In this document: positions 1 through 64,000 of the stretch, one piece after another
How the letters are laid out: each line of letters opens with the position of its first letter
Numbering within the stretch: position 1 is the stretch's first letter
DNA from: Pseudorhodobacter sp. E13
GTDB lineage: Bacteria > Pseudomonadota > Alphaproteobacteria > Rhodobacterales > Rhodobacteraceae
NCBI RefSeq assembly: GCF_003991405.1
Contig: NZ_RPEN01000153.1
Span: forward strand, 62,001 to 126,000
Reading direction: 5' to 3'
DNA length: 64,000 nucleotides
Position numbers and translations under genes: made by a program
The notes under the pieces: model-generated
The model's input: the letters and a program-made list of their open reading frames with translations, nothing else
Databases searched by the model: none
Told to the model about the DNA's origin: nothing

Positions 1-963
1 CGGCAAGGCGCGGGCTATCACAGCTATGTCTGGCCCAAGCCCAGCACGGGCGAGAATGCCAATATGGTGTCTTATGTCATCGGCTTGCAGGATTGGCGTT
101 GGGCCATCGGCACCGGGATTTTCATCGACGATGTGCTGACATCGGTCGCCGCGGCCCGCGCAGAAACCGAAGCGCGCGTGCAGCGCACCTTTCTTTATAT
201 CGGGGCGATCACGCTGGCCTCGGTCTTGGTGGTGTTTCTGTCGGGGCTGATGCTGAACCTGCGCGAACGCAGGCTGGCCGAGGACAAGCTGAAGGCGCTG
301 ACCCAACGGGTGTTTGACACCCAAGAAGAAGAACGCGGCCGCGTGGCGCGCGAATTGCATGACAGCATCAGCCAGATCCTTGTCGGTGTGCGCTATACGC
401 TGGAACTGGCGCGGCGCAGGCAGGCCACCGGCGATGCGCGGGCGGGTGAAAGCCTGAATTCCGGCATCGACCATCTGAACGGCGCCATCCAGGAAGTGCG
501 CCGCATCAGCCGCGATCTGCGCCCCGGCGTGCTGGACGATCTGGGCCTTGGCCCTGCCCTGCAATCCTTGGCCGAGGAATTCGGCAAGCGCACCGGAATC
601 AAGGTGGAATTTGAAACCGTGGTCTTTCGCAACCGCTTGGATCAGGATGCCAAGATCGCGCTTTACCGCATTGCCCAAGAGGCGCTGACCAATATCGAAC
701 GCCACGCAGGCGCGACCGAGGTGGCGGTTCTGGTGCGCGGCACCAAGAATGGCGCGATTCTGCGCATACAGGACAACGGGCGCGGCATGCCACCCCAGCG
801 CGCCGAAGTGCAAGGCCTTGGCCTGCGCAACATGGCCGAGCGGATGGAACGTCTGGACGGCACCCTGCGCATCCTGTCCACCAAAACCGGCACCACGATC
901 GAAGCGCAGGTGCCATTGACCCATATGCTGCCCCCGGCAGGCCGAACAAAGGTAAGCGCATGA
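1..963 (+). CDS. Cache-domain sensor histidine kinase, NarL/DegS-type (5' partial)
   Basis: The open frame runs in from the left edge, so the start and most of the sensor region are missing. The first ~50 visible residues (YVWPKPSTGENAN, then W-x-x-GTGIFIDDV) look like the end of an extracytoplasmic single Cache domain. A membrane helix follows (about 180-260), then a HisKA_3 dimerisation box ERGRVARELHDSISQ whose phospho-acceptor His is encoded at 358-360. The C-terminal HATPase_c has an N-box (EALTNIERHA), DNGRG and GLGLRNM. Such kinases sense small periplasmic ligands, often organic acids, and phosphorylate a LuxR-type regulator. The stop overlaps the next gene's start (ATGA), so the pair is translationally coupled. 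The ligand cannot be inferred. Confidence 0.9.
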   Translation, partial: RQGAGYHSYVWPKPSTGENANMVSYVIGLQDWRWAIGTGIFIDDVLTSVAAARAETEARVQRTFLYIGAITLASVLVVFLSGLMLNLRERRLAEDKLKALTQRVFDTQEEERGRVARELHDSISQILVGVRYTLELARRRQATGDARAGESLNSGIDHLNGAIQEVRRISRDLRPGVLDDLGLGPALQSLAEEFGKRTGIKVEFETVVFRNRLDQDAKIALYRIAQEALTNIERHAGATEVAVLVRGTKNGAILRIQDNGRGMPPQRAEVQGLGLRNMAERMERLDGTLRILSTKTGTTIEAQVPLTHMLPPAGRTKVSA

Positions 964-1598
964 CCCCCCGTATCCGTGTTCTGATTGTCGACGATCACCC
1001 GATGGTCGCCCAAGGTATCAGCGCCATTCTGGAAACCTATGACGATATCGACGTGGTGGGCACCCTGTGCAACGGGCGCGAGGCGATCGAGCAGATCGAG
1101 GCGATAGACCCCGATGTGATGTTGCTGGACCTGAACATGCCGCAGATGAACGGGTTGACCGCGTCCGAGATCATTCTGGAAAAGCGTCCCGACACGCGTA
1201 TCCTGATCCTGTCGATGCATGAAAGCCCGGAATATATCACCACCGCGCTGAACCATGGCGCGATGGGCTATCTGCTCAAGGATGTGCCGACCGAAGAGAT
1301 CAAGCTGGCCATCGACGCAGTGATGCAGGGCAAACGCTATCTTTGCGCCGGGGCGGCGAGCGCGATCAAACCCGAAACCGATGGCGCGCGCGAGGCCCTG
1401 ACCAGCCGGGAACAAACCATCCTGCTGGAACTGGCGCAGGGCAAAAGCAACAAGGATGTGGCACTTGCGCTGGATATTTCCGTGCGCACCGTGGAAACCC
1501 ATCGCAAGAACATCAAGCGCAAGCTGGGCATTTCCTCGACCGCGGGGCTGACGCGCTATGCGATGGAACACGGGGTGTTGCAGGGCACGGGTATCTGA
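960..1598 (+). CDS. NarL/FixJ-family response regulator
   Basis: This is a 212-residue two-component regulator. The receiver domain (about residues 4-120) has the acidic pair DD at 11-12 and the phospho-acceptor Asp near residue 57 in VMLLDLNMP. The C-terminal LuxR-type helix-turn-helix (about 145-207) has the usual LTSREQTILLELAQGKSNK start and a recognition-helix region ISVRTVETHRKNIKRKLG. The start codon overlaps the stop of the histidine kinase gene, so the kinase is its cognate partner. Targets are not evident from this window; Cache-sensing NarL pairs often control uptake or use of small carboxylates, but that is only a family-level expectation. Confidence 0.93.
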   Translation: MTPRIRVLIVDDHPMVAQGISAILETYDDIDVVGTLCNGREAIEQIEAIDPDVMLLDLNMPQMNGLTASEIILEKRPDTRILILSMHESPEYITTALNHGAMGYLLKDVPTEEIKLAIDAVMQGKRYLCAGAASAIKPETDGAREALTSREQTILLELAQGKSNKDVALALDISVRTVETHRKNIKRKLGISSTAGLTRYAMEHGVLQGTGI

Positions 1599-1649
1599 CG
1601 CGCGGCGCTTGCGCAGGGTTTGCGCCATGTCATCAACGGGGGGCGGCTT

Positions 1650-2042
1650 TTGTTCAGCTATATCTGCATCGGCACCAATGATCTGCCGCGCGCGGTGGCC
1701 TTTTATGATGCGGTGATGGCGCCTTTGGGTCATGCTCGGATTGACCTTGATCTGCTGGGCGGCAATGCAACATGGGGGCTGGATGATCCCGGCCCGCATC
1801 TCTGGGTCACCACCCCGTTTGATGGCCGCGCGGCAAACCCCGGCAATGGCAGCATGTTTTCGCTGTTGGCCCAGAGCCGCGCGCAGGTCGATGCCGCCTA
1901 TGCCGCCGCCCGCGCCCATGCCGCGCTGTGCGAAGGCCCGCCGGGGTTGCGCCCGCAATATGGCCCAAGCTTCTATGCCGCCTACCTGCGCGACCCGGAC
2001 GGCAACAAGTTCAACGTGGTTTGCTATGCCGCTGCGGGCTGA
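1650..2042 (+). CDS. VOC (glyoxalase/bleomycin-resistance fold) family protein
   Basis: About 130 residues with the vicinal-oxygen-chelate fold: FSYICIGTNDLPRAVAFYDAVM at the start and YAAYLRDPDGNKFNVV at the end are typical of this family. I chose the TTG at 1650 because it follows a G-rich ribosome-binding stretch and places the protein start where relatives begin. A longer in-frame TTG at 1620 adds ten residues without family support. The family includes metal-dependent lyases, dioxygenases and binding proteins, and the substrate is not predictable here. It overlaps the next frame by 17 bases. Confidence 0.75.
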   Translation: MFSYICIGTNDLPRAVAFYDAVMAPLGHARIDLDLLGGNATWGLDDPGPHLWVTTPFDGRAANPGNGSMFSLLAQSRAQVDAAYAAARAHAALCEGPPGLRPQYGPSFYAAYLRDPDGNKFNVVCYAAAG

Positions 2043-2780
2043 CCGCCCGGAGCTTTCGGGCTTTGGCCCTTTCACCCCGCTGCGCCCGCTGCAAGGCGGG
2101 CATCGCAACGCGGTATGGCTTGTGGCGCAGGGGGAAGTGCTTTGGGTCGCGAAATCCTCTGCCCGGACCGAGGCGGCGCTGACATGGTTGCAGCCCTTAC
2201 ACCGCCATGCCCGCGCCGCCGGGTTCATCCTGCCGCAGATGGCGCAAACCGCAACGGGCCAGCACCTGTGCAACGGCTGGACGCTGGAACCCTTTGTTGC
2301 GGGCCGCGCCGCCACGGCTGCTGATCTGGCGACCGTGCAACCGCGTTTGCAGCAAATGCACCGGCACGCAGGCAAGGACGCGCCGCAGGCGGGGCAGCGC
2401 CCCGGTTTCACCTCGGCCCGTGGCTTTGCCTCAGGGGCCGCGCAGGGGGGCGATGTCGATCTGACCGCCCTGCCCCGGCGCTTGCCGCGCGCTGCCGCGC
2501 CGCTTGGGCCGCGCTGGAGGGCGAAGACACGCTGATCCACGCCGATATCAACCCCGGCAACCTGATCCTGACCGATCAAGGCCCGGCCTTGATAGATTGG
2601 GACGAGGCCCGCCGCGACCTGCCGCTGTTCGATTTGCCGCCCGCGGATGCGCCCGCCCATGCCGCCCGTCTGGCATGGGAAATTGCCTGTTGCTGGCAGG
2701 CCGAGCCGGCCCATGCCCGCGCGCTGGCCCAAGACTGGGACCAAGACTGGGGCCGAAACTGCGCCGAAACGCGGCGCTAA
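2026..2780 (+). pseudogene. Aminoglycoside/choline-kinase-like phosphotransferase, frameshifted
   Basis: Two frames together encode one APH-fold phosphotransferase. The first (from ATG 2026) has the N-lobe with GGHRNAVWLV and runs to about GGDVDLTALP before drifting into nonsense and stopping at 2535. The second picks up with RCRAAWAALEGEDTLIHADI, carrying the catalytic HADINPGN and the metal-binding IDWDEA motif, and ends at 2780. The frames would join if one extra C were present in the C run at 2473-2476. This is either a real inactivating deletion or a sequencing error in a homopolymer. It overlaps the VOC gene end, suggesting co-transcription. The substrate (a small hydroxylated metabolite) is unknown. 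Confidence 0.75.
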
Positions 2781-2881
2781 ACCCGCCCCAATTTCGCGCT
2801 TCTTACGCCTGAACCCCCATGTTTTGAAATTTTCGATATGTTTTAATCGCCCCTGCGACACTTTATTCCGTGTTTTGGGTG

Positions 2882-2910
2882 TTGACCTGCCTTTTCACCC
2901 GCCATATGGT
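2882..2910 (+). promoter_or_regulatory. Candidate promoter of the ilvBH operon
   Basis: A -35-like ttgacc (2882-2887) and a -10-like tatggt (2905-2910) are separated by 17 bases. They would start the transcript about 20 bases before the leader peptide. This is motif matching only. Confidence 0.4.
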
Positions 2911-2936
2911 CCGCTTCGCACCAGAGGGGTAGGCAC

Positions 2937-2984
2937 ATGAACGATCTTGTCGTGGTCATTTTAAAAAGGCGTATGGGCCGGTAG
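2937..2984 (+). CDS. ilvBH operon leader peptide
   Basis: A 15-codon reading frame, MNDLVVVILKRRMGR, preceded by a ribosome-binding stretch (gagggg at 2922-2927). Six consecutive codons specify leucine, valine or isoleucine (LVVVIL), the signature of a branched-chain amino-acid attenuation peptide. It precedes a GC-hairpin with a T-run and then the acetolactate synthase genes. Ribosome stalling on these codons when charged Leu/Val/Ile tRNAs are scarce would be expected to prevent terminator formation. The role is inferred from composition and position, and fits known ilv leaders in proteobacteria. Confidence 0.8.
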   Translation: MNDLVVVILKRRMGR

Positions 2985-3009
2985 CGGAAACCCCTTCCAA
3001 ACCCCATGC

Positions 3010-3037
3010 GCCCCCGCTTCACCCCCGGGGGCTTTTT
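3010..3037 (+). terminator. ilvBH attenuator (rho-independent terminator)
   Basis: A perfect 7-base-pair stem, GCCCCCG (3010-3016) with CGGGGGC (3026-3032), encloses a 9-base loop and is followed directly by five T residues. It lies between the leader peptide and the ilvB start, where an attenuator must be. An antiterminator would have to form from the sequence between 2985 and 3016; I did not resolve it. Confidence 0.75.
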
Positions 3038-3080
3038 GTTGCGATAGGGCCGCGATCTGCGGCGATAGAGGAAAGAGACG

Positions 3081-4847
3081 ATGGCGAATTCTGGAACGCA
3101 GGCGATGACGGGCGCGGAAATGGTGGTTCAGGCCATGAAGGATCAAGGCGTGGAGGTGGTCTTTGGCTATCCCGGCGGTGCCGTCCTTCCCATCTATGAC
3201 GCGCTGTTCCAACAGAATGATATTCGCCATGTCATCGTGCGGCATGAACAAGGGGCCGTGCATATGGCCGAAGGCTATGCGCGTTCCACCGGGAAGCCGG
3301 GCGTTGTTCTGGTGACATCAGGCCCCGGTGCCACCAATGCGGTGACCGGGTTGACCGATGCGCTGATGGACAGCATTCCGCTGGTGGTGTTCACCGGGCA
3401 GGTGCCGACCTTCATGATCGGCACGGATGGGTTCCAAGAGGCCGATACCGTAGGTATCACGCGGCCCTGCACCAAGCATAACTGGCTGGTCAAGGACACG
3501 GCCAACCTTGCCGAAGTGATCCATCAGGCGTTTCATGTGGCGACCCATGGCCGCCCCGGCCCGGTGCTGATCGACATTCCCAAGGATGTGCAATTCGCCA
3601 CCGCCGATTACATGCCGCCGCCCAAAGCCAAGGTGTCGCATTACCAGCCCAAGCTGAAGGGCGATATCGACGCGATCACCCGCATGGTAGAGATGATGGA
3701 AACCGCCGAGCGCCCGGTGTTTTACACCGGCGGTGGCGTCATCAACTCTGGCCCCGCTGCCAGCCAATTGCTTCGCGAATTTGTCGAGGCGACGGGCTTT
3801 CCGATCACCTCGACCCTGATGGGGCTGGGCTGCTATCCGGCATCGGGTGACAAATGGCTGGGCATGTTGGGGATGCACGGCACATATGAGGCCAATCTGG
3901 TGATGCATGGCTGCGACCTGATGCTGAACATCGGCGCACGGTTTGATGACCGGATCACCGGGCGGATTGCCGATTTCTCGCCCAACAGCCGCAAGGTGCA
4001 TGTGGATATCGACCCGTCCAGCCTGAACAAGGTGATCCGGGTGGATGTGCCGATCCTGGGCGATGTTGGCCATGTGCTGGAAGATGCGCTGCGCCTGTGG
4101 AAGGCCCGTGGCCGCAAGGTCAACAAGCCTGCGCTGGCGAAATGGTGGAAGCAGATCGCTGAATGGCGGGCCGTGAACTGCCTTGATTACACGCCCTCGG
4201 ACACGGTGATCAAACCGCAATATGCCTTGCAGCGGCTGGAAGCGCTGACCAAAGGTATGGACCGCTATATCACCACCGAAGTGGGCCAGCACCAGATGTG
4301 GGCGGCGCAGTTTCTGGGCTTTGAAGACCCGAACCGCTGGATGACAAGCGGTGGCTTGGGCACGATGGGCTATGGCTTGCCGGCCTCGATCGGGGTGCAA
4401 CTGGCGCATCCTGACGCGCTGGTGATCAACGTGGCGGGCGAGGCAAGCTGGTTGATGAACATGCAGGAAATGGGCACCGCGATCCAGTTTCGCGCGCCTG
4501 CCAAGCAGTTCATCCTGAACAATGAGCGGCTTGGCATGGTGCGCCAGTGGCAGCAATTGCTGCATGGCGAGCGTTATTCGCAAAGCTGGTCGGAAAGCCT
4601 GCCGGATTTCGTGAAACTGGCCGAAGCCTTTGGCTGCAAGGGGATCAAATGTTCGGACCCGAAGGATCTGGATGATGCGATCATGGAGATGATCAGATAT
4701 GACGGGCCGGTGATCTTTGATTGTCTGGTGGAAAAGCATGAAAACTGCTTCCCGATGATCCCCTCTGGCAAACCGCATAATGAGATGCTGTTGGGCAATG
4801 CCGATACGCAGGGCGTGATCGGGGCCAAGGGCGCTGTGCTGGTCTGA
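3081..4847 (+). CDS. ilvB: Acetolactate synthase, large (catalytic) subunit
   Basis: A 588-residue thiamine-diphosphate enzyme of the acetohydroxyacid synthase family, which condenses pyruvate with pyruvate or 2-oxobutyrate in the first common step of valine, leucine and isoleucine synthesis. The N-terminal pyrimidine-binding domain shows GYPGGAVLPIYD and the catalytic Glu in RHEQGAVHMAEGYAR (E56). The central FAD/transhydrogenase-like domain and the C-terminal ThDP domain follow, with LNNERLGMVRQWQQLLHGER. The usual GD-start of the Mg-ThDP motif reads GEAS here (Glu near residue 454). The length is normal. A ribosome-binding site, gaggaaagagacg, precedes the ATG. It works with the small subunit downstream. 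Confidence 0.96.
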   Translation: MANSGTQAMTGAEMVVQAMKDQGVEVVFGYPGGAVLPIYDALFQQNDIRHVIVRHEQGAVHMAEGYARSTGKPGVVLVTSGPGATNAVTGLTDALMDSIPLVVFTGQVPTFMIGTDGFQEADTVGITRPCTKHNWLVKDTANLAEVIHQAFHVATHGRPGPVLIDIPKDVQFATADYMPPPKAKVSHYQPKLKGDIDAITRMVEMMETAERPVFYTGGGVINSGPAASQLLREFVEATGFPITSTLMGLGCYPASGDKWLGMLGMHGTYEANLVMHGCDLMLNIGARFDDRITGRIADFSPNSRKVHVDIDPSSLNKVIRVDVPILGDVGHVLEDALRLWKARGRKVNKPALAKWWKQIAEWRAVNCLDYTPSDTVIKPQYALQRLEALTKGMDRYITTEVGQHQMWAAQFLGFEDPNRWMTSGGLGTMGYGLPASIGVQLAHPDALVINVAGEASWLMNMQEMGTAIQFRAPAKQFILNNERLGMVRQWQQLLHGERYSQSWSESLPDFVKLAEAFGCKGIKCSDPKDLDDAIMEMIRYDGPVIFDCLVEKHENCFPMIPSGKPHNEMLLGNADTQGVIGAKGAVLV

Positions 4848-4867
4848 GGCCTTGCCAAGTTGAAAGC

Positions 4868-4921
4868 GCCGGGGGTTTCACACCCCCGGACCCCCGTGGG
4901 ATATTTTTACCGAAAAGAAAG
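4868..4921 (+). repeat. GC-hairpin intergenic element, copy a (ilvB-ilvH)
   Basis: A CCGGGGG / CCCCCGG hairpin with a short loop is followed by acccccg, ggg and the tail ATATTTTTaCCGAAAAGAAAG. The same arrangement recurs at 11833, 15487, 39301, 45488 (inverted) and 47687. Here it fills the ilvB-ilvH gap and its purine-rich end comes 8 bases before the ilvH start. Confidence 0.85.
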
Positions 4922-4929
4922 GGCGCAGG

Positions 4930-5490
4930 ATGTCGCCGTTGAACATTAAACAAGGCTCTACCAGCCATTCTGCCTATGATCTGCGCGATCCGAATGGCGA
5001 GGTGATCGAACAGCATACGCTGGCGGTTCTGGTCGCGAATGAAAGCGGTGTTCTGGCGCGGGTGATCGGGTTGTTTTCCGGGCGCGGCTATAACATCGAC
5101 AGTTTGACCGTGGCGGAGGTGGACCATGAGGGGCATCGCAGCCGCATCACCATTGTCACCCGGGGCACGCCGCCGGTGATTGAGCAGATCAAAGCGCAAT
5201 TGGGCCGGATTGTGCCGGTACATGAGGTGCATGACCTGACGGTGGAGGGGCCATCGGTGCAGCGCGAGCTGGCGCTGTTCAAGGTTGCGGGCAAAGGTGA
5301 TGCGCGGATCGAGGCGCTGCGTCTGGCCGAGATTTTCCGCGCCAATGTGGTGGATAGCACGTTGGAAAGCTTTGTCTTTGAAATGACAGGCACGCCGGAG
5401 AAGATTGACGCCTTTGCCGAGTTGATGCGGCCTTTGGGCCTGCGCGAGATTGCGCGGACCGGGGTTGCGGCGCTGGCGCGCGGGGCATGA
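4930..5490 (+). CDS. ilvH: Acetolactate synthase, small regulatory subunit
   Basis: A 186-residue regulatory partner of the large subunit, conferring valine feedback control and full activity. The N-terminal ACT domain reads HTLAVLVANESGVLARVIGL then FSGRGYNIDSLTVAE, the classic family block. The C-terminal domain (about residues 95-180) contains RELALFKVAG and ends near LMRPLGLREIARTGVAALARG. The length is a little above enteric IlvN/IlvH and normal for alphaproteobacteria. The gene follows ilvB after an 82-base gap holding the GC-hairpin element, so the two share the attenuated transcript. Its stop overlaps the next start. Confidence 0.95.
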   Translation: MSPLNIKQGSTSHSAYDLRDPNGEVIEQHTLAVLVANESGVLARVIGLFSGRGYNIDSLTVAEVDHEGHRSRITIVTRGTPPVIEQIKAQLGRIVPVHEVHDLTVEGPSVQRELALFKVAGKGDARIEALRLAEIFRANVVDSTLESFVFEMTGTPEKIDAFAELMRPLGLREIARTGVAALARGA

Positions 5491-5852
5491 TGCGATCTGG
5501 TCTATGGGCGGGGGCTTTGTTGCCATGTCTGGCGGCAGCGGCCCTTGCCGCGCCCTATGCCGATTATGGCAAGCCCGAACAATGCGGGGCCTATGCGCAG
5601 GCGGAGTATGACCGCGAGCGCTGGTTTCCGGGCGGCGAGGCCGGGGTGATGGCGCTGACCGATGCGCAATCGGTCAAAGGGTTGAACGCGCTGTTGTTTG
5701 AGGGCGTGATCACCGAAGAAGGCGCCAATGAGCCCGCAGGCCGGGTGCTTGCCACGCGCGGGCCGTTGTTGGGGGCGGAGGGCCCGCTGGCCGAGGAGGT
5801 CTTGGTGATTGTCACCCCGCAGGGGATCAGACTGTTGCAGCGCTGCCCCTGA
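5487..5852 (+). CDS. Small secreted hypothetical protein
   Basis: 121 residues with a clear signal peptide (hydrophobic MMRSGLWAGALLPCLAAAAL, likely cleavage near ALAAPYADYG). The mature part has two cysteines, one near the start (QCGAYAQAEYD) and one three residues before the end (QRCP), which could form a disulphide in the periplasm. The start overlaps the ilvH stop (ATGATG, two possible ATGs), so it is translated with the ilv operon, although nothing links it to amino-acid synthesis. I do not recognise a family; the translation and signal peptide are convincing, the function unknown. Confidence 0.75.
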   Translation: MMRSGLWAGALLPCLAAAALAAPYADYGKPEQCGAYAQAEYDRERWFPGGEAGVMALTDAQSVKGLNALLFEGVITEEGANEPAGRVLATRGPLLGAEGPLAEEVLVIVTPQGIRLLQRCP

Positions 5853-5862
5853 GGGGGGCGCT

Positions 5863-6639
5863 TTAGCGCCCTTCGAACCGGGCGGGGCGCTTTTCCAGAA
5901 AGGCGATCACGCCTTCCTTGAAGTCATGCGTCATGCCGCAGGCCCCTTGCAACTGCGCCTCCAGCGTCAATTGCGCATCGAGACTGTTGCCATGGCTGGC
6001 GCGGATGGCGGTTTTCACCGCCTTATAGGCCGCGGTCGGACCAGCGGCGAGATGGGCAGCCCGGGCGCGCCAATGCGCCGCAAACCCGTCATCGGGAATG
6101 GATTCGTAGATCATGCCCCAGCTTGCCGCCTGATCGGCGCTGATCTTGTCGGCGAAAAGGGCAGCCCCCATGGCGCGCGCGGCCCCGATCTGGCGCGGCA
6201 GCCAATAGGTGCCACCCGCATCCGGGATCAGGCCGATGCGGGTGAATGCCTGAATGAAGCTGGCCGATTGCGCCGCGATCACCACATCGGCGGCCAGCGC
6301 AAGATTGGCCCCTGCCCCCGCAGCCGCCCCGTTCACAGCGGAAATCGTGGGGATCGGGCTGTCATAGATCGCACGCAGCAAGGGTTCATATTCGTCACGC
6401 AGAGTGCGCTCTAGGTCAATATTGGCGAGTTTGGCGCGGTCGCCCAAATCCTGCCCCGAACAAAACGCCCGCCCGGCCCCGGTCAGCACCAGCGCGCGCG
6501 CGGTCTTGCCCGCCTCTTTCACCGCAAAGAGCAATTCGGCCCGCATCTGGGTGGACAGCGCATTCATCACCTCGGGGCGGTTCAGCGTGATCAGGCCCAG
6601 ACCGTCGGTTTCTGAATAGGTGATGGTTTCGTATTGCAT
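5863..6639 (-). CDS. Enoyl-CoA hydratase/isomerase family protein (PaaG-like)
   Basis: A 258-residue crotonase-fold enzyme acting on an acyl-CoA. Oxyanion-hole segments are visible as ALVLTGAGRAFCSGQDL and AVNGAAAGAGANLALAADVV, and the stretch QAFTRIGLIPDAGGTYWLPR resembles PaaG-type isomerases. I start at MQYETITYSE; a longer frame adds 14 residues without similarity. No other phenylacetate genes are nearby, so a true PaaG role (epoxide-to-oxepin isomerisation in phenylacetate degradation) is doubtful, and a general enoyl-CoA hydratase is an equally fair name. It lies downstream of ccmH on the same strand with a 99-base gap. Confidence 0.85.
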   Translation of the reverse strand: MQYETITYSETDGLGLITLNRPEVMNALSTQMRAELLFAVKEAGKTARALVLTGAGRAFCSGQDLGDRAKLANIDLERTLRDEYEPLLRAIYDSPIPTISAVNGAAAGAGANLALAADVVIAAQSASFIQAFTRIGLIPDAGGTYWLPRQIGAARAMGAALFADKISADQAASWGMIYESIPDDGFAAHWRARAAHLAAGPTAAYKAVKTAIRASHGNSLDAQLTLEAQLQGACGMTHDFKEGVIAFLEKRPARFEGR

Positions 6640-6738
6640 GCGCTTTGTCCTTTGTTCCACATCGGTGCCGCGCCTGCACAATAGCGCCCCGCGCGCAGAG
6701 GAAAAGCGGGACGATACGTCAGTCCTGCGAAATACCGG

Positions 6739-7200
6739 TTACTTCTTGGGGGCCAGCAATTCCGCGAGGCGCTTTTCTTCCTCGGGGGTCAATGCCTCGG
6801 GCGGGGCATCCCCGTCCTGGCGGCGGCGGCGCAGATAGGCAAAGGCGATGCCGCCCCCCAGCACCAGCATCAACGGCCCCGCGATCCACAGCAGCAGGTT
6901 CGCGCCTTGCGAGGTCGGGTTCAGCAGCACATATTCACCATAGCGGGCCACGATATAATCCATCGCCTCGGCGTCCGTATCGCCTGCCACCAGCCGTTCG
7001 CGCAGCAAAAGCCGCAGATCCCGCGCCAGATCGGCATTACTGTCGTCGATGTTTTCATTGCGGCAGACAAGGCAGCGCAGGTCCTTGGACAAATCGCGCG
7101 CGCGGGCCTCCAGCACGGGGTCGGCCAGAATCTCATCCGGTTGCACGGCCAGAACGGGTGTCGCGATCAACGCAAGCGAGAGGGTCAGCGCGCGGATCAT
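6739..7200 (-). CDS. ccmH: Cytochrome c-type biogenesis protein CcmH
   Basis: 153 residues: a signal peptide (MIRALTLSLALIATPVLA), a periplasmic redox domain with LRCLVCRNENIDDSNA (C43 and C46), one C-terminal membrane helix (about 102-125) and a charged tail. CcmH (CycL/NrfF family) reduces apocytochrome c haem-binding cysteines before haem attachment in System I. The start was chosen because it gives a complete signal peptide and overlaps the ccmF stop (ATGA); the frame open further upstream is not similar to the family. The C-terminal TPR part found in fused enteric CcmH is absent and would be a separate CcmI in this lineage. Confidence 0.94.
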   Translation of the reverse strand: MIRALTLSLALIATPVLAVQPDEILADPVLEARARDLSKDLRCLVCRNENIDDSNADLARDLRLLLRERLVAGDTDAEAMDYIVARYGEYVLLNPTSQGANLLLWIAGPLMLVLGGGIAFAYLRRRRQDGDAPPEALTPEEEKRLAELLAPKK

Positions 7201-9170
7201 TCGGCAGGCACCGCGTTGAGCTTGCGCGCCCGCTGCCCCGCCGCCACGCGGTAGCGCCGGTCGGCAAGGCTGATCACCCCGCCCAATGCCATCAGGAAGG
7301 CCCCGCCCCAAATCCAGTTGGCGAAAGGTTTGAAATAGCTGCGCACCGCCCAAGAACCATTTTCCTGCGCATCGCCGATCACCATGTAAAGATCACGGGT
7401 GAAGCCATAGTCGATCCCGGCTTCGGTCGTGGGCATGCCGGCCACCGGATACACCCGCTTTTCGGGGTAAACCGTGGCCACCGCAGCACCATTGCGCGTG
7501 ATGTCAAAGGCCGCTTTGGTGGTGAAATAGTTTGGCCCGGTTTCCTTTTCCACCGAGGCCAGCGTGACGGTATAGCCGCGCAGATCATAGCTTTCGCCCA
7601 CATTCATGGTGCGAATATCTTCAACCTGCCACGCCATCATCGCGGCCACTGCAAAGGTGGTGACGCCAAAGCCACCATGGGCCACCGCTTTGCCCCAATC
7701 GGCGCGCGGCAGACGTGCTATTCGCCCCAGGCGGCCTGCAAGCGGCCCACGGCCTGCGCGTTGCCACAACTCTGTCAGCGCGCCAAACACCACCCAAGCA
7801 CCAAGGCCAAGGCCAATCGGCCCCAAAGCCGAGCGCCCGGTTTGCACCGCATAGGCCAGCAGCATCAGCGACAAGGCCAACACAGCCGCAGGCCAAAGCG
7901 CGCGCAGGCTGCGCCCCAACAACGCGCGTTTCCACGGCATGATCGCCCCAATCGGCAGCAACAGCGCCAGAACCACCATGAACGGCGTGAAGGCGGCGTT
8001 GAAGAAGGGTTCCCCCACGCTCAGCTTTCTGTCCCACAGCAATTCAGCCACCAAGGGCCAGATCGTGCCGACAAAAACCACGAAACAAGATACTGCCAAC
8101 AGCAGGTTATTGGCGACAAGCGCGCTTTCACGGCTGACGGGGGCAAACAGGCCCTTTGCCTCCATCGCGCTGGCGCGGGCGGCAAACAGCATCAGCGCGC
8201 CGCCCATGAAGAACCCAAGGATCAGCAGGATGAACACGCCGCGTTCCGGGTCATTGGCAAACGCATGGACCGAGGTGATAACGCCCGAGCGCACGATGAA
8301 TGTGCCGATCAGCGAGAAGCCAAAGGCAAGGATGGCCAGCAGGATGGTCCAAGCCTTCAGCGCCTCACGCTTTTCCACCACGATGGCGGAATGCAGCAGG
8401 GCCGCGCCAATCAGCCAAGGCATGAAGCTGGCATTTTCCACCGGGTCCCAGAACCAAAAACCACCCCAGCCCAGTTCATAATACGCCCACCACGACCCCA
8501 GCGCGATGCCGATGGTCAGGAACACCCAGGCGGCCAATGTCCATGGCCGCACCCAACGGCCCCAGGCAGCATCGACGCGGCCTTCGATCAGCGCGGCCAC
8601 AGCAAAGGAAAACGCCACCGACAGGCCAACATAGCCCAGATACAGGAAAGGCGGGTGAAAGGCCAAACCTGGGTCTTGCAGCAAGGGGTTCAGGTCTTTG
8701 CCGTTGAAAGGCGGGGTTTCCAGCCGCAGAAACGGATTTGATGTCAGCAGCATGAAGGCCATGAAGGCCACCCCGATAGAGCCTTGCACCGCGATCACCC
8801 GCGCCCGCAGCGTCGGCGGCAGGTTGCCGCCAAACCACGCGACCGAGGCCCCGAACACAGCCAGAATCAGCACCCACAGCAGCAAAGACCCCTCGTGGTT
8901 GCCCCAGACGCCCGAGATTTTATACAGCATCGGCTTGAGCGTGTGGGAATTGGCAACCACCAGCGCGACCGAGAAATCCGAGGTCACAAAGGCGTAGGTC
9001 AACGCGGCAAAGCTGGCCGTGACCAGCAAAACCTGCACCACGGCAGCGGATTCGCCCACGGCCATCCAGCCAGACCAGCGTTTTTGTGCGCCGATCAAGG
9101 GCATAACGGTCTGGATCAGCGCCACGAAAAACGCAAGGATCAGGGCAAAATGGCCGAATTCAACGATCAT
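7197..9170 (-). CDS. ccmF: Cytochrome c-type biogenesis protein CcmF (haem lyase subunit)
   Basis: A 657-residue polytopic inner-membrane protein of the cytochrome c maturation System I. It takes haem from holo-CcmE and attaches it to apocytochrome c. The tryptophan-rich WWD-type segment is visible (WAYYELGWGGFWFWDPVENA, about residues 230-250), preceded by GLAFHPPFLYLGYVG and followed by many hydrophobic helices. A large periplasmic loop lies near the C-terminus (VNVGESYDLRGYTVTL). The length is typical. It overlaps ccmH by four bases. ccmE, often next to it, is not directly upstream here; an Lrp/arginine locus comes instead. Confidence 0.95.
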   Translation of the reverse strand: MIVEFGHFALILAFFVALIQTVMPLIGAQKRWSGWMAVGESAAVVQVLLVTASFAALTYAFVTSDFSVALVVANSHTLKPMLYKISGVWGNHEGSLLLWVLILAVFGASVAWFGGNLPPTLRARVIAVQGSIGVAFMAFMLLTSNPFLRLETPPFNGKDLNPLLQDPGLAFHPPFLYLGYVGLSVAFSFAVAALIEGRVDAAWGRWVRPWTLAAWVFLTIGIALGSWWAYYELGWGGFWFWDPVENASFMPWLIGAALLHSAIVVEKREALKAWTILLAILAFGFSLIGTFIVRSGVITSVHAFANDPERGVFILLILGFFMGGALMLFAARASAMEAKGLFAPVSRESALVANNLLLAVSCFVVFVGTIWPLVAELLWDRKLSVGEPFFNAAFTPFMVVLALLLPIGAIMPWKRALLGRSLRALWPAAVLALSLMLLAYAVQTGRSALGPIGLGLGAWVVFGALTELWQRAGRGPLAGRLGRIARLPRADWGKAVAHGGFGVTTFAVAAMMAWQVEDIRTMNVGESYDLRGYTVTLASVEKETGPNYFTTKAAFDITRNGAAVATVYPEKRVYPVAGMPTTEAGIDYGFTRDLYMVIGDAQENGSWAVRSYFKPFANWIWGGAFLMALGGVISLADRRYRVAAGQRARKLNAVPAE

Positions 9171-9266
9171 CAGAATGGTCCTGTCTGCTAGGGTCGGTTT
9201 AACTTACGCCGGAATGACGCCGGGGCCAATGGGGATGCGCTAAGCCGTCGCATGCAAAGGCTGCCG

Positions 9267-9725
9267 TCAGGCCCCGATGCGCCGCCCGGCCCGACGGGTC
9301 GACAGCAGCAAATTGGTCTCGGACGTGACCACCCCGTCAATCTCGCGGATGCGGAACATCACCTCGTCCAGTTCCAGCAAGGTTGCGGTGCCGATCTCGG
9401 CGATCAGGTCCCAGCGGCCATTGGTGGAATGCACCGCATGCACCGCCGGAATCCCGGTCAGCCGCGCCATGGTCTTTTCGGCACCGCGCCCCTCAATCCC
9501 GATCATCATCAGCGCCCGCACCGGCGAGGCAGTGACATCGCCGCGCGTCAGCACCGAAAAGCCCGCAATCTCACCGCTGGCCTGTAAGCGTTCCATCCGG
9601 GCGCGCACAGTGGCCCGCGCCACGCCCAGCCGGGCCGCCAGATCCGACAAGGACGCGCGGCCATCGCGGCGCAGCTCGGCAATCAAAGCCTGATCTGTAT
9701 CATCCAATTTGGCATATCCTTGCAC
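9267..9725 (-). CDS. Lrp/AsnC-family transcriptional regulator
   Basis: 152 residues. The N-terminal winged helix-turn-helix (LDDTDQALIAELRRDGRAS, then LSDLAARLGVARATVRARME) and the C-terminal RAM/ACT-like ligand domain (DVTASPVRALMMIGIEG to the end) are both complete. No ATG fits the family start; the GTG at 9725 is the only plausible one, although no strong ribosome-binding site precedes it. The gene is divergent from arginase and ornithine cyclodeaminase with under 100 bases between, so it most likely controls them in response to arginine, ornithine or a similar amino acid. That assignment rests on context. Confidence 0.88.
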   Translation of the reverse strand: MQGYAKLDDTDQALIAELRRDGRASLSDLAARLGVARATVRARMERLQASGEIAGFSVLTRGDVTASPVRALMMIGIEGRGAEKTMARLTGIPAVHAVHSTNGRWDLIAEIGTATLLELDEVMFRIREIDGVVTSETNLLLSTRRAGRRIGA

Positions 9726-9822
9726 CGTTTTGCGTGTAATAGTGTTCGAATTGGCAGAAATATAGGTTCTTTCGGCCAGTATAACAAAGCAAATCTGATC
9801 CAACAGAAAACGGAGTTTCCCC
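9726..9822. promoter_or_regulatory. Divergent lrp / arginase control region
   Basis: An AT-richer spacer between the divergent regulator and arginase genes. A -10-like tataac (9780-9785) faces arginase, with no good -35 partner, which fits activator control. A ribosome-binding acggag stands 8 bases before the arginase ATG. The inverted repeat AGAA-N7-TTCT within 9755-9770 is a possible regulator site. Confidence 0.4.
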
Positions 9823-10749
9823 ATGGCAAAACACTGCATCCTGATCGGCGCCCCGATTGATGAAGGCCAACGCCGCCCCGGTTGCCTGATGGGACCGGCG
9901 GCATATCGTGTGGCAGGGCTGGCGCAAACGCTGCGCGATCTGGGCCACGGGGTCGAAGATCGCGGCGATGTCGCGATGACACCGGATACCGATGCGCGCT
10001 GCGACAACCCCGCCGTGCATTCGCTGGCCGAGGTTGCGGGCTGGTCCCATGCCCTGCGCGCGGCGACCGACACCGCCTTGGACAGCGGCTTTCCGATCAT
10101 CATGGGCGGCGATCATTCGCTGGCGCTTGGCTCGGTGGCAGGGGCTGCCGCCCATGCCGCCGCCAAGGGCAAGCCCTTGTTTTTGTTGTGGCTGGATGCT
10201 CATTCCGATTTTCACACGCCAATGACGACAACCAGCGGCAATCTGCATGGCACGCCTGTGGCCTATATTGCCGGGCGCGATGGCTTCGATGCCTTCGGCC
10301 CCTTCCCCGCCGTGATCCCGCCGGAAAATATCTGCCTGTTCGGCATCCGCTCGGTCGACCCTGCGGAACATGCCGCACTGTTGAACCATGATATCGAGAT
10401 CAACGATATGCGGGTGCTGGATGAACATGGCATCGTGAAACCCCTTCGCGATTTTCTGGAGCGGGTGGTTGCGGCTGATGGGATGCTGCATGTCTCGCTC
10501 GACGTGGATTTTCTGGACCCGTCGATCGCGCCCGCCGTTGGCACCACGGTTCCCGGCGGCACCACCATCCGCGAGGCGCATCTGGTGATGGAACTGCTGC
10601 ACGAAAGCGGGCTTGTCACCTCGCTTGATCTGGTGGAACTGAACCCGTTTCTGGACGAACGCGGGCGCACCGCACGGCTGATGGTCGACCTTGTCGCCAG
10701 CCTGATGGGCCGCAAAGTCTTTGACCGCCCCACACGCAGTTTTGGCTGA
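9823..10749 (+). CDS. rocF: Arginase
   Basis: 308 residues of the ureohydrolase family, hydrolysing L-arginine to L-ornithine and urea. All dinuclear manganese ligand segments are present: GGDHSLALGS, WLDAHSDFHTP and LDVDFLDPSIAP. The TSGNLHGTPVA segment and the C-terminal LVELNPFLDERGRTA block are also standard for arginase rather than agmatinase or formiminoglutamase. It is followed after 15 bases by ornithine cyclodeaminase, so the pair converts arginine via ornithine to proline, with urea and ammonia released. The divergent Lrp-type gene is the likely regulator. Confidence 0.95.
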   Translation: MAKHCILIGAPIDEGQRRPGCLMGPAAYRVAGLAQTLRDLGHGVEDRGDVAMTPDTDARCDNPAVHSLAEVAGWSHALRAATDTALDSGFPIIMGGDHSLALGSVAGAAAHAAAKGKPLFLLWLDAHSDFHTPMTTTSGNLHGTPVAYIAGRDGFDAFGPFPAVIPPENICLFGIRSVDPAEHAALLNHDIEINDMRVLDEHGIVKPLRDFLERVVAADGMLHVSLDVDFLDPSIAPAVGTTVPGGTTIREAHLVMELLHESGLVTSLDLVELNPFLDERGRTARLMVDLVASLMGRKVFDRPTRSFG

Positions 10750-10764
10750 GCCCCGGAGACGAGA

Positions 10765-11808
10765 ATGAAAGCCCCCTCGAAACAGGCCTTTGTGCCTTTT
10801 GTCAGCGTTGCCAATATGATGAAGATTGTTCTTCATCTGGGCGTCGAACGCATGATGGCAGACCTTGTGCAGGAAATCGAAGATGATTTCCGCCGCTGGG
10901 GGGCGTTTGACAAGACACCGCGGGTTGCCAGCCATTCCGATGTGGGCGTGATCGAACTGATGCCGACATCGGACGGGGAAACCTATGGGTTCAAATATGT
11001 GAACGGGCATCCGTCCAACATGAAGAAAGGCTTGCAAACCGTTACAGCCTTTGGCCTTTTGGCCGATGTGCAAACGGGCTATCCGATCCTTTTGTCGGAA
11101 ATGACCATCCTGACCGCGCTGCGCACGGCGGCCACCTCTGCGATGGCGGCGAAATGGCTGGCCCCCAAGGGCGCGCGGGTGATGGCGCTGATCGGCAATG
11201 GCGCGCAGGCCGAATTTCAGGCGCTGGCCTTCAAGGCGATTTGCGGGATTGAGGAGGTGCGGCTTTTTGATATCGACCCCGCCGCCACCGGCAAATGCGT
11301 GACAAACCTGCAAGGGCGCGGCATCACGCTGACGCCCTGCCAAAGCCCGCAAGAGGCGATCGAAGGCGCACAGATCATCACCACGGTCACTGCCGACAAG
11401 CAATATGCCACCATTCTGACCGATAACATGGTCGGCGCGGGCGTGCATATCAACGGGGTTGGCGGCGACTGCCCCGGCAAGACCGAGTTGCATCGCGACA
11501 TTCTGCTGCGGTCCTCGATCTTCGTGGAATACCCGCCGCAAACCCGGGTGGAAGGGGAAATTCAGCAATTGGCCTCGGACCATCCGGTGACAGAGCTGTG
11601 GCAGGTCATCACCGGCGCGGTGGCGGGGCGGACCAGTTCGTCGCAGGTGACGCTGTTTGACAGCGTGGGCTTTGCCATCGAGGATTTCGCGGCCCTGCGC
11701 TATATTCACGGCAAGCTGGCCGAAACCGGCATGTTCGAGCAATTGGACATGATCGCCGACCCCGACGAGCCGCGCGATTTGTTCGGGATGATCCTTCGGT
11801 CTGCGTGA
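10765..11808 (+). CDS. ocd: Ornithine cyclodeaminase
   Basis: 347 residues of the ornithine cyclodeaminase / mu-crystallin family, an NAD-dependent enzyme turning L-ornithine into L-proline and ammonia. The NAD-binding region is the stretch MALIGNGAQAEFQALAFKAI, and the substrate region includes MKKGLQTVTAFGLLADV and HINGVGGDCPGKTELH, in which the GGDCPGKTEL segment marks genuine ornithine cyclodeaminases over other family members. It lies 15 bases after arginase with a ccggagacgag ribosome-binding region. Together they form an arginine-to-proline catabolic pair, possibly making arginine a nitrogen source. Confidence 0.93.
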   Translation: MKAPSKQAFVPFVSVANMMKIVLHLGVERMMADLVQEIEDDFRRWGAFDKTPRVASHSDVGVIELMPTSDGETYGFKYVNGHPSNMKKGLQTVTAFGLLADVQTGYPILLSEMTILTALRTAATSAMAAKWLAPKGARVMALIGNGAQAEFQALAFKAICGIEEVRLFDIDPAATGKCVTNLQGRGITLTPCQSPQEAIEGAQIITTVTADKQYATILTDNMVGAGVHINGVGGDCPGKTELHRDILLRSSIFVEYPPQTRVEGEIQQLASDHPVTELWQVITGAVAGRTSSSQVTLFDSVGFAIEDFAALRYIHGKLAETGMFEQLDMIADPDEPRDLFGMILRSA

Positions 11809-11832
11809 AACGAAGGCGCGGCCTGACGCAAA

Positions 11833-11886
11833 GGCCGGGGGTTTCACACCCCCGGACCCCCGCGGGATATTTTTGAATAGATGAAA
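11833..11886 (+). repeat. GC-hairpin intergenic element, copy b (ocd-usg)
   Basis: Nearly the same hairpin as copy a (gccgggggtttcacaccccc, then ggacccccgcgggatattttt), but its tail diverges to gaatagatgaaaa. It sits between the ends of convergent genes, where it could act as a bidirectional transcription stop. Confidence 0.8.
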
Positions 11887-11898
11887 ACGGAAGGCGCG

Positions 11899-12168
11899 TC
11901 AGTGCAACGTGAATTCCCCCACGACATGGCGCCATTCGCCGGGATGGATCAGCTTGCGATGGGTGAAGCGCACGGAATGTAGCGGGCCATCGAGTTTCTC
12001 CTGCCAAAACTCGATAAACTTGAAGAGATTGGGGTAATCGGGCGCGAGATCGTAATCCTGCCAGATATAGCTGTTCAGAACATGGGTGTAATCGGGCATT
12101 CGGTAAAAGAATTCCGCGGTCGTCAGCCCATAGCCTTTGAGCATGAGTTCCGTTTCAGCGCGTGTCAT
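11899..12168 (-). CDS. usg: Usg family protein
   Basis: 89 residues matching the Usg family, small soluble proteins found in alphaproteobacteria, sometimes near tryptophan genes, with no established function. Visible family blocks include LMLKGYGLTTAEFFYRMPDY, YIWQDYDLAPDYPNLFKFIE and VRFTHRKLIHPGEWRHV. I use the second Met (12168) because a GAGG lies at proper spacing before it; the upstream ATG at 12180 follows a poly-A stretch without a ribosome-binding site. It is divergent from gyrA and converges with ocd across a hairpin element. Confidence 0.88.
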   Translation of the reverse strand: MTRAETELMLKGYGLTTAEFFYRMPDYTHVLNSYIWQDYDLAPDYPNLFKFIEFWQEKLDGPLHSVRFTHRKLIHPGEWRHVVGEFTLH

Positions 12169-12299
12169 TGGGTGCCTCATTGCTTTTTTTAGAGAGTTCA
12201 GATTGCCACGAATCTTATAATTTTCAATGAAAACATATTGTTATCACTATGGCGCATTGGCTGACAAAGCCCCTGGGCAGCTTGGGTGGGCCGGCGGCA

Positions 12300-12329
12300 T
12301 TGCACCCTGTATCTGGGATGGTCTATAGT
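12300..12329 (+). promoter_or_regulatory. Candidate gyrA promoter
   Basis: ttgcac (12300-12305) and tatagt (12324-12329) are 18 bases apart and would start a leader of about 50 bases before the chosen gyrA GTG. The rest of the 217-base usg-gyrA spacer (12169-12385) is AT-rich near usg, with no gene visible. Confidence 0.45.
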
Positions 12330-12385
12330 CCGGGCAACTAGATATAGCCCCTTGCATGGGGGCCGGGAAAGAAAGAGCGGAAGAC

Positions 12386-15139
12386 GTGGCAGACCGTCCG
12401 GAAGATACTGAAAACACTGATGAAATTATCGAGCGCATGGCCCATGACGGCCCGCAGGTAAGTATCATTGATGAGATGAAGACGGCCTATCTGGATTACG
12501 CGATGAGCGTGATCGTCAGCCGGGCCATTCCAGACCTGCGCGATGGCTTGAAACCGGTGCATCGCCGCATCCTTTATGCGATGAACGAGGTAGGCAACAC
12601 ATTCGACAAGCCTTACCGCAAATCTTCGCGCCCGGTGGCGGATACGATGGGTAAGTATCACCCCCACGGCGACGGCGCGATTTATGACGCGCTGGTGCGG
12701 ATGGCGCAGGATTTCAGCATGTCTTTGGTGCTGTTGGATGGTCAGGGCAATTTTGGCTCCATGGATGGCGATAAGGCGGCGGCCTTCCGCTATACCGAAG
12801 TGCGGATGGCCAAGACGGCAAATTTCCTGCTGGCCGATATCGACAAGGAAACCGTTGATTTCCAAGACAACTATGACGGCAAGGACAAAGAGCCAACGGT
12901 GTTGCCGGCGCGTTTTCCGAACATGCTGGTCAATGGCGCGGGGGGGATTGCCGTTGGTATGGCGACCAATATTCCGCCGCACAACCTTGGCGAGGTGATT
13001 GACGGCACGCTGGCGCTGATTGCCGATCCGGATATGTCGACCGAAGCCTTGATGGAAATTATCCCCGCCCCTGACTTTCCCACAGGTGGCGTGATCCTTG
13101 GACGCTCGGGTGCGCGCAAGGCCTATCTGGAGGGGCGCGGCTCGGTGATCGTGCGGGCCAAGACGCGGGTGGAGGAGATTCGCAAGGACCGCTGGGCGAT
13201 CATCATTGATGAAATCCCCTATCAGGTGAACAAAGCCTCGATGATCGAGAAGATTGCCGAGCTGGTCCGCGAAAAGCGCGTCGAAGGCATTGCCCATGTG
13301 CAGGACGAATCTGACCGGATCGGCGTGCGCGTGGTGATTGAGTTGAAGCGCGATGCGACGGCGGAAGTGGTGTTGAACCAGTTGTTCCGGTTCTCGCCGA
13401 TGCAGATCCATTTTGGCTGCAACATGCTGGCGCTGAATGGCGGGCGGCCGGAGCAGTTGACGCTGCGCGACTTCCTGACCTATTTCATCAGCTTCCGCGA
13501 AGATGTGGTGGCGCGCCGCACGGCCTATGAGCTGCGCAAAGCGCGGGAGCGGAGCCATATTCTATGTGGTCTGGCGGTCGCTGTGTCGAATGTGGATGAG
13601 GTGGTGCAGACCATCCGGTCCTCGGCCGATGCGGGTGAGGCGCGGGAGCGGTTGATGACGCGGCGCTGGCCTGCGGGCGAGATTATTCCCTTCATCAAGC
13701 TGATTGATGACCCATCCCATAAGGTCAATGAGGATGGCACCTATAACCTGTCGGAAATTCAGGCCCGCGCGATCCTTGATTTGCGTTTGCAGCGTCTGAC
13801 AGCCTTTGGTGTCAGCGAGATTACCGACGAGCTGGCCGAATTGGCTGGCAAGATCAAGGATTACCTTGAAATTCTGGGCAGCCGCGAGCGGATCATGGCG
13901 ATCATCGCGGCGGAGTTGCAAGAGGTCAAAGACCTGTTCGCCGTGCCGCGCCGGACCGAGATTTCGGACTGGTCGGGCGATATGGAAGATGAGGACCTGA
14001 TCGAGCGCGAAGATATGGTCGTTACCATCACCAGCGGCGGCTATATCAAGCGGACGGCTTTGCATGAATTCCGGGCGCAGCGGCGGGGTGGCAAGGGCCT
14101 TTCGTCGATGTCGACCAAGGAAGATGATGTGGTCACGACGCTGTTTGTGGCCAATACCCATACGCAACTGCTGTTCTTCACCACCGATGGCATGGTTTAC
14201 AAGCTGAAAACCTGGCGTCTGCCCTTGGCGGGCCGCAATGCGCGCGGCAAGGCGATGGTAAACATTCTGCCGATTGTGGCGGGGGTTTCCATTGCGGCCA
14301 TTCTGCCCGTTGATGTGCCGGATGATGAATGGGATGATTTGCAGATATTCTTTGCCACCTCGGATGGTGATGTGCGCCAGAACGCGCTTTCGGATTTCAC
14401 CAATGTGATGCGCAACGGCAAGATTGCGATGAAGCTGCCAGACGGGGTTTCGCTGGTAAACGCGCGGATTTGCGATGAAAATGACGATATCATGCTGGTT
14501 ACAGCCGGGGGCCGTGCAATCCGCTTCCCGACCACCGAAGTGCGCGTGTTCAAGAGCCGTGGCTCGACCGGTGTGCGCGGCATTCGTTTGCAGGACGGCG
14601 ACACGGTTGTCTCTATGTCCGTGATCCGGCATTTCGAGGCGACGCCGGATCAGCGGGCGGCCTATCTGAAGATGCGGCGTCAGCAAGAAGGCGTGATCGA
14701 CGAGCCAGAGGCCGAAGACGATGAGGTCGCTGTGGCGGGTGAATTGTCGCAAGAGCGGTTTAACGAGATGAAAGCCTATGAGGACCTGATCCTGACGATT
14801 ACGCAAGGCGGGTCGGGCAAGCTGTCATCCAGCCATGATTACCCGGTGCGCGGGCGTGGCGGCCAAGGGGTGAAAGCGATGGCGGGCCGCAATGGCGCGC
14901 TGGTCGCCTGCTTCCCGGTTGAGCGTTCGGATCAGGTGATGCTGGCCACCTCGACCGGGCAATCCATCCGGGTGCCGGTGGAGGGGATTTCCTTCCGCTC
15001 CCGTTCGGCCGGGGGGGTCAAGGTGTTCAACACCGGTGCGGGTGAGGTTGTTGTCTCGGTCGCGCGGGTTGCGGAAAGTGGCGAGGAGGAGGGCGAGGCC
15101 GTGACAGCGGCACCGTCTGAGGGACACGCCACGGAATGA
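12386..15139 (+). CDS. gyrA: DNA gyrase subunit A
   Basis: About 917 residues of the type II topoisomerase breakage-reunion subunit, introducing negative supercoils with GyrB. The winged-helix and tower parts include [20 protein letters not shown], the quinolone-region [20 protein letters not shown] and the catalytic tyrosine in AFRYTEVRM. The C-terminal beta-pinwheel carries the gyrase-defining GyrA box QRRGGKG, so this is not ParC. I favour the GTG at 12386, preceded by gagcggaag; an in-frame ATG at 12356 adds ten residues but lacks a ribosome-binding site. The residue aligned with E. coli Ser83 is Gly. The stop overlaps the next start. Confidence 0.96.
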
Positions 15140-15462
15140 GCCTGCCGGGGCTTGAGGCGGCTTTGGATGACTTGGCCCGTGGCGGCAAAACCGTTGGCTA
15201 TGGGGCTTTGGCGCAGCACTTGGCGGTTCCCGGCCCCGGCAGTATTGCCAAGCTGACAGCGGCGCTGGAGGCGATGATGGCCGAAGATGTCATGGCGGGG
15301 CGGCCTTTGCGGGCCGCCCTGTGCCATGCAAGGGGCAGCGACCTGCCCGCCAAAGGGTTTTTTGACGTGGCACGGGCATTGGGCCGCTTTGATGGAACGG
15401 AGGCCGCCGCATTTGTCACAGCAGAGCGGGCGGCGCTTTTCAAAGCGGCGGGGCTGCGCTAG
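15136..15462 (+). CDS. Conserved-type hypothetical protein coupled to gyrA
   Basis: 108 residues starting inside the gyrA stop (ATGA), so it is translationally coupled. The sequence is predicted mostly helical: [20 protein letters not shown] resembles a helix-turn-helix, followed by [20 protein letters not shown] and a short [17 protein letters not shown] block. Weak similarity in layout to the alkyltransferase-like DNA-binding fold (YGxLA helix, then a Cys-His segment) is noted, but the PCHR active-site motif is not intact. There is no signal peptide or membrane segment. The role is unknown; a DNA-linked function is a guess from the fold and neighbour. Confidence 0.75.
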
Positions 15463-15486
15463 ATCAGCCTCTTGCGGGGGGAGAGC

Positions 15487-15543
15487 GCCGGGGGGCTTTG
15501 CGCCCCCCGGACCCCCCGCAGGATATTTGTGCCGAAAAGAAAG
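15487..15543 (+). repeat. GC-hairpin intergenic element, copy c (upstream of trmFO)
   Basis: gccggggggctttgcgcccc begins the hairpin, followed by accccccgcaggatatttgtgc and a cgaaaagaaag tail. The purine-rich end stops 2 bases before the trmFO ATG and is the only ribosome-binding-like sequence there. Confidence 0.85.
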
Positions 15544-15545
15544 CG

Positions 15546-16886
15546 ATGGACCGCGTGGAAACAAAGACACTCAACATCATTGGCGGCGGGATGGCCGGAT
15601 CGGAAGCGGCGTGGCAGGCTGCACAGATGGGGGTGCGCGTGGTGATCCATGAGATGCGGCCAAAGGTGGAAACCTTTGCGCATCGCACCGGAAATCTGGC
15701 CGAGATGGTCTGTTCCAATTCCTTCCGGTCGGATGATGATGAGCGCAATGCCGTGGGCTTGTTGCATTGGGAAATGGGGGCCGCGAATGGGATCATCATG
15801 GAAACCGCGCGCGCCAATCGTTTGCCCGCAGGCGGGGCTTTGGCGGTGGATCGGGATGTGTTTGCTGAAGCGGTGACCGCGAAGATCAAAGCACATCCGC
15901 TGATTTCCGTGTCTTATGAGGAGATTACGGAGCTGCCTGTCGAGGGGCACTGGATCGTGGCAACGGGGCCGCTGACCTCTGGCGCTTTGGCCGACAGCAT
16001 TCGTGCGGTGACGGGGGCCGAGGCGCTGGCGTTTTTTGATGCCATCGCGCCGATTGTCTATGCCGAGACGGTGGATATGTCGGTGGCCTGGATGCAAAGC
16101 CGCTATGACAAGGGCGAGACGGAGGAAGAACAGACCGCCTATATGAACTGCCCGATGACCAAAGCGGAATATGAGGCCTTTGTTGATGCCTTGCTGGCGG
16201 CGGAGAAAACCGAATTTCATGAAGGCGAGACGGCAGGATATTTTGACGGCTGCCTGCCGATTGAGGTGATGGCCGAACGCGGCCGCGAGACCTTGCGCTT
16301 TGGGCCGATGAAGCCGGTGGGGTTGACCAACCCGCATAATCCGCAAAAGCCCTATGCCGTGGTGCAGTTGCGGCGCGACAACAAGCTGGGCACGCTTTAC
16401 AATATCGTGGGCTTTCAGACCAAGATGAAGTATGGCGCGCAAACCGCTGTTTTCAAAATGATTCCCGGCCTTCAGGATGCCAGCTTTGCGCGGCTTGGCG
16501 GCATCCATCGCAACACATTCATCAACTCTCCCACGCTTTTGGATGCGCAGATGCGGTTGCATAGCCGTCCCAATATCCGCTTTGCCGGGCAGATCACGGG
16601 CGTCGAAGGCTATGTTGAATCTGCCGCCATGGGTTTGCTTGCCGGGCGGATGGCCGCGGCGGAGATTTTGGGGCGTGAGCTGCCGCCGCCCCCCCCCGAA
16701 ACCGCGATGGGCGCGTTGATTACCCATATCACCGGCGGGGCGGAGGCAAAGACCTTTCAGCCGATGAATGTGAACTTTGGGCTGTTTCCGCCGATTGACG
16801 CCAAGGGGGGGCGCCGGGGCCGTAAGGACCGCTACAAAGCCTATACCGACCGCGCCAAAGAGGCCTTTTCGGCATGGCTTTCGTAA
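15546..16886 (+). CDS. trmFO: tRNA (uracil-54-C5)-methyltransferase, folate/FAD-dependent
   Basis: 446 residues. TrmFO makes ribothymidine at tRNA position 54 using methylenetetrahydrofolate as methyl donor and FADH2 as reductant. The N-terminal Rossmann FAD motif is [14 protein letters not shown], with [40 protein letters not shown] and [15 protein letters not shown] as strong family blocks and [12 protein letters not shown] toward the end. I start at the ATG at 15546, with the end of the hairpin repeat just upstream. Its 3' end overlaps gluQ by 13 bases, pairing two tRNA-modification genes. Confidence 0.95.
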
Positions 16887-17713
16887 CGCGCTTTGCGCCC
16901 TCTCCCACCGGGCCTTTGCATCTGGGTCATGCCTATTCGGCCCTGCTGGCGCATGACATGGCGCGAGCCGAAGGCGGTGCCTTTTTTCTGCGGTTCGAAG
17001 ATACCGATCTGGAGCGCTGCAAACCGGAATATGAAGATGCCATTGCTGATGATCTGCGCTGGCTTGGCATGTGTTGGGATGGGCCGATCTTACGGCAATC
17101 GCCAAATATTGCGGCCTATAACGCGCGGCTCGATCTGCTCGCTGCGCGCGGGTTGATCTATCCTTGCTGCTGCACCCGTGCCGATATCCGCGCCGCTTTG
17201 GCTGCCCCACAAGAAGGCGTTGCGCATGCGGTCTATCCCGGCACCTGTCGGGGCCGCAGCATGGACAGCCGGCGTGCGGAGGATGCGCTGCGGCTGGACC
17301 TGAACGCGGCACTGGCCCAGCTTTCGCTGACGGCGCTGATTTTCACCGAAACCGGCCCCGCCCATCGCGGCGTGCATCTTGTGGACCCCATGGCGGCACA
17401 GGCGACAATCGGCGACATCGTCCTGAGCCGAAAGGGCGAGGATATCGTCGCCTATTTCCTCGCCTCGGCGTTTGATGATGCCGATCAGGGGATCACCCAT
17501 GTCATCCGGGGCGAGGATTTGTTCGACTTCGTGCCCATTCAAGTGATCTTGCAACGGCTTTTCGACCTGCCAACGCCGATCTACCACCATCACCGCCTGA
17601 TCCGCGATGCGCATGGCAAGCGGTTGGCAAAGCGTGATGATGCGCGCGCTTTGTCGAAGTTCCGGGCCGAGGGGGCAAGCCCTGCTGATATCCGGCGCAT
17701 GGTGGGGCTGTAG
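16874..17713 (+). CDS. gluQ: Glutamyl-Q tRNA(Asp) synthetase
   Basis: 279 residues, a truncated glutamyl-tRNA synthetase paralogue that attaches glutamate to the queuosine base at the wobble position of tRNA(Asp). The class I signature is [18 protein letters not shown] (HLGH for HIGH), and the zinc-type cysteine region CCCTRAD with YPGTCRG separates it from GltX. The KMSKS counterpart reads [10 protein letters not shown]. The anticodon-binding domain of full GluRS is absent, as expected. It overlaps trmFO by 13 bases and so is co-translated with it. Confidence 0.93.
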
Positions 17714-17734
17714 GGCCGGCTTGCTGCCGAAAAA

Positions 17735-18097
17735 TCAGCCGTGCATCGGGTCTGCGGTAATCACCTCTGCCCCCTCCGCAACCAGCGTGTAAAAGCAAGA
17801 GCGGCGGTTGGTGTGGCAGGCAGGCCCGGTCTGATCGACCTTCAAAAGCAGGCAATCGCGATCACAATCGACCCGCAATTCCACCAATCGCTGCACATGG
17901 CCCGAGGTTTCGCCCTTGGCCCAGAAGTCCTGACGCGAGCGTGACCAATAGGTCACCTGCCCCGTCTTTAAGGTCCGCGCGATGCTTTCGGCGTTCATCC
18001 AGGCCATCATCAACACCTCACCCGTCGCATGGTCCTGCGCAATCGCGGGGATCAGCCCCTTGGCATCATACTTTAGGCTTGCTGGATCAAATGACAT
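17735..18097 (-). CDS. hisI: Phosphoribosyl-AMP cyclohydrolase
   Basis: 120 residues, the zinc enzyme that opens the adenine ring of phosphoribosyl-AMP in the third step of histidine biosynthesis. Metal and substrate motifs are visible: [44 protein letters not shown] (two Cys) and [14 protein letters not shown] start at [11 protein letters not shown]; six more codons upstream are open but unneeded. It is monofunctional, without the HisE pyrophosphatase part. No other his genes are nearby. It is divergent from the iron-sulphur scaffold gene across 66 bases. Confidence 0.95.
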
Positions 18098-18163
18098 CGG
18101 GCTTTTCCTTTGCAACGCGCGCTTGGCCGACTATCTATGCGGTAAAGCACGGAGAGAAAAGCC

Positions 18164-18595
18164 ATGAGCGACGCCGCGATGATGAAGCTGTATTCCGGGC
18201 GCATTCTGGAACTGGCCGCCGATATTCCGCATCTGGGCCGCCTGCCCGCGCCGCAAGCGACCGTGCGCAAGCGCTCGCCGCTATGTGGGTCTGTGGTGAC
18301 GGTGGATCTGGTGATGACGGATGGCCGGGTCACGCAATTCGCGCAGGATGTGAAGGCCTGCGCCTTGGGTCAGGCGGCGGCGGCGGTTGTGGGAGGTGCT
18401 GTGATCGGGCGCAGCAGCGCCGAACTGCTGGCCGCGCGCGATGCGCTGCGCGCCATGCTGGCCGAGGGCGGGCCCGTGCCGCCTGCCCCTTTCGATGGTT
18501 TTGCCGTGCTGGAACCTGCACGGGAGTTTAAGAACCGCCACGCCTCTATCCTGCTGGCAATCGACGCCGCTGCCGAGGCCGCCGCCCAAGCATAA
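18164..18595 (+). CDS. Iron-sulphur cluster assembly scaffold (IscU/NifU-N-like)
   Basis: 143 residues of the NifU N-terminal / IscU-like family, which build or carry Fe-S clusters. Two of the three usual cluster cysteines are seen: SPLCGSVVTVDLVM and VKACALGQAAAAVV. The third block reads NRHASILLAIDAA, with Ala where IscU has Cys after the His. The alphaproteobacterial members I know of share this pattern, so it may be a specialised scaffold rather than a damaged one. A ggagagaaaagcc region precedes the ATG. No suf or isc genes are adjacent. Confidence 0.82.
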   Translation: MSDAAMMKLYSGRILELAADIPHLGRLPAPQATVRKRSPLCGSVVTVDLVMTDGRVTQFAQDVKACALGQAAAAVVGGAVIGRSSAELLAARDALRAMLAEGGPVPPAPFDGFAVLEPAREFKNRHASILLAIDAAAEAAAQA

Positions 18596-18630
18596 AAAAA
18601 CCGCCGCGCATCCGAAAGGGATGGCGGCGG
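18594..18630 (-). terminator. Rho-independent terminator of the 40-residue membrane protein gene
   Basis: The stem CCGCCGC (18601-18607) pairs with GCGGCGG (18624-18630), extended by CATCC/GGATG round a gaaag loop. On the minus strand it is followed by seven T residues (18594-18600 complement). It would end a short transcript of roughly 300 bases from the gene at 18746-18868. It may also stop the convergent scaffold gene, though there is no T-run on that strand. Confidence 0.7.
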
Positions 18631-18745
18631 CAAGGAAGCGTGTCTGACGGGCGCGACAAACGGGGTGGGACAACCCCGGCGGATGAACGCATGGCACAGG
18701 TTGGGACAGGTGCGCGCGCCCGGGCGTTCAGAACGCAGGCAGTGA

Positions 18746-18868
18746 TCAGAACAAGGCAGGCAAGGACAGGCCCATAACCAGAACAGCAAACAACGACACG
18801 ACACCGATCATATCTTCGAACAGGGTCTTGGACGAACGGGCGGCGACGGCTTTGATATCTGCGATCAT
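18746..18868 (-). CDS. 40-residue single-helix membrane protein, probably LexA-regulated
   Basis: A small gene below usual annotation size: MIADIKAVAARSSKTLFEDM, then a hydrophobic helix IGVVSLFAVLVMGLSLPALF to the end. The ribosome-binding site aaggaggttccc is nearly ideal. A longer open frame upstream (to 18949) would run through the control region and is not the real start. The gene has its own control region with a GAAC-N7-GAAC box and its own terminator, so it is a monocistronic unit downstream of recG. The N-terminus is amphipathic and charged, the C-terminus a membrane anchor. SOS-induced small inner-membrane proteins such as Caulobacter SidA inhibit division, which is an analogy of size and control only. 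Confidence 0.75.
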   Translation of the reverse strand: MIADIKAVAARSSKTLFEDMIGVVSLFAVLVMGLSLPALF

Positions 18869-18922
18869 GGGAACCTCCTTGCTTGTTGCTATATTGTTCT
18901 CACTTTCTTTACGCCTTGTAAA

Positions 18923-18937
18923 GAACTTTTTGAGAAC
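18923..18937 (-). promoter_or_regulatory. LexA (SOS) box upstream of the 40-residue protein
   Basis: GAAC-N7-GAAC on the plus strand (GTTC-N7-GTTC toward the gene) is exactly the alphaproteobacterial LexA site. A third GAAC at 18944-18947 lies 6 bases further and an inverted GTTC is at 18896-18899. The box is 55-69 bases before the ATG, next to a -35-like tttaca, where a repressor would block transcription. Confidence 0.7.
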
Positions 18938-18955
18938 ATTTGAGAACAAAAGCGG

Positions 18956-23208
<4,253 letters not shown>

Positions 23209-23242
23209 TTAGGACGCTGTCGCAGCAAGGTCCAGTCGGCAG

Positions 23243-23956
23243 TCAGGCACCGATGGCAAAACGTGTCTCGCCCTCCCCCGGGCCCGGGTCGCGCAGAACA
23301 TAGCCGCGGCCCCAAACGGTTTCGATATGGTTCACACCACCTGTCGCTTCGGCCAGCTTTTTGCGCAGCTTGCAGATGAACACGTCGATGATCTTCAACT
23401 CCGGCTCATCCATGCCGCCGTAAAGGTGGTTAAGGAACATTTCCTTGGTCAGCGTGGTGCCTTTCCGCAGGCTGAGCAATTCCAGCATCTGATATTCCTT
23501 GCCGGTCAGATGCACCGATTTGCCTTCCACATCCACCGTCTTGGCATCAAGGTTCACCGATACCTTGCCGGTTTTGATCACCGATTGCGAATGACCCTTG
23601 GACCGCCGGATGATCGCGTGAATCCGGGCGACCAGTTCTTCGCGGTGGAACGGTTTGGTCATGTAATCATCCGCGCCAAAGCCAAAGCCCTTGAGCTTGC
23701 TTTCGGTATCATCGGCGCCCGACAAGATCAGGATCGGCGTGTCAATCCGCGCCAGCCGCAATTGCCGCAACACGTCATGCCCGCTCATATCCGGCAGGTT
23801 GATATCCAACAAAATCAGGTCGTAATCATAGAGTTTGGCAAGGTCGATCCCCTCCTCCCCCAGATCGGTGCAAAACACATTCAGGTTTGCATGGGTCAAC
23901 ATCAGTTCAATACTGCGTGATGTTGTGGGGTCATCTTCAACCAACAGGATTCGCAT
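23243..23956 (-). CDS. ctrA: Cell cycle response regulator CtrA
   Basis: 237 residues of the OmpR/PhoB class. The receiver starts [20 protein letters not shown] with the phospho-acceptor Asp in [18 protein letters not shown] and ends [20 protein letters not shown]; the winged-helix DNA-binding domain includes [20 protein letters not shown] and [20 protein letters not shown], diagnostic for CtrA. In Caulobacter it blocks replication initiation and drives division and flagellar genes; in Rhodobacteraceae it is usually non-essential and controls motility, gene-transfer agent and related functions. Phosphorelay partners are not in the window. sciP lies just upstream on the same strand. Confidence 0.96.
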
Positions 23957-23985
23957 CGTGGGTAACTCCGGCTCTAATGCTGTTC

Positions 23986-24015
23986 GTTAACCACCTTGCA
24001 GACCAATGGTTAATT
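23986..24015 (-). promoter_or_regulatory. Paired CtrA half-sites in the ctrA upstream region
   Basis: GTTAAC (23986-23991) and GGTTAATT (24008-24015) are CtrA-type TTAA half-sites, here 19 bases apart and not the canonical TTAA-N7-TTAA. They lie 30-59 bases before the ctrA start in the 95-base sciP-ctrA gap and could serve autoregulation. Confidence 0.35.
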
Positions 24016-24051
24016 GGAAGTTACTTTGACATGACCAATCCGAAATACAAT

Positions 24052-24330
24052 CTAAAGTTGTCTGTATTTTTGGATTGCCGTGACTTTCAAGGCATTTTCG
24101 CCATGGGTTTCAACCGCCGCGCGCCACATCGCAAACTCTTCTTCCGACAGGGAATAGCGTTGCAACGCCTCTGATTCTGGGATCAGGCCATAGATCACCG
24201 CCTTGACCACAATCGCCTTGCGGCTTGCAACCCAGCGGCGTGTTTCGGCTGGGGGCAGATCGGCGCGGCTGAGCACGCTGCCATCGGGAAGCGTCACCTG
24301 ACGCGGTCCATCAACTTTTTTCAGATACAT
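24052..24330 (-). CDS. sciP: SciP-family inhibitor of CtrA (DUF1153)
   Basis: 92 residues matching DUF1153, the family of Caulobacter SciP, a helix-turn-helix protein that binds CtrA or its promoters and holds CtrA-dependent transcription off in early cell stages. The block YLKKVDGPRQVTLPDGS, then ADLPPAETRRWVASRKA and YSLSEEEFAMWRAAVETHGE, is standard. I start at MYLKKVDG; nine upstream codons are open but not in the family. Standing directly before ctrA, on the same strand, makes this a compact regulator pair, though the 95-base gap with its own TTAA sites allows separate promoters. Confidence 0.9.
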   Translation of the reverse strand: MYLKKVDGPRQVTLPDGSVLSRADLPPAETRRWVASRKAIVVKAVIYGLIPESEALQRYSLSEEEFAMWRAAVETHGENALKVTAIQKYRQL

Positions 24331-24395
24331 CACACAACCCTCTTTGCGTGCAGCCACTTTGCGGCATCAGGCTTAATCAAGGGTGAAACGTGGGG

Positions 24396-24423
24396 TTGAG
24401 AGTGTGTTGCATTTTCCTATATT
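24396..24423 (+). promoter_or_regulatory. Candidate mnmA promoter
   Basis: ttgaga (24396-24401) and tatatt (24418-24423) are 16 bases apart, about 30 bases before the mnmA ATG. This lies in the 120-base divergent gap between sciP and mnmA. Confidence 0.5.
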
Positions 24424-24450
24424 GCGAGACATCAACATAAAGGCTGCCCA

Positions 24451-25590
24451 ATGTCGCTTGACCATCCGCTGAATTCTCTTGGCTTTGCCAAGCCGCCTGC
24501 CGAAACGCGGGTGGTGGTTGCCATGTCGGGTGGGGTCGACAGTTCTGCCGTGGCGGCGCAACTGGCCTCTGAAGGCTATGACGTGGTCGGCGTGACCTTG
24601 CAGCTTTACGATCACGGCGCGGCCTTGGCGAAAAAAGGCGCTTGCTGTGCCGGGCGTGATATTCACGATGCGCGCCGCGTGGCCGAGGTCATGGGCTTTC
24701 CGCATTATGTGCTGGATTATGAAAACACCTTCCGCGAGGCGGTGATCGACGAATTTGCCGATGCCTATCTGGCGGGGGCCACTCCGGTGCCTTGCATCCG
24801 CTGCAATGAGCGGGTGAAGTTCAAGGATCTGCTGAACACCGCCCGCGATCTGGATGCCGATTGCATGGCGACAGGGCATTATATTCAGCGCAAAATGGGC
24901 GATGTGGGGCCAGAGCTGCATATGGCGGCGGACCCCGCGCGCGATCAGAGCTATTTCCTGTTTTCAACCACGGCCGAGCAATTGGCCTATTTGCGCTTTC
25001 CGCTGGGACATCTGGAAAGCAAGGCGGAAACGCGGGCGCTGGCGGCGAAGTTTGGGCTGACGGTGGCGGACAAGCCGGACAGTCAGGATATCTGCTTTGT
25101 TCCGAACGGGAATTATGCCGCCGTGATCGAGAAGCTGCGCCCCGGTGCGGCGGACCCCGGTGAGATTGTGGATATGGAAGGCCGCGTGCTGGGCACCCAT
25201 CGCGGGGTCATCCACTACACGATCGGGCAGAGGCGGGGCCTTGGCATCGGCGGGTTGGAGGACCCGTTCTATGTGGTCAAGCTGGATGCCGACAGCAAGC
25301 GGATCGTGGTGGGGCCGAAAGAGGCGCTTTCCACCCGGATCGTGCCCTTGCGGGAAATCAACTGGCTGGGCGACGCCCCGTTGGAGAGCCGCAAGGAATG
25401 GCCGTTGATGGTCAAGGTGCGGTCCACGCGCCCGCCGCGGGATGCGATTCTGCGGCCAATTTCGGCGACGGAGGCCGAGGTGGAATTGCTGAGCCCTGAG
25501 GAAGGGGTGTCGCCGGGGCAGGCTTGTGTGTTCTATGAACCGACGGGAAGCCGGGTGCTGGGCGGTGGCTGGATCTGGCGCGGGAAATAG
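24451..25590 (+). CDS. mnmA: tRNA-specific 2-thiouridylase MnmA
   Basis: 379 residues. MnmA adenylates and thiolates U34 of Lys, Glu and Gln tRNAs. The PP-loop is [20 protein letters not shown]; the two catalytic cysteines are expected in [16 protein letters not shown] (first) and [13 protein letters not shown] (second), with MATGHYIQ and [10 protein letters not shown] between. The C-terminal barrel domains end [17 protein letters not shown] start at [11 protein letters not shown] is the only one upstream. It is divergent from sciP. The 146 bases after it (25591-25736) hold no gene, only an AT-rich patch and a decayed end of the hairpin element (about 25690-25722). Confidence 0.96.
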
Positions 25591-25736
25591 GCTGCGCTGA
25601 ACCGCAGGGAATCGCGCGCGGAATGGCAAGCAAGCCCTTGTAAAGCCTTGGCTTTCTCCTTTTTCTTTACGAAATATTCATAGGTTGCCTGCGGCGCAGG
25701 TATTTTTGCCAAGATGAAATCAGGCGGTGGGCAGGC

Positions 25737-26855
25737 TCAACCGGGGGCGAGTTGTGACAGGACCGAGCGGGCGGCGCGCAGGCCCGGTGCCTCCCCGCCA
25801 CGGCCCAGACGGTCCATGGTCAGGGACATTGCAGCCTGTTGGGCGCTGCGTTCAGGGCCGGGCTGCATCAGGCCCAGCAGCGCCGGAGCGATCAGCTCGG
25901 CCCGGCAGTCGGCCCCCAGAAATTCCGGCACATGGCGGGTTTCGGACACCAGATTGACCAGCGTTACCGTATCAATCAACGCCGCGCGGCGCATCAGCCA
26001 CAGGGTCAGCGGGTTCATCTTATAGGCGATGACCATCGGGCAGCCATTGGCCGCCAGTTCCAGCGACACCGTGCCCGAGGCGGCAAGGGCCACGCTGGCA
26101 TTGGCAAAGGCTGCGCGCTTTTCCGCTGGGTTTTGAATGATATCCGGCGGGATGGGCCAGTCTTTTGACAGGTCGCGCACCAGATCGGCCACACCGCGCA
26201 GTGTGGGCAGGGCCACGCGGGCATCGGGGTGCAGCAGCTTGATATGGGCCAAGGTTTCGCCGATCACGGGGGCGAGGCGCGTCACCTCGGCCCGGCGCGA
26301 TCCGGGCAAGGCGAGGATCAAGGGGCTGGATTGCGGGGTTTTGGCGGCCAGCGGTTCGGCCACCACCGGATGCCCGACGAAATCGCATGTCATGCCGGCG
26401 GCCTGCATCAAGGGCGGCTCAAACGGCAGCAGCGCCAGCACATGATCAATATGGCGGGCCATTTTGGCGGCGCGACCGGGGCGCCACGCCCAGACCGAGG
26501 GGGCGACGTAATGGATGGTTTTCAAATCGGGGCGCGCGGATTTGACAATTTTCGCCACTCGCAGGCAGAAATCCGGGCTGTCGATGGTGATCAGCGCGGC
26601 CGGGTTTTCGGCCAGCGTGGCGGCAGCGGTTTCTGCGATGCGGCGTTTCAGATGGCGGTATTTCGGCAAAATTTCGGCGATGCCCATCACCGAAAGCTCT
26701 TCCATCGGGAAGAGCGAGGTCAGCCCTTCGGCCTGCATCAAGGGGCCGCCGACACCGTGAAAACTGACCTGTGGCACAAGGGTTTTCAGCGCCGCCATCA
26801 GGGCCGCGCCAAGGCGGTCGCCCGAAGGCTCCCCCGCGATGAGGGTCAGTTTCAT
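25737..26855 (-). CDS. lpxB: Lipid-A-disaccharide synthase
   Basis: 372 residues, a GT-B glycosyltransferase joining UDP-2,3-diacylglucosamine and lipid X to form the disaccharide core of lipid A at the inner membrane. N-terminal LIAGEPSGDRLGAALMAAL and FHGVGGPLMQAEGL, then IDSPDFCLRVA, HYVAPSVWAWRPGRA and LALPGSRRAEV identify the family. Near the C-terminus are VALAASGTVSLELA and MVIAYKMNPLT. It is last of a run fabZ-lpxA-lpxI-lpxB, its start overlapping the lpxI stop (ATGA). LpxB is a peripheral membrane enzyme. Confidence 0.96.
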   Translation of the reverse strand: MKLTLIAGEPSGDRLGAALMAALKTLVPQVSFHGVGGPLMQAEGLTSLFPMEELSVMGIAEILPKYRHLKRRIAETAAATLAENPAALITIDSPDFCLRVAKIVKSARPDLKTIHYVAPSVWAWRPGRAAKMARHIDHVLALLPFEPPLMQAAGMTCDFVGHPVVAEPLAAKTPQSSPLILALPGSRRAEVTRLAPVIGETLAHIKLLHPDARVALPTLRGVADLVRDLSKDWPIPPDIIQNPAEKRAAFANASVALAASGTVSLELAANGCPMVIAYKMNPLTLWLMRRAALIDTVTLVNLVSETRHVPEFLGADCRAELIAPALLGLMQPGPERSAQQAAMSLTMDRLGRGGEAPGLRAARSVLSQLAPG

Positions 26856-27667
26856 GACGGGTCAGCAGGGCGCGCCCAGAGGAACAGGCCAAGCGCGCGC
26901 GCCTGTGCGGCCAGCGCCGCCGGGGGCAGCAAGATCACCGCACCAGCCTGAAAGGCGATGCCGCCCAAGCCCGCCTTTTGCACCATTTCAAGGGTGTGCG
27001 GCCCGATGGTGGGCAGATCAATCCGCTGGTCCTGCCCCGGCTTGGGCGCTTTGAAAAACAGCCCCTTGGTGGATTTGGGCCGCAGATGCGCCGGGATCAG
27101 CGCGGTGTGTGCCAGCATCGCATCGGTGCCTGTCAGGGTTTCCACGGCAAGGCAAAGCCCGGCCTGCACCACCGCCCCCTGCCCCACATCCACAGCACCC
27201 AAGGCCCGCACGATGGCGGCGGCGCGGGTGGCGTCTGCTTCATCCTGCGGGGTGATGCTGCCTGCGATCAGGCCCGCTTGCGGGCAGAGGCCCGGCGCAA
27301 TTTCCTGCGCGCCGAGGATGCGCAGATCGAATTCCTCAAAGATCGCCAGCACTTCGCGCAGGGTGGCATCATCGCCCGCCTGCATCGCGGCCAAGAGGCG
27401 CGGCACCATTTGCGCGGTCAGGGGATCGAACAATGACGGATCAAGGTTCGGGCGTTGCACCGCCCCGGCAAAACAGACGCGGGTGATGCCCTGATCTTGC
27501 AGCGCATGCAGAAAGGGGACCAAGCGTTCGATATGGAAGGTCATATCCGGCGCAAGCCCGCTAGGTGCAAAGCCATGCAGTGCCGCCACCAGCGGCTTTT
27601 CCGCCATGGCGGCAACCAGCGTGGCGGGCAAGGCCCCGGCCCCTGCGATGATCGCGGTATCGGTCAT
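26852..27667 (-). CDS. lpxI: UDP-2,3-diacylglucosamine diphosphatase LpxI
   Basis: 271 residues of the DUF1009/LpxI family, which hydrolyses UDP-2,3-diacylglucosamine to lipid X, the step done by LpxH in enterics. Family segments: an N-terminal GAGALPATLVAAM, VCFAGAVQRPNLDPSLFDPL, GDDATLREVLAIFEEFDLRI, GAVVQAGLCLAVETLTGTDA and PKPGQDQRIDLPTIGPHTLE. LpxI is the usual version in alphaproteobacteria. The gene lies between lpxA and lpxB with four-base overlaps on both sides, consistent with direct pathway order and co-translation. Confidence 0.95.
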   Translation of the reverse strand: MTDTAIIAGAGALPATLVAAMAEKPLVAALHGFAPSGLAPDMTFHIERLVPFLHALQDQGITRVCFAGAVQRPNLDPSLFDPLTAQMVPRLLAAMQAGDDATLREVLAIFEEFDLRILGAQEIAPGLCPQAGLIAGSITPQDEADATRAAAIVRALGAVDVGQGAVVQAGLCLAVETLTGTDAMLAHTALIPAHLRPKSTKGLFFKAPKPGQDQRIDLPTIGPHTLEMVQKAGLGGIAFQAGAVILLPPAALAAQARALGLFLWARPADPS

Positions 27668-28449
27668 TTCGGGGTCAGGAAGGAGCGATCAGTGGCGGAG
27701 AGGATGAAATCGGTCATCTCGCGCACATGTTTGCTTTCGGTTTCCTCGGCCAGTTTGCGGGCGCGGTCAAGGAAGGTGCCTTCGCCCTGTGCCAGCATCT
27801 GATAGCCCGCGCGCAGGGCGGTAATCTCGGCCCGGTCCACGCCACGGCGTTTGAGGCCGACAAGGTTCAGCCCGTCCAGATCGCCGCGCGGCCCTTGCAC
27901 AAGCCCATGCGGCAGCACGTCATTGGTGACCATGGTGACAGCGCCGATGATCGCGCCATGCCCGATGCGCACCCATTGATGCACGCCTGAGAGGCCGCCG
28001 ATGATGACATCATCGCCAAGCTGGCAATGGCCCGCAATCGCGGCCTGATTGGCCAGAATGACCCGGTTGCCCAAGGTCGCGTCATGGCCGACATGGCTGC
28101 CCGTCATCAGCAGGCAATCATCGCCCACGCGGGTGATGCCGCCGCCACCTGCCGTGCCGGTGTTCAGGGTCGCGCCTTCGCGGATGCGGCAACGTTTGCC
28201 CACGATCAACCGGGTGCGCTCGCCTTTGAACTTCAGGTCTTGCGGCACTTCGCCGACGCAGGCGAAGGGGAACACAATGGTTTCATCGCCGATCTCGGTC
28301 CAGCCGGTGACAACGGCATGGGATTTCAGCACAACGCCCGCGCCAAGGGTGACTTCGGGGCCGACGATGCAGAACGGGCCGATCGTGCAGCCTTCGCCGA
28401 TGGTGGCACCGGGTTCGACGATGGCGGAGGGGTGAATCTGGCTGCTCAT
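27664..28449 (-). CDS. lpxA: UDP-N-acetylglucosamine O-acyltransferase
   Basis: 261 residues with a left-handed beta-helix made of hexapeptide repeats: [20 protein letters not shown], then [20 protein letters not shown] and further repeats to about residue 190, followed by a helical C-terminal domain. It starts lipid A synthesis by transferring a 3-hydroxyacyl chain from acyl carrier protein to UDP-GlcNAc. The catalytic His is expected in [15 protein letters not shown]. Four-base overlaps join it to fabZ and lpxI. lpxD is not in this cluster. Confidence 0.96.
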
Positions 28450-28916
28450 GCTTTTGGCAGGTCCATCATGGCGGTGAATTCGGCCTGGGCGCAGAGTTCG
28501 CCGTCCACGGTGGCGCGGCCTTCAAATTTCCAGACCTTGCCGCCGCCACGTTTCACCGTCACATGCAGCTCCATCACATCGCCCGGCACCACCATGCGGC
28601 GGAATTTCACCGCGTCGATGCCCATGAAATAGACCAGCAGGTTCTTATCCGCGAGGTCCATGGACACGCCGACAAGGATGCCCGAGGTCTGGGCCAGCGC
28701 CTCGATGATCTGCACACCGGGAAACACCGGTTTGCCGGGGAAATGGCCTTGAAACTGCGGCTCGTTCATAGTGACGCATTTGATGCCAACGGCGGATTGG
28801 TTGGGCACGATGTCGCGCACCTTGTCGACCAGCAGGAAGGGATAACGATGCGGCAGAATGCGCTGAATAAGGTCAATATCGGCCGTTGTCGGCAGGTCTT
28901 TGGCGGCATCACTCAT
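28446..28916 (-). CDS. fabZ: 3-hydroxyacyl-[acyl-carrier-protein] dehydratase FabZ
   Basis: 156 residues, a hotdog-fold dehydratase of fatty acid elongation. The catalytic His is in [13 protein letters not shown] and the catalytic Glu in [15 protein letters not shown], with [10 protein letters not shown] between. It competes with LpxA for 3-hydroxyacyl-ACP, which explains its common place with lpxA. The stop overlaps lpxA. Between it and the upstream skp gene is an 85-base gap with no gene. Confidence 0.95.
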
Positions 28917-29001
28917 GGGGCATTCCTTTGGGCCGGGTCACTTCGGTTTGCTTTGACTACCAACTCCCCCGCTGCGAGACAAGCGCGGGCTGCGGGCAGG
29001 A

Positions 29002-29652
29002 TCAGGGTTGGCTGGGCGCGTCTGTGGGGGTGGCGGCTTCCGGCACTGGCGCCTCTGGTGCGGCGTCTTGCTGGGTGGCAAAGGCTGCATCCAGCCGGTC
29101 AATCGCCATCTGGGTCACATCCACGCGGTCAAGACTAAGCACAACCGAGGATTGGTCGATCAAGGCAACCGCCCCCATATCCCGCATCAAAGCCGCCAGA
29201 ATGGGCACGGCGGTTTCAAAAAACGCTTGCTGGTCGGCCTCGCGCTGGCGCTTGAGGTCGCGGTCTTTCGCGCTCCACGCTGCCCGGATATTTTCGACCT
29301 TTTCATCAAAGGCCCGGGCCAGCGGCTGAAACTCTGCCGTCGGCAATTCGGCGCGGCGCTCGGTCAGCATGCGTTCCTCGATCTCCAGATCGGATTCGAT
29401 CTGACGGATTTCGGCCTGCAAATTACGGGAATCGGCCTCCAACCGCGCTAGAGAGGCCTTGCCAAACGCCGAATCCTCAAACAGACGCTGCTGGTTGATG
29501 GTCAGCACCTGCGATTGAAACGGCACATCCGCAGCCTCGGTCAGCGCCGGAACCGTGGCCGCCGGGTTGTCTTGCGCCAGTGCGGGAAAAGCACTGGCGC
29601 CAAACGCGGCCAGCAGCGCCCAAAGAGACGCTGTTGCACGCGCGCCAGACAT
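29002..29652 (-). CDS. skp: OmpH/Skp-family periplasmic chaperone
   Basis: 216 residues: a signal peptide (SLWALLAAFGASAFPALAQ) and a long charged helical part, including LNQ-type FQSQVLTINQQRLFEDSAFG and the coiled-coil RNLQAEIRQIESDLEIEE, matching the tentacles of Skp. Skp carries unfolded outer-membrane proteins to BamA, and the ATG overlaps the bamA stop by one base. The C-terminus has an Ala/Pro-rich tail (APEAPVPEAATPTDAPSQP), longer than in E. coli and common in this lineage. Confidence 0.9.
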   Translation of the reverse strand: MSGARATASLWALLAAFGASAFPALAQDNPAATVPALTEAADVPFQSQVLTINQQRLFEDSAFGKASLARLEADSRNLQAEIRQIESDLEIEERMLTERRAELPTAEFQPLARAFDEKVENIRAAWSAKDRDLKRQREADQQAFFETAVPILAALMRDMGAVALIDQSSVVLSLDRVDVTQMAIDRLDAAFATQQDAAPEAPVPEAATPTDAPSQP

Positions 29653-32027
29653 CAGAACTCCGATTTGATCGTCAGATCGAAGGTTCGCGGCTTGTCATAG
29701 CTCTCCTTGCGGATCGCCCGTGCAAGGTTAAAGCGAAGCGGCCCAATCGGTGTATCCCAGAACACAGAAACCCCGACAGAGGCGCGCAGGTTCATGCTGT
29801 CATCCACCGCCGCGCAGGCAGCCAGCGAGCCAGTGCCACAGTTCTGCACCCCACCAATCGCATTGTCCAAGCTCCAGACCGAACCCACGTCAAAGAAGGC
29901 ACCGCCGGTGATATTGTATTCATCCGGCAAACCAATCGGGAATTCAGCCTCAAACCGGGCCACGGCAAAGATATTGCCGCCCAAAGCGTCTTGATTGGTC
30001 GCGTTCAGATCACGCGGCCCGATCCCGTTGCCTTCAAAGCCCCGGATCTTGGAATTAAGGAAGAAACGCTCGGTCACGCGGGAATTGCCTTTGACCATAT
30101 TGATCATGCCGCCTTCCAGAATGGCGCGCAGCGTCACGTCATCATTCAACACACGGCGTTCGGCCAAGGCCAGACCGGTTGTGCTGATATAGCGCAAATC
30201 ACCGCCAAGCCCGGCAAAATCCTGATTGAAGCGCAGCAACAGACCACCATTCGGATCAAGCCCGGTGGTGCGGGTGTCATACTCAAACCCATAGCCGATA
30301 GAGGAGGCAACCTGCCCCCCTGCGGCTGCTTCTGTATGCAGGATTTGCGACGAACCTGCATCGACGTTCTTGATGCGGGTATCCGACAGCTTGTAATTCA
30401 ACGACAACGTGCTGTTTTCACCAACCGGGAAGGCAATGCCAACCCCAAGCGTTCCGGCACGGGTATCATAATCGGCGTTGTCGCTATTGGATTCTGAATA
30501 GCCTGCACTGAACGAGAATTGCAGGTCGCGCCCAAGGAAGGCTGGCTCGATAAAGGTAAAGCTGCTGCTCCGGCTGTCCGAGGCCGTGCCGAGAGACAGC
30601 GCCAAAGTCTGGCCGCGCCCAAGGAAGTTGGTTTCGGAAAAGCCTGCCGAAAAACCGACCCCGGCATCCGCGCCATAGCTGACACCAAAGGACAAAGAGC
30701 CAGTGGGTTGTTCTTCCACATCCACATTCACGACCACCTGATCGGCGGCGCTGCCCTGCTCTGCCTCAACCTTGGCATCCGAGAAATAGCCAAGAGCGCG
30801 GATACGTTCTGCGGCGCGGCGCACCTCACGCGGGTTGAAGGGGTCGCCTTCGGCATTGCGGAATTCACGGCGCACCACCTCGTCCAGCGTGGTTGTGTTG
30901 CCTTCGATATCAATGCGTTCCACGAAGATCCGCGGGCCGCGCTTGATGACGAATTCAACATCCAGCGTCAGATCGCGTTCGTTGCGGGTGATGACCGGTT
31001 CGATGCTGACAAAGTTCAGCGCCTTGTTCAGCGCCAGATTTTCCATCCGCGCGATGTTGTTTTCCACCACGGTCGGCGAATAGGTGATGCCAGAGCGCAG
31101 CTTCAGCACCTTTTCAAACTCTGCCGCGTCCACCTCGGGGATTTCCGATGTGGTGGTCACATTGCCGATCTTGAAGCTTTGGCCTTCACGGATGGTGAAG
31201 GTTACGAAAAAGCCGTCCCGTTCGCGGGTGACTTCGCCCACCGCATCCAGCACCTGAAAATCGACATAACCGCGCGCGAGGTAGAAATCGCGCAAGAGTT
31301 GCTTGTCAAATTCGATCCGGTCCGCGATGAACGTATCCGACTGGATCAGACGGCGGAAGATACCCGCCTGTTTGGTGGCCAGAACCTGCCGCAAACGGCG
31401 ATCCGAATAGGCGCGGTTGCCGACGAAGGACAAACGCTCCACCTCGACGACCTTGCCTTCCTTGATGTCGAACACCAGATCGACACGGTTGCCCGAGCGG
31501 CGGATGATACGCGGATCGACGGTCACGGCAAAGCGCCCGCCTTCCTGATAGGCGCGCGTAATCTCGGCGGCATCCGCTTCGGCCTGCGCGGGTGAAAAGA
31601 CCCGGCGCGACTGCGATTTCACGATCTTGGCCAACACTTCATCCTTCAGGCGCTTGTTGCCTTCGAAGTTGATGACGTTGATGGTCGGAAATTCCTTGAC
31701 CTTGATGACAAGCGTGTTGCCCGAGGGGATGATTTGCACATCTTCGAACAGGCCCGCGTTGGAAATGCGCTGGAACGCGTCATTCAACTCGCCCGCCGAG
31801 ACGGCCTGCCCGCGCCCGATTCCTGCATAAGACAGGATTGTCGCGGCATCTACCCGTTCATTCCCTTCGACCTTGACGGAGGAGAAGCTGTAAGTTTGCG
31901 CCTGTGCTGGCTGCACCACATCAAAACAAGCCATTGAGGCGATTGCAAAAACTGAAACCAGCGCTGTCCGCTGCCCAAGTTTGCGCAATATGTTGCGGGA
32001 GATCAAAACCCGTTCCGCAATATGCAT
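29652..32027 (-). CDS. bamA: Outer membrane protein assembly factor BamA
   Basis: 791 residues: a signal peptide (hydrophobic ALVSVFAIASMACFD, cleavage after AQA), five POTRA domains starting FSSVKVEGNERVDAATILSY and ending near VNVDVEEQPTGSLSFGV, then a 16-strand beta-barrel finishing with aromatic F (TFDLTIKSEF), the outer-membrane C-terminal signature. The lid/L6 segment is near RGFEGNGIGPRD. It is the essential catalyst of outer-membrane protein insertion. It stands between a small membrane gene and skp; its own candidate promoter lies upstream. Confidence 0.96.
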   Translation of the reverse strand: MHIAERVLISRNILRKLGQRTALVSVFAIASMACFDVVQPAQAQTYSFSSVKVEGNERVDAATILSYAGIGRGQAVSAGELNDAFQRISNAGLFEDVQIIPSGNTLVIKVKEFPTINVINFEGNKRLKDEVLAKIVKSQSRRVFSPAQAEADAAEITRAYQEGGRFAVTVDPRIIRRSGNRVDLVFDIKEGKVVEVERLSFVGNRAYSDRRLRQVLATKQAGIFRRLIQSDTFIADRIEFDKQLLRDFYLARGYVDFQVLDAVGEVTRERDGFFVTFTIREGQSFKIGNVTTTSEIPEVDAAEFEKVLKLRSGITYSPTVVENNIARMENLALNKALNFVSIEPVITRNERDLTLDVEFVIKRGPRIFVERIDIEGNTTTLDEVVRREFRNAEGDPFNPREVRRAAERIRALGYFSDAKVEAEQGSAADQVVVNVDVEEQPTGSLSFGVSYGADAGVGFSAGFSETNFLGRGQTLALSLGTASDSRSSSFTFIEPAFLGRDLQFSFSAGYSESNSDNADYDTRAGTLGVGIAFPVGENSTLSLNYKLSDTRIKNVDAGSSQILHTEAAAGGQVASSIGYGFEYDTRTTGLDPNGGLLLRFNQDFAGLGGDLRYISTTGLALAERRVLNDDVTLRAILEGGMINMVKGNSRVTERFFLNSKIRGFEGNGIGPRDLNATNQDALGGNIFAVARFEAEFPIGLPDEYNITGGAFFDVGSVWSLDNAIGGVQNCGTGSLAACAAVDDSMNLRASVGVSVFWDTPIGPLRFNLARAIRKESYDKPRTFDLTIKSEF

Positions 32028-32061
32028 TGTCTTGCCCCATTCACTAATCCAGTTGCGTCCC

Positions 32062-32090
32062 TGACTACCGGGAATGGATCAGCTTGTCAA
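32062..32090 (-). promoter_or_regulatory. Candidate bamA promoter
   Basis: On the minus strand a perfect TTGACA (complement of 32085-32090) is 17 bases before TAGTCA (complement of 32062-32067). The transcript would start about 30 bases before the bamA ATG. The -10 match is weak. Confidence 0.4.
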
Positions 32091-32104
32091 AAGGCCAAAG
32101 CGGC

Positions 32105-32137
32105 ATATTGTTTCAATGTGTTAAACTAACACAATAT
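32105..32137. repeat. Nested palindrome upstream of bamA
   Basis: TGTGTTA (32117-32123) and TAACACA (32127-32133) form a 7-base inverted repeat with a 3-base centre. A second pair, ATATTGT (32105-32111) and ACAATAT (32131-32137), overlaps it so the two hairpins exclude each other. It lies just after the 45-residue protein gene and before the bamA -35. It may be an operator or a weak terminator without a T-run. Confidence 0.5.
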
Positions 32138-32141
32138 AAGC

Positions 32142-32279
32142 CTAGGGATTGATGATCACATTGCCCAAAAATGCGCCTGCCAGCAGGCCGACAATGATGG
32201 TGCCAACGCTGAACAGCCGATCCCAGTTCAGACCGACGAGAAGCGAAAAGCCACGATAGCCTTGAATCATCGTTTGCAT
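32142..32279 (-). CDS. 45-residue small membrane protein
   Basis: MQTMIQGYRGFSLLVGLNWD begins a short protein with a hydrophobic C-terminal helix (FSVGTIIVGLLAGAFLGNVI). The pattern GYRGFSLLVxLNWDRLF seems familiar from other Rhodobacteraceae small proteins, but I know no function. I start at 32279; the ATG three codons later is possible, and a longer frame to 32324 lacks a ribosome-binding site. It lies between rseP and bamA on the same strand, where it could be read through from rseP or use its own promoter in the 110-base gap. A membrane location is predicted from the helix. Confidence 0.65.
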   Translation of the reverse strand: MQTMIQGYRGFSLLVGLNWDRLFSVGTIIVGLLAGAFLGNVIINP

Positions 32280-32389
32280 GGTTGATACCCGTTTCCAGAC
32301 TGTTGTCCGGATAAAATAGCCCATAATTGTGGCGCTATTAGGGCAGACGGGCCAAATCTTGCGAAAAGGTTGACGCCTGCCCTGCGGGA

Positions 32390-33739
32390 TCAGGGGCAGA
32401 ACAGATCATTGCTCAGCGCAAAGACCATCAGCGACAAAAGCAGCGTCAGCCCCACCATCATCATGGCGCGCAAGGCCCGATCCGATGGCGGCTTGCCCGT
32501 CACCGCCTCATAGGCGTGAAACACCAGATGGCCGCCATCCAGCACCGGAATCGGGAACAGGTTCATCAGGCCCACCGCCGTAGACAAAGCCGCGATCATC
32601 ATGATGAAGGTCAAACCACCCTGACTTGCCGCCGCCGAGGAGGTTTTGGCGATGCCAATCGGGCCGCGCAGGTTGCAGCTTGAAATCGCCCCCGAGACGA
32701 TATGGCCAAGCCCCGACAGGCTGGTGGTGATCAGGCTCCAAGTCCGTTCCACGCTGAGCGAGACGGTTTCCAGCGGGCCGGGGGTGTAAAGTTCGGGCGT
32801 GAAAACCATGCCATCGGTCAGGCCGATCAGATAGCGTTCCTCAAACCCGCCATCGCGCGCCGGAATCGTCGTCATCCGGGGGGTTAGGGTGGTTTCAAAC
32901 TCGGCCCCGCCCTGCCCGTCATCGCGCCAGATTTTCAGCGACAGCGGCGCATCCTTTGACGCTTTCACAATCTCCACCAGATCGGTGAAGGCCACGACAG
33001 GCTGATCGTTCACCGACAGGATCACATCGCCTTCGGCCAGTTTGGCATCCTGCGCCGCCGATTCCAGCGCGACAGAGCCGATCATCGCCGGGAAGGGGTA
33101 AGGCCCCTGAAGGGCGATATCGCGGCCATCTCGGGTGATGGTGTAATCGCTGGTCACGGCGGCAGGCAAATCGCGCGCGGTCAGCATGAAACTTTCCATA
33201 TCCGGGGTTTCAACGCCGTTGATCGCCAGAATCTCATCGCCGGGCAGCAGGGTTTGCGCGTCATTGGGCAGGGGTTTCACCTCTCCCACCACCGCGCGAT
33301 CGACCGAGACGCCGAAATGCAGGATCACGGCACAATAGATCAGGAAGGTCAGGATAAAGTTGAACATCGGCCCCGCCAGCACGGTGGCCGCCCGCGCCCA
33401 AAGCGGGGCGCCATGCATGGTGCGGCGCAACTCGGCGGGGGACAGCGAGCGCATCGCCTCACCATCCTTGCCCGAGGCAGCATCCGCATCGCCCAGAAAC
33501 TTCACGAAGCCGCCAAAAGGCAAGGCCGCCATCTGCCAGCGCGTGCCATGTTTATCCACCCGGGAAAACAGCACCGGGCCAAAGCCAAGGCTGAACACTT
33601 CGGCATGAATGCCAGACCAGCGGCCCACGATATAATGGCCGTATTCATGCACGGCGACGATGATCGACAAGGCGACAACGAAGGCGGCGATCGTCCAGGC
33701 AAAACTGCCAAAGGACGGGATCATGTTCAGAATTTCCAC
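32390..33739 (-). CDS. rseP: RIP metalloprotease RseP
   Basis: 449 residues of the site-2 protease family, which cleaves membrane substrates such as anti-sigma factors and leftover signal peptides. The zinc site is AVHEYGHYIVGRW (H31, E32, H35) in the first helix, with VLDGGHLVFHAYEAVTGKPP near the C-terminus as the third ligand. Two PDZ-like regions are between (including VETPDMESFMLTARDLPAAV). The start is GTG at 33739, overlapping the dxr stop (TAGTG); the ATG at 33724 is an alternative. In E. coli it activates sigma-E; the local anti-sigma factor is unknown. Confidence 0.95.
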   Translation of the reverse strand: MEILNMIPSFGSFAWTIAAFVVALSIIVAVHEYGHYIVGRWSGIHAEVFSLGFGPVLFSRVDKHGTRWQMAALPFGGFVKFLGDADAASGKDGEAMRSLSPAELRRTMHGAPLWARAATVLAGPMFNFILTFLIYCAVILHFGVSVDRAVVGEVKPLPNDAQTLLPGDEILAINGVETPDMESFMLTARDLPAAVTSDYTITRDGRDIALQGPYPFPAMIGSVALESAAQDAKLAEGDVILSVNDQPVVAFTDLVEIVKASKDAPLSLKIWRDDGQGGAEFETTLTPRMTTIPARDGGFEERYLIGLTDGMVFTPELYTPGPLETVSLSVERTWSLITTSLSGLGHIVSGAISSCNLRGPIGIAKTSSAAASQGGLTFIMMIAALSTAVGLMNLFPIPVLDGGHLVFHAYEAVTGKPPSDRALRAMMMVGLTLLLSLMVFALSNDLFCP

Positions 33740-34929
33740 TACGCTTTACTTCCTTGCTGCCACGATTTGACCGCTTCCGTGGCGGTCTTTCTTGCGAGAT
33801 GGTCCATATCAAGCACATCATCAAGGGTGGTCGCGGCAATTTGAAGGCTATTTTCGCGCGAAAGCCGGGCAAGCGTGGTTTCCACCACCTCGGCCATGCC
33901 CAGAAACGCCAGATCGCCCGCGATGAAGTGATCCAGCGCGATTTCCTTGGCCGCGTTGAAGGCCGCGCCGGACAGGCCGCGCAGCGCCATCACATCGCGC
34001 GCCAGCCGCAGGGCGGGAAAGCGCGCGGGGTCCGGTGCCTCGAAGTTCAGGGCAGCAAGGCGCGCAAGGTCCAGCCGTTCGACGGGCACAGGGCCACGCC
34101 GCGGCCAATGCAGCGCAAAGCCGATGGCATGGCGCATATCGGCGGGGCCAAGATGCGCCATGATGCCACCATCGCAAAAGCCGATCAGGGCATGCACGAT
34201 GGATTGCGGGTGAACGATCACCTCGATCTGATCGGGCGCAAACCCAAAAAACTCGCGAGTTTCAATAAGTTCCAAGGCTTTGTTAAACATGGAGGCACTG
34301 TCGATGGAAATCCGTTGCCCCATCGACCAATTCGGATGCGCCACCGCCTGCGCAGGCGTGATCGCGCGCATCTGTTCCATGCTGAACTGCCGGAACGGCC
34401 CACCGGAGGCGGTGATGATCACCCGCTCCACCGCTTGCTTTTGCTCGCCTGCCAGCGCCTGAAACACGGCGGAATGTTCGCTATCCACCGGCAACAGCGT
34501 CGCGCCGTATTGTTCCGCCGTGGCCATCAGCAAGGGGCCAGCGGTGACAAGGCTTTCCTTATTCGCCAGGGCCAGGGTGCCACCATGGCGCAGCGCGCGC
34601 AGGCCGGGCACCAGCCCCGCCGCCCCGACGATGGCCGACATCACCCAATCCGCAGGCCGGTCGGCTGCCTCGGCCAATGCCGCCTGCCCTGCGGCGCAAA
34701 CCGTATCCGTGCCCGCCAGCGCCGCACGCAAGGCAGGCAGGCAGTCTTCATGCGCGGTCACGGCAACCTCGGCCCGCAGCGCGCGGGCCATCTCGGCCAA
34801 GCGATTGATATTGCGCGCGCCCGTCAAGGCCACGGTGCGAAACGCCTCTGGCCCGCCGCCGCGCATGATCAGATCAAAGGTGCTTTCACCGATAGAGCCT
34901 GTGGCCCCGAAAATGGAAATGGAGCGCAA
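33739..34929 (-). CDS. dxr: 1-deoxy-D-xylulose 5-phosphate reductoisomerase
   Basis: 396 residues, the NADPH-dependent second enzyme of the MEP isoprenoid pathway. The nucleotide loop is ISIFGATGSIGESTFDLI; substrate and metal motifs include LANKESLVTAGPLL, PVDSEHSAVFQAL, ITASGGPFR and the HPNWSMGQRISIDSASMFNK block. The start seems to be TTG at 34929, the only start that keeps the complete Rossmann motif. It lies three bases after the cdsA stop and overlaps the rseP start, so it is inside one tight operon. It feeds isoprenoids to UppS upstream. Confidence 0.95.
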   Translation of the reverse strand: MRSISIFGATGSIGESTFDLIMRGGGPEAFRTVALTGARNINRLAEMARALRAEVAVTAHEDCLPALRAALAGTDTVCAAGQAALAEAADRPADWVMSAIVGAAGLVPGLRALRHGGTLALANKESLVTAGPLLMATAEQYGATLLPVDSEHSAVFQALAGEQKQAVERVIITASGGPFRQFSMEQMRAITPAQAVAHPNWSMGQRISIDSASMFNKALELIETREFFGFAPDQIEVIVHPQSIVHALIGFCDGGIMAHLGPADMRHAIGFALHWPRRGPVPVERLDLARLAALNFEAPDPARFPALRLARDVMALRGLSGAAFNAAKEIALDHFIAGDLAFLGMAEVVETTLARLSRENSLQIAATTLDDVLDMDHLARKTATEAVKSWQQGSKA

Positions 34930-34932
34930 ACC

Positions 34933-35766
34933 CTAGCCCCCAACCGGCAGCGGCAAAGGCATCAGCAGCGACAACAGCATCACCGCCACAACCGCCCCTG
35001 TCATCGCATCAAACCGGTCCAGAAAGCCGCCATGGCCGGGGATCATGTTGGAACTGTCCTTTACCCCGGTGCGCCGCTTGATCCAGCTTTCGGCAATATC
35101 ACCCATCTGCCCGGCAAAAGACACCAGCGCCGACAGCAGGATCAGCCCCGCAGAGGCATAGCCCATCTGCCAGAACACCGCCCCCACCACAGCGGCCCCC
35201 AACCAGCCCGCCACGGTGCCAGACCAGGTTTTCTTGGGGCTGATCGCGGGCCAGAACTTCGGCCCGCCAAGGATACGCCCGGCGAAATATCCCATGATAT
35301 CAGAGACAACGACCACCAGAACCAGCCAGACAATGGCCGGTGTGCCAGAGTCGTTGCGCAAGGCCATCAACCCGAACCCCGCCACCATCACCCCAGCGGC
35401 CCAGAGCGTAGACAGCCTGCGGTCGCGGCGCGCGGTCAGTGCAAAGGCCAAGGCCGGGACCAGCAGCAAAAAGCTGGCATATTCCTGCGGTGACACCAGC
35501 GTCAGCGCAAGGCAAAGCGCGCCCAAGACCCCCAAAGCCGCCGACAAGCGCCCCTGCGGGCGGCGGCGCGGGCGGTCATCGCGGGCCGCAACATCCGGCC
35601 GTGTCATCGCGCCCAATTCCCACAGCATCAATCCGGTCAAGGCGACGACCAGCACAGAAAAGGTCCAGCCCCCGGCCCAGATTTCCACCGCGCCGACACC
35701 GGCCATCACCGCCGCCGAAATCATACGGGGGCGCAGATCGGCCCAACGGTTGGATGCAGCGGTCAT
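34933..35766 (-). CDS. cdsA: Phosphatidate cytidylyltransferase
   Basis: 277 residues, a polytopic membrane enzyme making CDP-diacylglycerol from phosphatidic acid and CTP, the branch-point of phospholipid synthesis. The C-terminal family signature shows SWIKRRTGVKDSSNMIPGHG then GFLDRFDAMTGA. About seven hydrophobic segments can be counted. Starts within the uppS stop (ATGA), an order shared with most proteobacteria (uppS-cdsA-dxr-rseP-bamA). Confidence 0.93.
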   Translation of the reverse strand: MTAASNRWADLRPRMISAAVMAGVGAVEIWAGGWTFSVLVVALTGLMLWELGAMTRPDVAARDDRPRRRPQGRLSAALGVLGALCLALTLVSPQEYASFLLLVPALAFALTARRDRRLSTLWAAGVMVAGFGLMALRNDSGTPAIVWLVLVVVVSDIMGYFAGRILGGPKFWPAISPKKTWSGTVAGWLGAAVVGAVFWQMGYASAGLILLSALVSFAGQMGDIAESWIKRRTGVKDSSNMIPGHGGFLDRFDAMTGAVVAVMLLSLLMPLPLPVGG

Positions 35767-36497
35767 ACCGGGGCCACCCCGCCAAAGCGCCGCTCACGAT
35801 TGCCAAAGCGGACAAGGATGGCTTCCAACTCTTCGGGCGAAAAATCGGGCCAAAGGGTCGGCGTGAATTCATATTCGGCATAGGCCGATTGCCAGATCAG
35901 GAAGTTGGAGGTGCGGGTTTCCCCCGAGGTGCGGATAACCAGATCCGGGTCGGGGATGCCGCCGGTATCCAGCCGCTCGGCAATCGCGGCCTCGGTCACA
36001 TCGCAAGGGTCCAGCCTGCCTTCGGCAACTTCCTGCGCCAGCGCACGGGTGGCGCGCAAAATCTCATCCCGGCCACCGTAATTGATGGCGACCGTCAGGT
36101 TGAGGCGGGAAAACCCGGCGGTGCGCGCCTCGATCCCGGTCATCAGGCGTTGCAGCTTTGGGTCCAGCTTTGAGCGGTCGCCGATAAAACGCATCCGCAC
36201 GCCTTCCTTGGACATGCGATCCGCCTCGCGCTGGATGTAGCGGGCGAAAATCGCCATCAGGCCCAGCACTTCTTCGGTGGAGCGTTTCCAGTTCTCGGTG
36301 GAAAACGCATAGATCGTCAGCCATTTGATCCCCATATCGGGCGCGGCGGCGACGATCTGCTTGACCCGCTCTGCCCCTTTGCGGTGGCCGACCAGCCGGG
36401 GCCAACCACGGTTGGTGGCCCAGCGGCCATTGCCATCCATGATGATGGCCACATGTTCGACCGGCTGGCCCTTTTTCGGGGGATTTGCTGATGACAC
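35763..36497 (-). CDS. uppS: Undecaprenyl diphosphate synthase
   Basis: 244 residues of the cis-prenyltransferase family, extending farnesyl diphosphate to the C55 carrier for peptidoglycan and other polymers. HVAIIMDGNGRWATNRG holds the catalytic Asp, followed by GHRKGAERVKQI and LTIYAFSTENWKRS; the C-terminal RTSGETRTSNFLIWQSAYAE is diagnostic (RxSNFxxWQ). The start is GTG at 36497. The gene follows frr after 29 bases and overlaps cdsA. Confidence 0.95.
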   Translation of the reverse strand: MSSANPPKKGQPVEHVAIIMDGNGRWATNRGWPRLVGHRKGAERVKQIVAAAPDMGIKWLTIYAFSTENWKRSTEEVLGLMAIFARYIQREADRMSKEGVRMRFIGDRSKLDPKLQRLMTGIEARTAGFSRLNLTVAINYGGRDEILRATRALAQEVAEGRLDPCDVTEAAIAERLDTGGIPDPDLVIRTSGETRTSNFLIWQSAYAEYEFTPTLWPDFSPEELEAILVRFGNRERRFGGVAPV

Positions 36498-36526
36498 GGG
36501 TTAAGCCCTTGTTTTTAAAGGCCGGA

Positions 36527-37090
36527 TCAGACCTGCATGATCTCTTGCTGTTTGGCTTCCAGTGCCTTGTCGACGGCGGCGATAGCCTTGTCGGTCAATT
36601 CCTGCACGGTGCTTTCCCAGAATTTCTGGTCATCTTCCGAAATCCCATCGGCCTTGGCCTTCTTGATCTGGTCCATGCCATCGCGGCGGATGTTGCGGAT
36701 GGCGACCTTGGCCTGTTCGGCATATTGGCCCGCAACCTTGGTCAATTCACGGCGGCGTTCCTCGTTCAACTCGGGGATCGGCAGCATGATGATGGTGCCA
36801 TTGAGCTGCGGGTTGATGCCCAAGCCGCTTTCGCGGATCGCCTTTTCGACCTTGCCGACAAGGCCCTTGTCCCAGACGTTGATGGTGACCATACGCGGCT
36901 CTGGCACGTTGACGGTGGCAACCTGGTTGAGCGGGGTCATCGCGCCGTAAGCATCCACCATGATCGGGTCCACCATCGAGGCAGAGCCGCGACCGGTGCG
37001 CAGGGTCCCGAATTCAGCGCGCAAGGCGGTATGAGCGCCCTCCATCCGGCGTTCCAGATCATCGGTATCGAGCATGAAATCGTCTGACAT
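36527..37090 (-). CDS. frr: Ribosome recycling factor
   Basis: 187 residues. Frr splits the post-termination ribosome with EF-G. Its length and blocks are standard: [40 protein letters not shown], then [20 protein letters not shown] and the helical end [21 protein letters not shown] ribosome-binding gagggaccct precedes the ATG. In most bacteria it follows pyrH directly; here a Hint-domain gene and two control regions separate them. The 103 bases before it hold a possible -10 (tctatac region) but no gene. Confidence 0.96.
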
Positions 37091-37193
37091 AGGGTCCCTC
37101 GGGCAGATTAGTGTTCCAAAACTGCGTTGGTTTTAATCCACAGGGCCGGGGTTGTATAGACGCTGAAACAGACCCGCCGCGCGCAAACCCCGA

Positions 37194-38273
37194 TCAGGCC
37201 GCGCCGATCTGTGGCAAAAACCCCGGTTGCAAGGGCCCAATACGGGCCAGCAATTTGCGCAAAGCTTTGCCGGAAAGCGTTTCTCGGCACAGCGGGTAAT
37301 CATCGGGGCCGATGCCACCCTTGTGGAAATAGCGCATCAATTGATGCAGCGCCGGGCCTTCGAGGGCGGCAAGCGCCATGGGGCCGGGAAAAAAGCTTTC
37401 ACAGGCCGCACCGCCTGCGCGCAGGATGGCATGTCGGGGGCACATGATATGGTGATATTCAACAACCTCCCCGATAGCCCCCCGGCTGATACCCGGCCGC
37501 CCCAGCAGTTTCTTGGCCGGTATCAACACTTGGCGCAGGCCCAAAAGCGCCTCAACCTCGGGTGCGGCGATAAGGATACGGTGCTGCGGTGACAGGGCGA
37601 CCTGCTGCGTGGGGATGCCGGGGGCAAGCGCGCCCGGCTCTATCACGATCGGCGCGGTCCGCTCATCTGTCAGGATACGGGATTTTGCCCGCCAGACCAG
37701 AGGTTGCGCGCCGTGATCTTGCGTCAGCACCCGGTCGCCGATCAGCAACGCCTCAACCGGAACAAAGCCTTTGGGTGTTTTGATCGGCGTGCCGCGCGCG
37801 AAACAGACAATGCGGGCATTGTTGATCGAGCGGGTCGTATACCAACCAGACCCGTTTGCGGTGGCAAGCCCGGTGATCTTGACCGATTGGATCGACAGAT
37901 TGTCCAGCGCGATGCCATCGCGAGTTTCATTGATAAAGGTTGCGCCATTGGTCAGTTGGATCACATTGACCTGAGTCTGGATCACCGTTCCATTGCCCAG
38001 TGTAATGGTGGCGTAATACGCCTCTACCGAATCCTGATTGGCTGTCAGGTTGCCACTGCCGAGGTTATAGGTGATCTGGCTGGCGGTTTGGCCATTGTCA
38101 TCATCATAGGCGATGCCGTCATTCTTTGGCGTGGTGACAGAGGTTGTCAGCGGTTTCAGGCTGCTTTTGGAATAGGTGCCCAGAAACAGGTTCGGGTTTT
38201 CCGCCGACCAGTTGGTTTCCGTCGTATCCGCTTGCGCGAATTGGCCGATATAGATCATCCCGACTTGTGCCAT
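37194..38273 (-). CDS. Hint-domain (hedgehog/intein-like) protein
   Basis: 359 residues. The first ~150 are beta-rich and Thr/Asn-rich without a signal peptide (IYIGQFAQADTTETNWSAEN). A Hint_2 module starts at Cys157 in ARIVCFARGTPIKTPKGFVP, with VEALLIGDRVLTQDHGAQPL, LSPQHRIL and the end block ILRAGGAACESFFPGPMAL. In Hint folds the first Cys can attack the preceding peptide bond and cut or modify the upstream part. Many Rhodobacteraceae encode such proteins, often near secreted or RTX proteins; functions are not settled. I start at MAQVGMIYIG, with aaggggcgc before it. It interrupts the usual pyrH-frr junction. Confidence 0.8.
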   Translation of the reverse strand: MAQVGMIYIGQFAQADTTETNWSAENPNLFLGTYSKSSLKPLTTSVTTPKNDGIAYDDDNGQTASQITYNLGSGNLTANQDSVEAYYATITLGNGTVIQTQVNVIQLTNGATFINETRDGIALDNLSIQSVKITGLATANGSGWYTTRSINNARIVCFARGTPIKTPKGFVPVEALLIGDRVLTQDHGAQPLVWRAKSRILTDERTAPIVIEPGALAPGIPTQQVALSPQHRILIAAPEVEALLGLRQVLIPAKKLLGRPGISRGAIGEVVEYHHIMCPRHAILRAGGAACESFFPGPMALAALEGPALHQLMRYFHKGGIGPDDYPLCRETLSGKALRKLLARIGPLQPGFLPQIGAA

Positions 38274-38387
38274 GCGCCCCTTGCCCTTTTCACAGATGGC
38301 AATGGTTTTGACATGCCGGCCTAAAGGCAGGGTTAAAGGCACAATTTTAGGAAAACATTGGGCTTTTCAAAGCCATCGGCGGCCATG

Positions 38388-38418
38388 AAAAAACGGCAGT
38401 CCTTGAGGGCTGCCGTTT
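38388..38418 (-). terminator. Rho-independent terminator after pyrH
   Basis: AAACGGCAGTCC (38391-38402) pairs, with one G-T mismatch-type position, with GGGCTGCCGTTT (38407-38418) round a ttga loop. On the minus strand the stem runs into six T residues. It ends the pyrH transcript 23 bases after its stop, so the Hint gene downstream needs its own promoter. Confidence 0.85.
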
Positions 38419-38440
38419 AAACGCCGATCAGAAAAACAGG

Positions 38441-39178
38441 TTAGCCATGCACCTTTGTATAGGTGCCCTTGCCGGCCAGAATACCCCGGAAGCCGCCCGG
38501 CTCATCCAGCGAAAACACGATGATCGGCAGGTTATTGTCGCGCGCCAGAGCGATGGCGCTGGCATCCATGACGCCCAGATGCTTTTGCAGCACCTCGTCA
38601 TAGGTCACGGTGTCATAACGCTTGGCATCCGCGAATTTCTTGGGGTCCTTGTCATAGACGCCATCGACCTTGGTGCCTTTGAAAATCGCCTCGCAGGCCA
38701 TTTCATTGGCGCGCAGGGTGGCCGCGGTATCGGTGGTGAAATAGGGATTGCCGGTGCCTGCGGCAAAGATGCAGACGCGCTTTTTCTCAAGGTGGCGGAC
38801 GGCACGGCGGCGGATATAGGGCTCGCAGACCTGATCCATGGGAATCGCGGAAATCACGCGGGTGTGGATTTTCAGCGCCTCAAGGGCGGCCTGCATGGCC
38901 AGCGCGTTCATCACCGTGGCAAGCATGCCCATATAATCGGCGGTGGTGCGTTCCATCCCTTGGGCAGAGCCTTGAAGACCGCGGAAGATATTGCCGCCGC
39001 CGATCACCATGCAAATCTCAACCCCCAGATCATGCACGGTTTTCACCTCTTGCGCGATGCGGGCCACGGTGGGCGGATGCAAGCCGTAGCCTTGATCGCC
39101 CATCAGAGCCTCTCCCGAAATCTTGAGCATGACGCGGCCATGGGTGGTTGCGGGGTGGTCGGGGGCGGATACGGACAT
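38441..39178 (-). CDS. pyrH: Uridylate kinase
   Basis: 245 residues of the amino-acid kinase superfamily, phosphorylating UMP to UDP for nucleic acids and envelope sugars. Visible motifs: [51 protein letters not shown] and [20 protein letters not shown], with [20 protein letters not shown] near the UMP/ATP region. The ATG is 211 bases from the divergent miaA, a spacer holding a hairpin element. A strong terminator follows it, unlike the usual pyrH-frr read-through. Confidence 0.96.
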
Positions 39179-39300
39179 TTTGGGGTTCCTGACTGACTGA
39201 GGCCGACCTGTGACAGATCACGGCTTGGACTGCGGCGTAAAATGTCGCAAAACGGGGCGGGGTTCAACCGATGATCCGGCAGTTCGGGTGGAAAGCGGTG

Positions 39301-39378
39301 CGGGGGGCTGTCTGCCCCCCATCCCGTTTGCCACGGGCAAACGGGCCCCCCCCGAGGATATTTTTGCCGAACAGAAAG
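39301..39378 (+). repeat. GC-hairpin intergenic element, copy d (upstream of miaA)
   Basis: A variant with two hairpins: cggggggctgtctgcccccc, then cccgtttgccacgggcaaac-type sequence, then ggccccccccgaggatattt and the tail gccgaacagaaag. It sits 11 bases before the miaA ATG in the divergent pyrH-miaA gap. The remainder of that gap (39179-39300) shows no gene. Confidence 0.75.
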
Positions 39379-39389
39379 ACCAAAGAAAC

Positions 39390-40283
39390 ATGCAAGCTGT
39401 GGAAGCGTTGATTGCAGCACTGCCCCAAGACAAGGCGGTCTTGATTGCCGGGCCGACGGCCAGCGGCAAATCGGCCTTGGCGGCGCGGATCGTGGCGCGG
39501 GGCGGCGGTGTGGTGGTCAATGCTGATGCGTTGCAGGTTTATGGCTGTTGGCGGCTGCTGACCGCGCGCCCCAATGCCGAGGAGGAAGCCGCCCTGCCCC
39601 ACAGGCTTTACGGTCATATCGGGCGGGATGAGGCCTATTCCGTGGGGCATTGGCTGCGCGAGGTGGCGGCGGTTCTGGCCGAAGGGCTGCGCCCGGTGAT
39701 TGTGGGCGGAACGGGGTTGTATTTCAGCGCATTGACCGAAGGTTTGGCCGAAATCCCCCCCACCCCGGCGGCAGTGCGCAAGCTGGCGGATGCGCGGATG
39801 CAGGCCGAAGGGGGCGCGGCATTGCTGGCCGAATTGGACGCAGCGACTGTGGCGCGAATCGATTCGGCCAATCCGGCGCGGGTGCAGCGCGCCTGGGAGG
39901 TGTTGCAGGCCACCGGGCGCGGGCTGGCCGATTGGCAAGACAGCACAGGCCCCGCGCTTTTGCCCTTGGATCAGGTGCAGCCTATTGTTTTGCGCCCCGA
40001 TGTCGATTGGCTGAATACCCGGATAAATCAACGCTTTGATGGGATGATGGCGCAGGGCGCATTGGCCGAGGTGCAGGCGGAACTGCCGACTTGGGAGCCG
40101 CTGCGCCCTTCGGCACGCGCGATCGGCGCGCCGGAGTTGGTGGCCCATCTGCGCGGCGAAATCCCGTTGGAGGAAGCGGTTGCGCAGGCCAAGCTTGCCT
40201 CTCGGCAATATGCCAAACGGCAACGCACATGGTTTCGCAACCGGATGAAAAGCTGGATCGCGCTTGATCCGGCGCGCTGGTAA
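39390..40283 (+). CDS. miaA: tRNA dimethylallyltransferase
   Basis: 297 residues. MiaA adds a dimethylallyl group to A37 of tRNAs reading UNN codons. The P-loop is VLIAGPTASGKSALAARI, the next block VVVNADALQVYGCWRLLTA holds the catalytic Asp (with Ala-Leu where relatives often have Ser-Met), and VIVGGTGLYFSALTEGLAEI is standard. The C-terminus has YAKRQRTWFRNR. I start at MQAVEALIAAL; a longer open frame runs back through the hairpin element and is not family-like. Confidence 0.94.
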   Translation: MQAVEALIAALPQDKAVLIAGPTASGKSALAARIVARGGGVVVNADALQVYGCWRLLTARPNAEEEAALPHRLYGHIGRDEAYSVGHWLREVAAVLAEGLRPVIVGGTGLYFSALTEGLAEIPPTPAAVRKLADARMQAEGGAALLAELDAATVARIDSANPARVQRAWEVLQATGRGLADWQDSTGPALLPLDQVQPIVLRPDVDWLNTRINQRFDGMMAQGALAEVQAELPTWEPLRPSARAIGAPELVAHLRGEIPLEEAVAQAKLASRQYAKRQRTWFRNRMKSWIALDPARW

Positions 40284-40404
40284 GGCGGCTTTGTGCCAAA
40301 CCTGTGGATAGGTCTGTGGACTGGTTCGATTATGGCAAATTAAGGCTTGGGAATGGGGCGCGGGGCTGCTTAACTTGGGCTTCCTGAACCCGGACGGCCT
40401 TATT

Positions 40405-41202
40405 ATGCAAGATCTCTCTGCCCTTTCCCAATTGCGCGTTGTTGCCATCCCTCGTCTTGCCGCGAATGGCCGCTGGCGGGTGGAAGCGATGCGATCCTTG
40501 TCAGAGCCGATGCTGCTGTGGTTCACCAAGGGTCAGGGCCGGATCACGATTGCAGGGTCCACCCGTGGCTATACCGCCAATAACGCGGTGTTCATTCCGC
40601 CGGGGGTCATGCACGGGTTTGAGGTGGGGCCGCAGGTGTTCGGCACCGCCGTGTTCTTTGGCAAGAATTGCGATGTGACCTTGCCGAAAGCGCCGCATCA
40701 TCTGCGCATTCGGGAAACTTATGTGCAGCAAGAGCTGAACGTGACACTGGATGCGATCCTGCGGGAGATGAACAGCGACACCCCCGCCCATGACCGTGCG
40801 ACCCGGCATTACCTTGGCCTGCTGGGCGTCTGGCTGGAACGGCAAGTGGAAAAAGGGGCCGAGGAGGTCAAGCGCCCCGATGCCGCCCATCGCCTTGTCG
40901 CCCGCTATGCCAACCTGCTGGAGCGGAATTTCCGGTCTGGCATGGGGGTTGCCGATTTCGCCAGTGCCCTGGGGGTGACGCCGACCCATCTGACGCGCTG
41001 CTGCAAGCTGGCCTGCGGCAAGCCTGCCTCGGCGCTGCTGCATGACCGGCTGATCTTTGAAGCCCGCACGCTGCTGGCGGAAACCAAGATCCCCGTGGGG
41101 CAGATTGCCGGTGCGCTTGGCTTTGCCTCGCCGGCCTATTTCACGCGGGCCTTTCAGCATAAAACCGGCAAGTCGCCTTCGGCCTTCCGTAAAGAAACCT
41201 AA
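40405..41202 (+). CDS. AraC-family transcriptional regulator
   Basis: 265 residues. The N-terminal cupin-type ligand domain (residues ~10-95; LLWFTKGQGRITIAGSTRGY, FIPPGVMHGFEVG) is followed by a two-helix-turn-helix AraC domain (about 165-265): MGVADFASALGVTPTHLTRC and IPVGQIAGALGFASPAYFTR, with FQHKTGKSPSAFRKE. I start at the ATG at 40405; a TTG ten codons earlier is possible. It is followed by a peptide-type ABC importer in the same direction, with a 237-base gap that has direct repeats suitable for an AraC protein, so it likely regulates that importer. The effector is unknown. Confidence 0.88.
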   Translation: MQDLSALSQLRVVAIPRLAANGRWRVEAMRSLSEPMLLWFTKGQGRITIAGSTRGYTANNAVFIPPGVMHGFEVGPQVFGTAVFFGKNCDVTLPKAPHHLRIRETYVQQELNVTLDAILREMNSDTPAHDRATRHYLGLLGVWLERQVEKGAEEVKRPDAAHRLVARYANLLERNFRSGMGVADFASALGVTPTHLTRCCKLACGKPASALLHDRLIFEARTLLAETKIPVGQIAGALGFASPAYFTRAFQHKTGKSPSAFRKET

Positions 41203-41249
41203 CAAATATAGGCAGTTGCCTTGCCAATTCCGCATCTTGCGCCTAAAAG

Positions 41250-41290
41250 CGACATATGTCGTTTTTGGACCAATGTCGTTTTTGGGACAT
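41250..41290 (+). promoter_or_regulatory. Direct-repeat operator candidate before the ABC importer
   Basis: ATGTCGTTTTTGGAC (41256-41270) and ATGTCGTTTTTGGGAC (41273-41288) repeat with a 17-base period, and the first overlaps a palindrome CGACATATGTCG (41250-41261). Tandem same-direction sites are typical for AraC activators. The rest of the 237-base gap (41203-41439) has a GGGAG ribosome-binding site at its end and no gene. Confidence 0.5.
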
Positions 41291-41439
41291 TAAGAGGCGA
41301 AACCAAACATTGACCGCCAAGGAAATCCGTGCGGAAGTGTAAACCTTGCCCGCCTGCGTCTGTGGACGGGCGACACAAAATAAACGGTTCCCCACGCGCA
41401 TCTGCCGAAGCGGAGACCAGGACCATCAGGGAGATATGA

Positions 41440-43092
41440 ATGACCAAGCATGAGACGATTACCAAAACGGTGCATCCGGCGGCGCGCGCCTATGCGGCAG
41501 AGGTTGCAGCAGGCACCATGGGCCGCCGCGAATTCCTGACCCGGGCCTGCGCGCTGGGTGTTGCCGCCCCTGCGGCGTATGGCTTGCTGGGCCTTGCTGC
41601 CCCTGCCGCCAATGCCCAGACCCCGACCGCAGGCGGCACGCTGCGCATGGAAATGGAAACCAAGGGCCTGAAAGATCCGCGCACCGCCGACTGGTCGCAG
41701 ATTGCAAACTTCACCCGTGGCTGGCTGGAATATCTGGTCGAATACAATGGTGATGGGTCTTTGCGCGGCATGTTGCTGGAAAGCTGGACCACCAATGACG
41801 ACGCCACCGAATATATGCTGAACGTCCGCAAGGGTGTGAAGTGGAACAATGGCGATGACTTCACCGCCGAGGATGTGGCCCGCAACATCACTCGCTGGTG
41901 CGATGGCAATGTCGAAGGCAACTCCATGGCCGCGCGGATGAATGCGCTGGTCAACCCGGAAACCAAGGTGGCCAATGACGGTGCGATCGAGGTTGTGGAC
42001 AGCCATACCGTCAAGATCAAGCTGGCCTCGCCGGATATTTCGGTGATCGTCGGCATGGCCGATTACCCGGCGGCTGTGGTGCATTCCAGCTATGACAATG
42101 GCGACCCGGCCAATAACCCGATCGGCACTGGCCCCTATCTGCCAGAAACCAACGAAGTTGGCGTGCGGCAGGTTCTGGCCCGCAACGAAGGCCACACCTG
42201 GTGGGGCACCGAGGTTTATGGCGGGCCGTATCTGGACAAGATCGAATATATCGACCTTGGCACCGACCCGTCCGCCGCCGTTGCCGCCGCAGGCTCGGGC
42301 GAGATTGACGCCACCTATCAGACCACCGGCGATTTCGTCGATATTCTGGATGGCTTGGGCTGGGAAAAATCGCAGGCCGTTACCTCGGCCACGCTGGCTG
42401 TGCGCTTCAACCAGGATGCCGAAGAATTCAAGGATGTGCGCGTGCGTCGGGCACTTGCGATGGCGGTGGATAACAACGTCATTCTGGAACTGGGCTATAA
42501 CGGTTTGGGCACGGTTGCCGAAAACCACCATGTCTGCCCGATTCACCCGGAATATGCCGAACTTCCGCCGCTCAAGGCCGATCCGGCAGGCGCCTTGGCC
42601 CTGTTGACCGAAGCAGGCAAAGCCGATTTCGAATTTGAACTGAAGTCGATTGACGATGCGTGGCAAGCCGCCACCTGTGACGCGGTTGCAGCACAGATCC
42701 GCGATGCGGGCATCAAGATCAAGCGGACGGTTCTGCCGGGCTCGACCTTCTGGAACGACTGGCTGAAATACCCGTTCTCGGCCACCGAATGGAACATGCG
42801 CCCGCTTGGCGTGCAGGTTCTGTCGCTGGCCTACCGCTCGGGTGAGGCCTGGAACGAAACCGCCTTCAAGAATGAAGAATTCGACACGCTGCTGGCCAAG
42901 GCCAATTCCATCGCCGATGCGGATGCACGCCGCGAAGTGATGAAGCGGATCGAAGAGATCATGCAGGAAGAAGGCGTGTTGATCCAGCCGTTCTGGCGCT
43001 CGCTCTATCGTCACTATGACGCCAAGGTGAAAGGTGCCGATATGCACCCGACCTTTGAGCATCACCACTACAAGTGGTGGATCGCCGCCTGA
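41440..43092 (+). CDS. ABC transporter substrate-binding protein, family 5 (peptide type)
   Basis: 550 residues of the extracytoplasmic solute-binding family 5 (oligopeptide, dipeptide, nickel or similar). The N-terminus carries a twin-arginine signal, [20 protein letters not shown] with cleavage near ANAQT, meaning export after folding. The mature protein has [25 protein letters not shown]-like [20 protein letters not shown] and other family blocks. It is the first gene of the importer set with two permeases and a fused ATPase. The ligand cannot be told from sequence. Confidence 0.92.
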
Positions 43093-43109
43093 TTGCAAAG
43101 GCTTGTGCA

Positions 43110-43135
43110 GGGGCAGCATTCGCTGTCCCTGCCCC
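43110..43135 (+). terminator. Intercistronic hairpin after the substrate-binding protein gene
   Basis: ggggcag (43110-43116) pairs with ctgcccc (43129-43135) and is followed by gttta, not a proper T-run. In the 121-base gap before the permease it likely protects the binding-protein mRNA or gives partial termination, so the binding protein is made in excess. Confidence 0.5.
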
Positions 43136-43213
43136 GTTTATGACGACACCAGCAGGGCGTTGATGCCCCGCAACCTTCAGCAGCTCCTGCGCTTTGCAGG
43201 GGAAGGATGACCT

Positions 43214-44296
43214 ATGTTGATGTTTTTGCTCAGACGTTTCGGGATCATGCTGCTTACCGCGCTATGCCTGACCTTTATCGTCTTTTTCCTGACCAACCTT
43301 TCCCCCAACCTTGAAAAACTGGCCCGGTCCGAAGGCTCTGTCCGGATGTCGGATGAGCAGGTGGCCACATGGCTGAAAGAGCATGGCTACGCACAGCCAC
43401 TGATCTTGCGCTATGGTGAATGGCTGGGCGTAATGCCGGGTTGGACGCTGGAAAAAGACGGGGAGATCACCGGGCGTTGCATCAGCAGCGATGTTCCTGC
43501 CGCGCAGGCCCCGCGCTTTTGCGGTATTCTGCAAGGCGATTGGGGTGATTCAACCGTGTTCAAGCGCCCGGTTGCGGAAATTCTGGGCCGCGCCTTGGGG
43601 GCGACAGGTTGGCTGATGCTGTGGGTGATGATCGTCATGGTGCCCTCGGCACTGGCGCTTGGCGTGCTTGCGGGCATGCGCGAAGGCTCGCGGATGGACC
43701 GTGTGCTTTCCACCATCGCCATCGCAACCACCGCCACGCCGGAATATGTGTCGGGCGTAATCCTGATCGTGCTTTTGGCCAGCGCCACTGTCGGCATCTC
43801 GCCGCTGCTGGCCAGCATGGGATTGATCGAAGGCAAAACCCTGTTCCAAGGCACCGCCACCAGCGCCATGGATGACATCACCTTCTGGAACTTTGCCCTG
43901 CCCGTTGTCACCATCGCCCTTTACGGCATGGGCTATATCGCCCGGATGACCCGCGCCTCGATGACCGAGGTGATGACCGCGCAATATATCCGCACTGCCC
44001 GGCTCAAAGGTGTCAGCTTTGGTCAGGTCGTCATCCGCCACGCGCTGCGCAACGCGCTGATCGCGCCCTTCACGGTGATCATGCTGCAATTTCCGTGGCT
44101 GCTGAACGGCGTGGTGATTGTGGAAACCCTGTTCAATTACAAGGGCTTCGGCTGGACACTTGTGCAGGGCGCGGGCAATAACGACATTGAGCTGCTGTTG
44201 TCCTGCTCGGTTGTGGCCGTGATCGTGGTGCTGGTCACCCAGCTGATCTCTGATATCGGCTATGCATTCCTGAACCCCCGTATCCGGATTTCCTGA
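43214..44296 (+). CDS. Peptide-type ABC transporter permease 1
   Basis: 360 residues of the DppB/OppB class. The first helix (MLMFLLRRFGIMLLTALCLT) and a periplasmic loop precede the membrane part. The EAA loop, which contacts the ATPase, is visible as RTARLKGVSFGQVVIRHALR-NA. A conserved end block, LVTQLISDIGYAFLNPRIRI, closes it. The periplasmic loop between the first two helices is long (about 100 residues). The gene lies 12 bases before the second permease. Confidence 0.92.
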   Translation: MLMFLLRRFGIMLLTALCLTFIVFFLTNLSPNLEKLARSEGSVRMSDEQVATWLKEHGYAQPLILRYGEWLGVMPGWTLEKDGEITGRCISSDVPAAQAPRFCGILQGDWGDSTVFKRPVAEILGRALGATGWLMLWVMIVMVPSALALGVLAGMREGSRMDRVLSTIAIATTATPEYVSGVILIVLLASATVGISPLLASMGLIEGKTLFQGTATSAMDDITFWNFALPVVTIALYGMGYIARMTRASMTEVMTAQYIRTARLKGVSFGQVVIRHALRNALIAPFTVIMLQFPWLLNGVVIVETLFNYKGFGWTLVQGAGNNDIELLLSCSVVAVIVVLVTQLISDIGYAFLNPRIRIS

Positions 44297-44308
44297 GGAG
44301 GAGCCTAC

Positions 44309-45466
44309 ATGGAACCGATTGGCTGGGGCAGCATCTTCGCCCGCATGTTCATCCAGTTCTGGCCCGTCTGGGCCGCCCTGATCATCACCTATGCGGTGTC
44401 GATCCATTACCGCCGCCGCTTGGGCCTTTATGGCAAGCTGTTCGACAGCACCGTCGGCATGATCGGTTTTGGCATCGTGATGTTCTGGGTCTATACGGCG
44501 TTTTTCGCCGATATCATCATCACCCATGACCCGCTGGGCCAGCTTTCGGGGATGAAGAACAAACCACCGGGCACCCCTGCCCCCGATGGCAGCAGCTATG
44601 AATATTACCTGCTGGGGGGTGATAACCTTGCCCGCGATGTGTTCAGCCGTGTGGTGATGGGCGCACGCCGCGTGCTGGCCATCGCCCCCGCCGCCACGCT
44701 CTTTGCCTTCATGGTCGGCATTACCTTGGGCCTGCCCGCAGGCTATTTCGCGGGCAAACTGGATACGGGGCTGTCCTTCCTTGCCAACCTCGTGCTGGCC
44801 TTCCCGGTGATCTTGCTGTTTTACCTGCTCGTCACCCCGGAAATCCGCGATACCGGAATTCCCACCATCCTTGCGGCGGTGCTGTTCGTTTTCCCGATCA
44901 TCTTCCTCGTGACGCTGTTCCACAGCCGCTACTTCACCGTGCCCGCACGGCGCAACCTCTATGTCGGTATCACGCTGGTGCTGGGCCTCTGGGCCTATTC
45001 CGGCCTTGCCTTCAACGCCGATCCCTTGGGCATCTGGTCGATGGACCCGAACCTGCTCAACGTCTTTGTCGCCGTGGTCTTCGTCAACGCCCCCACCGTG
45101 TTCCGCATCGTGCGCGGCATCGTGCTGGACCTGCGCTCACGCGACTATGTGGCAGCAGGCCAAACCCGCGGCGAAGGGCCATGGTATATCATGCTTTGGG
45201 AAATCCTGCCCAACGCCCGCGGCCCTCTGATCGTCGATTTCTGCCTGCGCATCGGCTATACCACCATTCTGCTGGGCACACTCGGCTTCTTCGGCCTCGG
45301 CGTCTCGCCGGAATCCCCCGATTGGGGCTCCACCATCAATGATGGCCGCCGCCTGCTGTCGATCTTCCCGCATCCCGCCGTTGTCCCGGCCATCGCACTC
45401 ATGAGCCTCGTCCTCGGCCTCAACCTGCTTGCAGACGGGTTGCGCGAAGAAAGCCTGAAAGACTGA
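44309..45466 (+). CDS. Peptide-type ABC transporter permease 2
   Basis: 385 residues of the DppC/OppC class, with about seven hydrophobic helices and the EAA loop at VAAGQTRGEGPWYIMLWEIL-PNARGPLIVD. The region DNLARDVFSRVVMGARR is the usual DppC signature (GTDxxGRDVxSRxxxGxR form). It is longer than typical (about 300) owing to an extra helical segment (TLVLGLWAYSGLAFNADPLG region) in the middle of the membrane domain. It starts 12 bases after the first permease with the aggaggagcc ribosome-binding site. Confidence 0.9.
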   Translation: MEPIGWGSIFARMFIQFWPVWAALIITYAVSIHYRRRLGLYGKLFDSTVGMIGFGIVMFWVYTAFFADIIITHDPLGQLSGMKNKPPGTPAPDGSSYEYYLLGGDNLARDVFSRVVMGARRVLAIAPAATLFAFMVGITLGLPAGYFAGKLDTGLSFLANLVLAFPVILLFYLLVTPEIRDTGIPTILAAVLFVFPIIFLVTLFHSRYFTVPARRNLYVGITLVLGLWAYSGLAFNADPLGIWSMDPNLLNVFVAVVFVNAPTVFRIVRGIVLDLRSRDYVAAGQTRGEGPWYIMLWEILPNARGPLIVDFCLRIGYTTILLGTLGFFGLGVSPESPDWGSTINDGRRLLSIFPHPAVVPAIALMSLVLGLNLLADGLREESLKD

Positions 45467-45487
45467 TGCAACGCCCGATGCCTGATG

Positions 45488-45543
45488 CTTTCTTTTCGGT
45501 CCAAATATCCTCGGGTGTCCGGGGGCAGACAGCCCCCGGCGCT
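45488..45543 (-). repeat. GC-hairpin intergenic element, copy e (inverted)
   Basis: Reads on the minus strand as GCGCCGGGGGCTGTCTGCCC, then CCGGACACCCGAGGATATTTG and a GACCGAAAAGAAAG tail. It sits in the 109-base gap between the second permease and the ATPase, opposite in orientation to the operon, so it does not depend on gene direction. Confidence 0.8.
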
Positions 45544-45575
45544 CGCCACGCGCCTCGCCGTATAGGGAGTCCACA

Positions 45576-47663
45576 ATGACCAAACCTGACTGGGATCCGT
45601 CCCAACCCATCCTCGAGATCACCAACCTCTCGATCTCCTTCTTCACCCGCCTGCGCGAGATCCCGGCGGTGATGGATTTTTCCTGCACCGTCATGCCGGG
45701 TGAGGCGATGGGGCTGGTCGGCGAATCCGGTTGCGGTAAATCCACCGTGGCGCTGGCCGTCATGCGCGATCTGGGCAAGAACGGCAAAATCGTCGCGGGT
45801 TCCATCAAATTCAAAGGCCGCGACCTGACCAATATGGGCGAGGAGGAACTGCGCCAGCTTCGCGGCTCTGAAATCGCGATGATCTATCAGGAACCCATGG
45901 CCTCGCTGAACCCGGCCATGACCGTGGGCGCGCAATTGGCCGAAGTGCCGATGATCCATGAAGGCATGGCCAAAGAAAAGGCATGGGAGCTTGCGCGCCA
46001 GATCGTCGCCGATGTGCGCCTGCCCGACCCCGACCGTATCGTGAACGCCTATCCGCATCAGCTTTCCGGCGGCCAGCAACAGCGCATCGTCATCGCCATG
46101 GCCTTGATGTCAAAACCCGCGCTGCTGATCCTTGATGAACCCACCACCGCGCTGGATGTGACGGTCGAGGCAGGGATCGTCGATCTGGTCAAGGAACTGG
46201 GCCAGAAATACGGCACCTCCATGCTGTTCATCAGCCATAACCTTGGGCTGGTGCTGGATGTCTGTGACCGGCTTTGCGTGATGTATTCCGGCGAGGCGGT
46301 GGAAACCGGCAACGTGGCCGAGGTCTTTGACAAGATGCGCCACCCCTATACCCAAGCGCTGTTCCGCTCGATCCCACTGCCTTCGGCTGACAAGAATTCC
46401 CGCCCCTTGGTGGCCATTCCGGGCAACTTCCCGCTGCCGCATGAACGGCCCAAAGGCTGCAACTTTGGCCCGCGCTGCGATTACTTTGAGGCCGGACGCT
46501 GTGATGCAGGCGATGTGCGCATGGTCGACACCGGCGGCGACCGCCATCATTCCCGCTGCGTGAAGTTTCAGGAGATTGACTGGGACGCCCCGCTGGCCGC
46601 TGTGAAGCAGCAGGAAAAGACCCCGGTTGGCGATGTCGTGCTGAAGATGGAGGACCTGCGCAAATATTACGAGGTTTCTGGCGGCTCCTTGTTTGGCGGC
46701 GGCGCGCAAAAAGTGGTCAAGGCCAATGAAACCTTGTCTTTTGAGGCCCGCGAAGGGGAAACCCTTGCCATCGTGGGGGAATCGGGTTGCGGCAAATCCA
46801 CCTTTGCCAAGGTTCTGATGGGTTTGGAAACTGCGACCAGCGGCAAGATTTTCCTGTATAATCAAGATATTCAGGACACGCCGATTGAACAGCGCGCGGT
46901 GGATACCGTGTCATCGGTGCAGATGGTGTTCCAGAACCCGTTTGATACGCTCAACCCTTCGATGACCGTGGGGCGGCAGATCATACGGGCGCTGGAAATC
47001 TTTGGTGAAGGCAATTCCGACGCCGAGCGTCATGCCCGCATGTTGGAACTGCTGGACCTTGTGAAACTGCCCCGCGCCTTTGCCGAACGCATGCCGCGCC
47101 AGCTTTCAGGCGGGCAAAAGCAACGCGTCGGGATCGCGCGCGCCTTTGCGGGGGATGCCAAGATCGTGGTCGCGGACGAGCCTGTCTCGGCGCTGGATGT
47201 GTCGGTGCAGGCCGCTGTGACCGATTTGCTGATGGAAATTCAGCGCAAGAACCGCACGACCCTGCTGTTCATCAGCCATGATCTTTCCATCGTGCGCTAT
47301 CTGGCCGACCGGGTGATGGTGATGTATCTGGGCCATGTGGTCGAACTGGGCACCACCGATCAGGTGTTCAGCCCGCCCTATCACCCCTATACCGAGGCGC
47401 TGCTGTCAGCCGTGCCGATTGCCGATACCAAGGTGAAGAAAAAGCGGATCGTGCTGGAAGGTGACATTCCATCCGCGATGAACCCGCCATCGGGTTGCCC
47501 ATTCCAGACACGCTGCCGTTGGAAAGCGCAAGTGCCCAACGGGCTGTGTGACCGCGAGGTGCCACCTGTCAAACATCTGGCCACCGGGCATCAGATCAAA
47601 TGCCATCTGTCGGATGCGATTCTGGCCGAGATGGAGCCGGTGATCACCATCGCGGCGGAGTAG
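45576..47663 (+). CDS. Fused double ATPase of the peptide-type ABC importer (DppD-DppF)
   Basis: 695 residues with two full ABC ATPase modules. Module 1 (about 10-335): Walker A GLVGESGCGKSTVALAVM, signature LSGGQQQRIVIAM, Walker B LLILDEPTTALDVT. Module 2 (about 350-690): IVGESGCGKSTFAKVLMG, LSGGQKQRVGIARA and VVADEPVSALDVSVQ. Each ends with an oligopeptide-type C-terminal region with clustered cysteines (CNFGPRCDYFEAGRCDAG; CPFQTRCRWKAQ), which in some relatives hold an Fe-S cluster. Fusion of the DppD and DppF types lets one gene supply both sites for the two permeases upstream. Confidence 0.94.
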   Translation: MTKPDWDPSQPILEITNLSISFFTRLREIPAVMDFSCTVMPGEAMGLVGESGCGKSTVALAVMRDLGKNGKIVAGSIKFKGRDLTNMGEEELRQLRGSEIAMIYQEPMASLNPAMTVGAQLAEVPMIHEGMAKEKAWELARQIVADVRLPDPDRIVNAYPHQLSGGQQQRIVIAMALMSKPALLILDEPTTALDVTVEAGIVDLVKELGQKYGTSMLFISHNLGLVLDVCDRLCVMYSGEAVETGNVAEVFDKMRHPYTQALFRSIPLPSADKNSRPLVAIPGNFPLPHERPKGCNFGPRCDYFEAGRCDAGDVRMVDTGGDRHHSRCVKFQEIDWDAPLAAVKQQEKTPVGDVVLKMEDLRKYYEVSGGSLFGGGAQKVVKANETLSFEAREGETLAIVGESGCGKSTFAKVLMGLETATSGKIFLYNQDIQDTPIEQRAVDTVSSVQMVFQNPFDTLNPSMTVGRQIIRALEIFGEGNSDAERHARMLELLDLVKLPRAFAERMPRQLSGGQKQRVGIARAFAGDAKIVVADEPVSALDVSVQAAVTDLLMEIQRKNRTTLLFISHDLSIVRYLADRVMVMYLGHVVELGTTDQVFSPPYHPYTEALLSAVPIADTKVKKKRIVLEGDIPSAMNPPSGCPFQTRCRWKAQVPNGLCDREVPPVKHLATGHQIKCHLSDAILAEMEPVITIAAE

Positions 47664-47686
47664 AAACGCGCGCGCTGAGTGCAAAC

Positions 47687-47821
47687 CAAAGGCCGGGGGG
47701 CTGACTGCCCCCCCGTATCAAAACAAAGGCCGGGGGGCTGACTGCCCCCCCGTGTCAAAACAAAAGCCGGGGGGCTGACTGCCCCCCGGACCCCCCGTGG
47801 ATATTTGTGCCGAAAAGAAAG
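47687..47821 (+). repeat. Tandemly triplicated GC-hairpin element, copy f
   Basis: Three directly abutting hairpin units with a 37-base period start at 47687, 47724 and 47761. Units 1 and 2 differ at one base (gta versus gtg) and unit 3 runs on into the full tail, ggaccccccgtggatatttg-tgccgaaaagaaag. The whole is in the 222-base gap between the converging ATPase gene end and der. The rest of the gap (47822-47885) has no gene. Confidence 0.9.
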
Positions 47822-47885
47822 CGGGACGCGGTGGAGTGGCGCTGCCTTCCTACGCTCGCACTCCCCCCGCTAGACGCGATGCGCT

Positions 47886-49364
47886 TTAGAAGCGTTGATC
47901 CGGGTCTTTGGACGCTTTGTGTTTGCGCAAGCGGCTGGGGGTGTGGAACTTCTTGTCTTTGAACGGGTTCTTGTCGCCTTGACCGCGCAGCGTGATGCGG
48001 ATGGGCGTGCCGGGCATATCAAAGTGATCACGCAAGCCATTGACAAGATAACGTTTATAGCTCTCCTGCATCAGATCAGGATGGCTGCACATGACCACAA
48101 AGCCCGGCGGGCGGGTTTTCACCTGGGTCATATAGCGCAGTTTGATGCGGCGGCCGCCCGGCGCGGGGGGCGGATGGGCCTCGGTCATGGCCTGAAGCCA
48201 GGTGTTGAGGCGGTTGGTCGGGATGCGGCGGTTCCAGATATCATGCGCGCGCAGGATGGCGCTGTGCAGACGGTCGAGGCCGCGGCCTGTCTTGGCCGAA
48301 ACAGTCACCAGCGGGGCGCCGCGAAGCTGGGGCAGCAGGCGTTCAAAGCTTTCGCGCAGCTCGGCCAGTTTTTCCTGCTTTTCGCCTTCGAGATCCCATT
48401 TGTTCACCGCCACCACAACCGCGCGGCCTTCGGTTTCGGCGTAATCGGCGATGCGCAGGTCTTGCTGTTCGAAGGGGATTTCCACATCCAGCAGCACCAC
48501 GATCACTTCGGCAAAACGCACGGCGCGCAAACCGTCAGAGACGGACATCTTTTCCAGCTTGTCGTTGATCCGGGCCTTCTTGCGCATGCCTGCGGTGTCA
48601 AAAATCCGGGTCGGCGTGCCGAACCAGTCGGTTTTCACCGAGATAGCATCGCGGGTGATGCCTGCTTCGGGGCCGGTCAGCAAACGGTCTTCGCCGATGA
48701 TCTTGTTGATCAGGGTGGATTTGCCCGCATTCGGGCGGCCAATCACGGCAATTTGCAGCGGCTTGGTGGCTGAGGGCTTGTGCCATTCGGGATCGGCCTC
48801 GGTATCGGCTTCGTCCTCGGGGATATCGACATCCACGATCGGGGCATCAGCCTCGGCGCGTTCGGCAAATTCATCCGAGATCGGGCGGAGCAGGCGATAA
48901 AGATCGTCGATCCCTTCGCCATGTTCCGCCGAAAGGCGCAAGGGTTCGCCCAGACCCAGCGACCACGCGTCAATCGCGCCTGCATCCCCGGCTTTGCCTT
49001 CGGATTTGTTCACGCCAAGGATCACCCGCGCGCCTTTTTTGCGCAGGATATCGGCGAACACTTCGTCCGTGGCGGTGACCCCGGTGCGCCCGTCGATCAG
49101 GAACAGGCAGACATCGGCCATGCCAACCGCGCGTTCGGTCAGGCGGCGCATCCGGCCTTGCAGGCTGTCATCGGTTACATCTTCCAGCCCCGCCGTATCA
49201 ATCACGGTAAAGCGCAAGTCAAAGATCTTGCCATCGCCTTCGCGCAGGTCACGGGTGACGCCGGGCTGGTCATCGACCAGCGCCAGTTTGCGCCCGACAA
49301 GGCGGTTGAACAGGGTGGATTTGCCCACATTGGGGCGGCCAACGATGGCGAGGGTAAAGCTCAT
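47886..49364 (-). CDS. der: Ribosome-associated GTPase Der (EngA)
   Basis: 492 residues with two tandem G domains and a C-terminal KH-like domain. The first G1 motif is [19 protein letters not shown], the second [30 protein letters not shown] and [11 protein letters not shown] are the respective NKxD-type blocks. It is needed for 50S ribosome maturation. Between the domains is an acidic linker ([20 protein letters not shown]). It is last of a minus-strand set (YfgM-like, bamB, der) as in enterics, 61 bases after bamB. Confidence 0.96.
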
Positions 49365-49425
49365 TTTGGCCCCTCCGGGGGCTTTGGGTCAGTGCATCAA
49401 TCCGTGGCCATACACGGAACCCCGG

Positions 49426-50808
49426 TCAACGGAAAGCGTGAAGTTGCCCATTGCCGGAAACGACATAGAGCACTCCGCCCGCCAAAGCCGGGGCAGAGGC
49501 CGCCCCGCCCGGCAGGTCTGCCGTGCCCACCAGCGCGCCATTGGTCGGGTTGAACAGGCGCACGACGCCATCCCCCGACACCACGACAAGCCGACCGCTG
49601 GCCAGAACCGGGCCATAATGCGCGGTGATCGCCGCGCGGCGCTTTTCCTTGGCGGATTCGTAATAGGGCATATCCACCGCCCAGATCGGCTGCCCGGTGG
49701 CCGCATCCAGCCGCACCAGCTTTGCCTCATCCGAGATCAGAAAGACCGAGCCGCCGACAGGCAGAACCGCGCCATAAGCCGCCTCACGCGCGGACCATTT
49801 CTCGCTGCCCGAGGCGGTATCCAAGGCCGACAGCCGCCCGCTTTGGTTGCCGACATAGGTGGTGGCGCCGTCAACAACCGGATCGCCCGCAATATCGGTG
49901 ACGCTGTTATAGCCACGGCCCAGACGCGCTCCGGCGATGCTGGCCGTCCAGAGTTTGACGCCCCCGGATTTCAGCGCGGCGGCCAGATCGCCATTGCCAA
50001 AGGGGAACAGCACTGTGCGTGCCGTCACCGCAGGCGCGGCAGAACTGACGATCCCGTTATTCGATGGGGTGCCCGGCAATTGCCACAGCACCTTGCCATC
50101 CTTGGAATCAATCGCCCAGCCCATGCCATTGCGTCCGACCACATAAACCACGCCATCGGCCACCGTTGGGGTGCCTGCGGCGGGGGACAGAAGGTTCTGG
50201 CGCCAGATCACGCCACCGCTGGCCGGATCAACCGCGACCAGTTCGGCATGTCCGGTAGAGACGAACAAACGCCCGCCGCCATAGGCCAAGCCGCCGCCCG
50301 AAACCTCTCCGCGCGCGCCGGCAGGCATCAGGTTCACCGACCACAGCTTTGCGCCCGAGGTCGCAACAGCCGAAACGCCGGTGGTGGCATCCATGGTGAA
50401 CACACGACCATCCGCCACGATGGGGGCGGCGGTGATGCGGTATTTACGGCTGTTACCCGCGCCGATATCCACCGACCACACCCGCACCGGGGCCGCCGAC
50501 AGGCTGGCATGCGGCATCAGATGCGCCACATTGGCCGAACGATGCGTCCAATCCGCATTGGCGCGCGCGGCGGGCAAGCTGATCGCGACCGATTGATTTT
50601 CAATCTGGCCGAAGCTGTCGGTCGGTTGGGCCTCGCCCTCTGCGCGGACACTGGCCTCCAGCGGCGTGCGGGGGTTGAACCGCTCTCCTTCAAGGATCAG
50701 TTCTTTTTCGCAGCCAGCCAGCAGCGCCAACCCGACCACAAGGCAAAACCCTTTGCCCGCCTTGGCCCGAATCTCCGCCTTTTTCCGAGTGTCAGAGAAA
50801 GAGTTCAT
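49426..50808 (-). CDS. bamB: Outer membrane protein assembly factor BamB-like lipoprotein
   Basis: 460 residues. The N-terminus has a lipoprotein signal with a lipobox LLAGC near Cys34 (GFCLVVGLALLAGCEKE), then a PQQ-type beta-propeller from about 110: VFTMDATTGVSAVATSGAKL, LFVSTGHAELVAVDPASGGV and similar repeats of ~40-50 residues, the last ending GGVLYVVSGNGQLHAFR. BamB is a scaffolding partner of BamA. I start at MNSFSDTRKKAE; a longer GTG-started frame to 50871 is open but would lengthen the pre-signal region too much. Its flanks (YfgM-like and der) support the name. Confidence 0.9.
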   Translation of the reverse strand: MNSFSDTRKKAEIRAKAGKGFCLVVGLALLAGCEKELILEGERFNPRTPLEASVRAEGEAQPTDSFGQIENQSVAISLPAARANADWTHRSANVAHLMPHASLSAAPVRVWSVDIGAGNSRKYRITAAPIVADGRVFTMDATTGVSAVATSGAKLWSVNLMPAGARGEVSGGGLAYGGGRLFVSTGHAELVAVDPASGGVIWRQNLLSPAAGTPTVADGVVYVVGRNGMGWAIDSKDGKVLWQLPGTPSNNGIVSSAAPAVTARTVLFPFGNGDLAAALKSGGVKLWTASIAGARLGRGYNSVTDIAGDPVVDGATTYVGNQSGRLSALDTASGSEKWSAREAAYGAVLPVGGSVFLISDEAKLVRLDAATGQPIWAVDMPYYESAKEKRRAAITAHYGPVLASGRLVVVSGDGVVRLFNPTNGALVGTADLPGGAASAPALAGGVLYVVSGNGQLHAFR

Positions 50809-50912
50809 CTTATGTCTGCCCCTTGTCCTGCCCATGTCCAGCGCGCGATGCGCAGGTTTTTCGTTTGACACGCGGCAGGCACAGGGCGTCGCCCGGCAGC
50901 CGCCGCGTGGTG

Positions 50913-51572
50913 TTAGCTGTCTTTCGTCTCGCCGCCCAAGGCCACGATCATCTGTGACGCGCGCTGACGCAGGCCCGCAGGGGCCTCTTGATCGGTGGAC
51001 AAGGCGCGAAGCTGCGTGATTGCGGCTTCCATATCGCCTGCCTCGACCGACAGATAGGCCATCTGTTCCAGCGCCAGCGTGCGGAACGGGCGGCCCGGGA
51101 TCGCAATCGTATCAAGCGCGGCGCGGCGTTCCGCGATTTCCATATCCGCCCCGGCCACCACCACACGGCGCAACACGGCCAGATCGCGGTAAGCGTTGGG
51201 CAGTTTGGGGTCTGCGATGATCGCATCCAGCGCTGCCAGCGTGCCCGGCTTGTCAGCCTCGGGGTCCGAAGCCAGCAGCAGCTTTTGGATGGCCAGCTTG
51301 TCATTCACCCCATTGGCAGCATCACCCGCCGCAACCAGTGCCGCGCGCCGCGCCTCGGGTGTTTCCTGATCCAGCGCATCCAGCAATGTATCGCCAAAGG
51401 CCTGCGCCGCCGCTGCACGGCTGGCCTTTTGCCATTCGGTATAGGCCGCCCCGCCAACCACCAGAACGACAAGCAAAATGCCGATCCAGCCATATTTGCG
51501 GAAGGTCGCAAACAGACGATCACGACGGACCTCTTCTGTCACCTCTTCGATGAAGCTTTCTGGATTGCTCAC
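50913..51572 (-). CDS. YfgM-like tetratricopeptide membrane protein
   Basis: 219 residues: a short cytoplasmic start (SNPESFIEEVTEEVRRDRLF), one membrane helix (GWIGILLVVLVVGGAAYTEW) and a periplasmic helical TPR-like region with repeats such as DTIAIPGRPFRTLALEQMAY. YfgM in enterics assists periplasmic folding with the SecYEG-PpiD complex; this family member is part of the same order yfgM-bamB-der. The GTG at 51572 is preferred, with ggagacaggc before it; a TTG four codons upstream is also in frame. Confidence 0.85.
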   Translation of the reverse strand: MSNPESFIEEVTEEVRRDRLFATFRKYGWIGILLVVLVVGGAAYTEWQKASRAAAAQAFGDTLLDALDQETPEARRAALVAAGDAANGVNDKLAIQKLLLASDPEADKPGTLAALDAIIADPKLPNAYRDLAVLRRVVVAGADMEIAERRAALDTIAIPGRPFRTLALEQMAYLSVEAGDMEAAITQLRALSTDQEAPAGLRQRASQMIVALGGETKDS

Positions 51573-51890
51573 GCCTGTCTCCAATTCTTTCCCACCGTCT
51601 TACACGCAAGGCCAAGGGCTTGCCAAGCCCTGCCCGGTTTTCAAGCCCGTTCTGCGGCCCGAAATCGGCGCTTTTCGGACCGGTGGGGCCGGTTTCGGCC
51701 CTGTTCTGCGCGGCAACGCAGGCTGGGGCTTGCAGTCCGGTCCCGGCTCGGGAATGGTGACTTGTGACTGGGGGACAAAAAGTTTAATCTGAACCAGATA
51801 GTTTAGCGTATGACCAGACGAATATCATATGCACGGGCCGCGGCCTTTCACCTTGGGGCCGCAGGCGGCATATGCACAAGAGGCGATTGA
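51573..51890. other. 318-base gap between the bamB locus and the RND efflux operon
   Basis: The left part is GC-rich and shows no gene. Near 51784-51808 is the dyad ATCTGAACCAGAT in an AT-richer stretch, which might be the operator and promoter of the efflux genes. A 26-codon frame (51810-51890) ends right before the adaptor ATG but has no ribosome-binding site. I see no regulator gene. Confidence 0.5.
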
Positions 51891-53132
51891 ATGCGGATTT
51901 TCCCCCTGATTACGGCTGCGATTGTAACGATATCGCTGTTTCTTTTGGTGTTTGAACGCGAAAAGCTGCTGGCTTTTGCCGCGGGGGAACCTTCACCTGA
52001 AAGCAGCACCGACGCCGCCGCCACCCCTGCCCCGGTCGAAGAGCCTGCGAAAGCCGAGCGTAAGGTGTCGGTTCTGGTGCAGCGCAGCAAGGTGCAACCG
52101 GTCGACAGCGCCATTCTGGCCCGTGGCCGCACCGAAGCCGCGCGGCAGGTCGAGGTGAAATCCGAAACCTCGGGGCTGGTGGTGTCGGAACCCTTGCGCC
52201 GGGGGGCCTATGTGACCAAGGATCAGCCGCTTTGTGTTCTGGATGTGGGCACCCGTGACGCGCAGTTGAAAGAGGCAGAATCGCGCCTGATGGAGGCCAA
52301 AAGCCGCCTGCCCGAAGCGCAATCGCGGCTGGTCGAGGCACAAGCCCGGCTGGCCGAGGCCGAGATCAACGCCCGCGCTGCCTCGCAACTCAGCCAAGAT
52401 GGTTTTGCCTCGGAAACCCGGGTCGCTGCGACCACCGCCGCCGTGGAAAGCGCGCGCGCCGGGGTCAGTTCGGCGGAATCGGGTGTGTCTGCGGCCACTT
52501 CGGGCATCCGTTCGGCCGAAGCCGCCGTCGAAGCGGCAGAGCGGGAGCTGAAGCGGCTGACGCTGGTTGCGCCCTTTGGTGGCTTGCTGGAAACCGATAC
52601 CGCCGAATTGGGCGCCTTGCTGCAACCCGGCGCAGCTTGTGCCACCGTGATCCAGCTGGACCCGATCAAGCTGGTGGGGTTTCTGGCCGAAACCGATGTC
52701 GACAAGGTCAGCGTGGGCGCGATGGCGCAGGCGCGTCTGGCCTCGGGGCGCGAGGCGCTGGGGCGTGTGACCTTCCTCAGCCGGTCCGCCGATCCGTTGA
52801 CCCGCACCTTCCGGGTGGAGGTGACGGTGGCCAATGACGGGCTGAACATCCGCGACGGCCAGACCGCCGAACTGATGATCGCCACCGAAGGCAAACCGGC
52901 GCATCTGCTGCCCGCCTCGGCGCTGACGCTGGATGATGAGGGGCGGCTTGGCCTGCGCATCGTCAACGGCGACAGCCGCGCCGAATTCGTGCCCGTCACG
53001 CTGATCCGCGACACGGTCGATGGGGTCTGGCTGACCGGCCTGCCGGATGCGGCGGATGTGATTGTCGTGGGGCAGGAATTCGTGACCGAGGGCGTGGCCG
53101 TGACGGTCACTTACAAGGAACAGGCGCAATGA
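51891..53132 (+). CDS. RND efflux periplasmic adaptor subunit
   Basis: 413 residues of the membrane-fusion protein family. An N-terminal hydrophobic helix (PLITAAIVTISLFLLVFE) anchors it, followed by a barrel-sandwich part, a long Ala/Glu-rich coiled coil (about 125-210; many ESRLMEAKSRLPEAQSRLVE repeats), the second lipoyl half (APFGGLLETDTAELGALLQP) and beta-barrel. It bridges the RND pump to an outer-membrane channel, which is not encoded here. Its stop overlaps the pump start (ATGA). Substrate unknown. Confidence 0.93.
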   Translation: MRIFPLITAAIVTISLFLLVFEREKLLAFAAGEPSPESSTDAAATPAPVEEPAKAERKVSVLVQRSKVQPVDSAILARGRTEAARQVEVKSETSGLVVSEPLRRGAYVTKDQPLCVLDVGTRDAQLKEAESRLMEAKSRLPEAQSRLVEAQARLAEAEINARAASQLSQDGFASETRVAATTAAVESARAGVSSAESGVSAATSGIRSAEAAVEAAERELKRLTLVAPFGGLLETDTAELGALLQPGAACATVIQLDPIKLVGFLAETDVDKVSVGAMAQARLASGREALGRVTFLSRSADPLTRTFRVEVTVANDGLNIRDGQTAELMIATEGKPAHLLPASALTLDDEGRLGLRIVNGDSRAEFVPVTLIRDTVDGVWLTGLPDAADVIVVGQEFVTEGVAVTVTYKEQAQ

Positions 53133-56100
53133 TCGGAATTGTTGACTGGGCCGCCAGCCGCGCCCGCATGGTCATTGCCTTTGTCGCCCTGTCCCTTCTG
53201 GCGGGCGGCTTTGCCTATTATTCGCTGCCCAAGGAAGGCGAGCCGGATATCGAAATTCCGGCGCTGTTCGTGTCGGTCCCCTTCCCCGGCATTTCGGCGG
53301 CAGACAGCGAAACCCTGCTGGTCAAGGTGATGGAGACAGAGCTTTCTGGCCTTGACGGGTTGAAGAAGATGTCCGGCACCGCCGCCGAAAACTATGGCGG
53401 CGTGGCGCTAGAATTTGAATTCGGCTGGGACAAGACCAAGATCATCGCCGATGTGCGCGACAAGATGAACACCGCCGAGGCGAAATTCCCGGACGGGGCG
53501 GATAAATATTCGATCAACGAGATCAACTTTTCCGAATTCCCGATTATCATCATCGCGCTGTCGGGCCAAGTGCCGGAACGCACGCTGCTGCGCGCCGCCA
53601 AGGATATGCAAGACCGGATCGAAGGCATGGATGCGGTGCTGAAGGCGGAATTGGCCGGCCACCGCGATGAGATGCTGGAAGTGGTGATCGACCCGCTGCG
53701 GCTGGAGGCTTATAACGTCACCGCCGCCGAGTTGATTTCGGTTGTGCGCAACAACAACCAGTTGATCGCGGCGGGGGAGGTGGAAACCGCAAGCGGTGCC
53801 TATGCGGTCAAAATCCCTTCGTCTTTCAAGACCCCGCAACAGGTTTACGGCCTGCCCGTCAAGGTGAATGGCGACCGGGTGGTGACGCTTGGCGATCTGG
53901 CCGATATCCGCTTGACCTTTGAAGACCGCACCGGCACCGCGCGTTTTAACGGTGAAACCACGGTGGCCATTCAGGTCGTCAAGCGCAAAGGTTTCAACCT
54001 GATCGACACCGCCGCCGAGGTGCGCCGGCAGGTGGAACTGGAACGCGCGACATGGCCGCAGGAATTGCGTGAAGCGGTGGAAGTGCGCGCCTCGCTGGAT
54101 CAGTCCAGTCAGGTCAACAGCATGGTCAGCCAGTTGGAAGGCTCCGTCCTTACGGCGATTGCGCTGGTGATGATTGTGGTTCTGGCCTCGCTTGGCACGC
54201 GCTCTGCGCTGCTGGTGGGTTTTGCGATCCCGACCTCGTTCCTGTTGTGCTTTGTGCTGCTGGCGGTGATGGGCATCACCGTGTCCAACATCGTGATGTT
54301 CGGGCTTATTCTGGCCGTCGGGATGCTGGTGGATGGCGCGATTGTGGTGGTCGAATATGCCGATACCCGCATTTCCGAAGGCTCTGGCCCGATGGCCGCC
54401 TATACCGAGGCCGCAAAGCGGATGTTCTGGCCGGTTGTGTCCTCTACCGCGACCACGCTTTGCGCCTTTTTGCCAATGCTGTTCTGGCCCGGGGTTCCGG
54501 GCGAATTCATGGGGATGCTGCCTGTCACGCTGATCTTCGTGCTATCGGCCAGCCTGATCGTGGCGCTGGTCTATCTGCCGGTTCTGGGCGGCGTGTCGGG
54601 CCGGATCAGCCGGATATTCGACCGCACGGCAGCAAAGCTGCGCCCGCTGCCGTGGTGGCTGCGTGCCGTGATGGTGCCCCCCTCGATGTATCTGATCTTT
54701 CTGGGCGCGATGCAGATGCTGAACCCGGCTTATCTGATGGGCGGGGTCGCCCCGTCCGGGGGGATGGCCGTGTTGCCGGGGGCCGTGCTGTTCACGGCAG
54801 GTGCTGTGCTGACCACCATCACCATGACCGCCGCCCGGATAGAGCGGAAACCCCGCAAAATCCGGGGCAGCTATCGCCGCACGCCCTTTGGCTATTTCAC
54901 CAAGGCGATTGCGGGCAACCCGGTGATGCCGGTCGTCTCTATCGTGGCGGTGCTGGCCTTTGTCGTCGCAACCTTCAGCTATTTCGGCACCCATTCCAAA
55001 GGGGTGGAATTCTTTGTCGAGTCTGAGACGGAACAGGCGATCATCTATGTCCGCGCGCGGGGCAACCTGTCCTTGCCGGAAAAGGATGCCTTGCTGAAAC
55101 AGGCCGAAGATATCGTGCTGGCCACCGAAGGCGTGGATTCGGTGTTCTCCTTTGCGGGTGCGGGGGGGCTGAATTCCAACAATGGCGGCGCGCAGGCCCC
55201 GCTGGATACCGTGGGCCAGATGCAGATCGAGGTGATCCCATGGGAAGACCGCGCCGATATTCCCGAACTGGACGGCGATTTGGTGCTGGCGCGGATCATG
55301 GCAAAACTTGCCAATCTGCCCGGCATCCAGTTGGAAGCGCTGAGCCAAAGCCGCGGGCCTGCCTCGGGCAAGCCGTTGCATCTGCGGCTGAAAGGCGATG
55401 ATTTCACCCAGATCGCCGAAGCCGTGGCAATTGTGCGCGACCGCTTTGAAACCACCGCCGGGGTGATTGATATCGAAGACACCCGCCCCCTGCCCGGCAT
55501 CGACTGGCAGATTGATGTGGATGTGGAAAAGGCCGGGCGCTTTGGCGCCGATGTGGCAACCGTGGGCGGCATGGTGCAGCTTGTGACGCGCGGCATCCTG
55601 CTGGATACGATGCGGGTCGACAGCTCGGACGAGGAGATTGAGATCCGCGTCCGCCTGCCGGAACAGGACCGCGTGCTGTCCACGCTCGACACGCTGAAGG
55701 TGCGGACCCGCGATGGTCTGGTGCCGCTGTCCAACTTCGTCACCCGCAGCCCGGTGCAAAAGCTGGGCCGCATCGACCGGGTGGATCAGCAGCGCTATTT
55801 CGACATCAAGGCCGATGTGACGCCCGGTCTGGTCATGCTGAAGGAAAAGCAGGCCGATGGCAGCTTTGCCACCGTTGGCATCGCCCGCGCGCGCGACATC
55901 GATTCCACGGGCAGCGCCGCGATTGAAGGCGGCGATTACGGCTATGATCTGGTAGAGCTGACCAAGCCCGAAGTGTCCGAACGTCTGTTCAGCCTGACGG
56001 TGGAACCGATCAACGCCAATGAGCGCATCGCCCTGCTGTCGAAATGGCTGACCGATGAAACCCCGCTGCCCAGCGGTGTGGAATGGGAATGGACCGGTGA

Positions 56101-56902
56101 TCAGGAAGACCAGGCCGAAAGCGGTGCGTTTCTGGCCAAGGCCTTTGCCGGGGCGCTGGGGCTGATGTTCATCATCCTGCTGGCGCAGTTCAACAGTTTT
56201 TACAACTCGGTCCTTGTGCTGATCGCGGTGGTTCTGTCGACCACGGGCGTGCTGATCGGGATGCTGGTGATGGACCAGACCTTCAGCATCATCATGACAG
56301 GCACCGGCATCGTGGCCCTGGCCGGGATCGTGGTGAACAACAATATCGTGCTGATTGACACCTATCAGGAATTCAGCCGCTACATGCCCAAGATCGAGGC
56401 CATCGTGCGCACAGCGGAACAACGCATCCGCCCCGTGCTGCTGACCACGATCACCACCATGGCAGGGCTTGCGCCGATGATGTTCGGGCTAAGCCTTGAT
56501 TTCATCGGGGGCGGCTATTCCATCGACAGCCCGACCGCCCTGTGGTGGAAGCAACTGGCCACCGCCGTGGTCTTTGGCCTTGGCATTGCCACTGTGCTGA
56601 CGCTGATCTTTACCCCGGCGCTGCTGGCGCTGCGCGTCTGGATCGGGATCGGGGCCTATCGCAGCTTTGGTGCGCTGTCGGCGCTGTCCAGCGGGTCCAG
56701 CAGTGCAGCGGCACGCGACATGGCGCTGAACCGTGCGGCGCGGCGCATCGCCTCGCCGGTGCTGATCTGGGATGACGCCCCGGCACCCGAAGGCGCACCG
56801 ACCGCAGAGACAAGCGATACCGCGCCCGATGACGAGGGCGACAACAGCCAGCGCAGCGCCGTGCAAGGCATGCCCCGCCCGCCCCTGCGCGCCGCCGAAT
56901 AA
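53129..56902 (+). CDS. RND-family efflux pump, inner-membrane transporter
   Basis: 1257 residues, longer than the ~1030-1050 of AcrB. It starts with a first helix and periplasmic porter domain (PKEGEPDIEIPALFVSVPFP). TM4 holds GLILAVGMLVDGAIVVVEYA with the proton-relay Asp. Between TM6 and TM7 (about residues 505-575) is an added stretch with two hydrophobic segments (LRAVMVPPSMYLIFLGAMQM and MAVLPGAVLFTAGAVLTT) not in AcrB, and the last ~85 residues form an acidic, Pro-rich cytoplasmic tail. The closing TM block has TGIVALAGIVVNNNIVLIDT. It is coupled to the adaptor by overlap. The substrate is not predictable. Confidence 0.93.
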   Translation: MIGIVDWAASRARMVIAFVALSLLAGGFAYYSLPKEGEPDIEIPALFVSVPFPGISAADSETLLVKVMETELSGLDGLKKMSGTAAENYGGVALEFEFGWDKTKIIADVRDKMNTAEAKFPDGADKYSINEINFSEFPIIIIALSGQVPERTLLRAAKDMQDRIEGMDAVLKAELAGHRDEMLEVVIDPLRLEAYNVTAAELISVVRNNNQLIAAGEVETASGAYAVKIPSSFKTPQQVYGLPVKVNGDRVVTLGDLADIRLTFEDRTGTARFNGETTVAIQVVKRKGFNLIDTAAEVRRQVELERATWPQELREAVEVRASLDQSSQVNSMVSQLEGSVLTAIALVMIVVLASLGTRSALLVGFAIPTSFLLCFVLLAVMGITVSNIVMFGLILAVGMLVDGAIVVVEYADTRISEGSGPMAAYTEAAKRMFWPVVSSTATTLCAFLPMLFWPGVPGEFMGMLPVTLIFVLSASLIVALVYLPVLGGVSGRISRIFDRTAAKLRPLPWWLRAVMVPPSMYLIFLGAMQMLNPAYLMGGVAPSGGMAVLPGAVLFTAGAVLTTITMTAARIERKPRKIRGSYRRTPFGYFTKAIAGNPVMPVVSIVAVLAFVVATFSYFGTHSKGVEFFVESETEQAIIYVRARGNLSLPEKDALLKQAEDIVLATEGVDSVFSFAGAGGLNSNNGGAQAPLDTVGQMQIEVIPWEDRADIPELDGDLVLARIMAKLANLPGIQLEALSQSRGPASGKPLHLRLKGDDFTQIAEAVAIVRDRFETTAGVIDIEDTRPLPGIDWQIDVDVEKAGRFGADVATVGGMVQLVTRGILLDTMRVDSSDEEIEIRVRLPEQDRVLSTLDTLKVRTRDGLVPLSNFVTRSPVQKLGRIDRVDQQRYFDIKADVTPGLVMLKEKQADGSFATVGIARARDIDSTGSAAIEGGDYGYDLVELTKPEVSERLFSLTVEPINANERIALLSKWLTDETPLPSGVEWEWTGDQEDQAESGAFLAKAFAGALGLMFIILLAQFNSFYNSVLVLIAVVLSTTGVLIGMLVMDQTFSIIMTGTGIVALAGIVVNNNIVLIDTYQEFSRYMPKIEAIVRTAEQRIRPVLLTTITTMAGLAPMMFGLSLDFIGGGYSIDSPTALWWKQLATAVVFGLGIATVLTLIFTPALLALRVWIGIGAYRSFGALSALSSGSSSAAARDMALNRAARRIASPVLIWDDAPAPEGAPTAETSDTAPDDEGDNSQRSAVQGMPRPPLRAAE

Positions 56903-57039
56903 GGCCCCCCCTTCCGGGGCAGCGCCTTAATCGCAGCCGCGCGCATTGCCGCGCGGTTGCCGCCAACCTGCCGCATTTTCATCAATATTGATCTATATCC
57001 GGAAACAATCGCCCCGCCCTTGCCAGAAGGCTGTTGACC

Positions 57040-57993
57040 ATGGACCCTGTAACCGCCCCCTTCCTGCTGCTGTTTCTTGGCACGATTGGCATTGATCTGG
57101 GCCTGTTCAATCGCAGCGATGACAGCGATGAAGATGCCGCCCCGACCGATACCGCAGCCGCCCCCGAAACAGAGGCGGAAACCGAAGATGTGGCTGTGCC
57201 GGGCGAATTTGATGCCAGCCTTTACAGCGATGTGATCACCGGCACCGAAGGCGATGATGCCCTGTCGACCGATGAAGAAAACGCGCTGGCATGGTTTTTG
57301 AATGCAGGCGACGATACGTTGATCGGCAGCACCGAAAGCGATTACGCCGAAGGCGGCACGGGCGATGACGTGATGTCGATGCGCGATGGCCGCGATCTGG
57401 CCTATGGCGGCGATGGCAATGACACCATCGACGCGGGCATTGGCTTTGATACGGTTTACGGTGGTGCGGATGATGACCTGCTGACCGGCAATGGCGGCAA
57501 TGACATTCTGCACGGTGATGATGGCAATGACGAATTGCGCGGCGGCTCTGGCGCCGATCTGCTCTATGGCGGCGCGGGCAATGACACGCTGTTCGGCATG
57601 TCGGCCACCCTGTCCAGCGAAGCCGGCGAAACCACGATTGACGGTGTCGACGGGCTGTCAGGCGGCGAAGGCGATGACACGCTGGTCCTTGGCCCCGGTG
57701 ACATCGGCGAAGGCGGCGCGGGCGATGATCTGTTCCGCATCGACTATGGCCGCCCCGACCTGACCGATGTGGCGCGGGTCAATGACTATAGCGCAGGCGA
57801 CCAGCTAGAGGTGCAATACACCCCCGAACGCGACGACACCGGGGCCGAGATTCTGCCCGTCATCACCTTGCTGCAAAACAGCGACAGCACCGGCGCGATG
57901 ATCCTGTTCAACGGCACCGCCATCGCCAATATCATCGGCGGCCAAGACCTGACGCCCAGCATGATCACCCTGACCCCGCTGCCGCAGGGCTAA
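57040..57993 (+). CDS. RTX-repeat calcium-binding protein
   Basis: 317 residues. The start (DPVTAPFLLLFLGTIGIDLG) is hydrophobic, then an acidic linker rich in Asp/Glu/Ala. From about residue 65 come nonapeptide RTX repeats of the GGxGxDxLx type (YGGDGNDTIDAGIGFDTVYG, TGNGGNDILHGDDGNDELRG). Such repeats bind calcium outside the cell, usually after type I secretion. The N-terminal hydrophobic segment suggests it may be membrane-anchored instead. I start at the ATG at 57040. No transporter genes adjoin except an Atm1-type exporter, which is not of the type I class. Function unknown. Confidence 0.8.
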   Translation: MDPVTAPFLLLFLGTIGIDLGLFNRSDDSDEDAAPTDTAAAPETEAETEDVAVPGEFDASLYSDVITGTEGDDALSTDEENALAWFLNAGDDTLIGSTESDYAEGGTGDDVMSMRDGRDLAYGGDGNDTIDAGIGFDTVYGGADDDLLTGNGGNDILHGDDGNDELRGGSGADLLYGGAGNDTLFGMSATLSSEAGETTIDGVDGLSGGEGDDTLVLGPGDIGEGGAGDDLFRIDYGRPDLTDVARVNDYSAGDQLEVQYTPERDDTGAEILPVITLLQNSDSTGAMILFNGTAIANIIGGQDLTPSMITLTPLPQG

Positions 57994-57999
57994 GCCCGT

Positions 58000-59841
58000 T
58001 CAGGCCGCGTCGCCCGCGTCTTCCTCCTCCGAGGATTGCCGCGCCCACATGGCCGCATAGCGCCCGTTATTGGCCAAAAGCTGGTCATGGGTGCCTTGCT
58101 CGACGATATTGCCCGCTTCCAGCACGATGATCTGATCGGCATCGGCAATCGTCGACAGACGGTGCGCGATGGTGATCACGCTGCGCCCTTCGCCCATGGC
58201 CAACAGACTGTCCTGAATATCCCGCTCGGTCTGGGTATCCAGCGCCGAGGTCGCCTCATCCAACAGCAGGATCGGCGGGTTTTTCAGCAAGGTGCGCGCA
58301 ATGCCGACCCGCTGCTTTTCCCCGCCCGACAGTTTCAGGCCACGTTCCCCCACGGTGGTTTCATAGCCATCCGGCAAGGACAGAATGAAATCATGGATCT
58401 TTGCGGCGCGGGCGGCGGCCTCAATCTCGGCACGCGAGGCCTCAGGGCGGCCATAGGCGATGTTGTAAAGCACGGTATCATTGAACAAAACCGTATCCTG
58501 CGGCACCACGCCGATTTGCGCATGCAGGCTGTCTTGGGTGACATCGCGCAGGTCCTGGCCATCAATCCGCACAGCCCCGCCCACCACATCGTAAAACCGG
58601 AACAGCAAGCGCCCGACCGTGGATTTGCCAGACCCGGACGGCCCCACCAGCGCCACCCGCTGCCCCGGTGCGACACGGATGGTCACCCCTTTCAGGATCG
58701 GGCGCGCGGCGTCATAGCCGAATTGCACATTGTCAAACACCACTTCGCCGCCCGAAACCTTCAGGTCCGTGGCCCCCGGCTTGTCCACCACTTCGGCGGG
58801 TTGGCCCAGCAGGCCGAACATCTCGCCCATATCGACCAGCGCCTGCCGGATTTCGCGATAGACCGTGCCCAGAAAGTTCAGCGGCATGGTGATCTGGATC
58901 ATATAGGCGTTGACCATGACGAAATCGCCCACGGTCAGGGTGCCATCCTCGACCCCCATCGCGGCCATGACCATCACGATCACCAGCCCGGTGGTGATGA
59001 TCAGCGATTGCCCGAAGTTCAGGAAGGACAGGCTTTGCCCGGTCTTGACGGCCATCACCTCATATTTCTGCATCGCGCCGTCATAGCGCTGCGCCTCGCG
59101 CAACTCGGCCCCGAAATATTTCACGGTTTCAAAGTTCAGCAAGCTGTCGATGGCCTTTTGGTTGGCATCGGTGTCCTGATCGTTCATCTGGCGGCGAATC
59201 TTCACCCGCCATTCGGTCACTTTCAGCGTGAAGGTGACGTAAAGCGTGATGGTGACAACCACGACCACCATGTAAAGCCAGCCGAATAGCAGCGCAAAGA
59301 TCACCGCAACCATGGACAACTCAAGGATCAGCGGCCCCACCGAAAACAGCATGAAACGCAGCAGAAAGTCGACGCCCTTGACCCCGCGTTCGATAATGCG
59401 CGACAGGCCCCCGGTTTTGCGGGTGATGTGATAGCGCATCGACAAGCGGTGAATATGGGTAAAGGTTTCCAGCGCCAGCTTGCGCAAGGCCCGCTGCCCC
59501 ACGCGCACGAAGACCGCATCGCGCAATTCCCCAAAGCCCACCGCACCCAAGCGCGCCACACCATAAGCGATGGTCAGCCCCACGGCCCCAAACATCAGCA
59601 GCGCGCTTTGCGACGGGGCCTCGCCCGCCAAGGCATCCACAGCGGCTTTGTAAAAGAACGGCGTGCTGACCGAGACGATTTTGGCGCAAAGCAACAACAC
59701 CAGCGCAATCGTGACACGGTGGCGCACCCAAGGCACATCCTTGGGCCACAGATAGGGCAGAACGCGGCGAATGGTTTGCATGCCGGACGCACTCTCACTT
59801 TTGGCGTCGGCGCTTGTCGCGGTGCTGGTCAATCTGCGCAT
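58000..59841 (-). CDS. Atm1/HMT1-type ABC exporter (permease-ATPase)
   Basis: 613 residues: six-helix ABC exporter membrane domain (about 30-330), then a nucleotide-binding domain with Walker A ALVGPSGSGKSTVGRLLFR, Q-loop QIGVVPQDTVLFNDTV, signature LSGGEKQRVGIARTLLKNPP, Walker B ILLLDEATSALDT and switch His in TIAHRLSTI. The block MNDQDTDANQKAIDSLLNFE then TVKYFGAELREAQRYD is typical of the Atm1 (mitochondrial/bacterial) subgroup, linked to glutathione-related sulphur or heavy-metal export. It converges with the RTX gene. Confidence 0.9.
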   Translation of the reverse strand: MRRLTSTATSADAKSESASGMQTIRRVLPYLWPKDVPWVRHRVTIALVLLLCAKIVSVSTPFFYKAAVDALAGEAPSQSALLMFGAVGLTIAYGVARLGAVGFGELRDAVFVRVGQRALRKLALETFTHIHRLSMRYHITRKTGGLSRIIERGVKGVDFLLRFMLFSVGPLILELSMVAVIFALLFGWLYMVVVVVTITLYVTFTLKVTEWRVKIRRQMNDQDTDANQKAIDSLLNFETVKYFGAELREAQRYDGAMQKYEVMAVKTGQSLSFLNFGQSLIITTGLVIVMVMAAMGVEDGTLTVGDFVMVNAYMIQITMPLNFLGTVYREIRQALVDMGEMFGLLGQPAEVVDKPGATDLKVSGGEVVFDNVQFGYDAARPILKGVTIRVAPGQRVALVGPSGSGKSTVGRLLFRFYDVVGGAVRIDGQDLRDVTQDSLHAQIGVVPQDTVLFNDTVLYNIAYGRPEASRAEIEAAARAAKIHDFILSLPDGYETTVGERGLKLSGGEKQRVGIARTLLKNPPILLLDEATSALDTQTERDIQDSLLAMGEGRSVITIAHRLSTIADADQIIVLEAGNIVEQGTHDQLLANNGRYAAMWARQSSEEEDAGDAA

Positions 59842-59980
59842 TCCATCCTCATTTCTGCAATCGGCAAGCCGCGCCCCGGTGCGTGGCGGGCCCTGCCCCG
59901 GCAGCGGCCCATTGGGCGGCGGCGGGTCTGTGATCTGGTTTGTTTAGTCGCCCCGAACAGCAAAGGCCAGAGCCCCCGGC

Positions 59981-61678
59981 TCAGCGAGAGGCATCTGCGG
60001 CGGGTGCGGCGGTGCTCGGGGCCTCGGGCAGCGCAAAGACCTGACCGGGGTAAATCAGATCCGGGTCGCGAATACGGTCTTTGTTCGCCTCATAAACCTG
60101 CACATACAGGATCCCATCGCCAAACTGATCCCGCGCAATGGCCCAAAGCGTGAAACCCGGTTGCACCGTCACCGTGACCGGGGCCGCCGGGGATTGGGCG
60201 GCGGCTTGGCTGGGGGTGGCAGAGGGTGCCACGGGGGCCAAAGGCTCTGGCACGCGAATGGGTTGTGGCGCGGCACCGGGCGCGGGCGCAAACGGTGCCG
60301 GGGCGGGCATCGGTTGCGGTGCCGTTGCGGCCGTCACATTGACCTGAGCACCTTGCGCCGCGACACCCGGCGCGGGCTGCACAGGGGCCGTGGCATTGGG
60401 TGCAGGCGCTGCGGCGACCGGTTCGGGTTGCGGGGCCTGCGCTGCGGCATCCGCCCCGGCGCTGCTATCTGTCGCTTGCACGGTGCTGGCTTGGCCCCCA
60501 GCAGGCGGCGCGGCAGGCGGCACGGCGACCTCGGGCTGTGCGGCCACCACCTCTGGCACTGGTTCCGGCGCGGCTTGCGCCTCTGCCGTGGCGCTTGGCG
60601 CGGCAAGGGCGGCCAAGGCCTCGGGCGTTTCGCGTTGGAACGGGGTTTCGAACCGCGCCGTCACCTTGGCCTCGGCATCGATCTGATCGGCGCGCAGCGT
60701 ATAGACGCCCGGTGCCACTTCGGGCAGCACGCCGCCCCAGCCGCCATCCGGCCCGATGGCGAATTCGGTCAGATAACGCCCGTCAAGATACAGCCGCACC
60801 CGCGCCCCCGGCATCCCGCGCCCGCCCATCTGCACAGCGCCACTGGCAGTATAGGAAATCGCATCAATCACCACAGGGCGCAGCTTGCCTGCCGCCTGTG
60901 CCGCATCGCCCCCCGGCTGCAAAACCCGCACGCCGCCCGGCCCCAACAAGATCGCCGCCGTTTCAGTCGCCGCATTGGCCCCAGCGCCTACGTCAGGGTC
61001 AACGGTGGCGGTGGCATCGGTGGCGGCGGCGGTGGCCACCGCAGCAGCTGTGCTGGGCTCTGGGGCAGCCTCGGCCACCGGTTCTGTTGCGGCGGGGTCT
61101 GTCACGGCGGGGTCTGCGGCTTCCGGCGCAGCAAGGGTTTCTGCCACTGGCGCAGGGTCGGCACCTTCCACCGGCATCACATCGCCGGGCGACAAGATCA
61201 CCTGTTCTTCTGAGGCCAGTTCCTGCCCATCCGCCAGCCGCATCCGCAAGGTGATCAACCGATGCGCGCTACTGGGGGGCACCTCGAACAAAGCGGCAAA
61301 TGCGCCCGAAGGATCGGTGATCACGGTAGAGACCACCAGATCATCCAGCAAAACCGAAACCGCGCTGCCCGGATGCGCCTTGCCCGCAATCAGCGCCGCC
61401 CCATCCTTTTCGATCCGCACCACGTCAAAGCTGGGCGGCTTGGGCGCAGGCGGGGCTGTGGGGGCAGGCGCCACGACAGTTGCATCAGGCGCGGCAGCAG
61501 GTGCAGCAGCCTCGGGCGCGGCAATCGCCGCAGGCTGTGGCACCGGCTCTGGTTGCGGCTCTGGCTGCGGTGCGGGCAAAAGCGCCAGCACCAGAAGCAC
61601 AAGCCCCCCCGCCGCTGCCGCACCGCCAAGCACGGCTGCCAGTCTGGCCCCTGCCCCCCAACCCGCCCATCCTGCCAT
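59981..61678 (-). CDS. Ala/Pro-rich LysM-domain protein
   Basis: 565 residues. A short N-terminus precedes a single membrane helix ([20 protein letters not shown]), then Pro/Ala/Glu-rich linkers separate two Ig-like parts: about 85-165 ([20 protein letters not shown]) and about 260-350 ([20 protein letters not shown]). The C-terminus (about 500-556) is a LysM motif, [27 protein letters not shown], which binds peptidoglycan. It is thus inner-membrane anchored with the LysM in the periplasm. I start at 61678, with gggggattt before it. The linkers are compositionally extreme. Role unknown, possibly cell-wall linked. Confidence 0.8.
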
Positions 61679-61776
61679 AAATCCCCCCTGCAAACCCGCG
61701 CAGCGCCCTTCGGCTTTCCCTTTTACAAGAACCCCGATATCAATTGCCAAAGCAAGTTTTTTCAGGAACAGCCCCG

Positions 61777-62325
61777 ATGTCAGCCTCTATCTGCGTCTTT
61801 TGCGGCGCGCGCCCCGGCACCAACCCCGCCTTCACCACCGCCGCCCAAGCCACAGGTGCCATGATCGCCGCGAACGGCTGGCGGCTGGTTTACGGCGCTG
61901 GCGATACCGGTTTGATGGGCGAGGTCGCCCGCGCGGCCCAAACCGCAGGCGCGCGCACATTGGGCGTGATGCCGACCCATCTGGTCAAACGCGAAATTGC
62001 CAAACGCGATCTGGACCAGTTGGTGCTGACCGAAACCATGCATGAGCGTAAAAAGGTGATGTTCATGAACTCGGACGCGATTGTGGTGCTGCCCGGCGGC
62101 GGCGGATCGTTGGATGAGTTTTTTGAGGTGCTGACATGGCGGCAACTGGGCATGCATGCCAAACCGATTTTCCTGCTGGATGTGGCGGGCTATTGGCAAC
62201 CGCTGGTCACGCTGCTGGATCATGTGGTGGATCAAGGCTTTGCCGATGCGTCGATGCGCGGCTTTGTGGAGGTTGTGCCGGATATCGACACTTTGACAAA
62301 GGCGTTAAAGACAGGGCTGAACTGA
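61777..62325 (+). CDS. LOG-family phosphoribohydrolase (TIGR00730 Rossmann fold)
   Basis: 182 residues. The family signature [20 protein letters not shown] (PGGxGTxxE) and the start [15 protein letters not shown], with [17 protein letters not shown], are clear. LOG proteins cleave nucleoside 5'-monophosphates, freeing cytokinins in plants and some bacteria; other members act on AMP or similar. I start at 61777, with caggaacagcc before it. It is divergent from the LysM gene and converges with sodB. The physiological substrate is unknown. Confidence 0.9.
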
Positions 62326-62368
62326 CCCGAAGGCGGGGCCAAGGCAAAACCCGCATGGATGCAACAGA

Positions 62369-62401
62369 AACGGCCCGCAACCAATCAGATTGCGGGCCGT
62401 T
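62369..62401 (-). terminator. Terminator between the LOG-family gene and sodB
   Basis: The 12-base-pair stem AACGGCCCGCAA / TTGCGGGCCGTT encloses a 9-base loop. On the minus strand a T-rich tract (tttctgtt) follows, suiting sodB. With no T-run on the plus strand it may still end the converging gene weakly. Confidence 0.75.
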
Positions 62402-62421
62402 ACCGTCAGATCAGCCGCCGA

Positions 62422-63021
62422 TCACATGCGCGAGGCGACGTTTTCCCAATTGACCAGATTATCAAGGAAATTGGTCAGATAGGCCGGGCGCTTGTTGCGG
62501 AAATCAATGTAATAGGAATGTTCCCACACATCGCAGCCCAGCAACGCGGTCTGACCAAAGCACAGCGGGTTCACGCCGTTTTCGGTCTTGGTCACCTTCA
62601 AGCTGCCGTCCTTGTCCTTGACCAGCCAAGCCCAGCCAGAGCCAAACTGCCCTGCCCCCGCCGCCGAGAAATCATCCTTGAATTTCTGAACCGACCCAAA
62701 GCTCTCCACCAGCGCCTTTTCCAGCGCGCCCGGCATCGCCTTGCCGCCCGGCCCCATCATTTCCCAGAACTGGGCATGGTTCCAATGCTGGCTGGCATTG
62801 TTGAAAATGCCGTTCTGCGCCACAGCGCCCGCCTGATAGGTGCCTTTGATGATCTCTTCGACCGACTTGCCTTCCCATTCGGTGCCAGCGATCAGCTTGT
62901 TGCCGTTGTCGACATAGGCCTTGTGGTGCAGGTCATGGTGATATTCCAGCGTTTCCTTGGACATGCCATGCGCGGCAAGTGCATCATGGGCATAGGGAAG
63001 ATCGGGAAGTGTAAAAGCCAT
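62422..63021 (-). CDS. sodB: Superoxide dismutase, Fe/Mn type
   Basis: 199 residues. SOD converts superoxide to peroxide and oxygen. The N-terminal helical hairpin (LEYHHDLHHKAYVDNGNKL; first metal His) and C-terminal alpha/beta domain with NASQHWNHAQFWEMM and GCDVWEHSYYIDFRNKRPAY (metal Asp and His) hold all four ligands. AGAGQFGSGWAWLV is near the iron-type signature, so Fe is likely, but metal choice is not decidable from sequence. I start at MAFTLPDLPY with aaggaaacg before it; eight upstream codons are open. Confidence 0.95.
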   Translation of the reverse strand: MAFTLPDLPYAHDALAAHGMSKETLEYHHDLHHKAYVDNGNKLIAGTEWEGKSVEEIIKGTYQAGAVAQNGIFNNASQHWNHAQFWEMMGPGGKAMPGALEKALVESFGSVQKFKDDFSAAGAGQFGSGWAWLVKDKDGSLKVTKTENGVNPLCFGQTALLGCDVWEHSYYIDFRNKRPAYLTNFLDNLVNWENVASRM

Positions 63022-63056
63022 GTCGTTTCCTTTCAGAAGTTTCATCTGTCAACGCG

Positions 63057-63085
63057 AATAAGAGCGCTTCGGTTCCGGACGTCAA
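63057..63085 (-). promoter_or_regulatory. Candidate sodB promoter
   Basis: On the minus strand TTGACG (complement of 63080-63085) is 17 bases before CTTATT (complement of 63057-63062), giving a transcript start about 30 bases before the sodB ATG. Confidence 0.5.
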
Positions 63086-63111
63086 GGGGCCGCCAAAGAA
63101 ATCTGCGCCGC

Positions 63112-63516
63112 TCAGCCGAGCTTGCAGGTGCCAAAGGCGTTGAAGTTGTTCGGATATCCCGCCGGGGTGGCGGAAATGCTTACTTTGCCGGTTTTCTTGA
63201 AATAGCTGGCCCTATACAGAAAACGCGGGGTTTCCTGCCCGGCAGTGTTGCGAACCCTTGGCAATTCCCAAGTAAAGGTGATGCGCTGGGGGTTATCCGC
63301 CGCCACCTTGGCCGTGGCAGGCTTTTTCAGAAAGTAAACGATGATCGGGTCATTCACCACGGCGGTTTCGCTGCCCTCTGTGTGCAGAATGGCAATCTGT
63401 GATGGCACCCATTGCTGCGATACCGGCACATCCAACCGACAGACATAGGTGACATCCTTGGCCATAGCGGCCGAAGCCACGAACAGCGTCACCAAGGAAA
63501 AACAAAGCAATTTCAT
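63112..63516 (-). CDS. Secreted hypothetical protein
   Basis: 134 residues with a signal peptide (MKLLCFSLVTLFVASAAMA, likely cleavage before KDVTY). The mature part has two cysteines, near the start (YVCRLDVP) and the end (GTCKLG), likely joined by a disulphide, and is beta-rich. It is an exported protein of unknown function; I do not recognise the family. The gene has its own 90- to 115-base flanks to sodB downstream and the sarcosine oxidase gene upstream, on the same strand; it is probably separate from both. Confidence 0.72.
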   Translation of the reverse strand: MKLLCFSLVTLFVASAAMAKDVTYVCRLDVPVSQQWVPSQIAILHTEGSETAVVNDPIIVYFLKKPATAKVAADNPQRITFTWELPRVRNTAGQETPRFLYRASYFKKTGKVSISATPAGYPNNFNAFGTCKLG

Positions 63517-63631
63517 TTACATGCAGCCCATTGTTAAGCCCTGTCCAGCAACCGAACCGGATACCAGACAGGACATAGCCGGGAATCATGGGCAGCGATA
63601 TCGAAAACGCCTGTCAGGCACAAAGCCCGCC

Positions 63632-64000
63632 CTAAATCTCTGCCCCTTTGGCGGCAGCATGGCGCAGAATGCCCATCACATAGCCCGCGACCGAGCGGAA
63701 GCTGACCAGCGTATAGCCCCCGTCCTGCGCCCAGAAGGCGGCGGCCACCTGTGCGGCGCGGGTGCGGCGCAGCTCTGCCGGGGCAAGGGTTTTCAGGTCC
63801 ACGGGGCACAGCTTTGCCAGCACCTGATCGGCCTTTTCGCCTTCGATGCGGAACATCGCGCGGGCGTCTGACACATCGGCGGCCAGATGATGCGTCTTGG
63901 CAAGCCCGCTTGCCAGCCCCTCCATCGTCGCGGCGACATCGGCATAGGGCAGGATCAGCAACAGCTCATCCGGTGACATCCAGCCCGCAGACCGATCCTT
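63632..64000 (-). CDS. soxG: Sarcosine oxidase gamma subunit (5' partial)
   Basis: The frame is open to the right edge (123 codons visible), so the start is outside the window. The sequence resembles SoxG: GWMSPDELLLILPYADVAAT, ADVSDARAMFRIEGEKADQV-LAKLCPVDL, then RTRAAQVAAAFWAQDGG and SFRSVAGYVMGILRHA. In heterotetrameric sarcosine oxidase this subunit contacts the folate and flavin parts while sarcosine is demethylated to glycine. An ATG at 63979 lies in frame but is internal. The larger alpha, beta and delta subunits would be beyond the edge, if the usual soxBDAG order holds. Confidence 0.75.
   Translation of the reverse strand, partial: KDRSAGWMSPDELLLILPYADVAATMEGLASGLAKTHHLAADVSDARAMFRIEGEKADQVLAKLCPVDLKTLAPAELRRTRAAQVAAAFWAQDGGYTLVSFRSVAGYVMGILRHAAAKGAEI

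Follow-up and report, generated by a model that had tools for sequence, protein, structure and literature searches.

Gene content and conservation of the locus

In the window, by which we mean the whole stretch of 64,000 nucleotides analysed here, a small ORF of 40 aa (MIADIKAVAARSSKTLFEDMIGVVSLFAVLVMGLSLPALF; 18746-18868, minus strand, stop codon included) lies directly downstream of recG (18956-21067, minus strand). In this window ctrA, ligA, recG and the small gene are co-directional within 5.2 kb (18746-23956, minus strand), with ctrA about 4.4 kb upstream of the small gene and in the same direction, and the convergent gene on the other side encodes a SufU/NifU-like scaffold protein (18164-18595, plus strand; 46 bits against an NCBIfam cut-off of 92.5 bits), its stop codon abutting the RNA terminator described below. 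All of the 97 distinct loci examined have the small gene directly behind recG and on the same strand, and the distance from the recG end to the small-gene start codon is roughly 80-250 bp in most of them.

A profile built from 30 homologues identified the small protein in 262 of 299 sampled Rhodobacteraceae genera, nearly always as a single copy per genome, and a search with the single sequence matched 111 of 199 sampled genera of the family. When the same profile was run against 385 genomes across the Alphaproteobacteria, no convincing matches were obtained outside the Rhodobacteraceae; six non-family matches were weak (E above 0.002) and mostly located within long ORFs. Likewise, neither a box nor a small membrane ORF was found in the tested stretch downstream of recG in 28 other alphaproteobacterial families. 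Inspection of 17 recG loci from profile-negative genomes revealed that 13 of them have LexA-type boxes and an ORF of 34-45 residues with a single hydrophobic helix in the corresponding position, indicating that the locus is more widespread than the profile indicates. Named carriers, identified by a peptide scan using an alignment of a closer homologue subset since the full family alignment was too variable, include Ruegeria, Phaeobacter, Leisingera, Sulfitobacter, Tritonibacter, Thalassovita, Rhodovulum, and Frigidibacter.

Identity by codon position across the homologues was 0.55/0.70/0.39 and the median dN/dS between closer homologue pairs was approximately 0.13, from which we infer that the ORF is translated and selected. 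As judged from these comparisons and its single-copy homologues, the small ORF is a real gene. In one homologue (L081 in genome G162) an early TGA shortens the protein to 36 aa, the tail still being conserved in frame. Profile searches of Pfam, NCBIfam, PHROGs, and PDB with the small protein gave no family match, only isolated weak ones (E 0.04-0.05), and the SulA domain PF03846 was not among the Pfam results. An origin from a mobile element was dismissed, as there was no phage match and a single plasmid match, which was on a 1.58 Mb Pseudorhodobacter replicon; the homologue of Pseudorhodobacter turbinis (L240, NZ_CP039965.1) is on a replicon of this size deposited as a plasmid. We found no description of the small gene or its RNA in the open-access literature searched. 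The original prediction of an independent unit that encodes a single transmembrane helix and represents an undescribed SOS effector of the Rhodobacterales is supported by comparative genomics.

Promoter and LexA operators

A putative sigma-70-like promoter precedes the small gene (18893-18922, minus strand), consisting of a -35 element TTTACA (18922-18917), an 18-nt spacer and a -10 element AACAAT (18898-18893), and it is followed by a Shine-Dalgarno sequence AAGGAGG (18880-18874, minus strand) in front of the ATG at 18868, in line with the near-ideal ribosome-binding site predicted originally. Putative LexA operator 1 (GTTCTCAAAAAGTTC; 18923-18937, minus strand) abuts the -35 element, while putative operator 2 (GTTGCTATATTGTTC; 18885-18899, plus strand) lies over the -10 element and is inverted, the orientation also seen at lexA and recA. 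A third GTTC half-site (18944-18947, minus strand) extends operator 1 to GTTC-N6-GTTC-N7-GTTC. The GAAC-N7-GAAC box with a third GAAC reported before was thus exact (18923-18926, 18934-18937, and 18944-18947 on the plus strand). The conserved element as then described is correct in the part covered but larger than stated, comprising three GTTC repeats (N6, N7), a second operator over the -10 element and a structured 3′ UTR.

Judged by pattern alone, GTTC-N7-GTTC occurs at chance level in the window (1.39 expected in 64 kb, one observed; 81 in the genome), so the single-sequence argument for the box is weak and the case rests on comparison. In the whole genome (G000) the motif occurs less often than its reversed control (81 vs 183). 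Upstream of the small gene, GTTC-N7-GTTC was present in 96 of 97 homologous loci, the original prediction being open to refutation had homologues lacked it, and in 77 of 80 further named loci; the third half-site was found in 83/97 and 70/80 loci, and the operator 2 pattern GAAC-N7-[CG]AAC in 92/97. When aligned, the promoters show the same fixed layout, GTTCnCAAATGTTCtyAAAAAGTTCTT(T/G)ACA-N11-aTATGAGAACAAAgnnGCAACA; in 96 loci, TT(T/G)AC and GAGAACAAA are conserved with a constant spacing.

The same motif precedes lexA in 25 of 25 and recA in 24 of 25 genomes checked. We trained a LexA matrix only on the lexA and recA promoter boxes of these 25 genomes, leaving out the genome under study, and the two small-gene promoter sites scored 17.0 and 13.6, ranking first and second among approximately 128,000 window positions on both strands; the lexA and recA sites of the same genome scored 18.8 and 25.0. 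All 97 small-gene promoters scored above the 99th percentile of random windows. The promoter also parallels those of lexA and recA, the latter having a similar layout (GTTCTC ... GAGAACAA), and matching intergenic boxes in the same genome precede imuB and uvrD (genes identified by visual inspection of their N-termini). With the box in 96/97 loci and the two top matrix ranks, the LexA control proposed earlier is very probable on these sequence grounds, and since the predicted operators overlap the promoter, LexA bound there would block it.

The base before the second half-site, however, is A in the N7 operator of the small gene (97%) versus T in the lexA and recA boxes (92%), suggesting that the affinity may be lower or that another factor may share the site. 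A regulator other than LexA, unconnected to the SOS response, could in principle bind the GTTC repeats, and the N6/N7 triple repeat with its A-tract is indeed unlike the lexA and recA boxes. We consider this very unlikely, given that the two sites have the top LexA matrix scores in the window and that, in the corresponding position, the diverged recG loci have GAAC-N7-GAAC boxes and mostly the canonical T (TGTTC). Two diverged loci (L213 and L222) have a recA-box-like GAAC-N7-GAAC (GAACTTGTGGTGAAC) in place of GAAC-N7-CAAC. A role of the box in serving recG was also ruled out, as recG is followed, not preceded, by the sites at every locus; LexA regulation of recG was predicted in some alphaproteobacteria in a 2012 survey (PMC3323433), with a site that differs from the present one.

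Predicted membrane protein

The AlphaFold2 model of the small protein (pLDDT 87) contains two helices at residues 2-11 and 13-39, read here as an amphipathic helix at the N-terminus followed by a single transmembrane helix, and the product is thus predicted to be a small single-pass inner-membrane protein. Residues D19 and G22 are invariant in the 97 homologues, and R11, T15, L34, L36, and P37 are nearly so. The mean net charge before D19 is +1, which predicts an N-in topology, and no D, E, K, or R follows D19 in any of the 97 homologues. Conservation along the helix recurs with a period of exactly 100 degrees (p 0.006), corresponding to one conserved face. A single conserved face without charge after D19 fits better with a specific helix-helix contact than with a charged pore.

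These features bear on whether the protein could be a membrane toxin. TisB of E. coli is an SOS-controlled small membrane peptide belonging to a type I toxin system with RNA-level features. A peptide of this kind would depolarise the inner membrane and slow growth, with its translation limited by an antisense RNA or by the folded 3′ RNA, and the size, the single helix, and the LexA operators of the present gene agree with it. In contrast to TisB, the present protein has no charged transmembrane face and is encoded at a single conserved chromosomal locus; a charge-bearing amphipathic transmembrane helix, the trait of TisB and type I toxins, was absent from the 97 homologues, where the uncharged helix with its one conserved face argues for a specific partner rather than a charge-lined pore. 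Moreover, the gene is single copy, fixed in location, and near-universal in the family, whereas type I toxins are patchy. A toxin is therefore an unlikely identity for this protein.

Structured RNA in the 3′ UTR

The segment 3′ of the stop codon spans approximately 150-190 nt across loci and ends in a strong intrinsic terminator. In the window it forms a conserved structured RNA (18594-18742, minus strand), which was missed by the original prediction, in which an outer stem P1 is combined with hairpins bearing loops of the CUGUCCC/CUGCC type, the terminator being part of the element (18594-18631, minus strand). The terminator is made up of a GC-rich stem (18631-18600) and a T-run to 18594, approximately 115 bp beyond the stop codon, confirming that the gene has a terminator of its own. 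The predicted transcript is roughly 290 nt, about half of which is the structured RNA.

A first MAFFT alignment recovered only the terminator, and the rest of the structure emerged from folding each sequence separately, from cross-pairing, and with a covariance model. Single-sequence folds concur on an outer stem around three hairpins, with a mean MFE z of -2.5 for the element. In an alignment-free test, the arms of the outer stem paired better within the same genome than across genomes (-27.1 vs -18.2 kcal/mol; 62/68, p 1e-11), and two of the three hairpins were likewise positive, the middle one being marginal (p 0.03). Covariation was observed as double changes in 44 of 46 pairs (718 cells; 0/500 shuffles) in an alignment fitted to the structure; unlike this count, the pairing test is independent of the structure-fitted alignment. 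CTGTCC/CTGCC motifs are repeated (3.2 per sequence vs 0.55 in shuffles), and the conserved loop motifs are mostly unpaired in the folds (0.66-0.70 vs 0.43 overall).

The covariance model, built from eight genomes other than that of the window, matched the window at 43.2 bits as well as most other loci, including 65/65 named loci, and found the element only once in this genome. A search with the model gave no convincing matches in other families; two weak matches outside the family (G231 and G249; 77 and 111 nt) are probably terminator matches. No Rfam family reached its gathering score, the best being 20.7 bits against a cut-off of 42, with DUF1874 and others far below, and the main text of two papers on candidate RNA motifs (PMC2864571, PMC8632094) contains no recG-linked Rhodobacterales motif. 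The attached RNA would be a new RNA family. UdsC of Rhodobacter sphaeroides is a 3′-UTR-derived sRNA of 67 nt that is RpoHII-dependent (PMC9779115, PMC8625941); it was ruled out as a known name of the RNA (PMC9779115). Both consist of the mRNA of a small hypothetical protein with a 3′-UTR RNA ending in a terminator, but the present element is 150-190 nt, multi-branched, and located downstream of LexA sites.

In all likelihood both the protein and the RNA are functional products. One could go further and regard the RNA as the main product, namely an SOS-induced trans-acting sRNA with the peptide secondary, as the covariation is strong and extends to 65/65 named loci, the loop motifs are largely exposed, and the RNA is also found at several loci with a diverged protein (L224, L211, L226, and L210). 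Such a primacy of the RNA is nevertheless improbable, since the ORF itself is under purifying selection (dN/dS ~0.13) with invariant D19 and G22, and even action of the RNA in trans, considered separately, seems somewhat doubtful. For a type I toxin, an elaborate RNA structure on the same transcript would be a point in favour, but it is located in cis on the same strand, and by eye no Shine-Dalgarno complement was seen in the exposed loops.

Possible function of the locus

The best reading of these sequence data is that the gene and its RNA constitute an undescribed LexA-repressed SOS effector locus of the Rhodobacteraceae, which gives rise to a structured RNA and a membrane protein. This locus probably represents the missing DNA-damage response effector of the family and perhaps a brake on cell division. 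SOS-controlled small membrane proteins are known; the new feature here is that one occurs family-wide next to recG and is joined to an RNA that covaries.

Upon DNA damage, RecA bound to ssDNA triggers the self-cleavage of LexA. At the present locus, LexA would repress the small-gene promoter until this RecA-driven cleavage frees it, after which the short transcript would be made and the peptide would enter the inner membrane with its N-terminus inside. The conserved helix face (D19, G22, L26, A/G33, and P37) may then dock on one particular protein of the membrane, the likeliest being a late component of the divisome (FtsW, FtsI, or FtsN), so that septation would wait for repair, as with SidA in Caulobacter. 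The RNA tail probably influences its own mRNA or what becomes of it, for instance through stability or a slow shut-off after repair; alternatively, it may be released as a 3′-UTR sRNA that presents its CUGUCCC/CUGCC loops to targets. We give even chances to this scheme as a whole, that is, an SOS effector locus peculiar to the Rhodobacteraceae, repressed by LexA, with both a membrane protein and a structured RNA, in which the protein brakes division via a membrane partner.

A division brake is suggested by analogy only. Caulobacter SidA is a LexA-controlled SOS division inhibitor of 29 aa, located in the inner membrane and acting on FtsW (PMC4211646, PMC12700426), and B. subtilis YneA and S. 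aureus SosA are SOS-induced division inhibitors with a single transmembrane helix, the former also acting on FtsW (PMC13396833; PMC6851548). In Caulobacter, loss of sidA is reported to rescue the filamentation of a lexA mutant (PMC12700426). SidA and the present protein are both tiny alphaproteobacterial single-pass inner-membrane proteins (here by prediction) with LexA sites, but the latter has 40 aa, is tied to recG, occurs family-wide, and has a structured 3′ RNA, and its profile gave no convincing match outside the family in 385 alphaproteobacterial genomes. No sequence relation to YneA or SosA was found, and the present protein has no domain beyond the transmembrane helix. SOS division inhibitors are unrelated between groups, and none was found described for the Rhodobacteraceae (Rhodobacter, Ruegeria, Phaeobacter, Sulfitobacter, and others) in the literature searched, the small gene being a near-universal and unnamed candidate effector for the family. 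SulA was not detected in 26 genomes, with E. coli as a positive control. Since SOS inhibitors elsewhere are unrelated single-pass proteins that act on FtsW, FtsI, or FtsN, and since SulA is missing here, a division brake would be the likeliest role, and a division inhibitor resembling SidA in action falls just short of an even bet. The sequence features favour no divisome target over any other membrane target, and none of the known division inhibitors is reported to have a structured 3′ UTR, which leaves room for a different role.

One such role would be the regulation of another membrane protein, such as a protease, a transporter, or one of the CtrA-relay kinases (CckA/DivL), by which DNA damage would be coupled to cell-cycle or envelope control. 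The conserved helix face would serve this function as well, ctrA lies upstream in the same direction, and LexA of R. capsulatus was reported, as cited in PMC6473078, to act on the CckA-CtrA relay. The linkage to ctrA, however, is known from this window alone, and we regard such a regulator as rather unlikely. Returning to the preferred effector locus, its message may also be a dual-function SOS transcript of approximately 290 nt, combining a micro-protein that blocks division or the cell cycle with a multi-branched RNA acting in trans via its CUGUCCC/CUGCC loops. We hold this to be a fairly long shot; the combination, present across nearly all Rhodobacteraceae, was not found described for any SOS response. 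In any case, the locus raises the question of why the message of an SOS micro-protein retains a covarying RNA of matching size.

A further small ORF was observed in the genome outside the window (positions 804-1007 of L188; near 26123 of contig C153). It encodes 58 aa with a C-terminal transmembrane helix (MQDSPSTGAAMRFPILPSQSDIDAQLRRAKPRNFDTRPLPWLPALVGLTLVMVMQTLL) and lies 30 bp behind an intergenic GTTC-N7-GTTC (GTTCCTGTTAAGTTC), making a second SOS membrane peptide possible.
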